From: Actinomycetota bacterium
GTDB taxonomy: Bacteria; Actinomycetota; UBA4738; HRBIN12
Direction of reading: 5' to 3'
Length of the DNA stretch: 64,000 nucleotides
NCBI GenBank assembly: GCA_035640355.1
Contig: DASQWI010000026.1
Coordinates: 62,001-126,000 of the forward strand
The notes beneath the pieces are model-generated. The model ran no database searches. It was not told where the DNA came from and was given only the letters and a program-made list of their open reading frames with translations. The position numbers were made by a program, and so were the translations under genes. Shown here piece by piece: positions 1-64,000 of this stretch; within the stretch, counting starts at the first letter, position 1, and each line of letters opens with the position of its first letter.

Positions 1-924
1 CCCGTCGAGGTCCAGGCCGCGGGCGGCGACGTCCGTCGCAACGAGAACGTCGACGCGGGCCGCCTCGAAGCGCTCGAGCGCGCGCTGACGAGCCACTTGC
101 GTCATGTCGCCGTGGAGCGGGGCGGCTTTGATGTCCTTCTCGGCGAGCTTGCGGACCAACCGGTCGGCGCCGCGCTTGGTGCGGACAAACACGAGCGTGA
201 GTCCGTCGTCGTGGCGGAGGAGCTCGGCGAGCGCGTCCGCCTTCGAATGTGCAGAGACGGAGACGAATCTGTGGTCGACACCCTCTGCCGATTCGATGCT
301 CGCTTCCACCTCGTGCAGGACGGCCCGACGTGTGTACAAGCGGGCCATCGCGCCAACGGCTCCGTCGAGCGTCGCCGAGAAGAACATCGTCTGGCGATCC
401 TTGGTGATGCGCCCGACGATCTGATCGACCTGGGGCTGGAACCCCATGTCGAGCATTCGGTCCGCCTCGTCCAGGACGAGGATCCGAACATTGCCCAGAT
501 CGACGAGCCGACGTTCCGCGAGGTCCCGCAGCCGGCCGGGCGTCGCGACGAGCACGTGTGCTCGCCTGATATCGCGTGCTTGCTCGCGCACCCTCGTACC
601 GCCGTACGCGACGCCCACTCGAAGGCCCTTCGCCTTCGCGACGGGGTCGAAGTCGTCGGCGACCTGCTGCGCGAGCTCACGCGTCGGGACCAGGACGAGA
701 GCAACCGGAGCGGGTTCATCCACACGCACTCGCTCCACGATCGGTAGCGCGAACGCGAGCGTCTTGCCCGAGCCCGTTCGCGAACGGGCGAGGACGTCGC
801 GACCGGAGATCGCGTCGGCGATGACAAGAGTCTGGACGGGGAACGGGGTATCGATGCCGAGCGCGCGAAGCGCCTCGACAACTGGCTCGGACACGCCGAG
901 CTCGGCGAAGGTAGCAGTTGGCAC
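1..924 (-). CDS. DEAD-box ATP-dependent RNA helicase, 3' part cut by window edge
   Basis: An RNA-unwinding ATPase of superfamily 2. The 308 visible residues read from a GTG at 924-922, preceded by a good AAGGAGA site. Seen in order: Q motif (FPVQ, about residues 28-31), Walker A SRTGSGKT (48-55), PTREL (80-84), TPGR (128-131), DEAD (152-155), SAT (183-185), and the ARGLD motif of the second RecA lobe just before the window ends. The RNA-specific C-terminal tail is outside the window, so its role in ribosome assembly, mRNA decay or cold adaptation cannot be told apart. The family call is certain; the subfamily is not. Confidence 0.95.
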   Translation of the reverse strand, partial: MPTATFAELGVSEPVVEALRALGIDTPFPVQTLVIADAISGRDVLARSRTGSGKTLAFALPIVERVRVDEPAPVALVLVPTRELAQQVADDFDPVAKAKGLRVGVAYGGTRVREQARDIRRAHVLVATPGRLRDLAERRLVDLGNVRILVLDEADRMLDMGFQPQVDQIVGRITKDRQTMFFSATLDGAVGAMARLYTRRAVLHEVEASIESAEGVDHRFVSVSAHSKADALAELLRHDDGLTLVFVRTKRGADRLVRKLAEKDIKAAPLHGDMTQVARQRALERFEAARVDVLVATDVAARGLDLDG

Positions 925-1038
925 GTTCTCTCCTTGCTTGCACCGGCGGTTCACGCCGGAGGCGGATCGTGGGGAGGTTTCGATCTTGGCCCCGAGACCG
1001 CCTGAAGGAGGAACGAGGGGGAGGAGCGGAACCTCACA

Positions 1039-1055
1039 GGACGGCGACGCCGTCC
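1039..1055 (-). terminator. possible hairpin terminator after the hemolysin III-like gene
   Basis: A perfect 7-bp inverted repeat (GGACGGC-GAC-GCCGTCC) lies 27 bp past the stop of the minus-strand gene. No U-tract follows, so it may only be a 3'-end stabilising stem. Confidence 0.35.
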
Positions 1056-1081
1056 TTGGCATTCACAGTACCAGGAGCGCT

Positions 1082-1714
1082 TCACCGGACGACGAGCGCG
1101 ACCATCGCGAAGTGGCAGACGGCGGCCGCGACCTGGAAGGCATGCCACACCTCGTGGTAGCCGAACGTCGCCGGGCGAGGGTCGGGACGACGCCTGGCGA
1201 GCACGATCGCACCCCCCGTGTAGAGGAGCCCGCCGGCAATCATCAGAACCGCACCGGCCAGCCACATCGCGTCCACGAGTCGTGGGAGCGCGATGACGGC
1301 CAACCAACCAAGAGCCATGTACAGCACCGCGCTCGCGACGCCGAGCCCGTTCGGACGCGCCAGCTTCAGCGCCACGCCGACCGCGGCGCCGGACCACGCG
1401 GTGGACAGCAGGACCGCTTCCCATGGCCCGCGCAGCGCGAGGACCGTTACCGGGGTGTAGGTTCCCGCGATCAACACGTAGATCATCGAGTGGTCCAGGC
1501 TCTTCATGCGCACTCGCGCCCGCGGCGACCATCGACCGACGTGGTAGGCGGCGCTAGCGCCGAACAGCGCAACAAGGCTCGTTGCGTAGATCGATGCCAC
1601 GGCCGTCGCCACGGCGCCGCGCGCGATCAGCACGAGCGCGATCGCGGCCGGCACGGAGACGAAGAAGGCGGCCTGATGAATCTTGCCTCGAAGGCGAGGC
1701 ACAGGCGCTTCCAC
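1082..1714 (-). CDS. hemolysin III / YqfA-PAQR family membrane protein
   Basis: About 210 residues with seven predicted hydrophobic segments, as in the bacterial hemolysin III (PAQR-like) family. Family signature residues are present: SAAYH with the downstream RVRMKSLDHSMI segment and, near the C terminus, GYHEVWHAF. These His/Ser/Asp residues form the zinc site of PAQR proteins, which are putative ceramidase-like hydrolases. I chose the GTG at 1714 because a TAGGAT hexamer sits 8 nt upstream and it avoids overlap with the divergent ade start; an ATG at 1759 in the same frame is possible. The physiological role is unknown, and 'hemolysin' is a historical name. Confidence 0.8.
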   Translation of the reverse strand: MEAPVPRLRGKIHQAAFFVSVPAAIALVLIARGAVATAVASIYATSLVALFGASAAYHVGRWSPRARVRMKSLDHSMIYVLIAGTYTPVTVLALRGPWEAVLLSTAWSGAAVGVALKLARPNGLGVASAVLYMALGWLAVIALPRLVDAMWLAGAVLMIAGGLLYTGGAIVLARRRPDPRPATFGYHEVWHAFQVAAAVCHFAMVALVVR

Positions 1715-1757
1715 TGCGGCCGATCCTACCGGCAAAACGTTCCGGTACCCTCCGGGC

Positions 1758-3479
1758 ATGGCGCGTGACCTCGCCCGCAGACTGGCAGTCGCCAGGGGCG
1801 ACGAGCCCGCCGATGTCGTGCTCCGCGGCGGCACGGTGCTCTCGGTGTTCACGGGGGAGCTCGTTCCCGCCGACGTGGCCATCTCTGGCGAGTACGTCGC
1901 GGGCGTCGGCGAGGGCTACGAAGGGTCTGAGATCGCCGACGTCTCTGGCCTGATCCTTCTTCCCGGCCTCGTCGATGGCCACATGCACATCGAGTCGACC
2001 AAGCTGATGGTCGACGAGTTCGCGCGCGCCGCACTCCCATGGGGAACGACGACGGTCGTGCTCGATCCGCACGAGATCGCGAACGTCTTCGGCCTGGACG
2101 GCGTTCGGTCGATCCTCCGGAGCGCTGACCAGGTTCCCCTCGACTACTTCGTCATGGCATCGTCGTGCGTCCCCGCATCGCCGTTCGAATCCAGCGCCGC
2201 GACCGTCACCGCCGACGACATTGCGCGATTTCTCGCCGAGGAACCGAACGCGATTGGGCTCGCGGAGATGATGGACTTCCCGGGCGTCGTCGGCGGAGCC
2301 GACGACGCCATCGCCAAGATCGAAGCCGCGTCCGGCCGGCAGGTCGACGGACACGCTCCCGGTCTTTCGGGACGCGCGCTGAACGCCTACCTCGCGGCCG
2401 GGGTCCGGAGCGACCACGAGTGCACGACGTTCGATGAGGCGCTCGAGAAGCGACGCCTCGGCATGTGGATCATGATCCGCGAGGGATCGGCAGCGAAGAA
2501 CCTCGAGGCCCTCGTTCCGCTGGTGCGGCGCTTCGGCCCAACCAACTGCCTGCTCTGCACGGACGACCTCGAGCCGGATCATCTGCTCGAACAAGGTCAC
2601 GTCAACGACCTCGTCCGCAAGGCCGTCGCCTTGGGGGTCGCACCCGCCGACGCGGTCGTCATGGCCACGCTGAACGCCGCGCGATATCACCGCCTGTACG
2701 AGCACGGCGCCGTTGCGCCCGGTTACCTCGCAGATGTCCTCGCCGTTCCGGACCTCGCGTCGTTCCGACCCGAGCGCGTGTGGAAGCGGGGACGCCTGGT
2801 CGCCGAGGACGGGCGGGCACTGCCCGTTCCGAAGGCCAACGCGCCGGACTGGATGCGGGGCAGCGTCCGGGTGCGTCAGCTCTCGGGTGGTGACTTCGCG
2901 ATCGTCGCCAACGGGCGCGTCCGAGTGATCGGTGTCGAGGCCGGACAGATCGTGACGAAGGCGCTCCAGGACGAGCCCGGCCGCCGCAACGGAGTCGCGG
3001 CCGCCGATCCGGAACGCGACCTGGCGAAGATGGCCGTCGTCGAGCGTCACAAGGAGACGGGTCGTATCGGGCTCGGGTTCGTCCGCGGCTTCGGTCTCCG
3101 GCGCGGCGCGCTCGCGTCGACGCACGCGCACGACGCCCACAACGTCGTCGTCGTTGGAGTCGACGACGACGACATGGCCGCCGCGGCGAACAGACTCCGC
3201 GAGATCAGCGGCGGTCAGGTCGCCGTGGCGGATGGCCGCGTCGTCGGAGAGGTCCCCTGCCCGATCGGCGGACTGATCTCGGACCGCCCGGTCGAGGAGG
3301 TCGCGTCGTCCGTTCGCGCGATCGGCGTCGCCGCGCGCCAACAGCTCGGGGCGACGCTCCCCTCGCCGTTCATGGCGATGTCGTTCATGGCGCTGTCGGT
3401 CGTTCCCGAGCTGAAATTGACCGATCGCGGCCTGATCGACGTCGATCGGTTCGAGATCGTCCCGCTCGAGATCGGTTAA
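1758..3479 (+). CDS. ade: adenine deaminase
   Basis: Deaminates adenine to hypoxanthine plus ammonia in purine salvage. The 573 residues match the usual AdeC length (about 575). An N-terminal composite beta-sandwich is followed by the metal-binding motif PGLVDGHMHIES, the E-containing LAEMMDFPGVV stretch, and the CTDDLEPDHLLEQGH motif that supplies the catalytic Asp. The C-terminal half carries the typical THAHDAHN segment. ATG 1758 is taken because TACCCT (1746-1751) lies exactly 6 nt upstream and there is no Shine-Dalgarno, a leaderless arrangement. The gene is divergent from the hemolysin III gene and overlaps the transketolase stop by 4 bp, tail to tail. Confidence 0.95.
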   Translation: MARDLARRLAVARGDEPADVVLRGGTVLSVFTGELVPADVAISGEYVAGVGEGYEGSEIADVSGLILLPGLVDGHMHIESTKLMVDEFARAALPWGTTTVVLDPHEIANVFGLDGVRSILRSADQVPLDYFVMASSCVPASPFESSAATVTADDIARFLAEEPNAIGLAEMMDFPGVVGGADDAIAKIEAASGRQVDGHAPGLSGRALNAYLAAGVRSDHECTTFDEALEKRRLGMWIMIREGSAAKNLEALVPLVRRFGPTNCLLCTDDLEPDHLLEQGHVNDLVRKAVALGVAPADAVVMATLNAARYHRLYEHGAVAPGYLADVLAVPDLASFRPERVWKRGRLVAEDGRALPVPKANAPDWMRGSVRVRQLSGGDFAIVANGRVRVIGVEAGQIVTKALQDEPGRRNGVAAADPERDLAKMAVVERHKETGRIGLGFVRGFGLRRGALASTHAHDAHNVVVVGVDDDDMAAAANRLREISGGQVAVADGRVVGEVPCPIGGLISDRPVEEVASSVRAIGVAARQQLGATLPSPFMAMSFMALSVVPELKLTDRGLIDVDRFEIVPLEIG

Positions 3480-5335
3480 CCCAAGAGCGAGCGAACGGTC
3501 TCGGCGATCTTCGACGCCGAGATGCCAGCCCACTCGCGCATCTCTTCGGGTTTGCCGGATCCCGGCATGTCACGAACCGCGATGACATGAACTCGGCCGG
3601 CGATCTCACCTTCGCTCGCGAGCGCGCCCAGCACCGCCTCTCCCAGACCGCCCTCCGGCCAGTGATCCTCGACGGTCACCACGAGCCCCGTCTCGGCGAG
3701 CGCCGTATGGAGCGTACCGGCGTCGATCGGCTTGATCGAGTACGCGTCGATCACACGCGCCGAGATGCCGTCGTCGGCGAGCGCATCGGCCGCCTTCATC
3801 GATTCGAACACCGTGACACCGGCGCCGACGAGCGTGACGCGGTCGTCTGCCGACGAGCGAAGCACGACACTCCCGCCGACCCTGAATTCGACGTCCGCGT
3901 CGTAGAGCTTCGGGGTCTTCTCACGCGTCGTCCGCAGATACGAGATGCCCGGAAGGTCGGCCATCGCGACGACGAGCTTGGCCGTCGAGTTGCCGTCCGC
4001 GGGGTAGAGGACGGTCGATCCGTGGACCGCGCGCATCATCGCCAGGTCCTCGAGGGCCATCTGCGACGGTCCGTCCTCGCCGATCGACACGCCCGCGTGC
4101 GAGCCGGACAGCCGAAGGTCCGCGCGGCTGATCGCGGCCATCCGGACGAAGTCGTACGCACGCGTGAAGAACGCGCCGAACGTCGCAGCGAACGCCGTCT
4201 TGCCGAGCGACTGCAGGCCGACGGCCATGCCGACCATGGCCTGCTCGGCGATGTAGCTCTCGACGAAGCGTTCGGGAGCGACCTTCTGGAAGTCCTCCGT
4301 ATGGGTCGAGTTCGACACCTCTCCGTCAAGAACGACGACCTCCGGCCGTGCGGCCAGCGCGGCGAGCGTCTCGCCGAACGCCTTCCGCGTCGCGATCTCG
4401 CCGCCGTACGTCGGCACCGTCACGGCTCCGCCGCGTTCGACCGGCCTGGCTCCCGCCTCCGGTTTCGGTGGGGTCACGTGGAGGTCGCGTACGCCGCCGA
4501 GCTCAGCGATCGCGCGCTCGGCCTCCTCGGACGACAACGCCTTGCCGTGCCACCCCTCCTTGTCCTGCAGGAACGAGACGCCGTGACCCTTCTGCGTCTT
4601 GGCCACGACGAGCGCCGGGCGCCCGGCGGACTCGGCGTCTCGGTACGCGGCATCGATCGCCTCGACGTCGTGACCGTCGACCGTGACCGCGTACCAGCCG
4701 AACGCCCTGACGCGCTCGGCATAGACGTCTCCCTGCCACTCGAGCATCGTCGGACCGCGCTGTCCGAGCCGGTTCATGTCGAGGATCGCGATCAGGTTGT
4801 CTAGGCCGTGGAACGACGCGTTCTCGAACGCCTCCCACACGGATCCCTCCGCCGATTCCGAGTCGCCGAGCATGACCCACACGCGGGCGGGGATCCGGTC
4901 CAGCTTCATCGCCAACGCCATTCCCAGGCCGATCGGCAGCCCCTGCCCCAGCGATCCCGTAGCCACGTCGATCCACGGCATGTCGGGGAGCGGAACCGGA
5001 TGACCTTGGACCGGGGAGCCGAACGTCCGAAACGTCATCAGCTGCTCGTCGTCGATCGCCCCGATCGCCTTCAACGTCGCGTACAGCAGCGGCGAAGCGT
5101 GACCCTTCGACAAGACGAACCGGTCGTTCGCGAGGTTCTTGGGATCGGACACGTGGGTGCGCAGATGCGTCGTGTACAGGACGGCGACCAGCTGAGCGGC
5201 CGAGAGGGAGGACGTGGGGTGTCCCGATCCGGCCGCCGTCGACGAGCGGATCGAGTCGACGGCGAGCTGGGCTGCGAGCTCCATCCACCCGTCCCGCGAC
5301 GTGGCCGGCTCGGGTGCGCGAACGTCGTTCTGCAT
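3476..5335 (-). CDS. tkt: transketolase, animal-type short form
   Basis: A thiamine-diphosphate enzyme transferring two-carbon units in the pentose phosphate pathway. The 619 residues contain an N-terminal TPP domain with GDSESAEGSVWEA and ILDMNRLGQ (metal/TPP binding), a pyrimidine domain with YIAEQAMVGMA and FGAFFTRAYD, SGSHAGVSIGEDGPSQMALE, and a C-terminal domain with VEDHWPEGGLGEAV. Length and these motifs fit the human-type transketolase (about 620 residues) better than the bacterial TktA type (about 660-700). ATG 5335 has GGAGG 5 nt upstream. The gene stands alone, with no transaldolase or G6PDH neighbour. N- and C-terminal halves are fused, unlike split archaeal forms. Confidence 0.95.
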   Translation of the reverse strand: MQNDVRAPEPATSRDGWMELAAQLAVDSIRSSTAAGSGHPTSSLSAAQLVAVLYTTHLRTHVSDPKNLANDRFVLSKGHASPLLYATLKAIGAIDDEQLMTFRTFGSPVQGHPVPLPDMPWIDVATGSLGQGLPIGLGMALAMKLDRIPARVWVMLGDSESAEGSVWEAFENASFHGLDNLIAILDMNRLGQRGPTMLEWQGDVYAERVRAFGWYAVTVDGHDVEAIDAAYRDAESAGRPALVVAKTQKGHGVSFLQDKEGWHGKALSSEEAERAIAELGGVRDLHVTPPKPEAGARPVERGGAVTVPTYGGEIATRKAFGETLAALAARPEVVVLDGEVSNSTHTEDFQKVAPERFVESYIAEQAMVGMAVGLQSLGKTAFAATFGAFFTRAYDFVRMAAISRADLRLSGSHAGVSIGEDGPSQMALEDLAMMRAVHGSTVLYPADGNSTAKLVVAMADLPGISYLRTTREKTPKLYDADVEFRVGGSVVLRSSADDRVTLVGAGVTVFESMKAADALADDGISARVIDAYSIKPIDAGTLHTALAETGLVVTVEDHWPEGGLGEAVLGALASEGEIAGRVHVIAVRDMPGSGKPEEMREWAGISASKIAETVRSLLG

Positions 5336-5417
5336 GGGGACCTCCGGAGCTCGCGTTCGGACGATCCAGCTTACGAGCGGCTGCGGCCCAACGAGGCCCT
5401 GCTACCCTGAACGACCA

Positions 5418-5705
5418 ATGGCCGACTACAAGGAAGTTCGCGTCGAGCGCCTGTACCTGAAGGTGCCGAACACCGACAAGCTTCGGAAGAACGCCGCCGG
5501 ACGACACCGCCATCTGCTCGCGGCGGGGTGGCGGGAGGTCGAGCGGAAACCTCAGGTCGATCACCTCTGGGTGCGCTACGAGCGCTCCGGTCCGCCGCCG
5601 CTCAGGCTGCGACTGCCCCGTCCCGACAAGGACGCAGGGCGGTTCGAACGCCGCCCACGAGGCGGGCGAGACTTCGGGCGGGGCGGCCCGCGCGGACGTC
5701 GCTGA
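5418..5705 (+). CDS. small basic protein with Arg/Gly-rich tail
   Basis: 95 residues. The first 60 look folded (KEVRVERLYLKVPN, then a helix with HRHLLAAGWREVERK), and the last 25 are Arg/Gly/Pro-rich (RRPRGGRDFGRGGPRGRR), resembling RGG-type nucleic-acid-binding tails. I do not recognise the family. ATG 5418 is chosen because homology-like sequence begins there and TACCCT lies 9 nt upstream. It converges on the cold-shock gene and shares its terminator. A role in RNA binding is inference from composition and neighbour only. Confidence 0.6.
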   Translation: MADYKEVRVERLYLKVPNTDKLRKNAAGRHRHLLAAGWREVERKPQVDHLWVRYERSGPPPLRLRLPRPDKDAGRFERRPRGGRDFGRGGPRGRR

Positions 5706-5739
5706 CGCCAAGGCCGCAGCGCCGGATCCACAGAACGTG

Positions 5740-5769
5740 ACGAGGGACCCGCGATCGCGGGTCCCTCGT
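5740..5769. terminator. strong bidirectional intrinsic terminator
   Basis: A 15-bp perfect palindromic stem (core GAGGGACCCGCGATCGCGGG) lies between two convergent genes. On the plus strand it is followed by a T-rich stretch (TTCTTGCGTTGTTGTTCTTG), so it ends the RG-tail gene and probably also the cold-shock gene. Confidence 0.85.
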
Positions 5770-5803
5770 TCTTGCGTTGTTGTTCTTGCGTTCGTTGGAA
5801 GGT

Positions 5804-6007
5804 TCAGCCGACGAGGCGGACGTTCGATGCCTGCGGACCCTTGTCCCCCTGCGTCACCTCGAACTCAACCTGCTGGCCCTCTTCGAGGTTGCGGTATCCG
5901 GCGCCCTCGATCGCGCTGAAGTGCACGAAGACGTCCGGTCCACCCTCCTGAGAGATGAAGCCGTACCCCTTCTCCGGGCTGAACCACTTCACCGTACCGG
6001 TTGCCAC
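5804..6007 (-). CDS. cold-shock domain protein (CspA family)
   Basis: A 67-residue single-stranded nucleic-acid chaperone. RNP1 (KGYGFI, residues 13-18) and RNP2 (VFVHFSAI, residues 26-33) are both intact, and the whole chain is one cold-shock OB fold. The start is GTG 6007 (GTG GCA ACC GGA) with AAGGAGGG 8 nt upstream; in-frame upstream codons are low-complexity and not used. About 300 bp without a gene lie upstream, room for the long 5' untranslated region usual for these genes. The paralogue regulated by cold cannot be singled out from sequence. Confidence 0.97.
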
Positions 6008-6317
6008 TGAGCGATCCCTCCTTCCTCGGCCGTCCGGGCCTGGTGGTGCCGCCCGTCGGGCCTCCGGCGCCTCGGCGCCGGGAGGGAACTGCTCGCGTTG
6101 CCGAACAACCGTGCGGTGCCCTCGACAGCCGACGATATCACCATGGCTCGGCGCGCCGCCTCGGGAATGCGCACGCACTTGCCGCCTAAAAACTCCCGAA
6201 TGATGTTCGGAGTTCGGGGTGTTCGACTGAACGAACCGCGGGTACGATGTCCCGGTACCCTGATCCTTCCGGCGCCCCCGGGGCCGACCTGGAATCGCGC
6301 CGATGAGAGGACGAGCG
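6008..6317. promoter_or_regulatory. divergent intergenic region of csp and kamA
   Basis: 310 bp with no credible gene. For kamA, two -10-like hexamers, TACGAT (6243-6248) and TACCCT (6256-6261), precede a 5' leader of about 50 nt. For csp the region supplies a potentially long leader. No recognised riboswitch was found. Confidence 0.4.
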
Positions 6318-7730
6318 ATGGAGACAACGCCCCAGGACAGGACCCGTCCCCGTCACGAAGCCGGGCACGCCCACGCCGCGGAGCAGCCGTTCACCTATCC
6401 GCTCACGCGCGAGTACGTCGAGCCTGACTGGACCAGGATCCCCGGCTACCGCGACGTCACGAAGGAGGAGTGGGAGTCCGCGCAATGGCAGCGCGCCCAC
6501 ACCGTGAAGAACCTGAACGAGCTCAAACGGGCGCTCGGCGAGCTCCTCGACGACGAGCTTTACGCCGACATCGAGCGCGACCAGCTCGAGCGCGCCACGA
6601 TGTCGATGCTCCTCCCGCCGCAGATGCTGAACACGATGGACTTCGCCGATCTTCGCGCCGATCCGGTTCGCCGGTACATGGCACCCGCGTTCGGCGATCG
6701 CGCGACGGAGTTTCCCTCACACCCGATGGCCTCACGCGACTCCTTGCACGAAGCCGACATGTGGGCCGTCGAGGGACTCACCCATCGCTACCCGACCAAG
6801 GTCCTCGCGGAGCTGATCCCGACCTGTCCGCAGTATTGCGGTCACTGCACGCGGATGGACCTCGTGGGCAACGACACCGAGCAATTCCTGAAGTACAAGT
6901 TCGAGGCGAAGCAGAACGAGCGGTGGGACGCGATGCTCGACTACCTGCGGCGCACGCCGAGCGTCCGCGACGTCGTTGTCTCCGGCGGCGACATGGCGAA
7001 CGTCCCCATCAAGCGGTTGCAGGGGTGGCTCTTCCAGCTGCTCGACATCGAGAACGTTCGAGATGTTCGCATCGCCACGAAGGGCTTGATGGGCATCCCC
7101 CAGCACTTCCTCCAGGACGACGTGCTCGCCGGCTACGAGGCGATCGCCGAACGAGCGCATCAGCGCGGCGTCGAGGTGGCGATCCACACCCACGTGAACG
7201 CGGCGCAGCAGGTGACGCCGCTCGTCGGCAATGCCGTTCGGAAGATGCTCGACATGGGCTACCGCGACGTCCGCAACCAGGGAGTGCTGCTCCGCGGCGT
7301 GAACACCACCCCGAACCAGGTCCTCGAGCTCTGTTTCATGTTGCTCGATCACGCCAAGGTAATGCCCTACTACTTCTACATGTGCGACATGATCCCGAAC
7401 AGCGAGCACTGGCGACTCTCGGTATGGGAGGCACAGGACGTCCAGTTCGCGATCATGGGATATCTGCCGGGGTTCGCCACTCCTCGCTTCGTGTGCGACG
7501 TCCCGTTCGTCGGTAAGCGCTGGGTTCACATGGTGAGCGGATACGACCGCACGAAGGGGATCTCTCGCTGGCGCAAGAACTACCGAACGGGAATCGAGCA
7601 CGACGACCCGGAGGCGCTCCAGCGCGAGTACCCCTACTACGACCCGATCTACACGCTCCCCGAGGAGGGTCAGGCGTACTGGCGCGAGTTCCTGGCGCGC
7701 GAACGAGGCCTCGAGCTCACCCCCGTCTGA
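6318..7730 (+). CDS. KamA-family radical SAM aminomutase (lysine 2,3-aminomutase-like)
   Basis: 470 residues. The radical SAM motif is CPQYCGHC (CxxxCxxC), in [17 protein letters not shown], followed by [10 protein letters not shown]. The segment [11 protein letters not shown] corresponds to the substrate/zinc-Cys region of clostridial KamA. The PLP lysine region is altered: the usual GGGGK is VPFVGKRW here, with the Lys retained. The C-terminal zinc cysteines of clostridial KamA are absent. It likely interconverts alpha- and beta-amino acids using SAM and PLP; lysine as substrate is inference. ATG 6318 has GAGAGG upstream. It converges on an orphan polyamine-type binding protein 6 bp away. 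Confidence 0.85.
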
Positions 7731-7736
7731 CCGCGC

Positions 7737-8969
7737 TCACGCCTCGGTCACCGTGCCGAACTTCTCCGCCCACGCCTGGAACGTCTCGGCGTCGTACGCG
7801 TGGTACTCGTGCAGGTTTGCCTCGAGCGGGTTGTCGGGCGGGAACAGCAGTGGGCTCTCGGCGAGCGTCTCGTAGTACTGCGCCGTCCCACCGCGCGACT
7901 GCTGCGCCTTCTCCCGCATGAGCTCCTGCACGCCGGCGACGGGCGTCATGTACAGGACCCAGTCGGTCACCTGCACGGCGATCTCGGGCTGGTAGAACCA
8001 GTCCAGAAACAGGTGCGCGTCGGTTGGGTGCTCCGCGCGCGCCGGGATCTCGAGCGGCGTCACCCACAGCATGCCGCCCTCCTCCGGCACCACGAATTCG
8101 AGATCCGGAAGACCGGCTATGTACTTGTAATAGAAGACGTCGCCGGACCAGGCCATCGTGGCCCACGTGTTCCCCGACGCCATCTCGTCGACATAGTCCT
8201 GGCCGTAGTAGCCGCGAACGATGCCCGCCTCCCGCTGCTCGATCAGTCGTTCGGTGGCACGATCCACGTCGTCGAGGGTCGCGTCCTTCGGCTCCACACC
8301 CTGCATCAGCAGCGTGAGGCTCACGGTGTCGACCAGTTCGGTCAGCATGCCGACGTGACCGGCCAGCCGCTCGTCCCACAGGTCGGCGAAGCGACGGATC
8401 TCGAACCCGGTGCGGTTGGGGTCGTACGCGATACCGGTCACTCCACCCTGCCACGGCACGCTGTATGCGTTCATGGGGTCGTACGACGGATCGCGGAACG
8501 CCGGCAGGAGGTTCTCGCCGACGTGCGGGATCCGATCGCGGTCGAGGGGCTCGATCCAGCCCGCCTGCCGCATCAGTCCGGCCACCCAGTCAGACAGCGC
8601 GATGAGATCCCAGCCGGTATCACGCTCCTGTTCGAAGAACGGGACCAGCGCAGCGAAGAACTGCTGGTTGTCGTTGATCACCTCGCGGTAGCGAACGTCG
8701 ATGTCGTACTCGCTCTCGAACGCCTCGAGCGTGGGGCGGTGTCCGCCGCGCGCCCGGTCGATGTACAGCGGCCACTGTGCGACGGAGAGCTCACCGGCAA
8801 CGGGCGGCAGCGGCTCGTTCGTCCCGCGCACCTCGGCCCCGTCGGATCCGCACGCCGCGAGGAGCGCTCCGAGCGTGCTTGCGCCGAGCGCACCACGACC
8901 GGCGCCACGAAGCAGTCGCCGCCGCGAGATCGGTCGTTCCAGCCAGCGTTGCAGGTCGCCGTAGATCAT
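7737..8969 (-). CDS. Tat-exported ABC transporter substrate-binding lipoprotein, PotD-like
   Basis: 410 residues. The N terminus has a twin-arginine motif (SRRRLLRGAG) and a lipobox LLAAC, so it is predicted to be Tat-exported and lipid-anchored. The rest is a type II periplasmic binding fold like spermidine/putrescine-binding PotD (FFAALVPFFEQ, WDLIALSDWVAGLM, YSVPWQGGVTGIAYD, WATMAWSGDVFYY). ATG 8969 is chosen since AAGGGGGGCGG lies just upstream and the signal follows directly. No permease or ATPase genes are adjacent. The ligand could be a polyamine or a related cation; the neighbouring aminomutase makes a beta-amino acid or diamine a fair guess, nothing more. Confidence 0.88.
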   Translation of the reverse strand: MIYGDLQRWLERPISRRRLLRGAGRGALGASTLGALLAACGSDGAEVRGTNEPLPPVAGELSVAQWPLYIDRARGGHRPTLEAFESEYDIDVRYREVINDNQQFFAALVPFFEQERDTGWDLIALSDWVAGLMRQAGWIEPLDRDRIPHVGENLLPAFRDPSYDPMNAYSVPWQGGVTGIAYDPNRTGFEIRRFADLWDERLAGHVGMLTELVDTVSLTLLMQGVEPKDATLDDVDRATERLIEQREAGIVRGYYGQDYVDEMASGNTWATMAWSGDVFYYKYIAGLPDLEFVVPEEGGMLWVTPLEIPARAEHPTDAHLFLDWFYQPEIAVQVTDWVLYMTPVAGVQELMREKAQQSRGGTAQYYETLAESPLLFPPDNPLEANLHEYHAYDAETFQAWAEKFGTVTEA

Positions 8970-9058
8970 CCGCCCCCCCTTGCTCTCTCCCCACGGCTGC
9001 GTCTCGTGCCGGGCGCGCAATCCTGCCACACCGCAGGCGCGCGGTAGGGTTCCGCGCC

Positions 9059-10426
9059 GTGCCCCGGATCTGGTTCCCGCTCGCACTCGCGCTGGTGTTC
9101 GCGATGGTAGCCGCGGCGTGCTCCCCAGACGACGAGCCGTTCGTGTGGGATCCGCTTCCACCAGCCGACTACGGCACGGCGCCGGATCGCGTCGACGCCG
9201 GCGAGTTCGAGACGCTCACGCCGATCAAGCACGTCGTATACGTGATCAAGGAGAACCGGACGTTCGACAACATGTTCGGGCTGTTCCCCGGCGCGAACGG
9301 CGTGACCGTCGGCGTCGACCGCGGCGAGCAGCGGCCGCTCACGCGGGCGGCCGACCTACTGCCCACCGACATCAAGCATTGCTACCGGTGCGCGCTGGAT
9401 GCATGGAATGAGGGCGCGATGGACGGGTTCGCCACGATCAGCGAGGCTGCGGACCAATATGCGTACACGCAGTACCTGCCCGGGGATCTCCCCAACTACT
9501 GGGATTGGGCGACCGAATACGTCCTCGGCGACAACTTCTTCGCCAGCGCCCACGGCCCTTCGTTCCCGAACCACCTGTACACGATCGCCGCCCAGTCCGG
9601 CGGCGCGCACGAGAACCCCGGGCAGAACCAGGTGCTGCTCCGCGAGCGACACCGCACGACCGGGCTGTTCAAGTCGTGGGGATGCGATGCACTCGACACG
9701 GCCTACGTGAACATCGTCGACAGCGAGGGCGTCGAGAAACGGGTGCCCCCGTGCTTCGACTTCCTTACAGAGGGGGACCTGTTATCCGCCGCCGGGATCC
9801 CGTGGGCTTACTACGCGGCGACGCAGTACCAGAACGGCTACGTCTGGTCGGCGTACGACGCCGTTCGCCACATCCGGGAGGATGAGAAGTACTGGGCCGA
9901 ACACATCTTCCCCGTCGACCGCTTCGCTCGGCACGCGCGGGAGGGACTGCTTCCGCCGGTGACGTGGGTGACGCCGCGGTTCGAGGTGTCCGAGCATCCC
10001 GAGTACAGCATGTGCCACGGCGAGAACTGGACGACGAGGGTCGTGAACGCCGTCATGGAGAGCCCGGACTGGGAGAGCACCGCCATCTTCATCACGTGGG
10101 ACGACTACGGCGGTTTCTACGACCACGTCCCGCCGCCGCAGGTCGACGACTTCGGGTTCGGGATCCGCGTTCCGCTGCTCATGATCTCGCCCTACGCGAA
10201 GCGCGGCTTCGTGTCGCACGAGCTCGGCGAGTTCTCGAGCGTTCTGCGGTTCATGGAGGACAACTGGGGATTGACGCAGCTCACGCACCGAGACCGCGAG
10301 GCGACGCCGCTCCTGTCGGCGTTCGACTTCGAGCAGAACCCCCGGCCGCCCGATCCGCTCCCACTCCGCACCGATTGCGAGGGCCTGAAGTTCCCGGACC
10401 CTCGCCGCTACGAGGGACCGGGGTGA
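9059..10426 (+). CDS. secreted phosphoesterase lipoprotein (phospholipase C / acid phosphatase family)
   Basis: 455 residues. The N-terminal signal ends in lipobox VAAAC. The phosphoesterase domain (PF04185 type) begins with IKHVVYVIKENRTFDNMFG, has the HCYRCALDAWNEGAMDGF segment and ends with WDDYGGFYDHVPPP and ISPYAKRGFVSH, which hold the metal and phosphate ligands. GTG 9059 has TAGGGT 8 nt upstream and no ribosome site. It is divergent from the PotD-like gene and lies tail to tail with a paralogue, 2 bp apart. The substrate (phospholipid or phosphomonoester) is unknown. Confidence 0.9.
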   Translation: MPRIWFPLALALVFAMVAAACSPDDEPFVWDPLPPADYGTAPDRVDAGEFETLTPIKHVVYVIKENRTFDNMFGLFPGANGVTVGVDRGEQRPLTRAADLLPTDIKHCYRCALDAWNEGAMDGFATISEAADQYAYTQYLPGDLPNYWDWATEYVLGDNFFASAHGPSFPNHLYTIAAQSGGAHENPGQNQVLLRERHRTTGLFKSWGCDALDTAYVNIVDSEGVEKRVPPCFDFLTEGDLLSAAGIPWAYYAATQYQNGYVWSAYDAVRHIREDEKYWAEHIFPVDRFARHAREGLLPPVTWVTPRFEVSEHPEYSMCHGENWTTRVVNAVMESPDWESTAIFITWDDYGGFYDHVPPPQVDDFGFGIRVPLLMISPYAKRGFVSHELGEFSSVLRFMEDNWGLTQLTHRDREATPLLSAFDFEQNPRPPDPLPLRTDCEGLKFPDPRRYEGPG

Positions 10427-10428
10427 GC

Positions 10429-12057
10429 TCAGTCGAACGGTGAGCCGATCGTCCGAAGGTAGGGCCACCCCGCGCGGAAGTGCGCGAACGACGTTCCGTA
10501 CGGGCATTCGTCGCGCAGCGGGAGCACCAGCTTCTTGAACCTCGGATTCTCAAAGTCGAAGGCGCCGAGCAACGGATTCGCGTGCCGATCGCGCGCCGTC
10601 ATCGGTTCGAGGCCGAACAGCTGCTCGATGAACGCCAGCACCGAGCTGAACTCGTAGGTCGTCGTGTCGACGTACCCGCCGTCGCGGCTTTCGCCGGACC
10701 GCGTGTACGGGCTGATGATGAGCGCGGGCGTGCGCGGGCCGAGACCCATGATGTCCGTCTGCGGGGGAGGTACGGGGTCGTAGAAGCCGCCGAAGTCGTC
10801 CCACACCACGACGATCGCCGTCGACTCCCAGTACTCGCTCTTCATGATCGTGTTGATCTGGTGCACGGTCCAGTTCTCTCCGGCGCAGACGGACTTCCCG
10901 CCACCGGGATGTTCGTTGTACGACTCGGACGGGACGATCCAGGAGACCTCGGGCATCTCGCCGACGCGGACGTCTCGCACGAAGTTCTCCGGCGGCTCCA
11001 CCTTCCTCCACATGGGACCGCGTCGGACGTGGCGGATCATCTGGAGAGCGTTCATCCATGCGTTCTCGTTCGCGTAGTACTTCCAGCTGATCCCGGCCTC
11101 CTCGAGCTGGTCGGGGAGCACCGCGATGTCGAAGCACAGACGGATGCTTCCCCAGTACTCGGCGAGGTCGTACGTGTTCGATCCGTTCGACGTGATGTCT
11201 CGTTCGAGCTCGAGGATCCGCTTCTCGTTCGCGCGGGCTGCCGGAGGGTTGAACCGTGTCGCGTACTCCGTGGTGTCGTCACAGTAGTTTCCCTCGTGAT
11301 CCGTCGTCGACTTGTTGTCGACGATGTAGTTCGCCTGCGCCGCAACCGTGTACAGGTGTTCCGGCAACGTCGGCCCGTACATCGAAGTGAAGAAGTGGTC
11401 GGCCAGCACGAATCGGTCGGCGTAGGCCCAGTAGTTCGGCAGCGTGTCGCGGTCGTGGTAGACGTACCCGGAGAGGTCGCCCCCGAATTCCGCCGCTCGG
11501 TCCCCCGACATCGGGATGACCCCGTTCATCCGGTTGAACCCGTTCATCTTGCCGCGGTTGATCGCAGTCAGGCCGCACCGAAAGCAGTGTGTCAGGTCGT
11601 GAGGCTGCACATCGGTCGCTGGCTGGAGGCGGACGATCGGCCCATCGCTGCACCCGTCCTCGGTGCACTCGATCGTGCCGCCGAGCGTCGCGCCGTCCGC
11701 GCCGGGATACGTCGCGAAGTAGTTGTTGAACGTTCGGTTCTCCTTGACGATGAACACCACGTGCTCGATCGGCGTCTCGCCGGGCACGATCACCGTCGGC
11801 TCGGATCCGTCGCCGTTCCCGTCGGGAGGACCACTCGGCGATGGCCCGCCGTTGCCCGCGCCGCTCGGCGATGGAGCAAGCGCCGATCCACCGTTTCCCT
11901 CCGGACGCCCCCACGCCCAAACCATCACCGCCGTGAGCAGCACGACGACGCCGACGAAGACCAGGAAACCGCGCCGGCGAGCGGCACGTCGTCGCTGGAA
12001 GCGGAGGCGGCTTCGCGGCACGGGCACGCGGGAGCCGGGCCCGGGCGTGTAGCTCAC
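10429..12057 (-). CDS. membrane-anchored phosphoesterase, paralogue of the preceding gene
   Basis: 542 residues. A basic N terminus (RFQRRRAARRRGFL), one membrane helix at about residues 30-50 (VFVGVVVLLTAVMVWAW), and a 40-residue Gly/Ser/Pro linker precede the phosphoesterase domain, which starts at IEHVVFIVKENRTFNNYFA. HCFRCGLTAINRGKMNGF and VVVWDDFGGFYDPVPPPQ match the same positions in the 9059-10426 protein. An insertion of about 60 residues around NYCDDTTEYATRFNPPAARA distinguishes the two. It is probably active outside the membrane. Different anchors (helix versus lipid) suggest the duplicates have diverged in location. Confidence 0.9.
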   Translation of the reverse strand: MSYTPGPGSRVPVPRSRLRFQRRRAARRRGFLVFVGVVVLLTAVMVWAWGRPEGNGGSALAPSPSGAGNGGPSPSGPPDGNGDGSEPTVIVPGETPIEHVVFIVKENRTFNNYFATYPGADGATLGGTIECTEDGCSDGPIVRLQPATDVQPHDLTHCFRCGLTAINRGKMNGFNRMNGVIPMSGDRAAEFGGDLSGYVYHDRDTLPNYWAYADRFVLADHFFTSMYGPTLPEHLYTVAAQANYIVDNKSTTDHEGNYCDDTTEYATRFNPPAARANEKRILELERDITSNGSNTYDLAEYWGSIRLCFDIAVLPDQLEEAGISWKYYANENAWMNALQMIRHVRRGPMWRKVEPPENFVRDVRVGEMPEVSWIVPSESYNEHPGGGKSVCAGENWTVHQINTIMKSEYWESTAIVVVWDDFGGFYDPVPPPQTDIMGLGPRTPALIISPYTRSGESRDGGYVDTTTYEFSSVLAFIEQLFGLEPMTARDRHANPLLGAFDFENPRFKKLVLPLRDECPYGTSFAHFRAGWPYLRTIGSPFD

Positions 12058-12099
12058 GTCGAGAGCCTATCGTCGGGCGGCGACGGGCTTGCCGCGATA

Positions 12100-13353
12100 T
12101 CAGGAGCCGGGCGAACGCGCGTCCAACCAACCGCCGTCGCGTCGGTGACGTGCGGCGACGACCCCGGCCGCGATCGACAGTGCGATCTCATCGGGTGTCC
12201 GTCCGCCGAGATCGAGGCCGACCGGTGAACGGATCCGCGCGAGCTGCTCCTCATCGAATCCACGTTCACGAAGGACCGCGACGTACGGCCCAACGTGGCG
12301 GCGGCTCCCCATCACCCCGATGAACCGCGCGGGTGTACCCAGAGCATCGGAGAGAGCATCGGCGATCCCCGGCGCGTCGTGATCGGTGAAGATCACGTCG
12401 GTTCGAGCGTCGAGGCGAGCCTCGGCGATCGAAGAGACCACCCCTCCGCCCGCGCGATCGTCGGCTCCAACCCGCTCCGCCCGGGGTTCGACGAGGACCG
12501 TCTCGTCGCCCAGACGAGCGGCATGACGGAGAAGCGCACGCGCGACGTCCGTTGCGGAGATCACGACGAGCCTTGATCTCCGGGGAGGCGGCTCGAAGAA
12601 CACGAGCACCTGGCCGCTCTCGTGTCGGTACCGGCGCGTCTGCGGTTCACCCGTCTTCGAGATCTCGGCCGCGTCTCGCACCGCTGCGTCGTCGAACTCG
12701 GCACAACCGAGCGTGCCGCGGACCTCGCCGCCGGGGACGATCCGCATCGAGTTGCCGACCTTGCACGGTGGCGCGCCCTCGACCTCGACCGCCCGGACGT
12801 CGACCCATGAACGTTCGTCGTCGTGCGCATCGTGATCCGCGTGCCCCGTAGGGTGCTCGCCGGTTCGCCCACCGAGCAGTTCGATCGCGTGCGGAACCAC
12901 GGGCAGAACGGCCTCGAGGCTCTCCCGTACCCCCTTGGGGCTCCCCGGAAGGTTCAGGACGAGCGTCGAGCCGCGGCTCCCGGCGACGGCGCGAGACAGC
13001 GCGGCGAGCGGTGTCTGTTCGAGTCCCGTTCGCCGCATCAGCTCGGCGAGCCCGGGCGCCTCGCGATCGATGACTGCCCGCGTCGCTTCGGGCGTCACGT
13101 CTCGGGGGCCGAACCCAGTTCCACCGGTCGTGACGACGAGGGCGGTCCGGTCTCGATCGCTCAGTTCGCGAATGGCGCCCTCGATCCGCTCGCGCTCGTC
13201 CGGCACGACGACGCGCCGGACCACGTCGAGGCCGCGCTCGGCGAGCAGGGACTGCGCGACGTCGCCGGACTCATCGGTGCGCGTCCCGTGCGATACACCG
13301 TCGGACACCGTCACGATGGCCGCACTGCGACGAGAGCCCTGCACGCGCCTCAT
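12100..13353 (-). CDS. MoaB/MogA-XdhC fusion protein of molybdenum cofactor metabolism
   Basis: 417 residues in one uninterrupted frame. Residues 10-165 are a MoaB/Mog molybdopterin-binding domain ([47 protein letters not shown]). Residues 183-230 resemble the XdhC/CoxI N-terminal domain ([21 protein letters not shown]), and 270-410 its Rossmann domain ([43 protein letters not shown]). MoaB/Mog adenylates molybdopterin; XdhC binds Moco and passes it to xanthine dehydrogenase-type enzymes, so the fusion could couple synthesis to delivery (inference). ATG 13353 is chosen; GTG 13344 is possible. It is divergent from DUF6457 and moaA. Confidence 0.88.
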
Positions 13354-13448
13354 CCTGTCAGAAAGGTCGGCCCGGACCGTCGACGGCACCACATCGCTGC
13401 GTCGGCAGACTAGGTTCTGTCGATGCCGATGCGAACGAGGAGGGACCG

Positions 13449-13718
13449 ATGGAACGGTGGATCGACGAGCTCGCCGACGCACTTGACGCCGAACGGCTGT
13501 CGAAGGACGAGGTCGCTCGGTTGCTCGGAGCGGCGCGCGACGTCGCTCATCGCGTGGAGCGGAAGGTGACGCCGCTCGCGACGTTCGTGCTCGGTCAGGC
13601 GGTGGGCAGGAGCGTGGCGGAGGGGACGGAACGCTCCGTCGCGCTCGACCAGGTCCTCGGGACGGCGAGCTCGCTGCTGCCCACGCCCTCCGAGGGGGAG
13701 ACCGCGCCGGACGAGTGA
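13449..13718 (+). CDS. DUF6457-like small protein beside moaA
   Basis: 89 residues, all-helical in appearance: [44 protein letters not shown]. It resembles the DUF6457 domain found in Actinomycetota, often fused or adjacent to MobA-type molybdopterin nucleotidyltransferases. ATG 13449 follows GAGGAGGGACC. It lies 31 bp upstream of moaA on the same strand, so it is probably co-transcribed. Molecular function is unknown; a helper role in Moco nucleotide attachment is inference from context. Confidence 0.7.
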
Positions 13719-13749
13719 GGCCGCCTCCCGGGTACGATGACGAGAACCC

Positions 13750-14775
13750 ATGAGCGTCCACCCGGCCCCGTCGTCCGCAGCGTTCACAAACGAGCCGCTG
13801 CTGGATTCGTTCGGCCGCGTCGCCGACGACCTCCGGCTCTCGGTGACCGACCGTTGCAACTTCCGCTGCACGTACTGCATGCCCGCGGAGGGCCTGAAGT
13901 GGCTCCCGAAGGACGAGATCCTGTCGTTCGAGGAGCTCGCACGGTTGCTGCGCCTGTTCGTCCGGCTCGGCGTCCGATCCGTCAAGGTGACCGGCGGCGA
14001 GCCGACCGTTCGCGCGGATCTTCCGTCGCTCGTGGCGATGCTTCGGGAGGCAGCGCCCGCCGTGGACATGTCGATGACGACGAACGGAGTGCTCCTCGAC
14101 CGGCTGGCGGGCCCGCTGGCGGCCGCGGGCCTCGACCGCGTGACGGTCTCGCTCGACTCGTTGCTCCGTCACCGGTTCGAGGAGATGACGCGGCGAGACG
14201 CGCTCGATCGCGTCCTCGCTGGGATCCGCGCCGCCGAAAGCGCCGGCCTCGTCCCGATCAAGATCAACTGCGTCGTGATCGGCGGCACAAACGAGGACGA
14301 GGTCGTCGAGTTCGCTCGGTGGTCACGCGAGCATGGGCATACCGTTCGGTTCATCGAGTACATGCCGCTCGATGCCGAGCATGCGTGGGAGCGCGCGAAG
14401 GTCGTCCCGTCGGCGCGGATCCTCGAGGCCATAGACGCGGTGTACCCGCTCGTCGCCGATGGGCCCGATCAGGAGCCCGCAACGAGCTACCGGTTCGCCG
14501 ACGGATCTGCCGGGGGGGTCGGCGTGATCGCCAGCGTCACCGAGCCGTTCTGCGACTCCTGCAACCGTCTTCGAATCACCGCCGAGGGGCAGCTCCGCGC
14601 GTGCCTGTTCGCGCTCGACGAGACCGACCTACGCGGTCCGATGCGCGCGGGCGCCGCTGACGAGGACCTCGAGGAGCTGATCCGCTCGAACGTGTGGGCG
14701 AAGTGGTCGGGGCACCGGATCAACCACCCCGACTTCGTGCAGCCCGAACGGAGCATGTCCGCGATCGGCGGCTGA
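13750..14775 (+). CDS. moaA: GTP 3',8-cyclase
   Basis: A radical SAM enzyme carrying out the first step of molybdopterin synthesis, with MoaC. 341 residues. The N-terminal cluster motif is CNFRCTYC in [22 protein letters not shown] is the SAM-binding GGE motif; the C-terminal second [4Fe-4S] site is CDSCNRLR plus Cys in QLRACLF. The chain ends in Gly-Gly (SAIGG), which is essential for activity in known MoaA. ATG 13750 is preceded by TACGAT 11 nt upstream. MoaC, MoaD and MoaE are not in this window. Confidence 0.96.
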
Positions 14776-14791
14776 CGGCGGCCGGCCTGGT

Positions 14792-15502
14792 TCAGCTTTC
14801 CTGCACGCCCGCGAGCCGGGCGAGGCCCGAGATCTTCCGCAGCACGAAGCGCCGACCGTCGCGCTCGACGTAGCCACGTCGCTGGAGGTCCGAGAGGATC
14901 CGCGTGACGTTCTCCCGGCTGCCGCCGCACAGACTCGCCAGGTCCGCGTGCGTGACCACCGAAGGGAGAACCGCACCGTCGGGCGGGAGGTCGTCGAGCG
15001 ACGGCGCGACGAGCTGCAGCAGCCGCTTGGCCACGCGTCCCTTGAGATCGAGGAACAGCAGGTCTTCGACGAACGCCTCGTGCGATTGCACCTGCCGCGA
15101 CAGCGCGCGGAGGATCGCCCGCGAGGCGGCCGACTCTTCCGTCACGAACTCGAGGAAGGTGGCACCCTGGACCGTCCACACCGACGACTCCTCGAGCGCG
15201 AGCGCCGCGGCCGTGCGAGGCATGCCACCGAGCACGCCGAGCTCGCCGAAGAACTGAGGACGATCGAGCGTCGTGTGCAGCTGCCGGTGGCCGCTCGCCG
15301 AGAGGGAGCTGATCTCCACACGGCCGTCCACCAGGAAGAAGACCTCGGGGGACTCATCGCCCTGGTGGAACAGATACGTGTTCCGCCGGTACCGGCGGAC
15401 CGAACCGCGGTCGGCGAGTCGCGCGATCATCTCGGCCGAGGCGCCCTCGAACAGCGGGGTACTCGCCATCATCGCTTCGAGGCCCGACACGCCGACCGCC
15501 AT
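14792..15502 (-). CDS. Crp/Fnr-family transcriptional regulator
   Basis: 236 residues. The cyclic-nucleotide-binding beta-roll spans about residues 15-125 (FFLVDGRVEIS, FFGELGVLGGMPRTAAALA), then a long dimer helix (SHEAFVEDLLFLDLKGRVAKRLLQL) and a Crp-type winged helix (VTHADLASLCGGSRENVTRILSDLQRRGYVE, about 185-215). The phosphate-binding cassette has FFGELGVLGGMPRTAA, close to the GE-L...RTA pattern of cAMP binders. No N-terminal Cys cluster, so not an oxygen-sensing Fnr. It lies between moaA and the PqqD-M50-cNBD operon, whose protein carries two domains of the same fold. Its targets are unknown. Confidence 0.9.
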   Translation of the reverse strand: MAVGVSGLEAMMASTPLFEGASAEMIARLADRGSVRRYRRNTYLFHQGDESPEVFFLVDGRVEISSLSASGHRQLHTTLDRPQFFGELGVLGGMPRTAAALALEESSVWTVQGATFLEFVTEESAASRAILRALSRQVQSHEAFVEDLLFLDLKGRVAKRLLQLVAPSLDDLPPDGAVLPSVVTHADLASLCGGSRENVTRILSDLQRRGYVERDGRRFVLRKISGLARLAGVQES

Positions 15503-15551
15503 ACGCCGTCAGCGTAGCCAGTCCGCACCTCCGCCGGGAGGCATCACAAAA

Positions 15552-15582
15552 GCAAGACCCGGGAACTCGTCCCGGGTCTTGC
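15552..15582 (-). terminator. strong intrinsic terminator of the small Lys-rich gene
   Basis: A perfect 13-bp stem (GCAAGACCCGGGA) with a 5-nt loop is followed on the minus strand by TTTTGTG. It closes the minus-strand group at 15.6-18.4 kb and insulates the Crp-like gene. Confidence 0.85.
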
Positions 15583-15606
15583 CAAACGGCGAGTGCGAAC
15601 CGCGCT

Positions 15607-15732
15607 CTACTTCTGCTTCCGCGCGCGCTTGGCCTTCCTCAGCCTCTTGGTCACCCGCGTCGCCGGCTCCGCCTTCGACGTCTTCGCCGTCGACTTCGTC
15701 GCCACCTTGGGAGTGATCTTCTTGTCCGCCAC
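15607..15732 (-). CDS. 41-residue Lys/Ala/Thr-rich basic protein
   Basis: The chain begins VADKKITPKVATKSTAKT and ends TKRLRKAKRARKQK; nearly a third of residues are Lys or Arg. GTG 15732 has GGGGGAGGTGACGAG directly upstream, a strong ribosome site that decides the start. Composition resembles the tails of bacterial histone H1-like proteins, suggesting nucleic-acid binding, but no domain can be assigned. It has its own terminator and lies 150 bp downstream of the Cys-rich gene. Confidence 0.6.
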   Translation of the reverse strand: MADKKITPKVATKSTAKTSKAEPATRVTKRLRKAKRARKQK

Positions 15733-15886
15733 CTCGTCACCTCCCCCGGGAGATCCAGCCCCTCCGATGAGAGGGGGCTTCACCAGGAACGCTCGAGGCG
15801 CATAGTGCGACGCCGAGCACGAGGTCGATGTGTCGGCGGTCACACACCCCTGCGTGACGTCGGTCACGGTTCGGATGTGACGACCG

Positions 15887-16105
15887 TCACACTTGCTCGT
15901 CGAGCTCCGGTAGGGACAGCGGATCGGGTCGAGGTGTGCACGCTCCGCAGAACAGCGCGTCCTCCACGATCAGCGCCCGGGTCACGTCGCCGGTCTTGAA
16001 CAGCTCGACCACGTACGGGAGGGTCTCCACGTGGTCGGCGCAGATACCTCGTCCGCAGAACCGACAGCTCCCCACGGCTGTCTTCCGGCAGTGCCAGCAA
16101 TCCAT
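15887..16105 (-). CDS. 72-residue Cys-rich zinc-binding protein (B-box/DUF2180-like)
   Basis: Ligand pattern CWHC (residues 3-6), CRFCGRGIC (14-22) and DH shortly after, then CGAC near residue 54: a treble-clef or B-box-like zinc site (C-x2-C, C-x2-C, C, H). It lies 14 bp downstream of the M50-cNBD gene, so it is translated from the same message. No catalytic residues are visible. It may be a protein-interaction adaptor for that complex (inference). Confidence 0.72.
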   Translation of the reverse strand: MDCWHCRKTAVGSCRFCGRGICADHVETLPYVVELFKTGDVTRALIVEDALFCGACTPRPDPLSLPELDEQV

Positions 16106-16119
16106 CGACAGGTCCCTCC

Positions 16120-18288
16120 TCAGTGCTCGGCCGTGCGCTCGATCGGAGCCGCGGACACGACGCCCCGGTGGAAGATGCCCGCAACGACCTGGTCGAACCC
16201 CTCGCGTTCGACCTCGAAGACGCGCATCGGCGTTCGCGCGACGACGGACGCCGTGCGAGGGATGCCCATGAGCAACGCGAGCTCGCCGAAGTGCTCTCCC
16301 GCGCCGATCGACCGGATCGCTTCGTCGTCCTGGAGCACCTCTGCGCGCCCCGACCCGATCACGTAGAACGCGTCACCGTGGTCACCCTGCTCGACCAGGA
16401 CCTCATCGGGCGAGACGGCGATCCATCGACCATGACGAAGCAGCTCCGCGATCGAGGCCGACCCGAGCGACGCGAACGGGGGGAGTGATCGGAGCTCCGC
16501 CGCTTGCTGAAGCGTCGGGGCGAAATCGGGAAGGTTGACGCTGTCGCTCAGCAGACGGTCGAACGTGCTCTCGTCGATCTCGAACAGCTGTGCGTCCACG
16601 ACCGGACGGACCGTCGCCGAACGCGGCGCACCGTCGACCAGGCCGAGCTCACCGAACATGTCTCCGCGCTCCAGCGCTCGGATGACGTTGTCCTTTCCTG
16701 TGCTCTCGTCCTCCTCGACGACCTCGAGCTTCCCCCGTCGGACAACGTAGAGGGCGTGGGGTCGATCTCCCTGGCGGAAGACGGGCTTGCCGGCCGGATA
16801 TCGCTTCAGCTGGACACGGCCCGCGAGGTCGGACAGCACATCCTCGGGCAGGTCTTCGAAGATCGGCGAGCCATCGATCAGCTCCGCGGCCTCGACGCGC
16901 CACCCCGTTTCGAGCTTGAACCTCAAGGCGTCGACCCATCCCTTGATCTTCTTCGCGAACGACCGCACGAGCTTGATCACCCCGCGGATGGCCGGACCCG
17001 CCACGAACAGGGCGAGAGCAATCAGAAGCAGTCGACCGAAGACGCCGCCGTCCCACAGCGCCGAGATGAGGCCACCGAAGATCGTCTCCCAGAAGAAGAA
17101 CGCAGTGAACACGGACAGGATCGTGAACGCGACGCCGACGATGCCGTAGAGCGCCAGCCCGACCTCCTGCTTCGTCACGCGCTCGCGTCGGCGCAGCTTG
17201 CGAAACAGGTCATACCGGATGAAGCGCAAGGACCGCGGACGGAGGTCCGGCACCTGGATCACATCCGCCAGGATGAAATAGCCGTCGAGCTCGAGCAGTG
17301 GGATGAGGTTCATGAAGATGACGAAATAGTTGATGACAGCCCAGGTGAAGAGGAACGGTGAGACCGCCGCGTGAGGAAAGGCCCAGATGAAGATCACGGC
17401 GATGCCCGAGACGATGAGCTCCGCGTACGGTCCGGCGAAGGACTGTGCGATCCGCTCCTTGCGGTCGAGCATCAGCACCTCCGACGACTCGACGAAGAAG
17501 ACGGGAGAGCCGAAATAGATCATGAAACCGGCGCTCTTCACCTTGCGTCCGTGGTGGACCAGGACGACGGCGTGGCCCAGCTCGTGGATGAAGGTCAGGA
17601 CGTAATCCATCCCCAGCAAGATGAATGTCTGGATCGCAGCCGATCCGCCGCCGAGCTCGAAGCGACCGCTTCGATACACGGCCGCGAAGGCGACCAAACC
17701 GAGAGCGGCCACGACGGCGGCGGCAACGCCCAATACCGGCGTGAAGAAGAAGCGGACGAAGCGACGGTACAACCAATCGACGAGCCGGTGCGCTCCGGCC
17801 CAATCGACGGAGAGCGTAGTGACGAACTCGCGCGTCTTCGCCCGCGCCAGCGACGCCGGGTGCGCCGCCCGATCGACGATCTTCCGAGCGTCGACGTACC
17901 GGTCGGTGAGGAAGTTCCCCACGCGCAGCTCACGGACGAGGTCGGCAACGCCGTCCAGCTCCATGTCGCCCGATTCCTGCAACCGCTCGACGACGATCTC
18001 GCGGACGGTCCGCGTTCCGTCCATCAACTGCAGGAGCGGAACGTCGTTCAGCGACAACTCGTAGTGCAACAGCTCCGTCGGGTTGGCGATCATCGCGTAG
18101 TCGTTGCCCCAACGAAGCCTGAAGGTCTTGACCTCGACGTCCGGTCGGAGCTGCGGGCGGTACGTGGCCGGGTCGAGGCGCTCCGACAGCCTCGACCAGA
18201 TCCCTCCTTCATGGTCCTGCTCCGGAGCTCTGGCCATCGCACCGTGCACGGCCCCGAAGACGCCACGCTCGCTCAGGATCTCGGTCAC
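16120..18288 (-). CDS. membrane M50-type metalloprotease with PqqD-like domain and two cyclic-nucleotide-binding domains
   Basis: 722 residues from GTG 18288. About 50-128: PqqD-like/RiPP-recognition fold (FRLRWGNDYAMIANPTELLHY, LMDGTRTVREIV). About 170-440: several membrane helices with the site-2-protease zinc motif HELGH (235-239) and a distal LDGYF (Asp about 335) as third ligand. About 476-581 and 606-708: two cNMP-binding beta-rolls (MFGELGLVDGAPRSATV and HFGELALLMGIPRTASV, both with GEL and RxA). Predicted: intramembrane protease or peptide-maturing enzyme gated by nucleotide or another ligand. Its start overlaps the stop of a small membrane protein (GTGA). The substrate is unknown. 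Confidence 0.85.
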   Translation of the reverse strand: MTEILSERGVFGAVHGAMARAPEQDHEGGIWSRLSERLDPATYRPQLRPDVEVKTFRLRWGNDYAMIANPTELLHYELSLNDVPLLQLMDGTRTVREIVVERLQESGDMELDGVADLVRELRVGNFLTDRYVDARKIVDRAAHPASLARAKTREFVTTLSVDWAGAHRLVDWLYRRFVRFFFTPVLGVAAAVVAALGLVAFAAVYRSGRFELGGGSAAIQTFILLGMDYVLTFIHELGHAVVLVHHGRKVKSAGFMIYFGSPVFFVESSEVLMLDRKERIAQSFAGPYAELIVSGIAVIFIWAFPHAAVSPFLFTWAVINYFVIFMNLIPLLELDGYFILADVIQVPDLRPRSLRFIRYDLFRKLRRRERVTKQEVGLALYGIVGVAFTILSVFTAFFFWETIFGGLISALWDGGVFGRLLLIALALFVAGPAIRGVIKLVRSFAKKIKGWVDALRFKLETGWRVEAAELIDGSPIFEDLPEDVLSDLAGRVQLKRYPAGKPVFRQGDRPHALYVVRRGKLEVVEEDESTGKDNVIRALERGDMFGELGLVDGAPRSATVRPVVDAQLFEIDESTFDRLLSDSVNLPDFAPTLQQAAELRSLPPFASLGSASIAELLRHGRWIAVSPDEVLVEQGDHGDAFYVIGSGRAEVLQDDEAIRSIGAGEHFGELALLMGIPRTASVVARTPMRVFEVEREGFDQVVAGIFHRGVVSAAPIERTAEH

Positions 18289-18446
18289 CGTTCCGGATCC
18301 CTTCGGGCCCGTTCTGCCTCCAGCCGTCTCCGAATCACGTCGTAGACCGACAGTCGTGGGCGCGCGCGTCGTTTCTGCGCGTACAGGTTGCCCGCCACGG
18401 CACCAACGAGAACGATCACCGCCAACGCCGCGAGCACGCCCTCCAC
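18285..18446 (-). CDS. 53-residue single-pass membrane protein
   Basis: One N-terminal membrane helix (VLAALAVIVLVGAVAGNLYA) followed by a basic cytosolic tail (KRRARPRLSVYDVIRRRLEAER). Its TGA overlaps the GTG of the M50-cNBD gene in the string GTGA, which predicts translational coupling and argues that it is real. Start GTG 18446 is preferred; TTG 18482 in frame would add 12 residues and place GGAAGG inside the coding part. Function unknown; probably a partner of the protease. Confidence 0.6.
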   Translation of the reverse strand: MEGVLAALAVIVLVGAVAGNLYAQKRRARPRLSVYDVIRRRLEAERARRDPER

Positions 18447-18660
18447 CCGGGCATCTTGGGCCCCTCCGTCCTTCCGGTGCAACGCGAGGGGGACGCGGTA
18501 TCGGATTCATGGCCTGGCCACATCACCGTCTTCGGCGCGACACACCGAGGGGCTAGCGTCGGGTCTGCCAAGAGGCATGCGCCCCTCTGGAGCGGGGAGC
18601 CGGCCGCGAAGGGCCGGCTCCCCGCGCCCCCTTCCCCACCCAGTCGGTCCGGCCCCCGTT
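18447..18660. terminator. intergenic region with strong 14-bp hairpin at 18592-18625
   Basis: The hairpin (GCGGGGAGCCGGCC, 6-nt loop, perfect complement) lies 36 bp past the stop of the minus-strand methyltransferase gene. It has no T-run, but its stability suggests transcript termination or 3'-end protection. The remaining bases should hold the promoter of the PqqD-M50-cNBD operon; I cannot place a convincing -10/-35 pair. Confidence 0.6.
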
Positions 18661-19521
18661 TCAGGGCGACCGACCGACGAGCACGCGCGTCACCTTGAAC
18701 CCGCGATCCATCGTGCTCCGTACGTCGCGGAACCCGGTTCGCCGCATCACGGAGCGCACGGCGCGCGCGCGATCGGGACTCACCTCGATCAGCAGCCAGC
18801 CGCCCGGACGGAGCCAGGCCGGCGCCTCGGTCGTGCTCCGTTCCACGATTCCCAGTCCATCGGGACTCCGGTCGGTGAGCGTGTGCGCCGGCTCCCACCG
18901 TCGGATCTCCTGGGGCAACTCCCGGAGCTCCGACCTGGCGACGTACGGCGGGTGCAAGGTCACGACGTCTACGCCGCCGCGGAGGTGCTTCGGCAGCCCG
19001 CCGTACAGATCACCGACCACGAACGTCGCTGGGAGGCGAAGCTTGCGCGCGTTTGCCCGTGCGACGCGGATCGCCTCGGGGGAGATGTCGGTGCCGTAGA
19101 CGCGCGCGCGCCGAACCTCGTTCACAACGGCCAGCGCGATGCCCCCTCCGCCGGTCGCGACATCCACGAGCACCGGTCGTCTCCTGCGACGCACCCGACG
19201 AACGGCCTGCTCTGCGAGGAACTCCGTCGAGTCCCGTGGGACGAACACGCCCGGCCGAGCGAGGACTTCCATACCACGGAAGATCGCGTACCCCTTGATC
19301 AACTGAACCGGCTCGCCCTTCACGCGACGCTCGATCATCCGCTCGAAGCGGCGCCGCTCGCCCGGGGAGACCTCCGTGTCGCGGTCGAAGTCCTCAGTAC
19401 CGATCGCGTGGCCGAGCAGGTCTTCAGCCTCGATGAGCTCGCGATCTCGTTGCCAGTGATCGATGGCCGGCGACGCCTTGAGTGTCTTGACGGCCTCGTC
19501 GACGAGATCCCCGGCGTTCAC
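18661..19521 (-). CDS. HemK/PrmC-like methyltransferase with altered NPPY motif
   Basis: 286 residues. An N-terminal helical domain similar to PrmC (EAEDLLGHAIG, RRVKGEPVQLIKG, PGVFVPRDSTEFL) precedes a class I SAM-binding domain: VDVATGGGGIAL (motif I), YGTDISPEA, VVGDLYGGLP. The catalytic NPPY, which positions the glutamine in release factors, reads HPPY here. It is probably a PrmC-derived methyltransferase with another substrate, or a degenerate PrmC. GTG 19521 is chosen from TAGGTT 8 nt upstream (leaderless) and homology. The partner prfA gene is not nearby. Confidence 0.8.
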   Translation of the reverse strand: MNAGDLVDEAVKTLKASPAIDHWQRDRELIEAEDLLGHAIGTEDFDRDTEVSPGERRRFERMIERRVKGEPVQLIKGYAIFRGMEVLARPGVFVPRDSTEFLAEQAVRRVRRRRRPVLVDVATGGGGIALAVVNEVRRARVYGTDISPEAIRVARANARKLRLPATFVVGDLYGGLPKHLRGGVDVVTLHPPYVARSELRELPQEIRRWEPAHTLTDRSPDGLGIVERSTTEAPAWLRPGGWLLIEVSPDRARAVRSVMRRTGFRDVRSTMDRGFKVTRVLVGRSP

Positions 19522-19555
19522 GGGCGTGCAACCTACCAGGCAGTCTGGGCGTGAT

Positions 19556-19620
19556 CCGCGCGACGCGGTCTGCGCGCTCCGCGCGACGCAGTCTGCGCGC
19601 TCCGCGCGACGCCGTCTGCG
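19556..19620. repeat. 23-bp tandem repeat, about 2.8 copies
   Basis: Units start at 19556, 19579 and 19602 with the pattern CCGCGCGACGCNGTCTGCGC plus GCT; only the N differs (G, A, C) until the third copy decays. It sits in the divergent promoter region between the HemK-like and GroES-like genes. Confidence 0.9.
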
Positions 19621-19666
19621 AGAACCGTGAACGGGTCCGTGGCTCGTCGCGTGCGACAATCGCCTG

Positions 19667-20032
19667 GTGAGCGCGGCACCCAAACACAAGCCGAAGGCGC
19701 GAGGAAAGCGGACCCCCAAGGAAGAGGTCCGGCTCACCGGCGACCGGATCGTCGTCGAGAACCCCGAGGACGGCGAACGCAAGACGCGGGCCGGGCTGCT
19801 GATCCCGGCCACGGCGGCGCCCGCGCCGAAGCGTTGCGTCTGGGGCGAGGTAGCGCTGGTCGGCCCCGACGTCCGCGCCGTTCGCGCGGGCGACCGCATC
19901 CTCTACCTTCCGCAGGCCGGTCTGGAGATCGAGCTCGATGGGCGCGAGTACCTGCTCCTGCGCGAGCGTGATGTCCAGGCAATCGCGTCTCCCGCGAACG
20001 GCCAGGAGGCGCAACCGGGCCAGTATCTGTAG
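19667..20032 (+). CDS. divergent GroES-like co-chaperonin
   Basis: 121 residues. A basic N-terminal extension of about 20 residues (KHKPKARGKRTPKEE) precedes a GroES beta-barrel: LTGDRIVVEN, mobile-loop-like GERKTRAGLLIPATAA, WGEVALVGPDV, VRAGDRILYLPQAG, LLLRERDVQAI. The GroEL-contacting IVL triad appears as LLI. The usual GroES is about 97 residues. GTG 19667 has GACAAT 6 nt upstream and no Shine-Dalgarno. It is not linked to groEL, which lies 3 kb away on the other strand. Whether it caps that GroEL is uncertain. Confidence 0.8.
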   Translation: MSAAPKHKPKARGKRTPKEEVRLTGDRIVVENPEDGERKTRAGLLIPATAAPAPKRCVWGEVALVGPDVRAVRAGDRILYLPQAGLEIELDGREYLLLRERDVQAIASPANGQEAQPGQYL

Positions 20033-20042
20033 CCCGCTGGGG

Positions 20043-20447
20043 TCAGCCGCTCAGGAACGACAACCGCACTCGGCGCGTGTCGTTCTCGTGGTTCGGATCC
20101 ACGAGGACGATCCGCTGCCACGTGCCGAGCGACACTCGCCCGCTCCGGACCGAGAGGACCAGCGACGGGGACACGAGGACGGGCAACAGGTGATCGCCGC
20201 CGTGTCCGACCGAGCCGTGACGGTGCGCGTATCGGTCGTCGCGCGGCAGCAGCCGCTGGAGGAGCCGCTCGAGGTCTTCCTCCGATCCCGATCCCGTCTC
20301 CATGAGCGCGAGACCCGCCGTCGCGTGCGGCGCGAACACGTGGAGCAGTCCGTCGCCACCCGAGCTCGACGCGAACGTCGCGACCCGATCGGTGATGTCC
20401 ACGACTCGACGGCCGTGCGTGTCGAGACTGAACTCCTCGACGTTCAC
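20043..20447 (-). CDS. YjbQ/UPF0047 family protein
   Basis: 134 residues, the normal size of the YjbQ family. Signatures present: VDITDRV, HVFAPHATAGLALMETGSG, the His-rich DDRYAHRHGSVGHGGDHLLPVL and a C-terminal LGTWQRIVLVDPNHENDTRRV. Some members form thiamine phosphate in vitro and are called secondary thiamine-phosphate synthases; the true role is unsettled. ATG 20447 overlaps the TGA of the upstream membrane gene in ATGA, so the two are co-translated. Confidence 0.92.
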   Translation of the reverse strand: MNVEEFSLDTHGRRVVDITDRVATFASSSGGDGLLHVFAPHATAGLALMETGSGSEEDLERLLQRLLPRDDRYAHRHGSVGHGGDHLLPVLVSPSLVLSVRSGRVSLGTWQRIVLVDPNHENDTRRVRLSFLSG

Positions 20448-21004
20448 ACTGTCGGGCCGGGGTCGCTCGCGGCGATCTGCATTGACGATGGCACCTCATC
20501 GGCCTGGACTCGCGCCGTCGCGAGTTGCACGCCGGCGCCGACGACGGCGATGAGGCCTCCGGCGATCACCACGTACAGGCCGACGCCGATGGAGATACCG
20601 ATCTGGCCGCTGTCGACCAGCACGTCGAGGAGCGCTCGAAGCTCCTGGAACGACACGCTCGTCGCTACCGCCGTTTCCTCTGCCACGCTGTCCAGGGCGC
20701 TGTCTGTGAGCGTCAGCGCGTCGAACAGGCCGAAACCGACACCGAAGGCCCCCACGATGCCTGCCGCAACGGCCAGCGGGCGTTGCGGTGCCGTCGTTGC
20801 CGCGATTCCCACCGCGACGACCACGAGACCCGCCACGACCGTGACCCAGCCGTCGGTCATATCCACGCCAGAAACGACCTCGCTCTGCCCGGCGCCGGAG
20901 AACTCCGCCCACGACAGGAACGAGCCGATCACGAGCAGCGCGCCGCCGACGATCGTGAGGATCGCGCCGATCGGCGCACGCGGTGGGGTCGTCGCCTCGC
21001 TCAC
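20444..21004 (-). CDS. four-helix membrane protein of unknown function
   Basis: 186 residues with four hydrophobic segments (about residues 13-30 AILTIVGGALLVIGSFLS, 52-70, 77-98 and 142-165), separated by an acidic outside loop. No enzymatic motif is visible. GTG 21004 is preceded by GGAGG 6 nt upstream. First gene of a pair with the YjbQ-type gene. It resembles small actinobacterial integral membrane proteins without assigned function. Confidence 0.72.
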   Translation of the reverse strand: MSEATTPPRAPIGAILTIVGGALLVIGSFLSWAEFSGAGQSEVVSGVDMTDGWVTVVAGLVVVAVGIAATTAPQRPLAVAAGIVGAFGVGFGLFDALTLTDSALDSVAEETAVATSVSFQELRALLDVLVDSGQIGISIGVGLYVVIAGGLIAVVGAGVQLATARVQADEVPSSMQIAASDPGPTV

Positions 21005-21084
21005 GCGGAACCTCCGATCGTCGGGTCGGGCCATCCTTCCATCGCCCCCGAAGCGCGCGCAACGCTCGCGGCCTCCGAGATCGG

Positions 21085-21112
21085 TTGACGTATGTCTGTA
21101 ATCATGTAATCC
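21085..21112 (+). promoter_or_regulatory. candidate promoter with tandem TGTAATC 8-mers
   Basis: TTGACG (21085-21090) is followed by the direct repeat TGTAATCA TGTAATCC (21097-21112), which ends 8 nt before ATG 21120. The AT-rich repeat stands out in this high-GC window. It could serve as overlapping -10 hexamers or as a regulator site. Confidence 0.5.
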
Positions 21113-21119
21113 TCCAGGC

Positions 21120-21644
21120 ATGAGACGATCATCATCCAGCGAAGAGGTGCAGGGCTGGTTCGCGGGGCGGTTGCCGACCGAGTGGTTCGCCGGATCGCCC
21201 GATGTGACGGCGGATCGCGAAGAGATCCTCGTCGTCGGGACGCTGTCGGATCCCGAGCTTCCCGAGGGCTCGACGCCCGAGGCGACCTCGGCGGCACGGC
21301 TGTCGCGGATCGATGGGTTCCGGGAAGACACCCGGGAACGCAGGATGGGCATCGCCGACGAAGCCCAGCATCGGTTCGGCCGACGGGTCTCGTGGGGAGC
21401 CCAGTGCGGCGACGTCCGCAAGCTGTTCACGACGGTGAGCGCGCCCGCAATGACGCGCCTCAGGATGCCCGAGCGCCGGGTGCTCGACACGCTCGTCGAG
21501 GCAGGCGTCGCCCGCTCGCGCAGTCACGCGCTCGCGTGGTGCGTTCGGCTGGTCGCCGACAAGCAGGACGAGTGGCTGAAGGACCTTCGTGAAGCCCTCA
21601 CGAACGTGGAGAAGGTTCGAGGGGACGGCCCGGCGAACGTCTGA
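21120..21644 (+). CDS. conserved actinobacterial protein with ribbon-helix-helix-like C terminus
   Basis: 174 residues. The N-terminal half (VQGWFAGRLPTEWF, DREEILVVGTL, FREDTRERRMGIADEA) is typical of a widespread uncharacterised actinobacterial family. The C-terminal half (MTRLRMPERRVLDTLVEAG, RSRSHALAWCVRLVADKQ) reads like a ribbon-helix-helix dimerisation unit, so DNA binding is possible. ATG 21120 appears leaderless, directly after the TGTAATC repeat. Function unknown. Confidence 0.75.
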   Translation: MRRSSSSEEVQGWFAGRLPTEWFAGSPDVTADREEILVVGTLSDPELPEGSTPEATSAARLSRIDGFREDTRERRMGIADEAQHRFGRRVSWGAQCGDVRKLFTTVSAPAMTRLRMPERRVLDTLVEAGVARSRSHALAWCVRLVADKQDEWLKDLREALTNVEKVRGDGPANV

Positions 21645-21664
21645 GGGTTGCGGCTCGCCGGAAG

Positions 21665-21862
21665 CTACAAGCCGCTGTCGGCGCCGATCGCCATTCGGTA
21701 GAGGCGCTCAGTGCCCTCGTACAGGACGACCTCCTCGACGCCGGTCTCTTGAAGGTCGGACCAGCACGCCCCGATCCAGGCCTCCGCCGACTCGGCGTCG
21801 GGGAACCGGGGGGAGCGACCGAGCTCCTGCCCCAAGTGATCCAGGTAGCTCCAGAACATCAC
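21665..21862 (-). CDS. 65-residue hypothetical protein
   Basis: Acidic, with the alternating pattern of a small alpha/beta fold (FWSYLDHLGQELG, AEAWIGACWSDLQETG, VEEVVLYEGTERLYRM). No family recognised. Its ATG overlaps the preceding gene's stop by 4 bp, which supports expression as the last gene of the NIL-thioesterase group. Confidence 0.55.
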   Translation of the reverse strand: MMFWSYLDHLGQELGRSPRFPDAESAEAWIGACWSDLQETGVEEVVLYEGTERLYRMAIGADSGL

Positions 21863-22119
21863 GCCCGCCGGATCGACACCATCATGTTCACGGCCCTGCT
21901 TACCACGACGCGCTCCCCTTCCTTCAAATCCCCTGGAATAGATTCGGCGCCCAGCCGTCCGGACTCAACCAGCCCGTCGGGATACACGACGGTCACGTCA
22001 ACGTAGGGCGACCCGTGGATCTGCAACCCACGGACCTCCCTCACGATTCCTTCTCGCTCGCCGAGCACGAGGGCGAAGGCTAGCGCAGCGGAGAAGAACC
22101 GAACACCCAAACCGACCAC
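21859..22119 (-). CDS. hypothetical protein, about 86 residues
   Basis: A hydrophobic N terminus (RFFSAALAFALVLGER) is followed by a beta-rich region (GIVREVRGLQIHGSPYVDV, VYPDGLVESGRLG, LKEGERVVVSRAVNMMV) reminiscent of an OB or NfeD-like barrel. The start is uncertain: GTG 22119 or GTG 22068. It lies 10 bp after the thioesterase stop and overlaps the next gene by 4 bp, so it belongs to the same operon. Confidence 0.5.
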   Translation of the reverse strand: MVGLGVRFFSAALAFALVLGEREGIVREVRGLQIHGSPYVDVTVVYPDGLVESGRLGAESIPGDLKEGERVVVSRAVNMMVSIRRA

Positions 22120-22129
22120 CGCCGCGCGT

Positions 22130-22531
22130 TCAGCTCGAGGGTGCCGCGTCCCGCTCGAGCGCGCCGCGTTCGTCCTCGGTGAGCGGTCGAGAGCGAAGGG
22201 TCGCGGGATCGCGGGGGACGATCACCGACTCCGCCACGGCCGACAGCGAACCATCGCGACGAACGATCTCCTCTCGCGTCCGGATGCTCCCGCGTCCCAC
22301 CGACGCCAGCGAGCATCGAACGACGACCCGCTCATCGTCCTGCGTCAGCTCCTGCTTGAAGTCGATGGCCACGCGCGCGAGCACGAAGTGCCACGTATCG
22401 GTGACCGATCCGAGCATCTGTTGGACCCACGCGTCGCGCGCTTCCTCGAGGTACGTCAGGTAGACGGCGTTGTTCACGTGGCCGTACGCGTCCATGTCGC
22501 GCCAGCGGATCGCGATGGTCCGCTCGAGCAT
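22130..22531 (-). CDS. acyl-CoA thioesterase, hotdog fold (4HBT/YbgC-like)
   Basis: 133 residues. The 4HBT motif is RWRDMDAYGHVNNAVYLTYLEEARD (residues 9-33), with the active Asp in DMDAYGHVNN. It hydrolyses an acyl- or aroyl-CoA to free acid and CoA; the substrate cannot be read. ATG 22531 shares its A with the TGA of the upstream NIL-domain gene (TGATG), so the two are coupled. Confidence 0.88.
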   Translation of the reverse strand: MLERTIAIRWRDMDAYGHVNNAVYLTYLEEARDAWVQQMLGSVTDTWHFVLARVAIDFKQELTQDDERVVVRCSLASVGRGSIRTREEIVRRDGSLSAVAESVIVPRDPATLRSRPLTEDERGALERDAAPSS

Positions 22532-22758
22532 CAGTCGATCCGGTCCACCTGCAGGCCGATGTCCGCGAGCCAGCTCACGGCCTCGGCGATTCGGTCGTCG
22601 TCGCCATCGACCTCGACGATGATCCAGCCGCCGCGTTCCTCGTCGAGGTTCGCCCGCCGGATGTTGGTGACCAGACCGAACTCCGTCCCCATCCGATGGA
22701 TGACGGGCTCCGAGATGAGGTCCTCGGGGAACGTGAGATGGAGGCGAGCCTTCGACAT
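22531..22758 (-). CDS. NIL-domain protein
   Basis: 75 residues making up a single ferredoxin-like NIL domain (RLHLTFPEDLISEPVIHRMG, NIRRANLDEERGGWIIVEV, AVSWLADIGLQVDRI). NIL domains occur at the C terminus of methionine transporter ATPase MetN and as stand-alone small proteins in Actinomycetota, where they are thought to sense amino acids. ATG 22758; a longer frame upstream is low-complexity. Confidence 0.82.
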   Translation of the reverse strand: MSKARLHLTFPEDLISEPVIHRMGTEFGLVTNIRRANLDEERGGWIIVEVDGDDDRIAEAVSWLADIGLQVDRID

Positions 22759-22827
22759 CGCGGCAATCCTGACAGAAGCCCGGCGCCGCACGTCTTGGAA
22801 CCAACCCTGGCCATTGAACGAGCGACA

Positions 22828-22851
22828 GCCCCGGGACGGGGATCCCGGGGC
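22828..22851 (-). terminator. intrinsic terminator after groEL
   Basis: A 9-bp GC stem (GCCCCGGGA / TCCCGGGGC) with a 6-nt loop lies 60 bp past the groEL stop. The downstream minus strand has only scattered T, so efficiency is uncertain. Confidence 0.65.
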
Positions 22852-22910
22852 CGTCACATCGGAGAGAGGGGGCTCCTCACTGAGGGATTCGTCGAGGAGC
22901 CCGCGTGGGT

Positions 22911-24533
22911 TCAGAAGTCCATGTCACCGCCACCGCCGGGCATCGGCGGCGCCTTCTCCTTCTCGGGCTTCTCGGCCACGACTGCTTCGGTCGTCAGGAA
23001 CAACGCCGCGATCGATGCGGCGTTCTGCAGCGCCGAGCGCGTGACCTTCGTGGGGTCGATGATGCCGGCCTTGAACATGTCGGCGTACTCCCCCGTCGCC
23101 GCGTCGAGCCCGTGACCGACGTCCAGACCGCGTACCTTCTCGATCACCACACCGCCCTCCAGACCCGCGTTGTGGGCGATCTGCTTGAGCGGCTCCTCCA
23201 GCGCCCGCCGGACGATCACGGCGCCCGTGAGCTCGTCGCCCTCGAGGTCCACCTTGTCCAGGGCGGCCTGCGCGTTGAGGAGCGAGACGCCTCCACCGGG
23301 GACGACGCCCTCCTCGACAGCGGCCTTCGTCGACTGCACGGCGTCCTCGATGCGGTGCTTCTTCTCCTTCAGCTCGACCTCGGTGGCCGCGCCGACCTTG
23401 ATCACCGCGACGCCGCCCGCGAGACGCGCCAGCCGCTCCTGCAGCTTCTCGCGGTCGTAGTCGGAGTCCGTCTTGTCGATCTCGGCCTTGATCTGGTTGA
23501 TCCGGCCCTTGATGTCCTCTTCCCTGCCGCCGCCCTCGACGACCGTCGTGTCGTCCTTGGTCACGACGATCTTCCGGGCCGAGCCGAGCAGGTCGATGGT
23601 CGCGTTCTCGAGCTTCAGGCCGACCTCCTCGGAGATGACCTGACCGCCGGTGAGGATCGCGATGTCCTGGAGCATTGCCTTGCGGCGGTCGCCGAAGCCC
23701 GGCGCCTTGACCGCGCCCGAGCGGAACGTGCCACGGATCTTGTTCACCACCAGCGTGGCAAGTGCCTCGCCCTCGACGTCTTCGGCGATCACCAGGAGCG
23801 GCTTGCCGCCCTGCATCACCTTCTCGAGCACCGGGAGCAGGTCCTTCACCGCGCTGATCTTCTGGTTGGCGATGAGGATGTACGGCTCCTCGAGCACGGC
23901 CTCCATGCGTTCGGCGTCAGTGATGAAGTACGGCGAGATGTATCCCTTGTCGAACCGCATGCCCTCGACGAGCTCGAGCTCCATGCCGAAGGTGTTCGAC
24001 TCCTCGACGGTGATCACGCCGTCCTTCCCGACCTTGTCCACAGCTTCGGCGATCTGCTCGCCGATCTCGGGGTCGGCCGCGGAGATCGCGCCGACATGGG
24101 CGATCTCCTCCTTCTGCTCCACTTCCTTGGACTGGTTCTTGATGCTCTCGACGGCGAGCTCGACCGCGCGCTCGATGCCGCGCTTGATCGCCATCGGGTT
24201 GGCGCCGGCCGCGACGTTTCGCAGCCCTTCCTTGACGATCGACTGTGCCAGGACCGTGGCGGTGGTCGTGCCGTCGCCCGCTACGTCGTCGGTCTTCTTC
24301 GCGACCTCCTTGACGAGCTCGGCGCCGACCTTCTCCAGCGGTTCCTCGAGCTCGATCTCCTTGGCGATCGACACGCCATCATTGGTGATCGTGGGGGCTC
24401 CCCACTTCTTCTCGAGGACGACGTTGCGACCCCTCGGCCCGAGCGTGATCTTGACCGCGTTGGCCAGCATGTCCATGCCGCGCTCGAGGGCTCGCCGCGC
24501 TTCCTCGTCGTACGAGATGAGCTTCGGTGCCAT
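22911..24533 (-). CDS. groL: chaperonin GroEL (Hsp60)
   Basis: An ATP-driven folding chamber; 540 residues. Apical and equatorial signatures include [33 protein letters not shown] (ATP binding, residues 84-97), [15 protein letters not shown] and [20 protein letters not shown]. The C terminus is the GGM-like tail PGGGGDMDF, as in actinobacterial GroEL2, not the His-rich GroEL1 type. ATG 24533 has GGAGGAGG upstream. There is no groES in the operon. It is controlled by a promoter with CIRCE, so HrcA heat-shock regulation is predicted. Confidence 0.98.
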
Positions 24534-24617
24534 CTCCTGCCCTCCTCCGGTTTCTTCGGGGGCCGGCCTGGTCTGTCGCGGCCCCTCACCCGACCTACGG
24601 CTCGTCGGCCCCGACTG

Positions 24618-24644
24618 CTAGCACTCAGGGCCTTCGAGTGCTAG
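24618..24644 (-). promoter_or_regulatory. CIRCE operator (HrcA binding site) of groEL
   Basis: A perfect inverted repeat CTAGCACTC - 9 nt - GAGTGCTAG, differing from the consensus TTAGCACTC-N9-GAGTGCTAA by one base per arm. It overlaps the predicted transcription start just downstream of the -10 element. Confidence 0.95.
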
Positions 24645-24648
24645 CGAA

Positions 24649-24677
24649 ATCCTAGCGACGACCGCCGGACCTGGCAA
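24649..24677 (-). promoter_or_regulatory. sigma-70-type promoter of groEL
   Basis: On the minus strand: TTGCCA (24677-24672), a 17-bp spacer, then TAGGAT (24654-24649). Spacing and position immediately before CIRCE make this a confident housekeeping promoter. Confidence 0.85.
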
Positions 24678-24750
24678 GGCGCCGGCCGGGGCGTGGGCAG
24701 AGTCGAGGGCAGGCGCCCGACGATCGGGGTGGTTCGGGGAGCCTCTCCGA

Positions 24751-26718
<1,968 letters not shown>

Positions 26719-26855
26719 CTTGACCAGAACCCCCTCGTTGGGTGAGCCAGGCGCATCGTACGGCGGCCGCCCGAGGCCGGGCCAACCGACTGCGTGCCTG
26801 AGATGACATGCTGGGTGCTTGCATCCGTGCCTAGGAGAGGGAAGCATCGTGCCTA

Positions 26856-26876
26856 GAGGCCGCCAAGGGCGGCCTC
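26856..26876. terminator. 9-bp hairpin in the acs / DUF5679 intergenic region
   Basis: GAGGCCGCC-AAG-GGCGGCCTC is a perfect stem 29 bp before GTG 26905. It has no T-tract and could be a leader structure of the zinc-ribbon gene. A 9-nt direct repeat CGTGCCTAG occurs just upstream (about 26826 and 26848). Confidence 0.4.
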
Positions 26877-26904
26877 GAAGCCTGTTTGGGGAAGGAGGCC
26901 CGCC

Positions 26905-27063
26905 GTGGCCGATCGCTACGAGGCGTACTGCGTGAAGTGCCGGGCGAAGCGAGAGTTCGACGGAACGATCGTGGAGCTCAAGAACGGCCGGAAGGCCGCT
27001 CAGGGCACGTGCCCGGTGTGCGGCACCAAGGTCATGCGGATCCTGGGCAAGAGCGCCAGCTAG
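26905..27063 (+). CDS. DUF5679 small zinc-ribbon protein
   Basis: 52 residues: [18 protein letters not shown] and [15 protein letters not shown], giving CVKC and CPVC, a two-knuckle zinc ribbon. This is the DUF5679 pattern. GTG 26905 is fixed by AAGGAGG 6 nt upstream. Its function is unknown; such ribbons usually bind nucleic acid or protein. It is divergent from acs and converges on the Rrf2 gene. Confidence 0.85.
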
Positions 27064-27072
27064 GCCCAGCCG

Positions 27073-27110
27073 ACCACGAGCCGGCGCCTCCAGCGTGGGG
27101 CGCCGGTGGT
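27073..27110. terminator. bidirectional hairpin between DUF5679 and Rrf2 genes
   Basis: CCGGCGCC (27081-27088) pairs with GGCGCCGG (27099-27106), extended by ACCA/TGGT on the outside. It lies between two convergent genes and probably ends both. Confidence 0.65.
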
Positions 27111-27112
27111 AC

Positions 27113-27583
27113 TCAGTTCAGGCGGGAGAGCAGCTGCTCCGGCGTGAACACCTTGCTGCCCGCACGTTGCTGGTGCCGCGCGGCGAGGTCCGCCACGGTC
27201 GTCCGCTCGAACACCTGCTGGATCGCGCCCGCCACGTCGCCCCAGAAGCCCTGGAGGCCGCAGCGCGAATCGGCGTAGCAGGTGTGATCGGTCGGCTCCA
27301 GGCAGAACATCGGGTAGAGCTGTCCCTCGATCGCGTCCGCGATCTGCGCGACCGTGATCTCGGACGGATCGCGGGCGAGACGACACCCCCCGCCGGCGCC
27401 GCGGAAGCTCTCCACGAGTTGTGCCTTGTGCAACGCCCCGAGTTGCTGCTCGAGGAAGCGAAGCGGGATCTGCTGCGCCTGCGCGATCTCGCGTGCCGGC
27501 ACCAGCAGCGCGGCGTCGCGGCGAAGTGCCAGCTCGATCATCGCGCGCATCGCGTACTCGAGCTTCTGCGAGATCTTCAGCAC
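27113..27583 (-). CDS. Rrf2-family transcriptional regulator
   Basis: 156 residues. An N-terminal winged helix ([47 protein letters not shown]) is followed by a loop with three cysteines ([18 protein letters not shown]), the Fe-S ligand pattern of IscR/NsrR/RsrR-type members. It probably senses iron-sulfur status, NO or redox state. It is longer than usual, with a C-terminal TPEQLLSRL extension. It is divergent from treT and may control that promoter, but no operator can be recognised. Confidence 0.9.
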
Positions 27584-27680
27584 GGCGCCTCCGAAAGCCC
27601 AGCGTAGGGAGGCTTTTTCGGGGTGTCAACGAGCGTTCCACCCGCCGTGACCGGAGCGCCCCACGGCTAGACTCGCGCTC

Positions 27681-28925
27681 GTGCTCCCCGTTGTGCCGGT
27701 GCGGCCCAAGCGCATCGACGACTACGCCGAGACCGCGGGACGCGAGGCCGTCGACCGCGTCTGCCGGGCCGCCGAGCCCCTCCATGGGGCCCGCCTGCTC
27801 CAGGTCAGCAGCACCGGGTTCGGGGGCGGCGTCGCTGAGCTGCTGCACGCGCACGTTCCGCTCCTGAACGACCTCGGAGTCGAGACGACGTGGGTGGTGA
27901 TCGAGGGCTCGGACGAGTTCTTCTCGGTGACGAAGGCCGTCCACAACGCGCTGCAAGGAGCGGAGCAACGGTTGACCGAAGAGATGCAGGCCATCTACTG
28001 GAAGCGGATCCGCTTGAACGCCGCCGGCCTGCCGCGCGATTTCGACTTCGTCCTGGTCCACGACCCCCAGCCGGCGGCGCTGCTCGGGCCGATCGAGGAG
28101 GAGGGCGGCCGATCTGGGCGGTGGCTATGGCGGTGCCACATCGACCTGTCGGCGCCGTTCCGTCCGGTGTGGGACTTCTTCCGGCCGATCGTCGACCGGT
28201 ACGACGCGGTGATCTTCACCGCCGAGGACTTCGTCCAGTCAGATGTCACGCGGCCGGTTGCCACATTGATCCCGCCATCCATCGATCCGCTCAGCCTCAA
28301 GAGCGCCGAGATGAGCCCGGCGACGATCCTCTCGACCGCCGAGACGCTCGGGATCGACCCTCGCCGACCACTCGTGGTCCAGGTCTCTCGGTTCGATCCG
28401 TGGAAAGACCCCCTCGGCGTGATCGACGCGGTCCGGCTCGTCCGGAAGAAGGTCCCCGGCGTCCAGCTCGTCATGATCGGCGCGCTCGCCCACGACGATC
28501 CCGAGGGGATGCGGTATCTCGAGCTTACGAACGAGCACGCCGCGGGTGATCCCGACATCCATCTTCTGACCAACCTCGACGGGGTGGGCGACGAATCGGT
28601 GAACGCGGTCCAGCGCCTCGCCGACGTCGTCGTGCAGAAGTCGCTACGGGAGGGGTTCGGCCTCGTCGTCGCCGAGGCGATGTGGAAGGGCAAGCCCGTC
28701 GTCGGCGGCAACGTCGGGGGGATCCGGCTTCAGATCGAGGACGGAGTCACGGGGTACCTCGTCGACAACACGCTCGGCTGTGCCGAGGCCATCATCCGGC
28801 TTCTGGAGGAGCCGAAACTCGGCGAGCGGATGGGCGAAGCCGCTCGTAGCGTCGTTCGCGAGCGGTTCCTGACGACTCGGGAGCTCGAGGATCACCTCCA
28901 GCTGTTAGGACGGCTGGCGGCATGA
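27681..28925 (+). CDS. treT: GT4 glycosyltransferase, trehalose synthase TreT-like
   Basis: 414 residues. TreT joins NDP-glucose and free glucose directly to trehalose, reversibly. Typical segments: LLQVSSTGFGGGVAELLHA, VHDPQPAALL, WRCHIDLSAP, VVQVSRFDPWKDPLGVI and the GT4 EX7E region REGFGLVVAEAMWKGKPVVG. GTG 27681 has TAGACT 7 nt upstream and no Shine-Dalgarno (leaderless). Its stop overlaps the otsA start by 4 bp. The specific TreT call rests on similarity remembered from archaeal and actinobacterial members; other GT4 sugars are possible. Confidence 0.82.
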   Translation: MLPVVPVRPKRIDDYAETAGREAVDRVCRAAEPLHGARLLQVSSTGFGGGVAELLHAHVPLLNDLGVETTWVVIEGSDEFFSVTKAVHNALQGAEQRLTEEMQAIYWKRIRLNAAGLPRDFDFVLVHDPQPAALLGPIEEEGGRSGRWLWRCHIDLSAPFRPVWDFFRPIVDRYDAVIFTAEDFVQSDVTRPVATLIPPSIDPLSLKSAEMSPATILSTAETLGIDPRRPLVVQVSRFDPWKDPLGVIDAVRLVRKKVPGVQLVMIGALAHDDPEGMRYLELTNEHAAGDPDIHLLTNLDGVGDESVNAVQRLADVVVQKSLREGFGLVVAEAMWKGKPVVGGNVGGIRLQIEDGVTGYLVDNTLGCAEAIIRLLEEPKLGERMGEAARSVVRERFLTTRELEDHLQLLGRLAA

Positions 28926-30430
28926 CCTCCTGGCCGCCGCTGATCGTCGCGTCGAACCGCGGGCCGGTGACCTTCGAGCGCGGACACGACGGGCAGCTCG
29001 ACGCACAGCGCGGCTCCGGTGGCCTGGTCACCGCGCTGCTCGGCGCGCTGCAGGACGCAGGCGGGCTTTGGGTCGCAGCCGCGATGTCGGATGGCGACCG
29101 CGAGATGGTAGCGCGTTCGGACGGCGGTCGGGTCGACATGGGAGCGTTCGGCGCGACGTACCGCGTCCGATACCTCGACATCCCGTCCGACGTCTACGAC
29201 GGCTACTACAACAAGATCTCGAACGGCGTGTTGTGGTTCGCCCACCACTATCTGTGGGACACGGTTCGTTCGCCTGCGTTCGGCGACGACATCGAGGAAG
29301 CATGGCAACAGTACCTCGAGGTGAACAGGCGCTTCGCGACCGCGCTCGCCGAGGAGGGTGAGGCGGTTGCGAGCGAACCGGCGTACCTGGTGCAGGACTA
29401 CCACCTCGCGCTCGTTCCGCGATTCCTTCGCGAGCTCCGGCCGAACGCACTGATCGCGCACTTCTCACATACGTCATGGGCCGGCCCGACCTACTTCCGG
29501 ATGCTCCCCGCCGATATCCGCGACCAGCTGCTTCGCGGGATGCTCGGCGCCGATGTCCTGGGGTTCCACTCCCATGCGTGGGCCGAGAACTTCATGCTCT
29601 CGGCGCGCCAGGTCGCGGGCACGCGCGTCGACCTGGCGCGGGCACGGATCACGTCGGACGGACGCGACGTAGCGGTTCGGATCCACCCGATCTCCGTAGA
29701 CGGACGCGCGATGCGAGAGACGGCATCGACGGCGGAGGTGCGCGAACGGCGCCGGGAGCTCGCTCGGTGGCGTGGCGACGCCCGAATGATCCTGCGCGTC
29801 GACCGTCTGGAGCTGACGAAGAACATCGTTCGCGGGTTCCAGGCCTACGAGCTCATGTTGCAGCGCGCGCCGTCGTGGCGAACGCGCGTCCGCTTCCTGG
29901 CGATGTTGTCGCCGTCGCGGATGGACGTTCCCGAGTACCAGGAGTACGCGGAGCTGAGCCTGGCCGAGGCCGCCCGGATCAACCTCGAGTACGGGGAGGA
30001 GGGTTGGAAGCCGATCGAGGTTCGCCTCCGAGACGACTACATCGGCGCGCTCGCCGCGTACGGGCTGTACGACGTGCTGTTCGTGAACCCGGTGATCGAC
30101 GGCATGAACCTCGTGGCGATGGAGGGGCCGGTGCTGAACCGACATCAGGGGGTGCTGGTGTTATCGCGGAATGCCGGCGCCCACGCGCGGCTCGGACGGT
30201 ATGCGATCGGCGTGAACCCGTTCGACCTCGGGGAGATGTCGAGGGCGCTGCAGACTGCCCTCGAGATGCCGATCGATGAACGGACGAGACGCGCGCGCGG
30301 GCTTTCGCGACTCGTGCTATCGAACACAGCGGCGAGATGGGTGCGATCCCAACTCGAGGATCTGGAGCGGGTACGACGGAGGCGGGTCCCGGCCGCGGGT
30401 GCGGCCGGGACCCACGCGCGGGCGAGCTGA
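28922..30430 (+). CDS. otsA: trehalose-6-phosphate synthase (GT20)
   Basis: Forms trehalose 6-phosphate from NDP-glucose and glucose 6-phosphate. 502 residues. N-terminal IVASNRGPV and GSGGLVTAL, WFAHHYLWDT, VQDYHLALVPRFLRE (HD-type motif), LGFHSHAWAENF, RVDRLELTKNIVRGFQAYE (donor-phosphate Arg/Lys) and NPVIDGMNLVAMEGP match the family. The C terminus (VRRRRVPAAGAAGTHARAS) is an Ala/Arg tail encoded by a stable inverted repeat. Translationally coupled to treT by ATGA. Confidence 0.93.
   Translation: MTSWPPLIVASNRGPVTFERGHDGQLDAQRGSGGLVTALLGALQDAGGLWVAAAMSDGDREMVARSDGGRVDMGAFGATYRVRYLDIPSDVYDGYYNKISNGVLWFAHHYLWDTVRSPAFGDDIEEAWQQYLEVNRRFATALAEEGEAVASEPAYLVQDYHLALVPRFLRELRPNALIAHFSHTSWAGPTYFRMLPADIRDQLLRGMLGADVLGFHSHAWAENFMLSARQVAGTRVDLARARITSDGRDVAVRIHPISVDGRAMRETASTAEVRERRRELARWRGDARMILRVDRLELTKNIVRGFQAYELMLQRAPSWRTRVRFLAMLSPSRMDVPEYQEYAELSLAEAARINLEYGEEGWKPIEVRLRDDYIGALAAYGLYDVLFVNPVIDGMNLVAMEGPVLNRHQGVLVLSRNAGAHARLGRYAIGVNPFDLGEMSRALQTALEMPIDERTRRARGLSRLVLSNTAARWVRSQLEDLERVRRRRVPAAGAAGTHARAS
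30384..30413. terminator. 13-bp hairpin inside the otsA 3' end, between convergent otsA and otsB
   Basis: GGGTCCCGGCCGC-GGGT-GCGGCCGGGACCC is a perfect stem within the last 16 codons of otsA and 33 bp past the otsB stop. It could terminate the minus-strand transcript and protect the otsA mRNA end. No T-tract. Confidence 0.5.
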
Positions 30431-30445
30431 CAGCCCACCGGACGC

Positions 30446-31171
30446 CTACGCGAGCGCGATCAACAACGCGACGAGCGCGCGGGGCCCCTCGACGACGACG
30501 TCCGCGGCGTCGAGCAGCTCGGGAGGCGTCTCGTCACCGCGAACGGCGACACGCAGCGTCATCACGCCACGGCTCTGGAGACGATCGAGCGCGACGAACG
30601 CGTCGACGTCGGCGAGGTCGTCACCGGCGAACAGCACCGCGCCGAGATCACCCCGACCGGCGAGTCGTTCGACGGCTTCACCCTTCATGGGCCGGCCGTG
30701 CGGCACGAGCTCGATCACCATCTTTCCCTCGATGAGATCGAGCCCGCCCTCGGTAGCCACGCGTTGGAGCGCAACGGCCAGCGTCCGACGCGCGGCAACG
30801 GGATCCGGCGCCTGACGGTAGTGAACGGCGATCGAGGCGCGCTTGTCCTCGACCCATGCCTCGGGCACCTGCGCGGCGGCCGATTCGACGAGCGGGACGA
30901 TCGCCATGACGAGCTCGGGCGCCTCATCCTCCATCCCGTACAGGCCGACGTACCGCAGGTGGGGCACGTCGACGAGTCGCGCTACCTCCTCCGAACGGCG
31001 ACCCGTGAGGATGGCGACGAGACGATACCGCGCCGCGACGGCAGCCAGCGCCTCACGAGCACCCTCGACGGGACGCGCCAGCTCTGGACGCGCAACGATC
31101 TCGGACAGCGTGCCGTCGAAATCGAGAACGATCCCGCCGGAGTCGGCGTGCGCCCGGAACGCGCCGGGATC
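30446..31171 (-). CDS. otsB: trehalose-6-phosphate phosphatase, start codon unresolved
   Basis: A HAD phosphatase converting trehalose 6-phosphate to trehalose; about 240 residues. Motif I is LDFDGTLSEIV, motif II ILTGRR, motif III-IV LFAGDDLADVDAF; the cap holds GMEDEAPE and EDKRASIAVHYR. Homology begins about GAT 31171, next to the upstream stop (31172-31170). However, no ATG, GTG or TTG exists in frame before DFDGT until ATG 31372, well inside the upstream gene. Either it uses a rare start, starts at 31372 with an extra 67 residues, or a base is wrong here. The upstream order DUF3263-LytR_C-otsB is common in Actinomycetota. Confidence 0.85.
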   Translation of the reverse strand, partial: DPGAFRAHADSGGIVLDFDGTLSEIVARPELARPVEGAREALAAVAARYRLVAILTGRRSEEVARLVDVPHLRYVGLYGMEDEAPELVMAIVPLVESAAAQVPEAWVEDKRASIAVHYRQAPDPVAARRTLAVALQRVATEGGLDLIEGKMVIELVPHGRPMKGEAVERLAGRGDLGAVLFAGDDLADVDAFVALDRLQSRGVMTLRVAVRGDETPPELLDAADVVVEGPRALVALLIALA

Positions 31172-31733
31172 AGTTGTTGAGGCTCTGCGCGTAGTCGGTG
31201 CCGAGATAGATCGCGACCTGAACGGACGGATCGACGTCTGCGCTCTGGTCGAGCCGAGCGATGACGACGTCGTCGAGCCGGCGAAAGAACTCGTTCGCGA
31301 TGTACTCCGCCTCGATCTCGTCCGGTCTCGCCCGCCAGTACAGCGTGGTGACCGAGACCGGTGCCGGCGCATCGGCCGCCTCTTGGCCGGCCACGAAGTC
31401 GAAGCGCTCGATGAGCTCGTCCTGCGTGTTGCCCGCGAGCCCGCTGACACCCGCGCCGTTGAACACGGCGATCACCGTCCCCTGCACTGTGGGACTGGGC
31501 GTCGGCTTCGTCGGTTCGTCGTCGCCATCCGGTGACGGCGTGGGCGACGGGCTGTCGGTCGCACCGATGCCGTTGTCCGGAGGCACCGACGTGTCCTGCG
31601 ATGCCTCGGGGAACGCCTGGTTGATGAGGACGATCCCCCCGACGACGAGGGCCACGATGAGCGCGAACCTCAGCGTGCTCGCTCCCATTGAGAGGATGAA
31701 GCTCCTGTTGGTCGGGGGCTCGTGCCGGCCCAT
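31170..31733 (-). CDS. membrane-anchored LytR_C-domain protein
   Basis: 187 residues. One N-terminal membrane helix (TLRFALIVALVVGGIVLINQ), a Pro/Ser/Asp linker (PSPTPSPDGDDEPTKPTPSP), then a LytR C-terminal-type domain (VIAVFNGAGVSGLAGNTQDELIE, VTTLYWRARPDEIEAEYIANEFF, VAIYLGTDYAQSL). It lacks the LCP phosphotransferase domain. Such proteins are secreted-side, possibly binding cell-wall glycopolymers. ATG 31733 follows the TAG of DUF3263 by 1 bp. Confidence 0.82.
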   Translation of the reverse strand: MGRHEPPTNRSFILSMGASTLRFALIVALVVGGIVLINQAFPEASQDTSVPPDNGIGATDSPSPTPSPDGDDEPTKPTPSPTVQGTVIAVFNGAGVSGLAGNTQDELIERFDFVAGQEAADAPAPVSVTTLYWRARPDEIEAEYIANEFFRRLDDVVIARLDQSADVDPSVQVAIYLGTDYAQSLNN

Positions 31734-31734
31734 C

Positions 31735-32022
31735 CTACCCGTGAGTGGTTGACCGCCCAAGCCTCCGGGCGAGCCGCGTTCGTCGTCGCACGTCACGGAG
31801 CCGCCTGAGTCGTCCGACCAACATCGGGTCGTACGCCAGCGCGTCAGCCGACTCCACGACGCGAACGAGGACCTGGTGGTAGCGCGTGGGCGAGATGCCG
31901 AACGACTCCCTGATCGCTCGTTCCTTGGACCGCCCGGACGGCCGCCACGCGCGTTCGAAGTCGAGTACGTCCCGGCTCAGATCATCGAGACCCCCGTGGA
32001 ACGGCCGGACCGAAGGCTCCAT
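31735..32022 (-). CDS. DUF3263 family protein
   Basis: 95 residues. The DUF3263 core VLDFERAWRPSGRSKERAI...FGISPTRYHQVL is clear (residues 19-52) and looks like a helix-turn-helix. The C terminus is very basic (RLRRLRDVRRRTRLARRLG). ATG 32022 has TAGCCT (32034-32029) exactly 6 nt upstream, a leaderless start. First gene of the DUF3263-LytR_C-otsB operon. It may act as a DNA-binding regulator; not shown. Confidence 0.88.
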   Translation of the reverse strand: MEPSVRPFHGGLDDLSRDVLDFERAWRPSGRSKERAIRESFGISPTRYHQVLVRVVESADALAYDPMLVGRLRRLRDVRRRTRLARRLGRSTTHG

Positions 32023-32066
32023 GCGTCGAGGCTAACAACCGGCTCCGACGTTTCGACCGGCGACGG

Positions 32067-35000
32067 TCAGCCGGCCAGCGTTCGGATCTGCCGCACGGCG
32101 ACGGTCACTGCGGCGATATCGCTGGTCTCCTCCAGCTGGAGGCCGCGCATGAACCGCACGAGGCGCTTGAGCGTGTCCTCTCGCTCGGCGATGAACGCGT
32201 CCACCGCCTCGTCCACGGACCGACCGTCTGCGTTCGACAGCGCGCGTTCGGCCAAGCGGCGACGCGCCGAGGCGAGGTCGTCCTCGACCGCCTGCAACGC
32301 CCACCGATGCCATCGCGTCGACGCGTGGACCTCGTCGAGCCGTCCCTCCAGCCAGTCGACGTACGCCGCCACCCCGACGAGGAAGAACGCCCGCGCCACG
32401 TCCTCGACCGGGCGGTCGAGCTCGAGCGCGAGTGTGGCGACGTTCGGTCCATGGACCAGGAAGGGTTGGATCACATGGCGGCGCGCGATGTCGTCGGGAA
32501 CACCGCGGTCCATCAGGCTCCACGCCTCTCGCTCGCGCTGCTGCCGCCACGCGTCCGGCGCGACGGACACCACCGACTCCTCGAAGCGACGGAACGGCTC
32601 TCGGTGTGCCTCGATAGCCCGTCCGAGCGTCCCCGGTGCGTGCAGCAGATACCACCGGGCGACCTGTTCGACGAGGCGGTCGACCCCTGTCATGAGCTCG
32701 TCGAGCTCGGGCGGGGGGAGCGTGCCCACGAGCCCCTCGATCGCCTCCCACCGGTCGACGGCGCCCGTGACGTCCCGAGCGATGCGGTACGCGCGAACGA
32801 CGTCGCCGATCTCTGCCCCGGTCTCCGTCACGAGTCTGGACACGAACGTGATGCCCTGCGAGTTCACGACGTCGTTGGCGACGATCGTGGCGATGAGCTC
32901 GCGGCGGAGGGGGTGCTCCGGCATCAGCGAGCCGAACCGCTCGGTTACTGCCGGGGGGAAGTACGCGCGCAAGTCCTGCTCGAGATACTGCGAGTCCGGG
33001 AGTGACGAATCGAGCAGCGCGTACTTCACGCTTTGTTTCGCGTACGCGAGCAGAACGGCGAGCTCGGGTCGGGCCATGCCTCGACCGGCGCGACGACGTT
33101 CGGTCATCTCCTCGCCGCTCGGCAGCGCCTCGAGCGTTCGGTCGAGCTGGCCCTGCGACTCGAGGGACTGCATCAAGTCGTCGAACGCCTCCATCCGGCC
33201 CGATGACTGGCCCGCCTCCTGCGACAGGATCTGCGCCTGCAGGAAGTTGTCGTAGAGCACGTGCCGCACGACGTCCTGTTCGACCTCGTGCAGAAGTGCG
33301 TTCCGGCCCTCGAGCCCGAGCTCGCCTCGCTGCATGGCAAGTCCGAAGAGGATCTTCAGATTGACCTCGTGGTCGGAGCAGTTCACGCCGCCGGAGTTGT
33401 CGATGAAGTCGGTGTTGATCCGCCCACCGGCAAGCGCGAACTCGATCCGCCCCCGCTGCGTGAAGCCGAGGTTGCCGCCCTCGACCACGACGCGGCAGCG
33501 GAGGTCGATCCCGTTCACGCGGAGCGCGTCGTTCACGCGGTCGCCGGCGTCGGCGTTGGACTCCGACGACGCCTTCACGTACGTGCCGATGCCACCGTTG
33601 TAGAGAAGGTCGACGGGAGCGCGGAGGATCGCGCGGATCAGCTCGTCCGGCGACATCTTGTCGACGTCGACGCCGAGCGCCAGCCGCGCCTCCGGGGAGA
33701 TGGGGATCGACTTGGCCGTTCTCGGCCACACGCCACCGCCCGACGAGATCTTCGAACGGTCGTATGCGTCCCAGGTGGACGTCGGCATGTCGAACAGGCG
33801 CCGTCGCTCCTGATAGCCCACTGCCGGGTTCGGCGTCGGATCGACGAACACGTGCCGGTGATCGAACGCCGCGACGAGGCACGTCTGCTCGGAATAGAGC
33901 ATCCCGTTGCCGAACACGTCTCCCGACATGTCGCCGATGCCGACGACGGTGAACGGCTCGTTCATCACGTCGGTCCCGATCTCGCGGAAGTGACGCTTGA
34001 CCGACTCCCACGCGCCGCGCGCCGTGATGGCGAGCTTCTTGTGGTCGTATCCCGCCGATCCCCCGGACGCGAACGCGTCGCCCAGCCAGAACCCATAGTC
34101 GGCCGCGACCGCGTTCGCGGTGTCGGACAGCCGGGCCGTTCCCTTGTCCGCGGCGACGACGAGGTAGGGATCGTCCTCGTCGTGCACGACGACGTGATCC
34201 GGGTGCACGACACGGCCGTCGACGCGGTTGTCGGTCAGGTCCAGCAACCCGTTCATGAAGCGGATGTACTGCCGGGTGACTTCCGCGTTCAGCGCCGTCG
34301 GTTCCTCCGGCTGACGTTTCAGGACGAATCCGCCCTTGGATCCGGTCGGAACGATCACGCTGTTCTTCACCATCTGCGCCTTCATCAGGCCCAGGACCTC
34401 GGTGCGATAGTCCTGCCGGCGGTCGGACCACCGGATTCCGCCGCGCGCGACCTTCCCGCCGCGCAGATGGATCGCCTCCATCTCCGGCGAGTACACGAAG
34501 ATCTCGTAGAGCGGTGTGGGCTTCGGCATCTCGGGAACGTCGCCGGAGCGGAACTTGAACGAGAGCGTCGTCGCGCGCGGCTTGTACGCGTTCGTCCGAA
34601 CGGTCGCGTCGATCACTCCGAGCGCGTTCCGCAGGATCCGGTCGTGCTCCAGCGAAACGACGGCGTCGAGGTCGGCGACGATCTGCTCGCGGATCTTCTC
34701 GAGCGCCTCCGGATCGCTCGAACGCGCGGGGTCGAACTTGGCCTCGAACAGCGCGACGAGCCTCGCCGCGATGTGCGGGTGGGCGGCGAACGCCTCGTTC
34801 TTGTATTCCACGGGGAAGCTCGCGTTAACCCGATGGTGGTACTTCCGATACGCGCGGAGGATCTGCACCTGTCGCCACGTCAGACCCGCCGTGACGACGA
34901 GGCGGTTCAGCGAGTCGGACTCGACCTCGCCGTTCCACACCGCCTCGATGGTCTCGGCGATGCGGTCTCCGGTCTCCTCGACATCGAGCGGCTGGTTGTC

Positions 35001-36899
35001 CGAACCGAGAACGCCGAAGTCGTGCAGGTAACGTTCGCGGCCCTTGCGGGCCATCGATTCGCTCCCCAGGTCCGGATCGCCCTCGAGGTGGGTCGGCCAT
35101 TCCTCGACCACGCGAAGGCCGAGTGACTCGAGCGTGGGCACGAAGTCGGAGAGCTGGATCTTGCCGCCGGCCTTGTACAGGCGGACGCGGGTGACGGTCT
35201 CGCCGTCCTCGGTCTCATTGGCCAGTCCGACGAGGAACGTCCGGTCGCTCGCATCGAGCTCCTCGAACCGCAGGATGTCCTCCACCGCGAGCGCGACGGG
35301 CGTGGTCGACTTGTAGTAGTCGGGGAACCGATGCGCCCACCGATCGAGCAGCACACGTGCGCCCTCGGGGCCGTGTAGCTCGGCGAGCCGCTCCTCCAGG
35401 CGGTCGTCCCAGGTCCGCGCGATCTCCACGACCTGCCGCTCGAGCTCGTCGGAGGAGACCTTGGGCACCTCGCCGAGCGCGACGTGAACCGCGTAGTGGA
35501 GCTGGGCCAGCCCGCTCTCGCCGAACTGCACGTGCTCGTCGATCGACGAACCGCCGAACCGACGCAAGAACAGCTCCTGTAACCGGCGGCCCACGTCGGC
35601 GTTGTACCGATCGCGGGGCAAGGCCACGAGCAAGGACACGCCCCGCCCGTAGAGATCCCGCCGGATGAACAGCCGGACCTGCTGATGCTCCTGCAACTGG
35701 AGGAGGCCCATCATCTGCACACGGAGCTCCTCGGCAGTCGCGGCGAACAGCTCGTCCTTGGGAAAGCTCTCGAAGATGGCGATCACGGCCTTGTAGTCGT
35801 GGGTCCCCTCGAGCAGGTCTTCCGCCTCGAGGATCTGATGGAGCTTGCGCTGCAACAGCGGCGTCCTGCTGGCCGGCTCCGCGTACGCCTTCGACGTGAA
35901 CAGGCCGACGAGGCGGGTCTCGCCGACGATCCGTCCCTCGGGCGCGACTCTGCGAACGCCGATGTAGTCCATCCGCGCATGCCGGTGAACCGTCGAGACA
36001 CGATTGGTCTTCGAGTAGATCAACAGATCGCCGCCCTCGATCCGGGCTCGCAGGTTCGGTTCGATCGTCGAAAGCAGCACGGGCCGCCCGTAGGCCGACC
36101 AACCGCTCTTCGAAAGGATGCCGAGACCGCTTCGCTCCGCGGTGGCGAGCGCTCTGCCCTCGGGGAGATCGATGAGGTCGTATTCGCGGTAGCCGAGCAG
36201 AATGAAGTTCTCGTCGAGGAGCCACTCGAGGAACGCAACCGTTTCGGCGATCTCGTCGTCGCCGTAGAGCGGACCGCCGGCTTCGGCGATCTGGATCATG
36301 CCGCGCAGCGCCTTCTTCATCGCGTCGAAGTCGCGAACGGCCAGACCGACGTCACCGAGGATCCTGTGAACGGCTTCGGCGAGGTCCGCCGCTTCCGCCG
36401 TCGAAAGACGTCGCTCGATCTCGAAGTGCATGACGGACTCGCGGATCTGCGCGTCGCGAACGTTCAGGACGCGCCTGATCCGGCCTCCGGCCTCTCGCTC
36501 GGTTCCGATCACGGGATGGATCAACCGATGGACGGTGAGTCCCCGAGCGTCGAGCTCTGCGTTCACCGAGTCGACCAGGAACGGCGAGTCGAGCGTGTTC
36601 GTCTCGAGCACGCTGCCGTGGGTCTGATATCCGTCCAGTCCCATCGTCGGGTTGAACACGCGGACGGCGACGTCGCTCGACCCTCGGTTGTCCGCGATAC
36701 GGAACGCGCCGAGAACGACCCCCAGGAGCTCGTCGATCCCGAGATCGGCGATGTCCGACGGCGCGAGCCTGCGCGTGAACGCCTGCGCGAACGACGTGAC
36801 GGCGTCGACCTGCGCGCGGTCGACCTTCGAGGGGATGCGTTCGCGAAGGGCGTCGAGGAGGGTCCTTTGCTCCTTGGACGCCTCGTCGGTGGCGCTCAC
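32067..36899 (-). CDS. gdh: NAD-specific glutamate dehydrogenase, large (180-kDa) type
   Basis: Oxidatively deaminates glutamate to 2-oxoglutarate. About 1610 residues, the size of the GdhB/GDH-180 class known from Streptomyces and Mycobacterium. N-terminal ACT-like regulatory segments (VDSVNAELDARGLTVHR, ALPRDRYNADVGRRL) are followed by the catalytic core: GGIRWSDRRQDYRTEVLGLMKAQ, GSKGGFVLK, VAADKGTARLSDTAN and GIGDMSGDVFGNG, then the NAD fold and a long helical C terminus. GTG 36899 is preferred over GTG 36920 because TACGAT (36911-36906) lies 6 nt before it. It is monocistronic. Confidence 0.95.
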   Translation of the reverse strand: MSATDEASKEQRTLLDALRERIPSKVDRAQVDAVTSFAQAFTRRLAPSDIADLGIDELLGVVLGAFRIADNRGSSDVAVRVFNPTMGLDGYQTHGSVLETNTLDSPFLVDSVNAELDARGLTVHRLIHPVIGTEREAGGRIRRVLNVRDAQIRESVMHFEIERRLSTAEAADLAEAVHRILGDVGLAVRDFDAMKKALRGMIQIAEAGGPLYGDDEIAETVAFLEWLLDENFILLGYREYDLIDLPEGRALATAERSGLGILSKSGWSAYGRPVLLSTIEPNLRARIEGGDLLIYSKTNRVSTVHRHARMDYIGVRRVAPEGRIVGETRLVGLFTSKAYAEPASRTPLLQRKLHQILEAEDLLEGTHDYKAVIAIFESFPKDELFAATAEELRVQMMGLLQLQEHQQVRLFIRRDLYGRGVSLLVALPRDRYNADVGRRLQELFLRRFGGSSIDEHVQFGESGLAQLHYAVHVALGEVPKVSSDELERQVVEIARTWDDRLEERLAELHGPEGARVLLDRWAHRFPDYYKSTTPVALAVEDILRFEELDASDRTFLVGLANETEDGETVTRVRLYKAGGKIQLSDFVPTLESLGLRVVEEWPTHLEGDPDLGSESMARKGRERYLHDFGVLGSDNQPLDVEETGDRIAETIEAVWNGEVESDSLNRLVVTAGLTWRQVQILRAYRKYHHRVNASFPVEYKNEAFAAHPHIAARLVALFEAKFDPARSSDPEALEKIREQIVADLDAVVSLEHDRILRNALGVIDATVRTNAYKPRATTLSFKFRSGDVPEMPKPTPLYEIFVYSPEMEAIHLRGGKVARGGIRWSDRRQDYRTEVLGLMKAQMVKNSVIVPTGSKGGFVLKRQPEEPTALNAEVTRQYIRFMNGLLDLTDNRVDGRVVHPDHVVVHDEDDPYLVVAADKGTARLSDTANAVAADYGFWLGDAFASGGSAGYDHKKLAITARGAWESVKRHFREIGTDVMNEPFTVVGIGDMSGDVFGNGMLYSEQTCLVAAFDHRHVFVDPTPNPAVGYQERRRLFDMPTSTWDAYDRSKISSGGGVWPRTAKSIPISPEARLALGVDVDKMSPDELIRAILRAPVDLLYNGGIGTYVKASSESNADAGDRVNDALRVNGIDLRCRVVVEGGNLGFTQRGRIEFALAGGRINTDFIDNSGGVNCSDHEVNLKILFGLAMQRGELGLEGRNALLHEVEQDVVRHVLYDNFLQAQILSQEAGQSSGRMEAFDDLMQSLESQGQLDRTLEALPSGEEMTERRRAGRGMARPELAVLLAYAKQSVKYALLDSSLPDSQYLEQDLRAYFPPAVTERFGSLMPEHPLRRELIATIVANDVVNSQGITFVSRLVTETGAEIGDVVRAYRIARDVTGAVDRWEAIEGLVGTLPPPELDELMTGVDRLVEQVARWYLLHAPGTLGRAIEAHREPFRRFEESVVSVAPDAWRQQREREAWSLMDRGVPDDIARRHVIQPFLVHGPNVATLALELDRPVEDVARAFFLVGVAAYVDWLEGRLDEVHASTRWHRWALQAVEDDLASARRRLAERALSNADGRSVDEAVDAFIAEREDTLKRLVRFMRGLQLEETSDIAAVTVAVRQIRTLAG

Positions 36900-36991
36900 G
36901 CGCCCATCGTACCTGCGCACCTAAACGGATCCGGGGCCACGACCCGAGCGGCCGCTCGCCTCTGGCCGCACGTACCTTCCGTGTCCCGGTG

Positions 36992-37021
36992 TTGCCCATG
37001 GCGCGGACGAGCGGGTAGGTT
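36992..37021 (+). promoter_or_regulatory. candidate promoter of the Na/Pi-type transporter gene
   Basis: TTGCCC (36992-36997), 18-bp spacer, TAGGTT (37016-37021), 26 bp before ATG 37048. No known regulator motif seen. Confidence 0.45.
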
Positions 37022-37047
37022 GGCGCGCGTTCCCCCGCTCTTACGAC

Positions 37048-38265
37048 ATGGCCGAATCACCCGAAAAGACCAACGTGCCCGACGACGCCTCGACCCCGCG
37101 CGAACAACGACCGACGTTGTCGAGCGGCGACCCCCGGGACCCATCCAGTGCTGGCGGCCCCGCGGCAGCCGCCGCGCGGGCGTCTGTGCGTCCCGATTGG
37201 GCCACCGTTGCCCTGAAGATTGCCTCGCTCGCGATCGCGCTGTTCCTGTTCGTCCTGGCGATCCAGCTGATGAAAGAGGGCGCGAAGGCGATCGGGCCGA
37301 CACTCTCGGACAGTCCGCTGTTCAGCAACGCCTTCTCGACGCTCGGGGCTGGGTGGCTCGGCGCCTACGTGGTCCTTTCGGGGTCACCGATCGCGGCGGT
37401 CGCGCTGAGCCTCTACGTCGGCGGAGCGGCGACCGAGCTGCAGACGTTCAGCATGCTGTCCGGCTCCCGTCTCGGGGCGTCGTTCGTCGTCCTGGTCGTC
37501 GGATTCATCTATGCGCTCCGACACGCCGATCGTGACCGAAAGGCGTCGATCGGCATGGGCGTTCTCGCACTGTCGCTGACCGCCGTGGTGTACGTACCGG
37601 GGATGGCGATCGGCTACGGCATCCTGAAGTCGGGCGCACTCGACGGCATTCGGCTCAATGCGTCGGACGACGTGCTCTCGATCGTCGACTACGTCTGGGG
37701 GCCGGCGCTCGATCTGTTGACCCGGCTGCCGTCGTGGACGCTGCTCCCGCTTGGGCTGGCGATCATCCTCGTCTCGTTCCGGTTCCTCGATCTCGTGCTG
37801 CCACAGGTCGACGGCGAACGACACGGGAGCAAGCGGCTGGAGATGCTGAAGCGGCCGTGGCCGATGTTCGCGCTCGGCTGCATCGTCGCGACGATCACGT
37901 TGTCGGTGTCGGTCGCCCTCACGGTGCTGGTGCCGCTCGCCGGGCGAGGCTACATCCGTCGCGACGAATCGATCCCCTACATCATGGGAGCGAACATCAC
38001 GACGCTCGCCGACACCCTCGTCGCGGCGATGGTTCTGGGGAACGCGGTCGCCGTCCACATCGTCCTCGCGGAGGCGATCGGCGTCGGTCTCGTATCGCTC
38101 CTCCTGCTCGGCTTCGCGTACCGACCTCTCGTCGACGGCGTCATGCGGCTCGACGAATGGGTCGTCGCATCGAACCGGCGCCTGTGGCTGTTCGTCCTGG
38201 TGCTGTTCGTCCTGCCTGCGATCTTCCTCACGTCTGGTATCTGGATCGGCCCGATCACCGGCTGA
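37048..38265 (+). CDS. Na+/phosphate symporter-like membrane protein (PNaS family)
   Basis: 405 residues with an N-terminal disordered Ala/Pro segment (1-50) and about nine membrane helices. Two inverted-repeat-like halves are visible: LGAYVVLSGSPIAAVALSL and GANITTLADTLVAAMVLGN. In PNaS proteins these carry QSSS and GANIGTT; here Gln-Ser-Ser-Ser is replaced by LSGS. It is related to NptA-type carriers but may not transport phosphate. It lies directly upstream of the D-aminoacylase gene (4 bp gap). Confidence 0.72.
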   Translation: MAESPEKTNVPDDASTPREQRPTLSSGDPRDPSSAGGPAAAAARASVRPDWATVALKIASLAIALFLFVLAIQLMKEGAKAIGPTLSDSPLFSNAFSTLGAGWLGAYVVLSGSPIAAVALSLYVGGAATELQTFSMLSGSRLGASFVVLVVGFIYALRHADRDRKASIGMGVLALSLTAVVYVPGMAIGYGILKSGALDGIRLNASDDVLSIVDYVWGPALDLLTRLPSWTLLPLGLAIILVSFRFLDLVLPQVDGERHGSKRLEMLKRPWPMFALGCIVATITLSVSVALTVLVPLAGRGYIRRDESIPYIMGANITTLADTLVAAMVLGNAVAVHIVLAEAIGVGLVSLLLLGFAYRPLVDGVMRLDEWVVASNRRLWLFVLVLFVLPAIFLTSGIWIGPITG

Positions 38266-38269
38266 CACG

Positions 38270-39859
38270 GTGGACGATCTCGTCGTCGCCGACGCGCTGA
38301 TCGTCGACGGCACCGGCGCCCCGCAGCGCCCAGGTTCGGTCGTGGTATCGGGCGACCGTGTCGTCGACGTCCTCGACCGAGGCGACGAGGAACCTCCGAC
38401 GACGGCGCGGATCGATGCCGCCGGGCGAGTCGTCGCGCCCGGATTCGTCGACGTGCACAGCCACTCGGACATCACGCCGTTCGTCGAGCCGACGATGGAC
38501 TCGATGCTGCGGCAGGGCGTGACGACGCTCGTCGTGGGCAACTGCGGCGGATCGGCCTACCCGATCGAGGGCGCGCTCGAGCACGCGGCGATGACCGGCG
38601 CGGACCCGAAGGCGCTCGCGCTCGACTGGAGCTCGTTCGGCGAGTACCTGGCGCGCATCGACGACTCGCGCCCCGCTCTGAACGTCGCGTCGCTCGTCGG
38701 CCACGGCACGCTGCGCGAGCACGTCATGGGCGTGCAGCAACGACGTTCGCCGACGGACGACGAGATCCGGTCGATGCGCGACCTGCTCCGCGAAGCTCTT
38801 GCAGAGGGCGCCGTCGGGTTCTCCACCGGGCTCGTGTACGCCCCGGGCCTGCACGCGTCGACGGACGAGATCGCGACCGTCGCCACCGCCCTCGCGGAAA
38901 TCGGTGGCGTCTACGCGAGCCACATCCGCGGCGAGGACTCGAACGTGTTCGACGCCGTCGGTGAGTGCATCGAGATCGGCCGGCGGGCCGGCGCACCGTC
39001 GCACGTGAGCCACTTGAAGGTCGAGACCCGGCCGATGTGGGGACGCTCCGGTGAGCTGCTCGAGCTCGTCGACGCCGAACGCGCTCGCGGCGCCGATGTG
39101 ACCGCCGACCAGTACCCGTACGACGCGTGGGAGACGAGCCTCGCGTCGGCGCTCCCGCCGTGGGTCACCGCCGAGGAGCTACCCGGTGTCGTTGCGGACG
39201 CCGCTGCGGCACAATGGCTCTTCGACTCGATCGAGCTGGGCGAGCCCGGCTGGGCGAGCGTCGGACGCGGGATCGGCTGGGACCGCATCGTCCTCGGCTC
39301 GCATCTGGCCGACCCGTCGCTCACCGGCCGATCGATCGCCGATGTCGCCGACGAGCGCGGCATCGCCCCGGCCGAAGCGATCGGGCAACTGCTGCTCGCC
39401 GACCCGCATACCGGCATCGTCGGCCACGCCATGGACGAAGACGACGTTCGTACGATCGTCTCTCGTGCAGACGTGTTCGTCGCGACGGACGGACTCGCGG
39501 TGTCGCCGAACGGGCCGCTCGGTGCGTTCGCGGTGCACCCCCGCTATTACGGGACGTTCCCTCGCGTGCTCGGCAGGTACACGCACAACGAGCGACTGCT
39601 CTCGCTCGAGGACGCCGTCCTGAAGATGACGTCGTTGCCTGCCGCCCGGTTCGGCCTCGATCACCGCGGGACGATCGAGCGCGGAGCGTTCGCCGACCTC
39701 GTCGTGTTCGATCCCGAACGCGTGACCGACCGAGCGACGTTCGAGCGGCCGCACGCCTTCGCGGATGGCATCGACGTCGTCATCGTCAACGGACGAGTCG
39801 CGTGGGACGGCTCGGCGGTCGGGCGTCATGGTCGCGCTCTCAGGCGCGGCGAGCGCTGA
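38270..39859 (+). CDS. N-acyl-D-amino-acid deacylase (D-aminoacylase, amidohydrolase superfamily)
   Basis: 529 residues. Metal-binding VDVHSHSD (about 61-68), GNCGGSAYP (Cys ligand of the binuclear site), YASHIRGED (His), VSHLKV (His), SHLADPS and FVATDGLAVSP (catalytic Asp). It hydrolyses N-acyl-D-amino acids or related cyclic amides. GTG 38270 follows the transporter stop by 4 bp and is probably co-transcribed with it, so the transporter may carry an anionic substrate or product of this enzyme (inference). Confidence 0.9.
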   Translation: MDDLVVADALIVDGTGAPQRPGSVVVSGDRVVDVLDRGDEEPPTTARIDAAGRVVAPGFVDVHSHSDITPFVEPTMDSMLRQGVTTLVVGNCGGSAYPIEGALEHAAMTGADPKALALDWSSFGEYLARIDDSRPALNVASLVGHGTLREHVMGVQQRRSPTDDEIRSMRDLLREALAEGAVGFSTGLVYAPGLHASTDEIATVATALAEIGGVYASHIRGEDSNVFDAVGECIEIGRRAGAPSHVSHLKVETRPMWGRSGELLELVDAERARGADVTADQYPYDAWETSLASALPPWVTAEELPGVVADAAAAQWLFDSIELGEPGWASVGRGIGWDRIVLGSHLADPSLTGRSIADVADERGIAPAEAIGQLLLADPHTGIVGHAMDEDDVRTIVSRADVFVATDGLAVSPNGPLGAFAVHPRYYGTFPRVLGRYTHNERLLSLEDAVLKMTSLPAARFGLDHRGTIERGAFADLVVFDPERVTDRATFERPHAFADGIDVVIVNGRVAWDGSAVGRHGRALRRGER

Positions 39860-39862
39860 CCC

Positions 39863-40787
39863 TCAGCTCGGGCAGTTGGCCTGGCCGCTGTCCGGATCGA
39901 CCATGCACGCCGAAACGTCGACGGCCTCGAAGGCCGACGCGGGCACGGACTTCAGCTGATCGAGCAGGCGGTTCCGCCACCGGCCGTCGCGCGTGCCCTG
40001 GAAATACCAGTTGGAGCCGTTGTCGGCGACGATGAGCCCGTACCGCTTCATGGCGCGAAGGATCACCCGCGCTCGGACTGAACTCCGACAGGTCGAAGTT
40101 CGCGCGGAGGCGGAACCGCGCCCCCATCGGGGGGCAGTCGGGATCGTTCACACCGGCCTCGTGCCGCGCGGGCCACACGTACGAATCGTTCGTACACGAG
40201 ACCGTGAAGCGGATCGCGTGGGCGACGCGGCCGTCCTCGACCTCGTCGGCTCGAACGAGGCCCGCGAAGATCGGCAGCCCGGCGGCGTCTGCCGACGTCC
40301 ACGTGTCCGGACGAAGGCGGTTCGAGTCCAGATCCCAGATCGCGCCGCTCCCCGCTCGAGGGTTCCCGCCGTTCCAGTCGGCGGCGAACAGCTCGTAGAG
40401 ACGGCACGTTCCCCTCTCGATCATCAGCGCGTGCCGGTCCGACCCGCCTTCGATCGGCGTTCGCCCGTCGAACGGATACGGCCCGCGATCGCTCTCGCCC
40501 GCGTAGGTGAAGGCGACCTTCACCTTGGAATGACGGCGTCCAACGGTCTCGAACGGCATGCCGTAGGACGGCGGTCCGAAGTCCGGATGAAGGTTGGTCG
40601 ACGACGCGCTCGCGGATCGGAGCCACGTGTCGCTCATCGCGTGGACCGGCAGGGCGTCGATGCGCGTGTTCCAGATGTTGTTGGCGGGGAACACGCGGCA
40701 GCTCGTGCCGGGCACCTCGGCCGCACGCACCGGCACGGCGACGAGGGTTGCAGCGGAGAGCACGGCGAGCACGGCGATGCGACGCAT
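39863..40787 (-). pseudogene. secreted hypothetical protein gene with a frameshift near 40066-40076
   Basis: From ATG 40787 the chain has a signal peptide (RRIAVLAVLSAATLVAVPVRA) and continues to FRLRANFDLSEFSP. There the frame must shift to read ARVILRAMKRYGLIVADNG, then NWYFQGTRDGRWRNRLLDQL to the TGA at 39863. Without the shift the reading turns into Arg/Pro-rich nonsense. The break lies in a CG-rich string (CCGAGCGCGGGTG), with one extra or two missing bases. Total about 305 residues. It could be a sequencing error. The family (FPANNIWNTRID start) is known only as uncharacterised secreted proteins. Confidence 0.72.
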
Positions 40788-40926
40788 CCTAGGTGCATCG
40801 TCAGGAGTGCGACCTCGACTTGAGCCTCGCCCTGGCGGTCCGCCGATGACCGCGGTCCCGTGACGAACGCGTGACGAACGTGTGGCGTCGCTTGAGCGGA
40901 CCGTTCGCGGGCGTCACGCTCGCCGG

Positions 40927-41208
40927 ATGGACATTCAGATGACGATCGCGTTGGCACTGATCGGCCTTGCCGGGGTGGCGGCCGGCTTCGTCGGGATCCT
41001 CCTACCGCCCGGAGAGCGGATCGCGGCGGCGTTGCCGCTCGTGGTCGGCGCTGGCGTCGGCCTCGTCACGCTGGCGATCGGCGCGAACGGTGCCGAGAGC
41101 GACGAGCAGTTCGAGGTCGTGTTCCTGTGGGGTGCGGTCCTCGGCTTCGTGGCAACGTGCGGGGCGCTCGCGGCTCTGTGGTTCCGAGCGCGACCCCGCG
41201 TTCGATAG
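40927..41208 (+). CDS. 93-residue membrane protein
   Basis: Three hydrophobic segments (MTIALALIGLAGVAAGFVGI, ALPLVVGAGVGLVTLAIG, VVFLWGAVLGFVATCGALAAL) and a short basic tail. No family assigned. ATG 40927 is chosen because the hydrophobic part begins there; the frame upstream is Arg-rich. Confidence 0.6.
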   Translation: MDIQMTIALALIGLAGVAAGFVGILLPPGERIAAALPLVVGAGVGLVTLAIGANGAESDEQFEVVFLWGAVLGFVATCGALAALWFRARPRVR

Positions 41209-41329
41209 GCACGCCTCGTCCTCTCGTCACCGAACGCGGTCGGGTTTTCGGAGAACGCAGAACTGCCTCTGAACCATCTCGCCGCCCCGTCCGTAGTACG
41301 TCGACAAGCCCTGAGACAGGGAGGCGCTG

Positions 41330-42157
41330 ATGCGTCGGATCGTGGTCCTGATCGCTGTTTTGGCCGTGACATCCGCCGCCTGCGGGGGCGACGAGCCCGC
41401 GCCGGGATCCGGCTCCTCGCCCCGGGAGGAGAGCGGGGAACGCATCTCCGTGGCGAGCACGGACTTCGGAGAGGCGCTCGTCGAGGAGGAGGGCAGATCC
41501 GTCTACATGTTCGTGCCCGACCAGGAGAAGAACGGGACGCCGACGTGCTACGACGACTGCGCGCAGGCGTGGCCCGCGCTCGAAGGTCCGGTCAACGCCG
41601 GTGAGGGCGTCGACGAGTCCCTGCTGGGAACCGTGGAGCGAACCGACGGGACGATGCAGGCGACCTACAACGACCTCCCGCTCTACTACTTCTCCGGCGA
41701 CAGCGCCGCGGGCGACGTCAACGGCCAGGGACTCTTCAACGTGTGGTGGCTCGTGGACGGATCCGGTACTCCCATCGAGGACCCACCCACGAGGATCTCG
41801 ATCGGGTCGACCGATCTCGGAGACGTGCTCGTCGACGGATCGGGGATGACGCTGTACATGTTCGTGCCGGACCAGGAAGCGAACGGGACACCGACGTGTT
41901 ACGACGACTGCGCGCGGATGTGGCCGCCCCTCGAGGAGGGCCAGTCCGGTGTGTTCCTGCCGGGAGAGGGTGTGGACGCGTCGCTGTTCGGAACCGTCGC
42001 GCGAGATGACGGTACGCAGCAGGTGACGTACAACGATCTGCCCCTGTACCGGTTCGCCGACGACAAGGCCGCGGGCGATGTCAACGGCCAGGGCCTCGGA
42101 GACGTCTGGTGGGTGCTGGACGCGGCGGGCGAGCCCATCCAGAAGACTGCCGGCTGA
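41330..42157 (+). CDS. lipoprotein with two PF03640-type secreted repeats
   Basis: 275 residues. A signal with lipobox TSAAC, then two near-identical units of about 110 residues: VYMFVPDQEKNGTPTCYDDC with PLYYFSGDSAAGDVNGQGL, and LYMFVPDQEANGTPTCYDDC with PLYRFADDKAAGDVNGQGL. This is the 'secreted repeat of unknown function' (COG4315), often with CYDDCAxxWP. One disulfide per unit is likely. ATG 41330 follows GGGAGG. Proposed extracytoplasmic binding role is unproven. Confidence 0.88.
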   Translation: MRRIVVLIAVLAVTSAACGGDEPAPGSGSSPREESGERISVASTDFGEALVEEEGRSVYMFVPDQEKNGTPTCYDDCAQAWPALEGPVNAGEGVDESLLGTVERTDGTMQATYNDLPLYYFSGDSAAGDVNGQGLFNVWWLVDGSGTPIEDPPTRISIGSTDLGDVLVDGSGMTLYMFVPDQEANGTPTCYDDCARMWPPLEEGQSGVFLPGEGVDASLFGTVARDDGTQQVTYNDLPLYRFADDKAAGDVNGQGLGDVWWVLDAAGEPIQKTAG

Positions 42158-42293
42158 CCAGATCCCTCGGAAACCAGAGCAAGGGCTTTGCCGAGCCCGT
42201 CGGTGTGGGCCGATACCGAACCCATCCCCGGCGACTGGCGAATCCAAGAGAAGGCCCAGTAGGTCCGAGTCGAGAAGCGGAAGGAGGCTCGAC
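42158..42293. other. leader of the 45-residue membrane protein, no gene
   Basis: 136 bp with several short inverted repeats (for example GGGCTTTGCCGAGCCC near 42184-42200). I compared it by eye with common riboswitch cores and could not match it. It ends in AAGGAGG, the ribosome site of the next gene. Confidence 0.3.
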
Positions 42294-42431
42294 ATGGACA
42301 AGTCCCCAAGCATGAACCGGAGTCCTCGCCGCACGTGGCTGTGGATCGGCGTCGGGGCCGTGGTGCTGGTCGCCCTCGTAGCTCTGCTCATCACGCAGTC
42401 GGGTGGGGGTTCAGGCGGCGGCATCTACTGA
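42294..42431 (+). CDS. 45-residue single-pass membrane protein
   Basis: MDKSPSMNRSPRRTWLW, then a membrane helix (IGVGAVVLVALVALLI) and a flexible TQSGGGSGGGIY tail. ATG 42294 has AAGGAGG 7 nt upstream, the best evidence that it is translated. It follows the two-repeat lipoprotein. Function unknown. Confidence 0.65.
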   Translation: MDKSPSMNRSPRRTWLWIGVGAVVLVALVALLITQSGGGSGGGIY

Positions 42432-42539
42432 GGTCGCTCGCGTCGCGATCCGGGACCAGTTCGCGGGTTCCGGATCGCTGTCGAGCTCTAGAGTGACAAG
42501 ATCGCTGTCGCCGACGTACCGCCGAAAGGTTTCGATCGG

Positions 42540-42611
42540 AGCCGGCGGTCGGATTCGAACCGACGACCTGCTGTTTACAAGACAGCTGCTCTGCCCCTGA
42601 GCTACGCCGGC
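42540..42611 (-). tRNA. tRNA-Thr (anticodon TGT)
   Basis: Full cloverleaf on the minus strand: acceptor GCCGGCG/CGCCGGC, D arm GCTC-AGGGGCA-GAGC, anticodon stem GCTGT/ACAGC with loop CTTGTAA (anticodon TGT), T arm GTCGG-TTCGAAT-CCGAC. No encoded CCA; discriminator base U. Reads ACA codons. Confidence 0.97.
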
Positions 42612-42624
42612 CGGCTCTCCGAGT

Positions 42625-43410
42625 CTACGGTTCGGTCGCGCGCCTCGACGGCAGCACCCAGCCGTATAAGACGGCTGCGAGCGAAGCGGACGCGTTCAAC
42701 GAGCCGACGCGCCCGAGCATCGGCAACGAGACGAGCACGTCGCACGACTCGCGCGTCAGCCTGGCCAGGCCGGTTCCCTCTGAACCGATCACGACGGCGA
42801 GCCGGCCGTCCGGCGGCGGCGCGTCGAGCACGCTCGCGGCGGCGCGCTCGTCGAGCCCGACGATCGTGAACCCGAGGTCCTTGAGCCGTTCGATCGCGCG
42901 AGCGATGTTCGCCACGCGCGCGTGCGGCAGATGCAAGAGCGCGCCCGCCGAGGCGCGGATCGCCGCCGACGTGACATCAGCTGAGCGCCTGGTCCTCGTG
43001 ACGAGCATCGCCGATCCGGCGGCCTCCGCGGATCTCGCCGCCGCGCCGAGGTTCTGTGGGTCCTCGATGCCGTCGAGAACCACGACGACTGCGCCGTCGG
43101 CGAATCGGTATTCAGCGAGCTCGCGTTCGCCGAGCGTCCGAGGGGGGCGAACGCGCGCCGCCACACCGCGATGGTCGTCCGAAAACCCATCGAGCTCGTC
43201 GCGCGAGACATCGCGAACCGCAACCCTCGCCGCCGCCGCCGCGTCGACGACGTCGCGAAGCGCAGGCGACGAGCGCGCCTCCCTCGCGACCAGCACCTGG
43301 TTCGTCACGCCGGCGCGGACGGCCTCGAGGACGGCACGACGTCCCGTCACGACAACCTCGGGGGGTCGGTCGGCGGTTACGTCGCGTCGACGACCGCGAT
43401 CGCGAGGCAT
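42625..43410 (-). CDS. rlmB: SpoU/TrmH-family rRNA 2'-O-methyltransferase, RlmB-like
   Basis: Up to 261 residues. N-terminal L30e-like substrate-binding domain (VVVTGRRAVLEAVRAG) then a trefoil-knot SPOUT domain with motif 1 VLDGIEDPQNLGAAARSAEAAG, motif 2 VVIGSEGTGLARLTRESCD and motif 3 LPMLGRVGSLNASASLAAVLY. It probably methylates G2251 of 23S rRNA or a related site. Start: ATG 43410 overlaps ispF by 34 bp; GTG 43350 (GAGG 5 nt upstream) would be a neat alternative. Last gene of the ispD-ispF-rlmB group. Confidence 0.9.
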   Translation of the reverse strand: MPRDRGRRRDVTADRPPEVVVTGRRAVLEAVRAGVTNQVLVAREARSSPALRDVVDAAAAARVAVRDVSRDELDGFSDDHRGVAARVRPPRTLGERELAEYRFADGAVVVVLDGIEDPQNLGAAARSAEAAGSAMLVTRTRRSADVTSAAIRASAGALLHLPHARVANIARAIERLKDLGFTIVGLDERAAASVLDAPPPDGRLAVVIGSEGTGLARLTRESCDVLVSLPMLGRVGSLNASASLAAVLYGWVLPSRRATEP

Positions 43411-43853
43411 CCGACTCCGTCGCCCGACAGACCGAGACCCTCCGGCCTCGTCGCCTTGACGGACACCCGTTCCGTGGCGACGCCGATCGCGGAAGCGAGC
43501 CGCTCACGTATCTCGTCGCGAAACGGCGCGATGGCGGGCTTCGAGGCGACGACGGTGACGTCGGTCGACAACGGTGTCCTCCCCGATCCGCGAACCTTGG
43601 CGGCGACCTGCCCGAGCAGCTCGACGCCGGCAATCCCTTCGACGCTCGGATCGTCGTCGGGGAAGTGCTCCCCGATGTCGCCGAGTCCAGCCGCGCCGAG
43701 GAGTGCGTCGGCGACCGCGTGACAGATGGCGTCACCGTCGGAGTGACCGGCCAGTCCGTCTTCGCCGTCGAACAGCACCCCACCAAGCATCAACCGGCGC
43801 CCGCGCGCGCGGGCATGTACATCGAAGCCGAGCCCAACGCGAACGTCAGCCAC
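43377..43853 (-). CDS. ispF: 2-C-methyl-D-erythritol 2,4-cyclodiphosphate synthase
   Basis: Fifth step of the MEP isoprenoid pathway. 158 residues. Metal site VGLGFDVHA (Asp-x-His) plus SDGDAICHAVADALLGA; C-terminal KATRPEGLGLSGDGVGCLA. GTG 43853 overlaps the ispD stop by 8 bp. Confidence 0.97.
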   Translation of the reverse strand: MADVRVGLGFDVHARARGRRLMLGGVLFDGEDGLAGHSDGDAICHAVADALLGAAGLGDIGEHFPDDDPSVEGIAGVELLGQVAAKVRGSGRTPLSTDVTVVASKPAIAPFRDEIRERLASAIGVATERVSVKATRPEGLGLSGDGVGCLAIAVVDAT

Positions 43854-44529
43854 GCGCGAGCTCCGACGCGATCGCCTCGGCGCGCGCGAGATCCTCCGGC
43901 GTCGTGATCTTGAAGTTCGACGCTTCTCCGGGAACTGCGGCCACCCGATAGCCGGTGCGTTCGAGCACGCCGGCGTCGTCGGTGAGCTCGACGCCATCGC
44001 GTTCGGCTCGAGCATGAGACTCACGCAACGCCTCGGCGCGGAACGCCTGGGGCGTCTGCACGACGACGAGTTCGTCGCGAGATTCCGTTCCTGTGACGAA
44101 CCCGTCGCGGACGCGTTTGACCGTGTCGACGAACGGGAGGACCGGCACGGCGCCGTCCGCAGCGGCCACCGCCCCGATCACCGCGCCGAACAGCGCCGGC
44201 GACGCGAACGGACGCGCCGCGTCATGGCACACGAGAACGTCGCTCGACGCCGCGCCCGAGCCGAGCGCCGCTCGAACGGATGCCTGACGTGTCTCGCCCC
44301 CGACCACGACATCGCACGGACCGAACGACTCCAGCGCGCGCCGCGCCTCGTCCTCGGACCCAGGGGGAACGGCGACGATGACCGAGCCAACTTCCGGACA
44401 CTCGAACGCGGATACTGCCGCGTGAACGATCAACGGGCGGCCGGCGAGCCATGCAAACGCCTTCGGAACCTCGAGCCCGAGGCGTTCTCCCCGTCCCGCA
44501 GCGACCAAGATGACGACGGCGTCGCCCAC
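43846..44529 (-). CDS. ispD: 2-C-methyl-D-erythritol 4-phosphate cytidylyltransferase
   Basis: Third step of the MEP pathway. 227 residues. Nucleotide loop LVAAGRGERLG (residues 7-17), VLVCHDAARPF and DDAGVLERTGYRV are present. GTG 44529 has TAGGCT (44541-44536) 6 nt upstream with no Shine-Dalgarno, predicted leaderless. It heads ispD-ispF-rlmB; carD lies 171 bp upstream on the same strand. Confidence 0.96.
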   Translation of the reverse strand: MGDAVVILVAAGRGERLGLEVPKAFAWLAGRPLIVHAAVSAFECPEVGSVIVAVPPGSEDEARRALESFGPCDVVVGGETRQASVRAALGSGAASSDVLVCHDAARPFASPALFGAVIGAVAAADGAVPVLPFVDTVKRVRDGFVTGTESRDELVVVQTPQAFRAEALRESHARAERDGVELTDDAGVLERTGYRVAAVPGEASNFKITTPEDLARAEAIASELARG

Positions 44530-44700
44530 GCCGCGAGCCTACCCAGTGCGCGAGGGCACGAGAGCATCCGCCTCACGGGCACGCAGGCGGCCGCCCCTCG
44601 TCCGGGCACTGTGCCCGAGCATCTCCAATAGATGCCTCGACGCGAGCGCGCGCCGACTTGACCCGGGAACCGGCGGAGTTCGACGGTGACGCGCTACCGA
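44530..44700 (-). terminator. carD-ispD gap with small inverted repeats
   Basis: CGGGCAC/GTGCCCG (44603-44617) and GCATCT-CCAAT-AGATGC (44619-44635) follow the carD stop and may end its transcript. The ispD -10 element lies at 44536-44541. Confidence 0.4.
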
Positions 44701-45213
44701 CTACGCGTTGGCGGCGATGGCCCGGGCGCCGTGGGAGTCGTCCAAGACCTTGTCGATCATGGCCTCGGCCTTGACCTCGTCGCCACCCGTCGCGTAGGTG
44801 AGCTCGGAGACGAGGATCTGCCGCGCCTTGGTGATCATCCGCTTCTCGCCGGCGGATAGACCGCGCTCGCGCTCGCGGATCGAGAGATTCCGGACGACTT
44901 CGGCCACCTGATAGATGTCGCCCGAGCGCAGCTTCTCGATGTTGTTCTTGAAGCGGCGACTCCAGTTGGCGGCCATCTTGGACTCGTCTTCCTTCAGAAC
45001 GTTGAGGACCTTCTTGACCTCGTTCTTGCTGACGACCGAGCGGAGGCCGACCTCGTCAGAGCTTTCGATCGGGACCATCAGTGTGAGGTCGCCGTACGAG
45101 ACCCGGAGCTTGAAGTACTTCCGCCTCTCTCCTAGGAACTCCCTCACGCAGAGCTCTTCGATGACTGCTGCACCGTGCTCTGGATGGACAACCGTATCGC
45201 CCTTACGAAACAC
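44701..45213 (-). CDS. carD: CarD-family RNA polymerase-binding regulator
   Basis: 170 residues. N-terminal Tudor-like RNAP-beta-binding domain (FRKGDTVVHPEHGAAVIEEL, KYFKLRVSYGDLTLMVP) and a C-terminal helical DNA-contact domain (ANWSRRFKNNIEKLRSGDIYQVAEVVRNLS). Stabilises open complexes, notably at rRNA promoters. GTG 45213 has GAGGGGG 4 nt upstream; a -10 TACCCT (45266-45261) implies a leader of about 40 nt. It follows radA, as in mycobacteria, though disA is missing. Confidence 0.95.
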   Translation of the reverse strand: MFRKGDTVVHPEHGAAVIEELCVREFLGERRKYFKLRVSYGDLTLMVPIESSDEVGLRSVVSKNEVKKVLNVLKEDESKMAANWSRRFKNNIEKLRSGDIYQVAEVVRNLSIRERERGLSAGEKRMITKARQILVSELTYATGGDEVKAEAMIDKVLDDSHGARAIAANA

Positions 45214-45291
45214 AAGACCCCCTCGGATCGGCGGCTCGGCCCGGAATCGACTGTGCAGCCAGGGTAGCACGGGCGATGCGTGCTCCGCAAA

Positions 45292-46707
45292 TCAAAAGCC
45301 CAGGTCAGAGCGCCTTTTGGCCCGTTCTGGGTGGCCGTTTGTCGGTCCGTCGATGGCAATAGACCGAACGCCCTCGGCCGGCCCGGAATGTCGGCGCGAT
45401 GCTCCGGCCCAGGTCAGGGCTTCTTTCGCGTGATGAACCGGGATCATCCGCACGCCGTCGATCCCTTCGGTGCCCGGCGCGGCGAAGACCGTGCGGATCC
45501 CCGCGGCACGCGCGACGCTGAGGCGCGCCGGCATCGCCGCGACGCCGCGAATCACGCCGGTCAGGCCTACCTCGCCGACGAACGCCGACGCCTCGGGCGG
45601 AAGGCGCTCGGTCGCTGCAGATGCCAGCGCTGCTGCGAGCGCCAGGTCGCAGGCGGGGTCGTCGACGCGGATACCACCGGCAGACGCGCCGAACAGGTCG
45701 GCCCGTCCGACCGGGATCGAGGCACGCTCCAGCACGGCCGCCACCAGGTGGAAGCGCCGGGGGTCCAGGCCCGTCACGTGGCGCCTCGGCGGACCTTGCG
45801 TCGGCGCGACGAGCGCCTGAACCTCTACCGCGAGAGCCCGCCGCCCGGCCCGAGGCAGTGCCACGGCAGCGCCCGGTTCGAGCTGGTGGGAAAACAGCAC
45901 GTCCGACGGGTCGATCTCGTGGAGCCCCCGCGCCGTCATCTCCAGCCATGCGACCTCGCCCTCGGCGCCGAACCGGTTCTTGCCCCCGGTGAGCATCCGA
46001 AGTCCCGATCGCGGGTCGCCGTCGAACGTCAGCACGACGTCGACGGCGTGCTCGAGCGTTCGAGGGCCGGCCACGTCGCCGTCCTTGGTGACGTGGCCGG
46101 TCAGGACCACGGCGATGCCGAGCGCCTTGGCCAGGCCGACGAGCGCGTCCGCACACGAACGCACCTGCGCGGGCCCGCCCGGGACCTGCCCGCTGTCGGG
46201 GTCACGAAGGGTCTGCACCGAATCGACGGCGAGGAGAAAGGGCCGAGATGTGTGGGCGGCCGCCACGACCGACGGCAGCTCGCGTCCTGGAACGAACGAG
46301 ACCGAGGCGCCGTCGACGCCGAGCCGCCGCGCGCGGGATGCCACCTGCCCGCGCGACTCTTCGCCTGACGCGAGGAGGCAGGAGAGCCCCGCTGCCGACA
46401 GGTTGGCCACCACCTGGAGGAGGAGCGTCGACTTGCCGATCCCGGGCTCGCCTGCGAGCAGCGCGACCGAGCCGGGGACGACCCCGCCGCCGAGCACACG
46501 GTCGACGCCGGCGAACCCGGTCGACACGCGTTGGTCCTCGTCGCCGTCGTGCACGAGCACCGTGACCTCGACGCCACCCGCGGCCATCTCGGTCTCGGCG
46601 CGCTCCGCGATCGTTCCCCAACCACCGCAGCCGGGACAGCGCCCCGCCCACCGGGCGAGCTGTTGTCCGCAATCACGGCAAACGAAGAGCGTCCGAACCT
46701 TGACCAC
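45292..46707 (-). CDS. radA: DNA repair protein RadA
   Basis: A branch-migration ATPase in homologous recombination. 471 residues. Zinc finger CRDCGQQLARWAGRCPGC (residues 10-27), Walker A AGEPGIGKSTLLLQ, Walker B LLAVDSVQTL, RadA-specific KNRFGAEGE and a Lon-like C-terminal domain (SAGGIRVDDPACDLALAAAL). GTG 46707 has TAGGGT (46719-46714) 6 nt upstream: leaderless. Confidence 0.97.
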   Translation of the reverse strand: MVKVRTLFVCRDCGQQLARWAGRCPGCGGWGTIAERAETEMAAGGVEVTVLVHDGDEDQRVSTGFAGVDRVLGGGVVPGSVALLAGEPGIGKSTLLLQVVANLSAAGLSCLLASGEESRGQVASRARRLGVDGASVSFVPGRELPSVVAAAHTSRPFLLAVDSVQTLRDPDSGQVPGGPAQVRSCADALVGLAKALGIAVVLTGHVTKDGDVAGPRTLEHAVDVVLTFDGDPRSGLRMLTGGKNRFGAEGEVAWLEMTARGLHEIDPSDVLFSHQLEPGAAVALPRAGRRALAVEVQALVAPTQGPPRRHVTGLDPRRFHLVAAVLERASIPVGRADLFGASAGGIRVDDPACDLALAAALASAATERLPPEASAFVGEVGLTGVIRGVAAMPARLSVARAAGIRTVFAAPGTEGIDGVRMIPVHHAKEALTWAGASRRHSGPAEGVRSIAIDGPTNGHPERAKRRSDLGF

Positions 46708-46901
46708 CCGCCGACCCTAGCGGGAGGGTCCGACAATCGATGGTCGGCGACACCGACGCGAGTGATGTCGGCGCCCCCGAGTAGGGTCGTCGCGGCGGTC
46801 GGTGGCCGTCCCCCGCGGTCGGCCCGGAAATCCTCTCCCTTCGCCATGCGCTCAGACCGCGGTGCGTCCGATATGAAAGAGAACGGGCAGGAGAAGGCGA
46901 C

Positions 46902-47246
46902 GTGCAGGCGGTCTCAGCGGAACGATTCGTCGAAGACGGGACCCTGACCGTCGCGCCCGACCTTCCGGCGTCGGGCGGGAGGAGCGAATACCCCCTCGTC
47001 CTGGTCGAATGGCACGACGCGTGGTTCGACGCCGACCAGTCCGGACCGGAGGACTGCCGCGCCGACTACGTGGTCCGAACGGTCGGGTTCTTGATCGCCG
47101 ACGGCCCGAGATTCCTGTCGATCGCCCATGAGGTCCTTCCGGACGACGACGGGTTCCGCGCCGTCACGCACATCCCGCTCGCCATCGTCGAGTCGGTCAC
47201 GAACCTGTCGCTGCAGCCGCAACGAGACGCTTCGACACTTCCCTGA
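46902..47246 (+). CDS. hypothetical protein, 114 residues
   Basis: Acidic, soluble, with a beta-rich centre (YPLVLVEWHDAWFD, DYVVRTVGFLIADGPRFLSIAHEV, THIPLAIVESVTNL). Family not recognised; the pattern resembles small actinobacterial proteins of phage-like origin but without support. GTG 46902 follows AGGAGAAGGCGAC. Confidence 0.6.
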   Translation: MQAVSAERFVEDGTLTVAPDLPASGGRSEYPLVLVEWHDAWFDADQSGPEDCRADYVVRTVGFLIADGPRFLSIAHEVLPDDDGFRAVTHIPLAIVESVTNLSLQPQRDASTLP

Positions 47247-47261
47247 GCGCACGCGAGCCCC

Positions 47262-47267
47262 TATACT
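47262..47267 (+). promoter_or_regulatory. -10 element (TATACT) of the RIO kinase leader
   Basis: A near-consensus -10, AT-rich against the local background. It would start a transcript about 250 nt before the kinase start. No clear -35 at the right distance. Confidence 0.5.
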
Positions 47268-47321
47268 TCGGCGAACGGATACCGGAAGCGTCCAGAAGGC
47301 CCCGGAAGGAGGGATGAAGAC

Positions 47322-47375
47322 ATGACAGCGAACGCCGCCGCCGTGATGCCGCATCCCTCGAGGAGCGCGATCTAG
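47322..47375 (+). CDS. 17-codon leader ORF upstream of the RIO-type kinase
   Basis: MTANAAAVMPHPSRSAI, started by ATG with GGAAGGAGGG nearby, and ended 29 nt before an intrinsic terminator. A second ATG frame (MTAPYAHRHDL, 47464) has AAGGAGG and overlaps the kinase start in another frame. It may be a regulatory upstream ORF; no amino-acid bias gives away a sensed metabolite. Confidence 0.35.
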   Translation: MTANAAAVMPHPSRSAI

Positions 47376-47404
47376 CCGCAGGGTCCGTCCAGGCCCGCAC
47401 CGCC

Positions 47405-47430
47405 AGCCGCCCCCGAGGGGCGGCTTTCTT
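47405..47430 (+). terminator. intrinsic terminator/attenuator inside the kinase leader
   Basis: AGCCGCCCC-CGA-GGGGCGGCT followed by TTCTTG. It lies between the leader ORF and the kinase gene, so transcripts from 47262 must read through it. Confidence 0.75.
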
Positions 47431-47525
47431 GTTGCCCTTATCCCACCGGAAGGAGGTACGTCGATGACTGCGCCCTACGCGCACCGACACGACCTGACCG
47501 TAGCGACAGGGAAAGGACACCAGCG

Positions 47526-48296
47526 TTGGAAACGCTCGAGAACGAAGACAGCTCGTTCAACTACTTCATCGACGAGGGCCTGATCACGGACGTCGTTCGG
47601 GTCATCAAGACGGGGAAGGAGGCGTCCGTCCACTTGTGTCGGGCGAACCTCGCCACCGGCGAGGACCTGGTCGCGCTGAAGCTCTACCACCCGCTCGATC
47701 GCCGGGATTTCCGTGACGAGTCGCTCTACAGGGACGGCGAGTGGATCAAGGAGCGACGCATCCGCGTCGCACTGGAGAAACGCACTCGTTACGGACGCGA
47801 GGTGCAGGGATCGATCTGGGTGAACCGAGAGTGGGAGACCCTGACCGCGCTCTCAGAAGGCGGGGCGCCGGTTCCACGCCCCATCGCCGCGACACACGAT
47901 GCGATCCTCATGTCGTACATAGGCGATAACGAGATGGCGGCGCCGCAACTGCGCTCAGTCCGGCCCGACCGCGATGAGGCACACGACCTGTTCGAGCAGA
48001 TGATCCGGGCGATCGAGATGATGTTGTTTCGCAACGTCATCCACGGCGACCTGTCGGCATACAACGTGCTGATATGGGATGGCCGCGTGACCGTGATCGA
48101 CCTGCCTCAGGCAGTGGATCCAAGGAAGAACCGGCACGCCGAGGGGCTCCTGGAACGCGATGTAACGCGGATCTGCGAGCACTTCGAGCGCTACGGCGTC
48201 CGATCGTCACCGAAGAGCATCGTGTCCGACCTATGGACGGGGTGGACGTTCGCCGACCTCGTCCCCGAAGAGCTGCGTGTCGAGCTGGAGCTCTAG
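47526..48296 (+). CDS. RIO1-like atypical serine kinase
   Basis: 256 residues. RIO signatures: flexible loop TGKEASVHLCRA (P-loop-like STGKEA), IHGDLSAYNVLIW (catalytic HGDLSxxN) and TVIDLPQAVD (metal-binding IDxPQ). RIO kinases or ATPases act in archaeal and eukaryotic ribosome maturation; bacterial roles are largely unknown. TTG 47526 has AAAGGA 8 nt upstream. It converges on a hypothetical gene with 4 bp overlap. Confidence 0.9.
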   Translation: METLENEDSSFNYFIDEGLITDVVRVIKTGKEASVHLCRANLATGEDLVALKLYHPLDRRDFRDESLYRDGEWIKERRIRVALEKRTRYGREVQGSIWVNREWETLTALSEGGAPVPRPIAATHDAILMSYIGDNEMAAPQLRSVRPDRDEAHDLFEQMIRAIEMMLFRNVIHGDLSAYNVLIWDGRVTVIDLPQAVDPRKNRHAEGLLERDVTRICEHFERYGVRSSPKSIVSDLWTGWTFADLVPEELRVELEL

Positions 48297-48664
48297 GCGT
48301 TACGCGCGCCGCGGAACTCGAGCGTGTAGGTCCACGCCGAGCCGTCGGGCGCGTGCTCGAAGCTCTGGAGCCGCCCGACCTCGCCGCCAGGGAGGAGCAC
48401 GGGAAGTCCAACGTGCTCCGATCCCGGCCACAGCTCCTCGCGCACCCGCTCATCCAGCCGGAGCAGTGTCATGGGCTCCTCGCCCGAGCGTTCGAGCGGC
48501 TCGCACCACTCGGCGCCCTTCTGATCCGCCCGGCGGAACCGAACGAGCTTCGGCACGGCGTGGAGCAGCAGTGGCTCGCCGGGAAACGCCCAACCCTTGC
48601 CGAAGAAGCGCCACCGTTCGCCGTCCTTGGACGTCTCGACGGCCCAGGGGATGTGTTCGCCCAC
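48293..48664 (-). CDS. hypothetical protein, 123 residues
   Basis: Soluble, mixed alpha/beta, rich in Trp/Arg/Glu (IPWAVETSKDGERWRFFGKGW, GLPVLLPGGEVGRLQSFEHA, WTYTLEFRG). Not recognised. GTG 48664 lacks a clear ribosome site. Convergent with the RIO-type gene. Confidence 0.55.
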   Translation of the reverse strand: MGEHIPWAVETSKDGERWRFFGKGWAFPGEPLLLHAVPKLVRFRRADQKGAEWCEPLERSGEEPMTLLRLDERVREELWPGSEHVGLPVLLPGGEVGRLQSFEHAPDGSAWTYTLEFRGARNA

Positions 48665-48772
48665 GCGCGCAGGCTAGACGAGCGCCCTGGATGCGTGAAT
48701 CCCCTCGAATGGGAGATGCGGCGAGGGCGTCGGAGAGCACATCCTTGCTCCCTCCAGGGCCAGACACCGAAG

Positions 48773-48800
48773 GGCCCGGCAGCCAAGTGGTTGCCGGGCC
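48773..48800 (-). terminator. hairpin terminator after clpC
   Basis: 9-bp GGCCCGGCA/TGCCGGGCC stem with a 10-nt loop, 55 bp past the clpC stop. No U-run. Confidence 0.55.
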
Positions 48801-48854
48801 ATCGGTCTTGCAGTCGGACGGCGGGAGCCGCCCGACGTTCTGAAGCGCTTCCGC

Positions 48855-51344
48855 CTATCCCTCCTGGGAGCCCGCGAGCTCGACCGGCGGGACGTCGGGC
48901 GGAACGCCCACGCCCTCGAACACGATCTCGCCGTCGCGAGCGTCGATGATGACCGTCTGTCCGGCGCGGAACTCTTTCCACAGGAGCTTCTCCGAGAGCG
49001 GGTCCTCGACCATCCGCTGGATCGTTCGCCGCAGTGGACGGGCGCCGAGCGCCGGGTCATAGCCCTTCTCGGCGAGCAGCGTCTTGGCCTCGTCCGTCAG
49101 CTCGATCTCGAGGTCCTTGCCCTTAAGCTGCTCGCGCACTCGCCGCGTCATCAGGTCGACGATGCGCTTCACGTCCTCCTGAGTGAGCGAGTGGAAGACG
49201 ATCACCTCGTCGATCCGGTTCAGGAACTCGGGTCGGAAGGACTTCTTGAGCTCGTCCATGACCCGGTCCTTCATCTTCTCGTAGGTCATCTTCTCGTCCG
49301 GACGCGCCGCGAACCCGATCCCCGGTCCCTTCTGGATGTCCCGGGTCCCGAGGTTCGACGTCATGATGATGATCGTGTTCTTGAAGTCGACCTGGTGTCC
49401 CTGGCTGTCCGTCAGCCGCCCGTCCTCGAGGATCTGGAGCAGCGTGTTGAACACGTCGGGGTGCGCCTTCTCGATCTCGTCGAACAGGATCACGCTGAAC
49501 GGCTTGCGCCTGACCGCCTCGGTCAGCTGACCGCCCTCCTCGTATCCGACGTATCCCGGAGGCGAGCCGATCAGACGGCTGACCGTGTGCTTCTCCATGT
49601 ACTCGGACATGTCGAGCTGGATCAGGGCGTCCTCGTCGCCGAACAGGAACTCGGCGAGCGCCTTGGACAACTCGGTCTTCCCGACACCCGACGGCCCGAG
49701 GAAGATAAACGAGCCGGCCGGCCGCTTGGGGTCCTTGAGGCCAGCGCGCGTGCGACGGATCGCCTTGCTGACCGCGGTGATCGAGTCGTTCTGGCTGATG
49801 ATCCGCTTGTGGAGCTCGTCCTCCATGCGGAGCAGCTTCTCCGTCTCCTCTTCGGTCAGCTTGAACACCGGGATGCCGGTCCAGGTGGAGAGAACCTCGG
49901 CGATCTCTTCTTCGTCGACCTCCGACAGGATGTCCATCTCGCCGGACTTCCACTCGCGCTCACGGCGCTCGCGCTCGGCGCGGAGCTGGCCCTCCTGGTC
50001 GCGGAGCGACGCCGCACCCTCGAAGTCCTGTGCGTCGATCGCCGACTCCTTCTTCAGGCGAACCTCAGCGATCTTCTCGTCGATCTCGCGGACGTTCGGC
50101 GGTGCGGTCATTCGACGGATCCGCATGCGTGAGCCGGCCTCGTCGATGAGGTCGATCGCCTTGTCGGGCAGGTACCGGTCGCTGATGTACCTGTCGGCGA
50201 GGTTGGCGGCCGCGACGAGCGCGTCGTCGGTGAAGTTCACGCGATGGTGCGCCTCGTACCGGTCGCGGAGTCCCTTCAGGATCTCGATCGTGTGCGCGAC
50301 GGTCGGCTCCTCGACGTTGATCGGCTGGAGCCGCCGCTCGAGCGCCGCGTCCTTCTCCAGGTGCTTGCGGTATTCGTCGCGCGTGGTCGCGCCGATCGTT
50401 TGGAGCTCGCCGCGTGCGAGCATCGGCTTGAGGATGCTGGCGGCGTCGATCGCGCCCTCGGCCGCGCCGGCGCCGACGAGCGTGTGCAGCTCGTCGATGA
50501 ACAGCACGATGTCGCCGCGCGTCCGGATCTCCTTCAGGACCTTCTTCAGACGCTCCTCGAAGTCGCCCCGATAGCGTGACCCGGCGACGAGCGCGCCGAG
50601 GTCGAGCGTGTAGATCTGCTTGCCCTTGAGCGTTTCGGGCACCTCACCCTTGACGATGTCCTGCGCGAGGCCCTCGACGATGGCCGTCTTGCCGACGCCG
50701 GGCTCGCCGATCAACACCGGGTTGTTCTTGGTCCGGCGCGAGAGGACCTGCATGACCCGCTCGATCTCCTTCTGGCGACCGATCACGGGGTCGAGCTTGG
50801 TTTCGCGCGCGAGTTGCGTGAGGTTCCTTCCGAACTGGTCGAGCACCATCGAGCCCTGTCCCTGGCCTTCGCCGGTGCCGCCCGGAGTGGTCTCGCCCTT
50901 GCCGCCGGTGTAGCCCGACAGGAGCTGGATGACCGTCTGGCGAACGCGGTTCAGGTCGGCGCCGAGCTTCTGCAGTACCTGCGCGGCGACGCCCTCGCCT
51001 TCGCGGATCAGGCCGAGCAGGATGTGCTCGGTGCCGATGTAGTTGTGCCCCAGCTGAAGCGCCTCCCGTAGCGAGAGCTCGAGGACCTTCTTGGCACGGG
51101 GCGTGAAGGGAATGTGCCCGGTCGGAGCGGCCTGACCCTGGCCGATGATTTCCTCGACCTGCTGCCGCACGGCCTCGAGCGAGATGTTGAGCGACTCGAG
51201 CGCCTTGGCGGCGACGCCCTCACCCTCGTGGATCAGGCCGAGCAGGATGTGCTCGGTGCCGATGTAGTTGTGGTTGAGCATCCTCGCCTCTTCTTGGGCG
51301 AGGACGACGACTCGGCGGGCCCGGTCGGTGAAACGCTCGAACAT
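48855..51344 (-). CDS. clpC: ATP-dependent Clp protease ATP-binding subunit ClpC
   Basis: An AAA+ unfoldase that feeds ClpP. 829 residues. Two N-terminal Clp_N repeats ([19 protein letters not shown] and [19 protein letters not shown]), first AAA with [12 protein letters not shown]-domain linker ([17 protein letters not shown]), second AAA with [10 protein letters not shown], then the C-terminal domain. ATG 51344 has GGGGGAG upstream. No ctsR or mcsAB neighbours, so it is probably under actinobacterial-type control. Confidence 0.97.
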
Positions 51345-51746
51345 ATGTCTCCCCCGGGGGCCCGAGGCCCCAGCTAGCGAACTGCTTCCTCGCGGATCAG
51401 CGGACCCCGTCCTACCCCCGAGGCAGGTTGAGCGCTCCGGTTCGGCGCCAGCTCACGCGCGCCTCCGAAGCGCCCACGCGGGCAAGTATACCCCTGGGTC
51501 CTGATAGGAGCGGTCTTGACCACGGCACATCCATACCCTCGGCCGGCTTTCGCATCTACCTCTATTCGGTAAACGTCGGCGCGTGGGATGAGGTTCTGCA
51601 ACGTTCTAACCCGACCCCCGCCGGGTATGGCCCGAAGTAGCCAGGATGGTTTCCTCCGAATGGGGCGTTGTTCGTGTGGCTTCGGTCCGTGAGGATGAAG
51701 CGCCAGCTGGCTTCCCCGGTGCCTTCCCGGGAAGGAGACGAACGAG
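51345..51746. promoter_or_regulatory. clpC / response-regulator divergent intergenic region
   Basis: 402 bp without a gene. A minus-strand TATACT (51490-51485) is a good -10 for clpC, giving a leader of about 140 nt. I see no CIRCE, CtsR or HAIR-type repeat. Near the plus-strand gene, the palindrome CCTTCCCGGGAAGG (51722-51735) covers part of its ribosome site. Confidence 0.5.
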
Positions 51747-52133
51747 TTGCAGGTCGTTGTCGTCGACGATCACCAGTCCTTCCGGCGTGCGCTCACGTCG
51801 GCGCTTCGCATGGTCAAGGGCATCGACGTCGCCGGCGAGGCCGCCGGCGGGATCGAGGGCGCCGAGCGGGCCATCCTGCTCGATCCGGACCTGGTCGTGA
51901 TGGACCTGTCGATGCCTGACCTGGACGGCATCGAGTCCATGCGTCGGATCCACAAGGCAAAGCCCGACCTCCCGGTCGTGATCCTTACAGCGCACGCCGA
52001 TCCCGGCGTGGAGCGCGAGGCCCGCGATGCGGGGGCGGCCGGGTTCGTGGCCAAGGGAACGGGACTCGAGGACCTGGTCACCGTGCTGCGCGACGCCGCC
52101 GAAGACTCGCGGCACAGTCGAACGGCCGTCTGA
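51747..52133 (+). CDS. stand-alone receiver-domain protein
   Basis: 128 residues, a single REC domain of the NarL group without the HTH output: VVVDDHQSFRRAL (acidic pocket), VVMDLSMPDLDGI (phospho-acceptor Asp), VVILTAHAD (Thr) and AAGFVAKG (Lys). TTG 51747 is chosen for GGAAGGAG upstream. There is no histidine kinase gene in the window. It could serve as a phosphate sink or an adaptor. Confidence 0.85.
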   Translation: MQVVVVDDHQSFRRALTSALRMVKGIDVAGEAAGGIEGAERAILLDPDLVVMDLSMPDLDGIESMRRIHKAKPDLPVVILTAHADPGVEREARDAGAAGFVAKGTGLEDLVTVLRDAAEDSRHSRTAV

Positions 52134-52142
52134 GCTCGAGCT

Positions 52143-53687
52143 TTACCTCTCCTCGCCCTCTTCCCCGCGCCCCATGGGGCGGTGATGCGGGAACAGGATC
52201 ACGTCCCTGATGCTTGGCATGTCCGCGAGGATCGTCGCGACCCGGTCGACGCCGATCCCCAGCCCACCCGCGGGTGGCATGCCGTGTTCGAGCGCCTGCA
52301 AGAAGTCCTCGTCGAGAGGATGGGTCTCCTCTTCGCCTCGTGACCGGGCGCGCATCTGTGCCTCGAATCTGGAGCGCTGATCGTCGGGATCGGTGAGCTC
52401 GCTGTATCCGGCGCCAATCTCGATGCCACCCAGGTACGGGTCGACGTGTTCGGTCAGTTGGGGGTCGTGCCGATTCGGACGGGCAAGCGGCGAGACCTCC
52501 CGAGGAAAGTCCATGACGAACGTCGGCTCGAACAGCGTGGGCTCGACAGCGTCCTCCCACAACTCTTGAACGATCTTGCCCGGCCCCCAGGCGGGGTCGA
52601 CGTACACGCCTCGCGCGTCCGCGAGCGATCCGAGATCGCCGCGGTCGAGGTCGATCTCCTCGCCGATGTGCTCCGAGAGTGACCCGAGCATCGTGATCCG
52701 GCGCCAGGGACGACCGACGTCGAGCTCACGACCCCGGTACGTGAACGTGGTCCGACCATGGACCGCGATCGCCGCCTCGCGCATGAGTTCCTCGGTGATC
52801 CGCATCATGCCCTCGTAGTCCGTGTACGCCTGGTAGCACTCCATCATCGTGAACTCGGGATTGTGGGTGCGGTCGATTCCCTCGTTGCGGAAGTTGCGGC
52901 CGATCTCGTACACGCGCTCAAGGCCGCCGACGAGCAGCCTCTTCAGGTACAGCTCGAGCGCGATCCGTAGGTACAGATCGATGTCGAGCGCCTCATGATG
53001 GGTCACGAACGGCTTCGCCAGCGCGCCTCCCGCGAGGCTCTGGAGTACGGGCGTCTCGACCTCGATGAACCCGTTCACGTCGAGGTAGGCGCGGAACGCT
53101 GACAGCACGTTCGCCCGGGTTGTCACGATCCGCCGTGCATCGAGATCGGTCGCGAGCTGCAAGTACCGGAGCCGCTGCTGTAGGTCAGGGTCTTTGAGAC
53201 CGTGCCACTTCTCCGGGAGCGGCCGGAGCGCCTTGGACAGCATCGCCAGCCGCTCGACGAACACCGACAGCTCGCCTTTCTTCGTCTTGCCGACTCGCCC
53301 CGTCGCGGCGACGATGTCGCCCAAGTCGATCTCGTCGAGGACCGCAGCGGTGCCCTCGGCGACGTCACCCTCTCGACAGAGGAGCTGGATGTCGCCGGCG
53401 CGATCGCGAACCACGATGAACTTCAGCTTGCCCATGTCGCGCAGCATCACGACGCGGCCGGCCACCGTTCGGATCTGATCGGTGACCTCGCCGTCGGGGA
53501 TCGCGCCAGCGAACTCGTCTCTGATCGCCTTCGAGTGGGTCGGTTCGCGAACGCCGAGCGCCTGCTCCAGGTTCAGCGCGAACGCCTTGTCGCCGAGCCG
53601 CTCGCGACTCTCGCGCCGGGCCTTCAGGACCTCGCGTTCACGTCCGAGTGACGGTTCGCCGGGCGGGCCGCCGTGCGGTTCACCCAT
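52143..53687 (-). CDS. lysS: lysyl-tRNA synthetase, class II
   Basis: 514 residues. OB anticodon-binding domain (VAGRVVMLRDMGKLKFIVVRD), class II motif 2 RNFRNEGIDRTHNPEFTMMECYQAY, and motif 3 GGLGIGVDRVATILADMPSIRDVILFP. Charges tRNA-Lys in the cytosol. Last gene of the folate-pantothenate-coaX series; ATG 53687 overlaps coaX by 8 bp. Confidence 0.97.
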   Translation of the reverse strand: MGEPHGGPPGEPSLGREREVLKARRESRERLGDKAFALNLEQALGVREPTHSKAIRDEFAGAIPDGEVTDQIRTVAGRVVMLRDMGKLKFIVVRDRAGDIQLLCREGDVAEGTAAVLDEIDLGDIVAATGRVGKTKKGELSVFVERLAMLSKALRPLPEKWHGLKDPDLQQRLRYLQLATDLDARRIVTTRANVLSAFRAYLDVNGFIEVETPVLQSLAGGALAKPFVTHHEALDIDLYLRIALELYLKRLLVGGLERVYEIGRNFRNEGIDRTHNPEFTMMECYQAYTDYEGMMRITEELMREAAIAVHGRTTFTYRGRELDVGRPWRRITMLGSLSEHIGEEIDLDRGDLGSLADARGVYVDPAWGPGKIVQELWEDAVEPTLFEPTFVMDFPREVSPLARPNRHDPQLTEHVDPYLGGIEIGAGYSELTDPDDQRSRFEAQMRARSRGEEETHPLDEDFLQALEHGMPPAGGLGIGVDRVATILADMPSIRDVILFPHHRPMGRGEEGEER

Positions 53688-54459
53688 CGGGACCGGCGTT
53701 GCGTTCGAACACCAAGCGAAGCCCCTCGAGCGTGAGCCACGGGTCGTGTTCGTCGACGAACTGACAGTGCGGAACGATGAGAGGCGCCAGTCCGCCCGTC
53801 ACAACGACGGTCGCCGAGCCCCCGAGCTCCTTGCGGAGGCGGTCGATCATTCCGTCGGCCTCGGCGGCCGAGCCGTAGATCAGCGCCGACTGGATGGCCT
53901 CGACGGTGTTCTTGCCCACGACGGAACGGGGTGCGCCGAGCTCGACCTGGGGAAGTCGAGCGGTCTCGCGCGAGAGCGACGCGTTCTTCGTCTGGACGCC
54001 CGGCGCGATCGCGCCGCCGAGGAACTCGCCGCGTTCGGACACGACGTCGTAGGTGGTCGCGGTGCCGAAGTCGATCACGATGCACGGTCCGCCGTACCGG
54101 CTGAACGCCGCGAGCGCGTTCACCACGCGGTCGGGCCCGATCTCACGCGGGTTGTCGGTGGCTATGGAAAGACCGGTCTTCGTCCCGGGTTCGACGACGA
54201 TCGGCGGGAAGTTGAAGTAGCGGTTCACCATCTCGCGCAAAGCGCTCGTCGATGTCGGCACGACCGAGCTCAGCACGACGCCGGTGATCTGGTTCGAGAA
54301 CGTCAGGCCGACCTGATCCAGAAGACCGGCGAACAGCACCGCGAGCTCGTCCGCGGTGCGTTCTGAGTCGGTCGACGTTCGCCACTGCTGTTCGAGGTCG
54401 GTGCCGCGGAACACGCCGAGCACGGTGTTCGTGTTCCCGACGTTCACCGCAAGTAGCAC
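53680..54459 (-). CDS. coaX: type III pantothenate kinase
   Basis: First step of CoA synthesis. 259 residues. ASKHA fold: LLAVNVGNTNTVLGVF, the GPDRVVNALAA segment, VIDFGTATTYDVV and GGLAPLI. Type III enzymes lack feedback inhibition by CoA. Confidence 0.96.
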   Translation of the reverse strand: MLLAVNVGNTNTVLGVFRGTDLEQQWRTSTDSERTADELAVLFAGLLDQVGLTFSNQITGVVLSSVVPTSTSALREMVNRYFNFPPIVVEPGTKTGLSIATDNPREIGPDRVVNALAAFSRYGGPCIVIDFGTATTYDVVSERGEFLGGAIAPGVQTKNASLSRETARLPQVELGAPRSVVGKNTVEAIQSALIYGSAAEADGMIDRLRKELGGSATVVVTGGLAPLIVPHCQFVDEHDPWLTLEGLRLVFERNAGPDG

Positions 54460-54521
54460 GCGTTCCTCCTCTTGGTTCGGGTCATCCTGTCACGCGCCGA
54501 CCGTCCAGACACGCACGAGCG

Positions 54522-55373
54522 TCACGCCGTCGGCAACAGCAGGTTGTCGATCAGTCGCGTCTGCCCGAACCGCGCCGCGACGAGCGCTCGAGCCGGCGCT
54601 CGAATCTCGCGCACCTCCGTGAACGTCGCCTCGTCGACGACGGCCGCGTAGTCGAGCTTCGCCTCTGAGGTCGCGCCGATCTCGCGCGCCATGGCGGCGA
54701 CGAGCTTCGCGGCGTCGCGCTCCCCTCCCTTCGCGAGCTCCGCCGCCTCCGACAGTGCGAGGAACAGGCACCCCGCCGCCTCACGCTGGTCCGGCGTGAG
54801 ACGCGCGTTCCGCGACGACATCGCCACGCCGTCAGCCTCGCGAACGGTCGGACTCGAAACGACGTCGACCGGGAACGAGAGGTCCGCGACCATCCGCCCA
54901 ACGAGCGCGAGCTGCTGGGCGTCCTTCTCGCCGAAGTAAGCGCGACACGCACCGACCGCGTGAACAAGCTTCGCCACGACGGTGAGGACGCCGCGGAAAT
55001 GGCCCGGACGGCTCGCGCCCTCGAATCGCTCGCCGAGGGGGCCCGGATCGACGGTCACGTCCGGTCGCCCTCGCGGATACATCTCCTCCGCCGACGGCGC
55101 GAACACCACGTCGACGTTCAGCTCGCGTGCGATCGTGAGATCGCGCTCCTCATTGCGTGGATACGCGGCAAGGTCTGCCGGATCGCCGAACTGCAAGGGG
55201 TTCACGAAGATGGAGACGACGGCGACGTCACGTTCGGATCGCGCGCGCCGGATGAGTGAGAGGTGCCCGTCATGGAACGAACCCATCGTCGGTACGAATC
55301 CGATGGACTTGCCGTTCGAACGTGCCTCGTCGCACGACGCCAGCGTCGCGGCGACGGTCCGGATCACCTCCAC
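54522..55373 (-). CDS. panC: pantothenate synthetase
   Basis: Joins pantoate and beta-alanine with ATP. 283 residues: FVPTMGSFHDGHLSL (HIGH-like), VFVNPLQF-type IFVNPLQFG, AYFGEKDAQQLALV, MSSRNARL. GTG 55373 overlaps the DUF2520 gene by 10 bp. Confidence 0.96.
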   Translation of the reverse strand: MEVIRTVAATLASCDEARSNGKSIGFVPTMGSFHDGHLSLIRRARSERDVAVVSIFVNPLQFGDPADLAAYPRNEERDLTIARELNVDVVFAPSAEEMYPRGRPDVTVDPGPLGERFEGASRPGHFRGVLTVVAKLVHAVGACRAYFGEKDAQQLALVGRMVADLSFPVDVVSSPTVREADGVAMSSRNARLTPDQREAAGCLFLALSEAAELAKGGERDAAKLVAAMAREIGATSEAKLDYAAVVDEATFTEVREIRAPARALVAARFGQTRLIDNLLLPTA

Positions 55374-56227
55374 CTGGTGAGGATCTCCTGCACAGCGTGT
55401 CGACCCTCGTCCGGAAGGCGCCCCGATCTCGCGGCCACCTCCGCGGTCAGCTCGGCAAGCGCCACGTACGAAGAAACGGCTTCGGGAACGCGTTCGGCGA
55501 GCGCCTCGAGGTTGCGTTCGACCGTGGCGGCGTCACCGCGGACCGCGGGTCCGGTTAGGGCATCGGCCGCGCCCACCCGGCGGATGTTCTCGAGCGTCGC
55601 GTCCTGCAACGTCGCGAGGTACTCGCCGCCGTCCTTCACACCAGCTTCGACTTGGATCTGCTGAGCGATCGCGGTGATCGTGACGAGGTAGTTCGATGCG
55701 AACACCCCGGCCGAGTGATACAGCGCCTTCATGTCGTCGGCCAATCGGAAGGGCCGCCCGCCCGCGTCCTCGGCCAGGCGATCGCCGAGGACTTCCCCCT
55801 TTTCGTTCGTCGCCGTGATGGCGAACCCAGCGCCGGGGATGCGATCGACGCCCGCTTCGACGGAGGGAATCGTCTGGAGCGGATGGATCGACAGAGTCGT
55901 CGCTCCGACGGATGTCGCGGCGTCGAGGGCGCCCAGGCCGGTCGCTCCGGACACGTGCGCAACCGACGATCCCGAACGGATCGATCCCGCTCGCGCGATC
56001 CGCTCACACACCTCCGCGATCGACGCGTCGGGTGTCGCGATCACGACGACCTCCGCGTCTTCCGCAGCCTCGGCCGGATCGAGCACGGGGACGCCGGGCA
56101 GGTGAGTTGCGGCGCGCTCCCGTGTTTTGTGTCCTCCGGCCACGGCGACGATCCGATGGCCGGCCCGAGACCAGAGAACGGCAAGAGCGGTTCCGACGCG
56201 TCCCGCGCCGAGGACGGCGATGTCCAT
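55364..56227 (-). CDS. Rossmann-fold DUF2520 protein
   Basis: 287 residues. N-terminal NAD(P)-binding fold with GAGRVGTALA, then the DUF2520 helical domain (SIHPLQTIPSVEAG, ALYHSAGVFASNYLVTI, LTGPAVRGD). Related to 6-phosphogluconate and ketopantoate reductases. Being between folK and panC, it may supply pantoate in place of PanE; this is inference. ATG 56227 is chosen over TTG 56236. Confidence 0.85.
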   Translation of the reverse strand: MDIAVLGAGRVGTALAVLWSRAGHRIVAVAGGHKTRERAATHLPGVPVLDPAEAAEDAEVVVIATPDASIAEVCERIARAGSIRSGSSVAHVSGATGLGALDAATSVGATTLSIHPLQTIPSVEAGVDRIPGAGFAITATNEKGEVLGDRLAEDAGGRPFRLADDMKALYHSAGVFASNYLVTITAIAQQIQVEAGVKDGGEYLATLQDATLENIRRVGAADALTGPAVRGDAATVERNLEALAERVPEAVSSYVALAELTAEVAARSGRLPDEGRHAVQEILTRWR

Positions 56228-56245
56228 GCGCCGCAAGTATCTCGC

Positions 56246-57421
56246 TCAGGGAAGCCAGCCGATCGGTCCGATCGGAGACGGCGCCTCCGGCGGGAGAGCG
56301 ATGGGGAAGCTTCCGGTGGGCGTTCGCACGACGATCCGACCCGGACGCCCGGCGAACACGTCGCCCGCGTCGTCGAAGGCGGCGCCGGAGAACGCCGGTC
56401 GGCGCGGAAATGCATTCGGCGGGAGTAGGAGCTCCGCCGTTCCGGCCGGAACGTACACGAGCCACATCCCACGCCTGTTCCCGATGAACCCGTTCACGAC
56501 CACGTAGCCCCCGTCCGGCGACCACGCGAGGACGCGGTCCGAGACGAGGGGATCGCCGTTCACGAGCGGACGCGGACGCCCTGACTGCGGCCACACGAGG
56601 ATCCGGCCGGTCGGACGTCGCGGCCACACGCCGAGCCCATCCAACCCGCCGACCGGATCGACGAACAGGAACGTGCCGCGCGGCGAGACCGACACGTGCG
56701 CGAAATCGGGGAACAGCGTCGACACGTTGGTCGGCCAGATCGATCGGACCTCGACGCGGCCGTGATCCACGAACGATGCGACGGCCATGTCGCGATGCAG
56801 TGTGGCCGAAACGAGGTTCCCGCACTCCTCACGACCACGCAGCACCAGGGCCTCCTCGGCGGTGTCGAGATCGACGCGGTGGAGCGTGTAGGAACGCGGC
56901 TCGCATCCCGGGACCTCGCCCCCGGCGGGTTCCGTTCGCCCGACGATAAGTGCCCGTCCGTTGGTCGCGAGCGAGATGACGTCGCCGCGAGCGATCTCGA
57001 CGGGCTCCGTATCCGGCGAGAGTCCATTTATGACGTATGCGACGCCCTCGGCCCCGCCGTCGTCGGCGACGATCACGATGCTTTGAGGGGACTGGTTCGT
57101 GACCCACAGCTCCTCGGCGGCCGGAACGAGCGGCCCCTCGACGAGGTCACCGCTCCGCAGGTCGAAAGCCCACAGCCGTTGTCGTCGCTCGGCCGATCCC
57201 TCCGTATCCAGCGAGATGAACACCAGGCGACCGTGCAGTCGTTGGCCGGCCAATGCCGATTCGTTCGGGCTCGTGGTCGCTTGCCGCGGCGTACGGGTGT
57301 CGCCCGAGATCAGGTCGTACAACGATGGCAGCGCGAGCAGCAATGCGACACCGACGCCGATGACGACGAGCTGCCCGCCTCGTCGGGTTCGGCCCTCGAT
57401 GGGCTCGTCGTCGCGGCTCAT
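56246..57421 (-). CDS. membrane-anchored beta-propeller protein
   Basis: 391 residues. An N-terminal helix (GQLVVIGVGVALLLALPSLY) and a TolB/WD40-like repeat domain (LAWSPDGGYVVVNGFIGN, HVSVSPRGTFLFVDPVGG, DGGAEGVAYVINGLS). Faces the outside. No catalytic residues. ATG 57421 overlaps the folK stop by 4 bp, so it is part of the operon, though its role there is unclear. Confidence 0.72.
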   Translation of the reverse strand: MSRDDEPIEGRTRRGGQLVVIGVGVALLLALPSLYDLISGDTRTPRQATTSPNESALAGQRLHGRLVFISLDTEGSAERRQRLWAFDLRSGDLVEGPLVPAAEELWVTNQSPQSIVIVADDGGAEGVAYVINGLSPDTEPVEIARGDVISLATNGRALIVGRTEPAGGEVPGCEPRSYTLHRVDLDTAEEALVLRGREECGNLVSATLHRDMAVASFVDHGRVEVRSIWPTNVSTLFPDFAHVSVSPRGTFLFVDPVGGLDGLGVWPRRPTGRILVWPQSGRPRPLVNGDPLVSDRVLAWSPDGGYVVVNGFIGNRRGMWLVYVPAGTAELLLPPNAFPRRPAFSGAAFDDAGDVFAGRPGRIVVRTPTGSFPIALPPEAPSPIGPIGWLP

Positions 57422-57921
57422 CGCTCGACGCGAAGCGCCGGCGCGAACGGCCGAACGCCGAACATCGCGTCGGGCGGAAGCCGGACGTCGTCGAGCCGGC
57501 GCCCGCCCGGCAACCCCGGGTCGGCCGTGAGATCGGCCAGCGGGATCAGGACGAACGCGCGCTCGTGCATCCGCGGGTGAGGGATCTCGAGGTCGGGCTC
57601 GTCGATCTCGCGCTCGTCATACGTCAACACGTCGATGTCGATCGTGCGCGGACCCCATCGCTCGGCTCGCACACGTCCGAGCTCGACCTCGACGGCCAGA
57701 CACTGCTTCAGGAGCTCGCGCGGCTCGAGGTCGGTTCGTACCTCGATCACGGCATTGAGGTACGGCGGCTGCGGCGGGCCGACCGGCTCCGTTTCGTAGA
57801 CGCGTGATGAACGAACCACATCCATGCTCGGACGCGCGTCGAGAAGCTCGACCGCTCGCTGAAGGGTTGCGAGCCGATCGCCGAGGTTCGAACCGAGCGC
57901 CAAGAAAGCCTGTTCGGCCAC
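57418..57921 (-). CDS. folK: 6-hydroxymethyl-7,8-dihydropterin pyrophosphokinase
   Basis: 167 residues. LALGSNLGDR, YETEPVGPPQPPYLNAVIEV, and DIDVLTYDEREID with the catalytic Asp pair; PHPRMHERAFVLIPL. Adds pyrophosphate to the pterin for DHPS. Confidence 0.95.
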   Translation of the reverse strand: MAEQAFLALGSNLGDRLATLQRAVELLDARPSMDVVRSSRVYETEPVGPPQPPYLNAVIEVRTDLEPRELLKQCLAVEVELGRVRAERWGPRTIDIDVLTYDEREIDEPDLEIPHPRMHERAFVLIPLADLTADPGLPGGRRLDDVRLPPDAMFGVRPFAPALRVER

Positions 57922-57929
57922 GTGAGATA

Positions 57930-58283
57930 TCAGTCGCCCTCGACCGTGGCGGCCGCCGCGACACCGTCGACGTCGTTCGAACGCGCCGCGGCTGGCTTGT
58001 GGACGACTGCCGTAGCGCGAACGACGCCAGGCCGCGCCGCGACGGCTTCAGCGACCGCGTCCGCGATCGACTCGAGCAGGTCGAACCGTTCGCGCTCGAC
58101 CGCCTCCCGCGCCGTTCGGATCAGCTCTCGGTAATCCGACGTTCCGCCGATCCGATCGGCAGTGACGTCGACCTCGACGTCCAGATCGACGACGAAGTCC
58201 TGCGCCTGATCTTTCTCGCCGGGGTTGGCGCCGTGATGCCCGGACGTCCTGATCCCCGTGAGGAACAGGCGTGCCGTCGACAC
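57930..58283 (-). CDS. folB: dihydroneopterin aldolase
   Basis: 117 residues, tetrameric T-fold: LFLTGIRTSGHHGANPGEK, FVVDLDVEVD, DYRELIRTAREAVE, TAVVHKPAAA. GTG 58283. Cleaves dihydroneopterin to the substrate of FolK. Confidence 0.94.
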   Translation of the reverse strand: MSTARLFLTGIRTSGHHGANPGEKDQAQDFVVDLDVEVDVTADRIGGTSDYRELIRTAREAVERERFDLLESIADAVAEAVAARPGVVRATAVVHKPAAARSNDVDGVAAAATVEGD

Positions 58284-58289
58284 CTTAGG

Positions 58290-59186
58290 CTATTCCTCTC
58301 CGGGCGGTCGCCGGCCGAGCGTGACGACGACCGGACCAGCGTCGGGTTCGTGACGGTGCTCGACCTTTATGTATTGCCTCTGGAGCCACTTGAAGATAAG
58401 CGGGACAACGGTGTCCGCCGCGTCCTCCAGCAGGAAGTGGCCGCATCCCGGAAGGAGTGCGACGGAGGACCACGGGAGGACGTCGGCGAGACGTTCGGCG
58501 TTGTTCGGCGCGACGAACGTGTCCTCCTCCCCCCAAAGGATGAAGACCGGAATCTCGAGCTCCGCGAGCTGCGACTCGAGATCGACCAAGCCTTCTCCAT
58601 CGAACGACGCCGCGACGCGGCGGAACCGCTCTAGCCCGACCGCGCCGCGGAACGATCTCAGGTACTCGCCAACGTCGTCTTCGGAAAGCTGCGCGCGTTT
58701 CGTCCCGGCGTCGAGCATTTCGTTGACCCACGTGTGGACGTGCTCGGGGCGGAGCTGGTCAAGTCGCGCGTTGAGCTCACGCACCTTCGGCGCGGGCCAC
58801 GCGTCGAACGCGATCACGTCGATCAGCACCAGCGCGTCGACGTTGCCGTCGAGCGCGAGGAGTTGGGCAACACCCCCGCCGTGTCCGTGTCCGACGAGCG
58901 CGTACCGATCGACCCCCAGTGCGCCGAGGAGCTCGCGAACGTGTTCGGCATGCGACGCAAGCCGAAGGTCCGCGCCATCGGCAGCCTCGGAATCGCCGGA
59001 GCCAAGGAGATCCGGCGCGATCACGCGCATGAATGGAGACAGCATCGGGATCAATCGTCGCCAGGCATATGACGAGGTCATCCCGCCGGCGAGAAGCACG
59101 ACAGGTGGCGCTTCGCGTTCGCCCTCGTCCACGACGGCGAACTCGCCGCCAGAGACACGGACGCGCCGCTTGTCGATCCACGTCAT
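58290..59186 (-). CDS. alpha/beta-hydrolase-fold protein lacking the nucleophile Ser
   Basis: 298 residues. Oxyanion region VLLAGGMTSS, then the nucleophile elbow reads VGHGHGGG, where GHSxGG is expected, so Ser is Gly. The Asp (WGEEDTFVAPN) and His (GCGHFLLED) of the triad remain. It is either a non-catalytic relative or a cofactor-free enzyme that does not need Ser. ATG 59186 overlaps the folP stop by 4 bp; cotranscribed between folP and folB. Confidence 0.82.
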   Translation of the reverse strand: MTWIDKRRVRVSGGEFAVVDEGEREAPPVVLLAGGMTSSYAWRRLIPMLSPFMRVIAPDLLGSGDSEAADGADLRLASHAEHVRELLGALGVDRYALVGHGHGGGVAQLLALDGNVDALVLIDVIAFDAWPAPKVRELNARLDQLRPEHVHTWVNEMLDAGTKRAQLSEDDVGEYLRSFRGAVGLERFRRVAASFDGEGLVDLESQLAELEIPVFILWGEEDTFVAPNNAERLADVLPWSSVALLPGCGHFLLEDAADTVVPLIFKWLQRQYIKVEHRHEPDAGPVVVTLGRRPPGEE

Positions 59187-60031
59187 GCGTGCCCTCTCGC
59201 GATCGCGTCGACCACGCGAACGGCCCGAACGACCTCGCGCACGTCGTGCACTCTCACGCCGTGCGCTCCCCGAGCGACCATCCACGCCACGGCCCCGATC
59301 GTTCCCTCGACGCGCTGGTTCTCTGGCAGGTCGAGGATCGCGCCGATGAAGCGCTTCCGCGACGGCCCGACCAGCAGTGGACGACCGAGGTCGATGAAAG
59401 CGTCGACGCGCCGCATCAGCTCGAGGTTGTGCCCGAGGTCCTTGCCGAACCCGATGCCGGGATCGATAGCGATGCGTTCGGGATCGATGCCGGCGAACTC
59501 GGCCGCCTCGATCCGTTCGCGCAGGAACTCGTGCACCTCGCCGACGACGTCGTCGTAGGTCGGCGCCTCCTGCATCGTCTTCGGCTCGCCCTTCATGTGC
59601 ATCAGAACGACCGCGGCGTCGTGCTCGCGAACGACGTCGAGCATCGCCGGGTCCGCGCCGGCGGAGACGTCGTTCACGATCGTCGCGCCGGCCTCGAGCG
59701 CGCTCCCGGCGACGGCGGCTTTGCGTGTGTCGATCGAGATTGGGATCCGCGGGAGCTCGTCGACGAGACGTTCGATCAGGGGAGAGACGCGTTCGATCTC
59801 TTCGTCGACCGGCACGGGGTCCGACCCAGGTCGGGTGGACTCCCCGCCGACATCGACGATGTCGGCACCGTCCGCGACCATCTCAACGGCGTGCTTCACC
59901 GCGTCATCGCGGTCGAAGAACTGGCCGCCCTCGGAGAACGAGTCCGGCGTGACGTTCAGGATCCCCATGACGAGCGTTCGCTCGGAGCAGTCGAACGCTC
60001 GATCGCCAACGCGCCAGATTGGGCCACCCAC
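59183..60031 (-). CDS. folP: dihydropteroate synthase
   Basis: 282 residues. LVMGILNVTPDSFSEGG, DIVDVGGESTRPGSDPV, ISIDTRKAAVA, DVSAGADP, LLVGPSRKRFIG. Couples p-aminobenzoate to the pterin. GTG 60031. The target of sulfonamides. Confidence 0.97.
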   Translation of the reverse strand: MGGPIWRVGDRAFDCSERTLVMGILNVTPDSFSEGGQFFDRDDAVKHAVEMVADGADIVDVGGESTRPGSDPVPVDEEIERVSPLIERLVDELPRIPISIDTRKAAVAGSALEAGATIVNDVSAGADPAMLDVVREHDAAVVLMHMKGEPKTMQEAPTYDDVVGEVHEFLRERIEAAEFAGIDPERIAIDPGIGFGKDLGHNLELMRRVDAFIDLGRPLLVGPSRKRFIGAILDLPENQRVEGTIGAVAWMVARGAHGVRVHDVREVVRAVRVVDAIARGHA

Positions 60032-60071
60032 GTGGCCATCGTAGCCACGAGCCGCCGGACCGCGGCGGGGT

Positions 60072-61304
60072 CTATCCCGAGGTGAGATCGACCTTCGTGA
60101 GCGTGCCCTCGTAGTTCAGGATCCACACCGAATCGGGCGCGACGGCCATCGCCACTGGGTTCTCGTCTCCAAGTGTCACGCGCTCGGTCACGGCGTCGGT
60201 GGCGGGATCGAAGAGCGTGAGTCGCACCGGCCCTTCGCCCTGGACGCCGTCGTACCCGAGGAACCAGATTCCGCGATCGTCCGCCTCGACAAAACCGCAG
60301 CAGAATGCGAATCGGCTTGGGTCCGGCGCCTGCTCTTCGCCCATGAACGTGTTGGAGGCGGGATCGAATCGCGAGAAGCCGCGATCCGAAGCGAACCACA
60401 ACTCGCCTCGCGAGAGGACCGGCCCACCCTCGAAAGAGCGAGACTGGACCTCGACCGTCGCTGTCACTCCGCCGACGGGATCGATCGAGGTGAGGTGCCC
60501 ATCGACGTTGACGGCGCGGTCGCCACCCTCGTATGTGACGAGACGACCGTTGGCCGTTACCAGCGTGTGAGCCCAGTTCGAGGACAACGGGATTCGGGTT
60601 AGAAGAGCGCCCGTCTCCGGGTCGACTCGCACCACCTCCATGGAGTGGTCGACGCTCTCGTCGCCGAAGAGCAACACCCACAGATCACCGTCGAGGAACG
60701 CGAGATCGGCGCCGACGTCACCGCCGAGCGTGAACAGGTCCACCACCTCGTTCCTCACGACGTCGATGCGAGTGACGGCTGCGTCGGATCCACCGCCGGG
60801 CGAGTCGAACCCGCCCGACGCTTCGACGCCTCCGGTGATCCAGAGGTTGTCGCCTTCGACGACCATCGCACCGCCGCCGACCTCCCACGTCGGGATCGTC
60901 TCTACGGGAATCTCCGTGATGGTCTCGTTCGTTACCGGGTCGATGCGAAGGATCCGGCCGCCGTACGTTCCGTCGTTGTTCGAAACCGCGACCCAAACGC
61001 TCCCTGCTCCGTACACGACGGAGCGCGGATCCTCGCCGACCGCGAACGTCGCGGCGTTCTCTCCGCGAAGCGGGCTCACCGGAGAGCCCGATGGCGGACC
61101 GACCACGTCCTTCTCGCTTCGGAACGCGGCGACTGCTACCGCGAATCCGGCAACCGCGACGAGCGCGGCCGCTGTGGCCGCGACCCACGGGCGAGCCCGC
61201 CGCGCCGGCGGCGCCACGGTCGGCGGCCGATCGATGATCTCGGACCACAAGTCGGGCGTTGGCGACCGCTTGAGCGAACGGAACCGTTCGTCGAGGTCAG
61301 TCAT
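60072..61304 (-). CDS. anti-sigma-factor-like membrane protein with beta-propeller sensor
   Basis: 410 residues. A short cytosolic N terminus (FRSLKRSPTPDLWSEI), one helix (VAATAAALVAVAGFAVAVAAF) and an outside propeller of about seven repeats (NNDGTYGGRILRIDPVTNE, GDLWVLLFGDESVDH, AVAPDSVWILNYEG). It overlaps the ECF sigma gene by 8 bp. No zinc-binding anti-sigma motif (HxxxCxxC) is seen, so sigma binding is inferred from position and topology. Confidence 0.7.
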   Translation of the reverse strand: MTDLDERFRSLKRSPTPDLWSEIIDRPPTVAPPARRARPWVAATAAALVAVAGFAVAVAAFRSEKDVVGPPSGSPVSPLRGENAATFAVGEDPRSVVYGAGSVWVAVSNNDGTYGGRILRIDPVTNETITEIPVETIPTWEVGGGAMVVEGDNLWITGGVEASGGFDSPGGGSDAAVTRIDVVRNEVVDLFTLGGDVGADLAFLDGDLWVLLFGDESVDHSMEVVRVDPETGALLTRIPLSSNWAHTLVTANGRLVTYEGGDRAVNVDGHLTSIDPVGGVTATVEVQSRSFEGGPVLSRGELWFASDRGFSRFDPASNTFMGEEQAPDPSRFAFCCGFVEADDRGIWFLGYDGVQGEGPVRLTLFDPATDAVTERVTLGDENPVAMAVAPDSVWILNYEGTLTKVDLTSG

Positions 61305-61785
61305 CGTTTTCCTCCAAGAGTCGGCGAAGGCGTCGACGAGCCCGCATCAGGTGGACCTTCACGGCGGCGGGCGTTGAACCGACGATCGCTGCGACCTCAC
61401 GGATCGGATATCCCGCGGCGTGATGCAGCACGACCGCCGCGCGCTGGCGCTCCGACAGCCGCGATAGCGCAGCGACGAGCTCACGCGCCAGTTCCTCCAT
61501 CTCATACGTCCTCTCAACCGACATGCCGATGGTTTGCCTCCGAGATTTCAGCTCACCCGCGGCGACGCGGAACACCGTTCGCCAGATCCACCGCTCGGCG
61601 TCGCGGATCTCGTCACCTCGCCTGAGCGCCTGTGCGAACGCTTCGGCCACTGCATCGCTCGCCACCTCCGGGTCGCCGGCGAAGGCGAGCACGGCATGCC
61701 ACATCCTTGCGCCCTGCTCCCGATACAGGCGCTCCAGCCGCTCACCGCGCTTGACGCCCGCCGGCGCTCGATCCACTTTGGCCAT
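61297..61785 (-). CDS. ECF-type RNA polymerase sigma factor
   Basis: 162 residues. Sigma region 2 (RLYREQGARMWHAVLAFAGDPEVASDAVAEAFAQAL) and region 4 (LSRLSERQRAAVVLHHAAGYPIREVAAIVGSTPAAVKVHLMRARRRLRRLL) are complete; no region 3. It is inserted between folE and folP. A GGAAC-N17-GGTC promoter upstream fits autoregulation. Confidence 0.92.
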   Translation of the reverse strand: MAKVDRAPAGVKRGERLERLYREQGARMWHAVLAFAGDPEVASDAVAEAFAQALRRGDEIRDAERWIWRTVFRVAAGELKSRRQTIGMSVERTYEMEELARELVAALSRLSERQRAAVVLHHAAGYPIREVAAIVGSTPAAVKVHLMRARRRLRRLLEENDD

Positions 61786-61796
61786 ACAGGGTGAAA

Positions 61797-61822
61797 GACC
61801 AGCCGAGAGGTAAACGGGTTCC
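61797..61822 (-). promoter_or_regulatory. candidate ECF-dependent promoter of the sigma gene
   Basis: GGAAC (61822-61818), 17 bp, GGTC (61800-61797), then ATG 61785 11 bp on. This matches the general ECF pattern GGAAC-N16/17-CGTC with one mismatch. Confidence 0.4.
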
Positions 61823-61830
61823 GGGAAGAA

Positions 61831-62403
61831 CTATGCCTTGCCGATGTGGTGGAGCGCCTCTTGGCGGGTTCGGGCGTCACTGCGAAACAGGCCGCGCACG
61901 GCAGAGGTCACCGTCTTCGAACCCGGCTTCTTCACTCCCCGCATCGTCATGCACAGGTGCTCGGCCTCGATCAAGACGAACACACCGCGAGGCTCGAGCG
62001 CCATCTCGATCGTGTCGGCGATCTCGGTCGTCAAACGCTCTTGCACCTGGAGCCGCTTCGACAGCACGTCCACCACTCGCGCGATCTTCGACAGCCCGGT
62101 GATTCGGCCGTCCTTGTTGGGGATGTACGCGACGTGCGCCTTGCCGTTGAAGGCCAACATGTGGTGCTCGCACAGCGCCGTCAGCGGGATGTCCTTCACC
62201 ATGATCATCTCGTCGAAGTCCGCCCCCGGGACAACGGAAACGAGCGGCGTCGGATCGACGTCGATGCCCGCGAGGATCTCCTCGTACATGTCCGCCACGC
62301 GTCGCGGCGTGTCCTTCAGGCCGTCGCGGTCCGGGTCCTCGCCCACGCCCTCGAGGATGAGCCGAACGCCTTCTTCGACCTTCTTGTGATCGATCTCCGC
62401 CAT
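61831..62403 (-). CDS. folE: GTP cyclohydrolase I
   Basis: First step of folate synthesis. 190 residues. [20 protein letters not shown] (zinc CEHH), [44 protein letters not shown]. Canonical zinc type, not FolE2. It lies 2 bp downstream of the HAD gene. Confidence 0.97.
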
Positions 62404-62405
62404 CC

Positions 62406-63074
62406 CTACCCCTGCACCGGAACGAGGTCCTCGAGCGTCTCGGGGAGCTTCGTCAGGTCGGACAGCTCAGCCGCGCGCGGCGCGTCGGAGGTCTCGTGCA
62501 TCCGGTTGATCCAAACCGCCGTGAGCCCGAGCTCGGCTGCAGGTCGAATGTCGTGGAGGATCGAGGCCGCGACGTGTACGTGTCGCGCTCTGTCGACGTT
62601 CGTCGCCTCGAAGAATCGGTTCCAGTGACCGTGCGCCGGCTTGTACGAGCCGGCCTCAGCGGCCGTAACGCGCACGTCGACGGGAACGCCGATCAGCCCG
62701 AGCGACGCGTCGAGCAGGTCCGGATCGGTGTTCGAAAGGATGGCGATCTTCCAACCGCGGTCGCGGAGCTCCGAGAGCGACGATGGCACCTCGGGGAACG
62801 GCTGCCAGGTCGGAAGCGAGTCGGCGAGCGCCGCGTGCTCGTCGTCGTCGAGGCGAAGCCGTTCACGCCGCGCGAGCTTCTCGAGCGACTCGGTCAGCAC
62901 CTCGCGATAGGAGATCGAACGCCCGTGCTGCACCTCGGGTTCGATCTCGTGATACGCGCCGAGCAGCAGGTCGGCGTCGTGCTCGGGCCACAGGTCGGAG
63001 AGCGTGTCCCGAATGCCCCCCATCCAGTCGATGAGCGTTCCGTAGCAATCGAAGGTGGCCCACCGCTCCGTCAT
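62406..63074 (-). CDS. HAD hydrolase (haloacid dehalogenase type II-like)
   Basis: 222 residues. Motif [11 protein letters not shown], motif [10 protein letters not shown], motif [12 protein letters not shown], motif [15 protein letters not shown]. The substrate is unknown; in this place a phosphatase step in pterin synthesis (dihydroneopterin phosphate) is an attractive guess, though motif I Cys-Tyr is also usual for dehalogenases. Confidence 0.85.
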
Positions 63075-63085
63075 CGACGGAGAGG

Positions 63086-64000
63086 CTAACCGACGGGATT
63101 CGGCGGGATCGTTCCTGGCGTCGGGGGTTGCCCACCCGTGCGGATCGCCCGGCGGGAGACGGCGAGTCCGGCGCCCCGCACCGCGAGGTCGCGGGGCAGG
63201 CGCTTGGGTACGTCGGCGAGGAACCGCTCCACCTCTTCGCGTTCGAGCGTCTCGCGCTCGATCAGGATCGCCGCGAGCTGGTCGAGCTTCTCGCGCTGCT
63301 CCTGAAGGATGTCGAGCGCCTCGTCGTGCGCTTCGTCGATCAGCCGACGGACCTCGTTGTCGATCTCGAACGCCACCTGGTCGGAGTAGTCCGGCTGCGA
63401 CTGGAAGTCACGACCCAGGAACACCTCGTGCTGCTTCTGCCCGAGCGTCAGCGGCCCGATGATGTCGCTCATCCCGTACTCGGTCACCATCTGTCGCGCC
63501 ACCTTCGTGGCGCGTTCGATGTCGTTCGCCGCGCCGGTCGTCACGTCGCCCACGATGAGCTCCTCAGCGACTCGCCCACCGAGAAGCATGGCCAGCTCAT
63601 CCGCGAGCTCCTCACGCGTCATCATGAACTTGTCCTCTTCGGGAAGCGTGAGCGTGTAGCCGAGCGCGCGACCGCGCGGGATCACGCTGATCTTGTGCAC
63701 CGGGTCGGTGTTCGGCAACACGTGCGCGGCGAGGGCGTGTCCCCCCTCGTGATAGGCGATCACGCGTTTCTCGCGCTCGCTCATGACGCGCGACTTGCGC
63801 TCGGGACCGGCCATCACGCGATCGATCGCTTCCTCGACCTCCTTCGTCCCGATCGCGCGCTTGCCCCAGCGCGCCGCGAGGAGCGCCGCCTCGTTGATGA
63901 CGTTCGCCAGGTCGGCGCCGGTGAACCCGGGCGTGCGCTTGGCGACGATATCGAGGTCGACCCCCTCCTCGAACGGCTTGCCCCGGGCATGCACGCGGAG
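63086..64000 (-). CDS. ftsH: ATP-dependent zinc metalloprotease FtsH, C-terminal part, 5' end outside window
   Basis: 305 visible residues: end of the AAA domain (GFTGADLANVINEAALLAAR) and M41 protease with AYHEGGHALAAH zinc motif, TGAANDIERATKVARQMV carrying the third ligand Asp, and the C-terminal coiled-coil region. Membrane-anchored N terminus lies beyond 64000. Degrades misassembled membrane proteins. Upstream of folE as in many Actinomycetota. Confidence 0.96.
   Translation of the reverse strand, partial: LRVHARGKPFEEGVDLDIVAKRTPGFTGADLANVINEAALLAARWGKRAIGTKEVEEAIDRVMAGPERKSRVMSEREKRVIAYHEGGHALAAHVLPNTDPVHKISVIPRGRALGYTLTLPEEDKFMMTREELADELAMLLGGRVAEELIVGDVTTGAANDIERATKVARQMVTEYGMSDIIGPLTLGQKQHEVFLGRDFQSQPDYSDQVAFEIDNEVRRLIDEAHDEALDILQEQREKLDQLAAILIERETLEREEVERFLADVPKRLPRDLAVRGAGLAVSRRAIRTGGQPPTPGTIPPNPVG

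Follow-up and report, generated by a model that had tools for sequence, protein, structure and literature searches.

A conserved actinobacterial cassette of a predicted RRE-bearing intramembrane protease with tandem cyclic-nucleotide-binding domains, a zinc mini-protein and a basic peptide

Introduction

MpaP is described as an intramembrane peptidase that depends on an RRE to cut off a leader (PMC10036551). Together with DapP it stands for the daptide peptidases (NF041824; PMC10036551), in which an RRE is joined to an M50 membrane core. An M50 core also serves a RiPP pathway in the epipeptide maturation metalloprotease YydH/LiaK (NF058609). Group III site-2 proteases (S2Ps; Kinch 2006 classes) combine an S2P core with CBS domains as ligand-sensing module, according to an S2P review in which cNMP and PqqD go unmentioned (PMC10202637). 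The switching of bacterial S2Ps by small ligands and their possible use of soluble adaptors is a largely open field. Paper searches met no PqqD-M50-cNBD protein (cNBD, cyclic-nucleotide-binding domain) and no S2P-cNBD fusion, although silence in an open-access collection is weak evidence.

The locus described here lies in a 64,000-nucleotide stretch of DNA, called the window, from an uncultured soil actinobacterium with a 2.8-Mb genome. Its central 722-aa protein has the daptide profile NF041824 as best NCBIfam match, covering both RRE and M50 core (E 1e-45), but scores 156.6 bits where 300 are required of an equivalog; a pair of cNBDs, a zinc mini-protein and a KKITPK peptide are added, and no aminotransferase, decarboxylase or methyltransferase is found around the cassette. 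With about half of the cut-off score, and with tailoring genes absent from the cassette, daptide membership was rejected. YydH/LiaK is matched at 48.9 bits (cut-off 225), whereas the architecture differs and the conserved cassette holds no RiPP radical SAM gene. Unlike the Group III enzymes, the window protein has no CBS or PDZ match, its sensor being the tandem cNBDs and the RRE. FHA-RRE-M50 proteins of other actinobacteria (L102-L104) likewise pair the RRE-M50 core with a signalling domain, here an N-terminal FHA where the window protein has C-terminal cNBDs. In the case of the PKA regulatory subunit and PKG, the best PDB relatives of the cNBDs, the likeness lies in two consecutive domains with a conserved phosphate-binding cassette; the window domains, in contrast, are fused to a protease and no kinase is controlled.

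Our preferred reading is an intramembrane protease that is gated by a cyclic nucleotide, guided by its RRE and served by the zinc protein as adaptor, and that probably processes the basic peptide; we give this a probability of about 0.45. The cassette would then bring together an intramembrane protease probably gated by a second messenger, a domain for peptide recognition, an adaptor candidate and its motif, and candidates for the substrate and for the regulator with its operator.

Organisation of the locus

All elements noted beforehand were confirmed at their stated coordinates, on the minus strand (Table 1). The whole fits in ~3.7 kb, with PrmC-like and MoaA-like proteins as neighbours outside it. 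The original prediction had placed a translationally coupled 53-residue membrane protein before the protease, and a 72-residue zinc protein and a 41-residue Lys-rich protein behind it; the overlap of the first two genes is seen, and the coordinates of the other two are borne out. The unit does end in one terminator, the sole terminator-like site within 4.3 kb, with the Crp-like gene beyond. One amendment concerns regulation: with a CRP-type operator array of its own, the peptide gene is probably controlled apart from the protease. Across positions 14500-19000 there is no Rfam match to a structured RNA, and a sigma-70 promoter scan of the locus, which an actinobacterial promoter could escape, found none.

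Table 1. Coordinates in the window of the genes, domains, motifs and regulatory elements of the cassette.
Feature	Position	Strand	Remarks
Gene of 53-aa single-TM protein	18285..18446	-	GTG start; 4-nt overlap with protease start
Gene of 722-aa protein: PqqD-like RRE, M50 site-2 protease, two C-terminal cNBDs	16120..18288	-	
Tail motif G-[VLI]-[WF]-x-x-[LV], copy 1 (GVFGAV)	18247..18264	-	candidate docking motif for zinc protein
Tail motif, copy 2 (GIWSRL)	18187..18204	-	
RRE/PqqD-like domain, about residues 45-128	17905..18156	-	AF2 pLDDT 85; Foldseek; profile match
HELGH zinc-binding/catalytic motif, residues 235-239	17572..17586	-	
Second motif NLIPLLELDG (N327/P330/LDG 334-336)	centred near 17285	-	
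cNBD 1	16543..16884	-	phosphate-binding cassette FGELGLVDGAPRSATV
cNBD 2	16177..16503	-	phosphate-binding cassette FGELALLMGIPRTASV
Gene of 72-aa zinc mini-protein	15887..16105	-	start 14 bp past protease stop
Predicted CRP-type operator 1	15876..15891	.	perfect TGTGA-N6-TCACA; overlaps stop codon of zinc gene
Predicted CRP-type operator 2	15853..15868	.	CGTGACGTCGGTCACG; 23 bp from operator 1
Predicted CRP-type operator 3	15829..15844	.	TGTGTCGGCGGTCACA; one mismatch; 24 bp from operator 2
Shine-Dalgarno of peptide gene	15737..15744	-	GGAGGTGA; strong, and shared with most orthologous loci
41-aa Lys-rich ORF (basic peptide, KKITPK family)	15607..15732	-	154 bp beyond zinc gene
Intrinsic terminator	15551..15583	-	14-bp stem; ends unit
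Crp/Fnr-type regulator gene	14792..15502	-	recognition helix SRENVTRIL; beyond terminator

Domains of the predicted protease

The 722-aa protein is a predicted intramembrane protease. Peptidase_M50 is matched at 34.2 (Pfam cut-off 27.2), and both motifs by which an S2P is recognised (HExxH and NxxP...LDG within TM segments) are present, as already foreseen from HELGH and LDG. Since 17 orthologues align with invariant catalytic residues (Glu236, His239 and Asp335; 65% mean column identity over the alignment), the protein is not a chance ORF. DEMGH replaces HELGH in a single orthologue (L035; His235 to Asp), so that the catalytic residues are kept in 16 of 17.

The N-terminal domain, suspected to be PqqD/RRE-like, finds its match at the level of structure. 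By sequence, PF05402 (PqqD) is matched neither in the window protein nor in 16 orthologues, and assignment by Pfam sequence alone was replaced by structure and by the homologue L102, whose equivalent region matches PF05402 at 2.7e-4, just under the cut-off; three members match TIGR04248 SCM_PqqD_rel. The best six Foldseek matches of the modelled domain are all TbiB1/lasso-peptide B1 leader-binding domains (probability at least 0.97 and TMt 0.61-0.66, with modest E-values of which the best is 8e-3), and the match ranked after them drops to a probability of 0.21. A profile match to PaaA (5ff5) has an E-value of 0.011. These results support an RRE/PqqD fold, which is winged-helix-like, for the domain. 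The lasso B1 structures were solved with leader peptides, and the RRE-fold domain of the membrane protease would grip a peptide as a beta-strand.

At the C-terminus, both anticipated cNMP_binding domains score above the Pfam cut-off (E 7e-42) with the phosphate-binding cassette (FGE...R[ST]A) intact, and almost every orthologue keeps the Glu and Arg of this cassette in both, which supports the prediction that each is competent to bind ligand. The structures nearest to the tandem are those of PKA-R/PKG. A whole-protein structure model (17 sequences) reached a pTM of 0.47, and the domain arrangement was therefore set aside; among its Foldseek matches listed there are cNBD proteins only. The PKA-regulatory-like pair could switch protease activity upon binding cAMP (or cGMP). 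The carrier genome has 23 class III cyclases, and a cyclase gene adjoins the protease in two divergent loci (L097 and L100), but cyclases are so frequent genome-wide (about one per 110-120 kb) that these adjacencies are only suggestive.

The upstream membrane protein

The 53-aa protein matches the C-terminus of a full-length protein in a related locus (L030; 50% over 48 aa, E 9e-14), and from this alignment it is best described as the predicted TM and basic-tail remnant of a larger ectodomain-TM protein. The full-length partner, found in most relatives (L030-L032, L034, L035, L037-L040), has ~200 aa with a signal-peptide-like N-terminus, an ectodomain lacking any Pfam or NCBIfam match above cut-off, a TM segment and a tail with a conserved SVYxxIxRR. 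Such a protein could itself be the substrate: in a classical regulated intramembrane proteolysis it would be cut by the protease under cNMP gating, and the peptide would be a separately expressed downstream effector. The partner gene is adjacent, translationally coupled or near, its single TM lies beside an S2P, and the window form looks like a substrate already without its ectodomain. However, the TM is joined to the N-terminus of the protease in L036, L042 and L045, as would better suit a subunit or an anchor; no membrane gene is seen upstream of the protease in L033, L041 and L044; and the RRE domain finds no explanation. We judge this alternative unlikely. If the protease processes the peptide instead, the small TM protein would anchor or position the complex, whether it is fused to the protease or not.

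The basic peptide and its operator array

The 41-aa ORF is taken as real because it is conserved in every testable locus of the class, usually with a strong Shine-Dalgarno. KKITPK peptides consist of an N-terminal KK[IV]xPK block, an ATRV[TS]K block and a variable, repetitive, low-complexity basic tail, and over their length of about 35-53 aa they carry a net charge of +8 to +17. Between the window and a sister species, 2 of 39 codons of the peptide are changed; for the protease the figure is 206 of 722. The peptide is in none of the protease-less genomes of the class. The single match to the peptide pattern, in G008, reads GTGGCGACGAAGAAGGTCCTGGCCAAG, has no KKIxPK motif and was discarded. 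In layout the KKITPK gene fits a RiPP cluster, where a short precursor of conserved leader and variable core stands next to an RRE protein; no known precursor family was matched among the KKITPK peptides scanned, which carry no recognised leader motif and have no tailoring enzymes encoded nearby. RiPP-like precursors adjoin two distant homologues, which strengthens the link to peptide processing: NHLP proteins in L101 (one at 40.5 bits against a cut-off of 40) and a three-repeat 51-aa peptide in L108.

Tandem CRP-consensus operators (GTGA-N6-TCAC, 23-24 bp period) lie between the zinc and peptide genes, and an array precedes the peptide gene in most loci. The carrier genome has a single instance of the paired pattern, which is found in 9 of 16 protease-positive vs 0 of 11 protease-negative genomes of the class; the reversed control gives no matches. 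The tandem array is a distinctive handle for locating further members. Of further copies in G004 (C8) and G021 (C56), one falls within a redox-enzyme ORF or at its start, and the other precedes an FAD-type oxidoreductase. The Crp-like regulator is present in 15 of the 16 class loci, and it is likely that this adjacent protein reads the predicted array, under which the peptide would be made via its strong Shine-Dalgarno.

Would such a peptide meet the protease at all? It could be an independent CRP-regulated protein that binds nucleic acid or the envelope, with locus and signal in common and neither cleavage by nor binding to the protease, as its charge, its own array and Shine-Dalgarno, the terminator behind it and the low-complexity tails might suggest. 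This is improbable: two further families also have the peptide next to the protease, as tandem copies (L097 and L100) and with a partly changed order, and it is not found apart from the protease in the class, while RiPP-like peptides lie next to distant homologues. Under the processing reading, the RRE would deliver the KKITPK peptide to the protease and cleavage would yield its active form.

The zinc mini-protein and its partners

Of 27 genomes of the class, 16 have an orthologue of the protease, and other families of the phylum have one sporadically. The zinc protein accompanies the protease in 19 of 22 genomes, the loci of the remaining three being cut by contig ends, and is kept in L097, L098, L100 and L101, partly with altered gene order. 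The peptide is present wherever a class locus could be tested. As far as the loci are complete, these two small neighbours do not go missing from class members that carry the protease, although co-occurrence inside one class is partly due to shared descent. The original idea of dedicated small partners holds in that zinc protein and peptide travel with the protease; it needs amending in that the 53-aa protein is no stand-alone family and the zinc protein also pairs with PrsW.

All eight Cys/His ligands of the zinc protein (C3, C6, C14, C17, C22, H25, C53 and C56) are invariant in 19 members, and the C-terminus has a conserved PRPDPxxLPELD. DUF2180, the NSD C5HCH domain and other zinc fingers gave sub-threshold matches only, and the protein was left unassigned. 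Two of 375 genomes without the M50 protease have the zinc protein (G041 and G111), both beside PrsW, an unrelated intramembrane metalloprotease family (PF13367); this Pfam entry is matched by those two zinc-linked proteases only, with no match in the window protease. The PrsW proteins have no cNBD or RRE, and neither the KKITPK peptide nor the operator array is seen at their loci, so the zinc protein cannot be peptide-specific.

M50 and PrsW proteases alike have a terminal tail with paired GxWxxL motifs, two of them in each zinc-linked PrsW tail. In tails totalling 810 aa the motif is matched 20 times, vs 24 times in 11,889 aa elsewhere; its Trp form is absent from the L043 and L045 proteases. 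The co-translated zinc protein may dock on these motifs in the disordered tail, as an adaptor or activator. A wider proposal, possible but doubtful, is that the zinc family, until now unrecognised, is a docking adaptor common to M50 and PrsW through the paired motifs; in the M50 branch the assembly would be a membrane protease, gated by cAMP and guided by its RRE, for the maturation of a cationic peptide under control of the CRP array. The zinc protein would then be a partner of two unrelated intramembrane protease families.

That the M50 protein is degenerate or housekeeping, kept by shared descent among functionally unlinked genes, is very improbable: the first His of HExxH is lost in L035, but the catalytic set persists in the other orthologues, the zinc, peptide and other genes stay linked after rearrangement in other families, and the zinc protein is so rare where the M50 protease is missing, and then with PrsW.

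Domain architecture and spread of the protease

The genes around the 722-aa protease, in which a PqqD-like RRE domain is joined to an M50 site-2 protease (S2P) and two cyclic-nucleotide-binding domains (cNBDs), very probably form a functional cassette (probability about 0.9). An RRE-bearing M50 peptidase is known in kind; what is new is the combination with a tandem cNBD module, a Cys/His mini-protein (the Zn protein) common to PrsW, a CRP-type operator array and a KKITPK peptide. Comparison covered 27 genomes of the class and 397 of the phylum, mostly MAGs, and the counts take genomes as independent despite shared descent (L numbers denote loci from related genomes, G numbers genomes).

Pfam finds both cNMP_binding domains (7e-42) and Peptidase_M50 (34.2 bits, cut-off 27.2). 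Orthologues with 47-93% identity occur in 16 of the 27 class genomes, and the protease recurs in six more among the 397: G049 (twice), G060, G063, G086, G220 and G378. In an alignment of 17 sequences (mean column identity 65%), Glu236, His239 and Asp335 are invariant, and the phosphate-binding cassettes of both cNMP domains keep their Glu and Arg nearly everywhere. The L035 orthologue, with DEMGH replacing HExxH, is possibly inactive.

The original prediction of a PqqD/RRE fold at the N-terminus found its structural match: modelled alone (pLDDT 85), the domain has as its six best PDB matches in Foldseek lasso-peptide B1 RREs whose structures include leader peptides (probability 0.97-1.00), falling to 0.21 at the seventh. 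Because the lowest E-value is only 8e-3, support comes from agreement with a PaaA profile match (E 0.011), SCM_PqqD_rel in three protease members and PF05402 in the homologue L102. Among curated families, NF041824, the daptide RRE-intramembrane peptidase, comes closest; its alignment covers both RRE and M50, although the window protease scores at half its cut-off. MpaP of this family is described as an RRE-dependent intramembrane peptidase removing the leader (PMC10036551). Three proteins combining FHA, RRE and M50 domains show reuse of the RRE-M50 core with other sensor domains.

Locus organisation

The unit is closed by the one terminator-like site in 4.3 kb, and a Crp-type gene follows. Spacings had been called correctly for the 4-nt overlap of TM ORF and protease and the 14 bp from protease to Zn gene; the Lys-rich ORF does come next in order, but 154 bp beyond the Zn stop rather than immediately. 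The 53-aa membrane protein aligns to the last 48 residues (50%, 9e-14) of a larger protein that precedes the protease in nine relatives, with a signal-peptide-like N-terminus, an ectodomain, one TM and a basic tail, SVYxxIxRR. In L036, L042 and L045 the protease carries a comparable TM-basic segment as a fusion.

Coordinates of the cassette and related features
Feature	Locus	Coordinates	Strand	Content
Four-gene unit	window	18446 to 15607	minus	53-aa TM ORF, 722-aa protein, 72-aa Cys/His protein, 41-aa Lys-rich ORF
Lys-rich peptide gene	window	15607-15732
Lys-rich peptide gene	L029	8556-8684		sister species
Zn + PrsW-family protease	L148	5530-6836	-	Zn-positive genome without M50 protease
Zn + PrsW-family protease	L147	5802-7213	-	Zn-positive genome without M50 protease
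Rearranged cassette	L097	255-8403	-	Zn, Crp, secreted trypsin-type protease, S2P, two tandem KKIQPK peptides, class III cyclase with AAA domain
Cassette	L100	2679-7697	+	CHASE2-cyclase, Zn, S2P, two KKIEPK peptides, small S74-domain protein
Protease orthologue	L035	6001-7884	+
cNBD-cyclase-like ORF	L150 (G049)	5949-6548	-
Second CRP-type pair array	L116 (G021)	about 1500-1540
FHA-RRE-M50 protein	L102	4428-6371	+	N-terminal FHA, RRE/PqqD, M50; no cNBD
FHA-RRE-M50 protein	L103	4182-5873	+	as L102
FHA-RRE-M50 protein	L104	4822-6561	+	as L102
NHLP/Os1348-type protein	L101	6985-7965	-
NHLP/Os1348-type protein	L101	10637-10978	-
51-aa peptide	L108	1156-1311	+

The Zn protein and its intramembrane protease partners

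The Zn gene lies directly 3' of the protease gene in all class orthologues with sequence at that place. Its product has eight invariant Cys/His ligands and a higher mean column identity (81%) than the protease. The Zn protein occurs in 21 of the 397 genomes, 19 of them with the protease; in the three protease genomes lacking it (G016, G021, G086) a contig end cuts the protease gene. The proposed co-occurrence is supported. Other families arrange the genes differently (Zn lies upstream of the protease in L100, and L097 is rearranged), which makes the linkage there more than conserved synteny. Near a further Zn copy in L150, an ORF with a cNBD start identical to the L097 Crp runs into cyclase-like sequence, either a gene fusion or an assembly artefact.

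In the only two Zn genomes without the M50 protease, G041 and G111, the Zn gene adjoins the gene of an intramembrane metalloprotease of PrsW type (PF13367, 2e-22 and 1.5e-18). This PrsW subtype is present in exactly these two of the 397 genomes, and the Zn proteins retain 8/8 ligands. In most M50 orthologues [GD]-[VLI]-W-x-x-[LV] occurs once or twice in an N-terminal tail that is modelled with low confidence and is probably disordered (20 matches in 810 aa of tails, 24 in 11,889 aa elsewhere); a search of the orthologues found none in L043 and L045. Both PrsW proteins have exactly two matches each, all in the last 50 residues. This GxWxxL motif is tentatively proposed as a docking site for the Zn protein.

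Cyclic nucleotides and the operator array

Control of the cassette by cyclic nucleotides is probable. Class III cyclase domains number 23 in the genome. Cyclase genes lie upstream of Zn and protease in L100 and after the peptides in L097, an adjacency that is suggestive at most because cyclases cluster, one per about 110-120 kb.

Between Zn stop and peptide start, the 13 loci examined contain an array in which the palindrome GTGA-N6-TCAC, with up to one mismatch, recurs two to four times, mostly at a spacing of 22-24 bp; operator 1 of the window matches TGTGA-N6-TCACA perfectly. The exact paired pattern has a single occurrence in the window's own 2.79-Mb genome and is present in 9/16 protease-positive against 0/11 protease-negative class genomes (Fisher p 0.002, without phylogenetic correction); the reversed control gave 0 matches throughout. 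Single-site matches in the window (<=2 mismatches) show no excess over chance, and the signal is therefore the array, not individual sites. L097, L098, L100 and the PrsW loci lack the paired array. Among class genomes, 15/16 protease-positive (the exception, G015, is 66% complete) and 1/11 protease-negative ones have the Crp-like gene. Its recognition helix, SRENVTRIL, retains the Arg-Glu...Arg with which E. coli CRP reads GTGA. The second array in L116 precedes an FAD-type oxidoreductase, and a moaA-like gene is close by.

The basic peptide and peptides of distant homologues

The Lys-rich ORF is a member of a KK[IV]xPK family found in all class loci with sequence at that place, mostly behind strong SD sites and in tandem copies in L097 and L100; the L100 copies end in a Peptidase_S74-like start. 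Window and sister species differ in 2/39 peptide codons, synonymous sites included, against 206/722 protease codons (binomial p 3e-4), which suggests that constraint may act at the DNA/RNA level too. That the peptide is a substrate of the protease is conceivable, though somewhat doubtful.

The distant L101 homologue (1152 aa) has a C-terminal extension and keeps the Zn protein. Near it are two NHLP/Os1348-type RiPP-precursor-like proteins, one at the curated cut-off (40.5 against 40 bits). In L108 a peptide, MKIKPVQP...PSRRTLGFKYHPSRRTLVAKFHPSRRTMFGRIHP, with three tandem PSRRTx repeats immediately precedes an M50 relative in which the RRE region seems degenerate; this peptide looks like a multi-core RiPP precursor.

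Follow-up and report, generated by a model that had tools for sequence, protein, structure and literature searches.

A short leader ORF and competing RNA pairings suggest translational attenuation upstream of actinobacterial RIO1-type kinases

The gene of a RIO1-type kinase in a 64-kb stretch of actinobacterial DNA (the window, taken at its full length of 64,000 nucleotides) is preceded by a leader that is probably a cis-acting leader-ORF attenuator dedicated to this kinase. A short ORF led by a Shine–Dalgarno (SD) sequence, a promoter-like element, and a set of predicted RNA pairings are conserved in the actinobacterial RIO loci compared, and in folding models the position of a ribosome on the leader slightly shifts the exposure of the kinase SD. 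What is conserved, the comparison supports in substance, is a leader-ORF switch that would work at the level of translation through the kinase SD, rather than the intrinsic terminator or the second ORF (ORF2) that also lie upstream of the kinase. An earlier note on this DNA had described the region as an attenuator-like leader; conservation and covariation bear out a leader dedicated to the kinase, and the main device appears to be translational, a feature that the note had not seen.

The RIO1-Type Kinase and the Layout of Its Leader

The window kinase matches the Pfam RIO1 family (E = 1.7e-39; 135.8 bits against a cut-off of 22) and solved relatives named RIO1 (best E = 1.3e-21). Its translation contains KTGKEASVH, VIHGDLSAYN, and IDLPQ, which we take to be the catalytic motifs of the RIO1 domain. 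The kinase domain family is common to this bacterial protein and the archaeal and eukaryotic RIO1 kinases; assignment to the PA4780-family RIO1-like proteins (NCBIfam NF041645) is not supported, at 177.8 bits against an equivalog cut-off of 350. Bacterial RIO1 proteins were already listed in 2005, in passages of PMC1262709, and in the literature searched neither a signal nor a substrate was found to be established for the RIO kinases of bacteria. The distribution of the kinase is patchy: it occurs in 18 of 61 near genomes, in 15 of 27 genomes of the order, and in 34 of 396 genomes sampled across the phylum, 5 of the last being weak matches. Family f61 has 17 strong kinase matches in 120 genomes, one of them a partial kinase, and 55 of the 120 genomes match once weak kinase matches are included.

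The elements that had been listed ahead of the TTG start, namely TATACT, an ORF of 17 codons preceded by a strong ribosome site, a terminator, and a second ORF, are all present in the sequence (Table 1). The AAGGAGG of the leader ribosome site occupies 47306–47312. The AAGGAGG claimed for ORF2 is likewise present, but at 47450–47456; position 47464, where the earlier note had placed it, is the ATG.

Table 1. Features of the leader and kinase in the window
Feature	Position	Strand	Evidence
Promoter −10-like element TATACT	47262–47267	+	Sequence; TAnnnT at the same distance in 30/42 loci
Leader SD region, segment 1, AAGGAGGGATG	47306–47316	+	Complementary to 47352–47359, z −3.4
Leader ORF, 17 codons, MTANAAAVMPHPSRSAI	ATG 47322 to TAG 47375	+	SD-led short ORF in 42/42 RIO loci
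Segment 2, putative anti-SD within the end of the leader ORF, CATCCCTC	47352–47359	+	Pairing tests
Segment 3, post-stop stretch, complement of the kinase SD region	47376–47391	+	L001 z −2.7, p = 0.013
Intrinsic terminator, 9-bp stem and T-rich tail	47405–47432	+	Strict scan; in 6/45 homologous segments
ORF2 with its own SD, across the kinase start in another frame	47450–47583	+	Intact in L001 and L002 only
Segment 4, kinase SD region, GGGAAAGGACACCAGCG	47509–47525	+	Pairing with segment 3
RIO1-type kinase, TTG start, 256 aa	47526 to TAG 48296	+	Pfam RIO1; solved RIO1 relatives

Two neighboring genes flank this arrangement. A 114-aa protein encoded at window 46902–47246 (+) has no Pfam or NCBIfam match, and its motif is found at just 8 of the 42 RIO loci, so that the leaders do not share a common upstream gene. 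A DUF7712 protein at window 48293–48664 (−) converges on the kinase, and the two ends overlap by 4 nt.

Conservation of the Leader ORF

An SD-led short ORF precedes or spans the kinase start at every one of the 42 actinobacterial RIO loci compared, these being the distinct RIO loci with complete upstream DNA; where several short ORFs were listed at a locus, the leader was chosen by eye. The leader has a strong SD at all 42 loci, starts with ATG at 40, and is 13–24 codons long at 40, the exceptions in length being L031 (34 codons) and L035 (48 codons), whose leaders extend over the kinase start. The leader of L034 (22 codons) overlaps the kinase start by 4 nt. Under a fixed rule (12–25 codons, SD duplex ≤ −11.4, and a stop 25–160 nt before the gene start), 38 of the 42 RIO loci passed, with L031, L034, L035, and L046 failing, as against 5 of 344 non-RIO control genes, drawn from the window and from twenty stretches of 20 kb in genomes of the same kind; up to four starts were tried per control gene, which favors the controls, and gene calling was crude throughout. 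A promoter-like TAnnnT element lies 34–72 nt before the leader ATG at 30 loci, compared with 5.3 expected, and shifted controls gave 2/42, 0/41, and 0/41.

If the leader were an RNA thermometer or a protein-binding element, hairpins on both SDs would melt or be bound and the ORF would be incidental; the leader SD is indeed strongly paired in the naked RNA upon folding, and the peptide is not conserved. An intact ORF with a good SD, start, and stop at all 42 loci would not be kept absent translation, and we consider a thermometer or protein-binding leader very unlikely.

A check of breadth covered 7 of 10 named records. The leader is present at the Nonomuraea gerenzanensis RIO locus, and none was listed at five proteobacterial RIO loci (Aeromonas, Paraburkholderia, Pseudoalteromonas, Halomonas, and a Comamonadaceae).

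On plasmid pRadio1 of Deinococcus radiophilus, upstream of 1318 (L118), a 42-codon SD-led ORF was seen by eye before a RIO1 kinase, together with the SD complement CCTCCTT and a small hairpin, AACCTGAGCAGGTT, over the stop. The leader could thus extend to another phylum, that of Deinococcus.

Dedication of the Leader to RIO Kinases

A covariance model built from the f1-group leaders scores best in its own genome at the RIO leader (E = 1.8e-17), with the next match at E = 0.0117. Across 27 genomes the model gave 12 matches at E = 8e-11 or better, all of them training loci. Two further RIO-linked matches lie outside the training set: L092 (2.1e-8), where the start of a second RIO kinase follows at the end of a contig, and L077 (2.8e-5), where a decayed RIO kinase follows. 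Matches at non-RIO sites were obtained at L093 (2.1e-5), L078 (1.6e-4), L079 (1.8e-4), L094 (3.0e-4), and L080 (0.001), along with many weaker ones; the leader layout was absent, by eye, from these five. When 60 genomes were scanned with a model of the f61 leaders, the 9 matches at E ≤ 3.8e-7 all fell at RIO loci and covered 9 of the 10 RIO-bearing genomes among the 60 (one of them, G416, was not in training). Three weak matches (0.0012–0.0058) lay elsewhere, of which two fall inside coding frames and the third precedes a transporter-like gene.

A multi-gene regulon with a common leader was not found, the own genome scoring the RIO leader only. Rfam 15 gave no leader match to a known structured RNA family in the window or in ten sampled loci.

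The genome with L092 (G024:C32) has a RIO kinase elsewhere; L092 itself comprises a second leader, with a terminator, and the beginning of an additional RIO kinase gene, of which the first codons are present, and represents either a duplicate gene or a strain mixture. The site before the transporter-like gene (L133, G423:C1:3618051-3618125; E = 0.0012) has a strong GGTGGCCGCC...GGCGGCCACC hairpin just ahead of the GGAG and ATG of that gene.

Competing RNA Pairings

Four segments of the leader are predicted to compete for partners: the leader SD (segment 1), the end of the leader ORF (segment 2), the stretch following its stop (segment 3), and the kinase SD (segment 4). Pairing of segments 3 and 4 (3:4) would conceal the kinase start, 2:3 pairing would release it, and 1:2 pairing would occupy segment 2. 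In the window, GAGGGATG of the leader SD pairs with CATCCCTC at the end of the leader ORF. Against codon shuffles at the 42 loci, the 1:2 duplex has a mean z of −1.3 (Stouffer −8.5), with z above zero at 9 loci; in the f1-group alignment of 16 sequences, 85.0% of its cells are paired versus 81.1% in shuffles (2/500), and double changes are not in excess.

The pairings that involve segment 3 were evaluated at 38 loci; L031, L034, and L035, whose leaders overlap the kinase start, are not among these. The mean z of 2:3 is −2.1 (Stouffer −13), and 3:4 has a Stouffer value of −7.0; the loci are related, so these summed scores, like that of 1:2, overstate independence, and the exchange and covariation tests are safer. 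For 3:4, the exchange test favors native over swapped partners, at p = 0.0018 within f61 and p = 0.0006 among the other loci. For 2:3, the f61 leaders have a 9-bp helix flanking the leader stop, in which 155 of 162 cells are paired over 18 sequences (p = 0.0004). Covariation across relatives, which had been suggested as a check on the leader, was found here: in a 13-sequence f61 alignment, 97.4% of the 2:3 cells are paired and both sides have changed in 5 of 9 pairs, and none of 500 shuffles attains any of the measures. The f61 swap test for 2:3 is weak (p = 0.036), while the pair count is strong.

The covariation and exchange results, together with the difference between 38 of 42 RIO loci and 5 of 344 control genes, leave a purely chance arrangement barely credible, even with single-locus z-scores that are often modest and a permissive terminator scan that stays near expectation.

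Modelled Effect of Ribosome Position

Folding at 38 loci was modelled with the leader occupied by a ribosome footprint, and the named segments were scored. Moving the modelled ribosome from the leader start to the leader stop makes the kinase SD less open at 19 loci and more open at 2 (p = 0.0005); the shifts in accessibility are small (means 0.40 versus 0.36), and the sign was unclear in an earlier ribosome-position run. Outside f61, a ribosome at the start opens the kinase SD relative to naked RNA at 8 of 20 loci and closes it at none (p = 0.006). The f61 leaders favor 2:3 even as naked RNA, and the default state may therefore differ among lineages; modelled 3:4 in this family is 0.10 in naked RNA, 0.23 with the ribosome at the start, and 0.37 with the ribosome at the stop, and the local fold agrees weakly (10 of 18 lower at the stop, 2 higher; p = 0.048). 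In the window, the model with a ribosome at the stop leaves the kinase SD unclosed (0.42 versus 0.29 naked). The safest statement common to these models is that full translation of the leader would favor a closed kinase start and an early-held ribosome an open one. Given the footprint assumed, “early” would mean approximately the first three codons, because segment 1 is the SD itself.

The proposed mechanism is as follows. A single transcript would carry the strongly initiated short leader ORF and then the weakly initiated kinase. A ribosome reaching the leader stop would mask segment 2, allowing 3:4 to form and turning the kinase off, whereas a ribosome stalled at or near the leader start would mask segment 1 and leave segment 2 free for 2:3, turning the kinase on. 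The direction of regulation in this scheme is our inference.

The same layout could instead reflect translational coupling, in which ribosomes coming from the leader reinitiate at a weak TTG or GTG kinase start and pairing merely tunes the process. The kinase starts are weak in this sense (TTG at 24 loci, GTG at 10, and ATG at 8, making 34 of 42 non-ATG), and many leader stops are near the kinase start or overlap it; against this, the distance from stop to start reaches 150 nt, and coupling does not require a covarying hairpin over the stop or an anti-SD before the kinase. We judge coupling to be unlikely as the principal device.

The Leader Peptide and the Probable Signal

What is kept in the leader seems to be the RNA rather than the peptide. 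Over four close pairs, the leader peptides have pN and pS of 0.05 each; the kinase has pS of 0.17–0.29 and pN of 0.02–0.03 in three comparable pairs, L042/L043 being left out of the kinase values as unaligned. The peptides are rich in A, S, T, V, P, and R and share no regulatory codon run. They are loosely alike within groups, which, with the conserved synteny, would fit a micropeptide that has a function of its own and is encoded in one operon with the kinase; the equality of pN and pS and the lack of relationship between groups argue against such a peptide, and the RNA pairings account for the common motifs, making it highly improbable.

Attenuation by an amino acid was rejected on the lack of both a codon run and coding constraint; of the hallmarks of such attenuators, a terminator between leader and gene is found in the window and a codon run is not. 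This combination of no codon run and equal pN and pS points to a general ribosome signal (inhibitors, cold, or failing small subunits) rather than to an amino acid. General ribosome behavior, or translation stress, is accordingly the likeliest signal to be read by the leader, as judged from sequence.

One specific version of this signal, which we hold to be rather unlikely, is that the leader monitors ribosome quality by detecting ribosomes that bind the strong SD yet cannot leave the start. The stuck small subunits would be immature, damaged, or blocked by cold or drugs, and segment 2 would be freed only when a ribosome is arrested within the first few codons, since segment 1 is the leader SD. 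The RIO kinase would be made when 30S subunits fail and would then act on the small subunit, closing a feedback loop. Yeast Rio1 inspects the 3′ end of 18S rRNA, according to PMC11045238, and this surveillance is the proposed counterpart of the bacterial loop, which it renders attractive but unproven.

If the attenuator reading is correct, a conserved and dedicated leader that reads ribosome behavior would link bacterial RIO kinases to translation, and a leader reporter screen for the inducing stress could indicate the kinase substrate. The leader-ORF attenuators would then also include one that is distributed across many Actinomycetota families, with at least one Deinococcus case recognized by eye, and that precedes a gene not known for drug resistance and not concerned with amino acids.

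Relation to Known Attenuators

The predicted pairings are mutually exclusive, with 3:4 hiding the kinase SD, and so have the structure of an erm-type attenuator, for which a four-segment arrangement is characteristic. As described in passages of PMC9178857, the erm-type attenuators of ermC and ermB resemble the window leader in combining competing hairpins with a short ORF that has a ribosome site of its own; their downstream SD (GGAG in ermB) and start stay concealed until a ribosome stalls on the leader, which is the behavior proposed for the RIO leader. The RIO leader differs from them in preceding a RIO kinase, in having no conserved arrest peptide, and in using the leader SD itself as one arm of the switch. 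A second likeness, claimed without common sequence, is to the toiL uORF of topAI-yjhQ in E. coli; in passages of PMC12121999, this uORF senses general translation stress, as is proposed for the RIO leader, ahead of a gene not tied to drug resistance, but it differs in genes and phylum, and Rho-dependent termination is central to it. A third likeness is to the actinobacterial amino-acid leader-peptide attenuators (PMC1262725): in both, alternative hairpins come after a short ORF, and the window has a terminator as well; unlike them, the RIO leader has no regulatory codon run and does not precede an amino-acid gene.

The literature searched, which lay mostly outside subscription journals and hence provides weak evidence of absence, contained no account of leader ORFs upstream of RIO kinases in bacteria. 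A survey of noncoding RNAs (PMC6429828) mentions neither RIO nor kinase, and RIO kinases are not the topic of the passages shown of a survey of premature terminators (PMC2965389).

The Terminator and ORF2

The earlier note had looked to conservation of the hairpin and both ORFs among relatives. The first ORF is conserved as described above; the intrinsic terminator is present in the window but is a lineage-specific variant and not part of the conserved core, and ORF2 was found intact in the own genus only. The terminator consists of a perfect 9-bp hairpin at 47405–47425 followed by TTCTTGTT. A permissive terminator scan is not significant (2 found versus 1.5 expected in 4 kb), and a strict rule retains two sites only over both strands of the window, of which the leader hairpin is one. 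The other site, at window 15551–15583 (−), has a 14-bp perfect stem followed by T's.

Between leader and kinase, a strict terminator occurs in 6 of 45 segments (the window, L002, L010, L012, L013, and L092), a scan in which L011 is not judgeable owing to N runs and the Deinococcus segment is just 18 nt long. The bearers are the own genus and four loci of the sister family f4. In the lineage of the window, the terminator may add transcription-level control or replace translational control with it.

Transcription attenuation by this terminator, directly controlled by leader translation, was also considered as the main device. The terminator is strong in the window and in the sister lineage, and segment 2 is also able to pair with its 3′ arm (L001). 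Its presence in so few segments speaks against it, as does the position of the stem, which starts 30 nt downstream of the leader stop in the window. The footprint of a ribosome at the leader stop should be too short to reach that far, and a direct block of the terminator by such a ribosome was rejected on this distance. We regard terminator control as very doubtful as the main device and retain the translational switch as the conserved one.

ORF2 is intact only in two own-genus genomes (L001 and L002), and among the 42 RIO loci its conservation outside the genus was not found. In a sister genome, fragments of a decayed RIO kinase lie in different frames behind an intact leader ORF, MMAEVLVALPHPSGVAR (L077/L018; G005:C128, approximately 22750–23038). 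The leader has been kept there, and the kinase remnant starts with AGAAGGAGGCCCATCGATGACTGCG, close to the GGAAGGAGGTACGTCGATGACTGCG of ORF2. One possible origin of ORF2 is an earlier start of the kinase, of which it would be a relic; alternatively, it may be a second leader ORF like that described for ermB in passages of PMC9178857.
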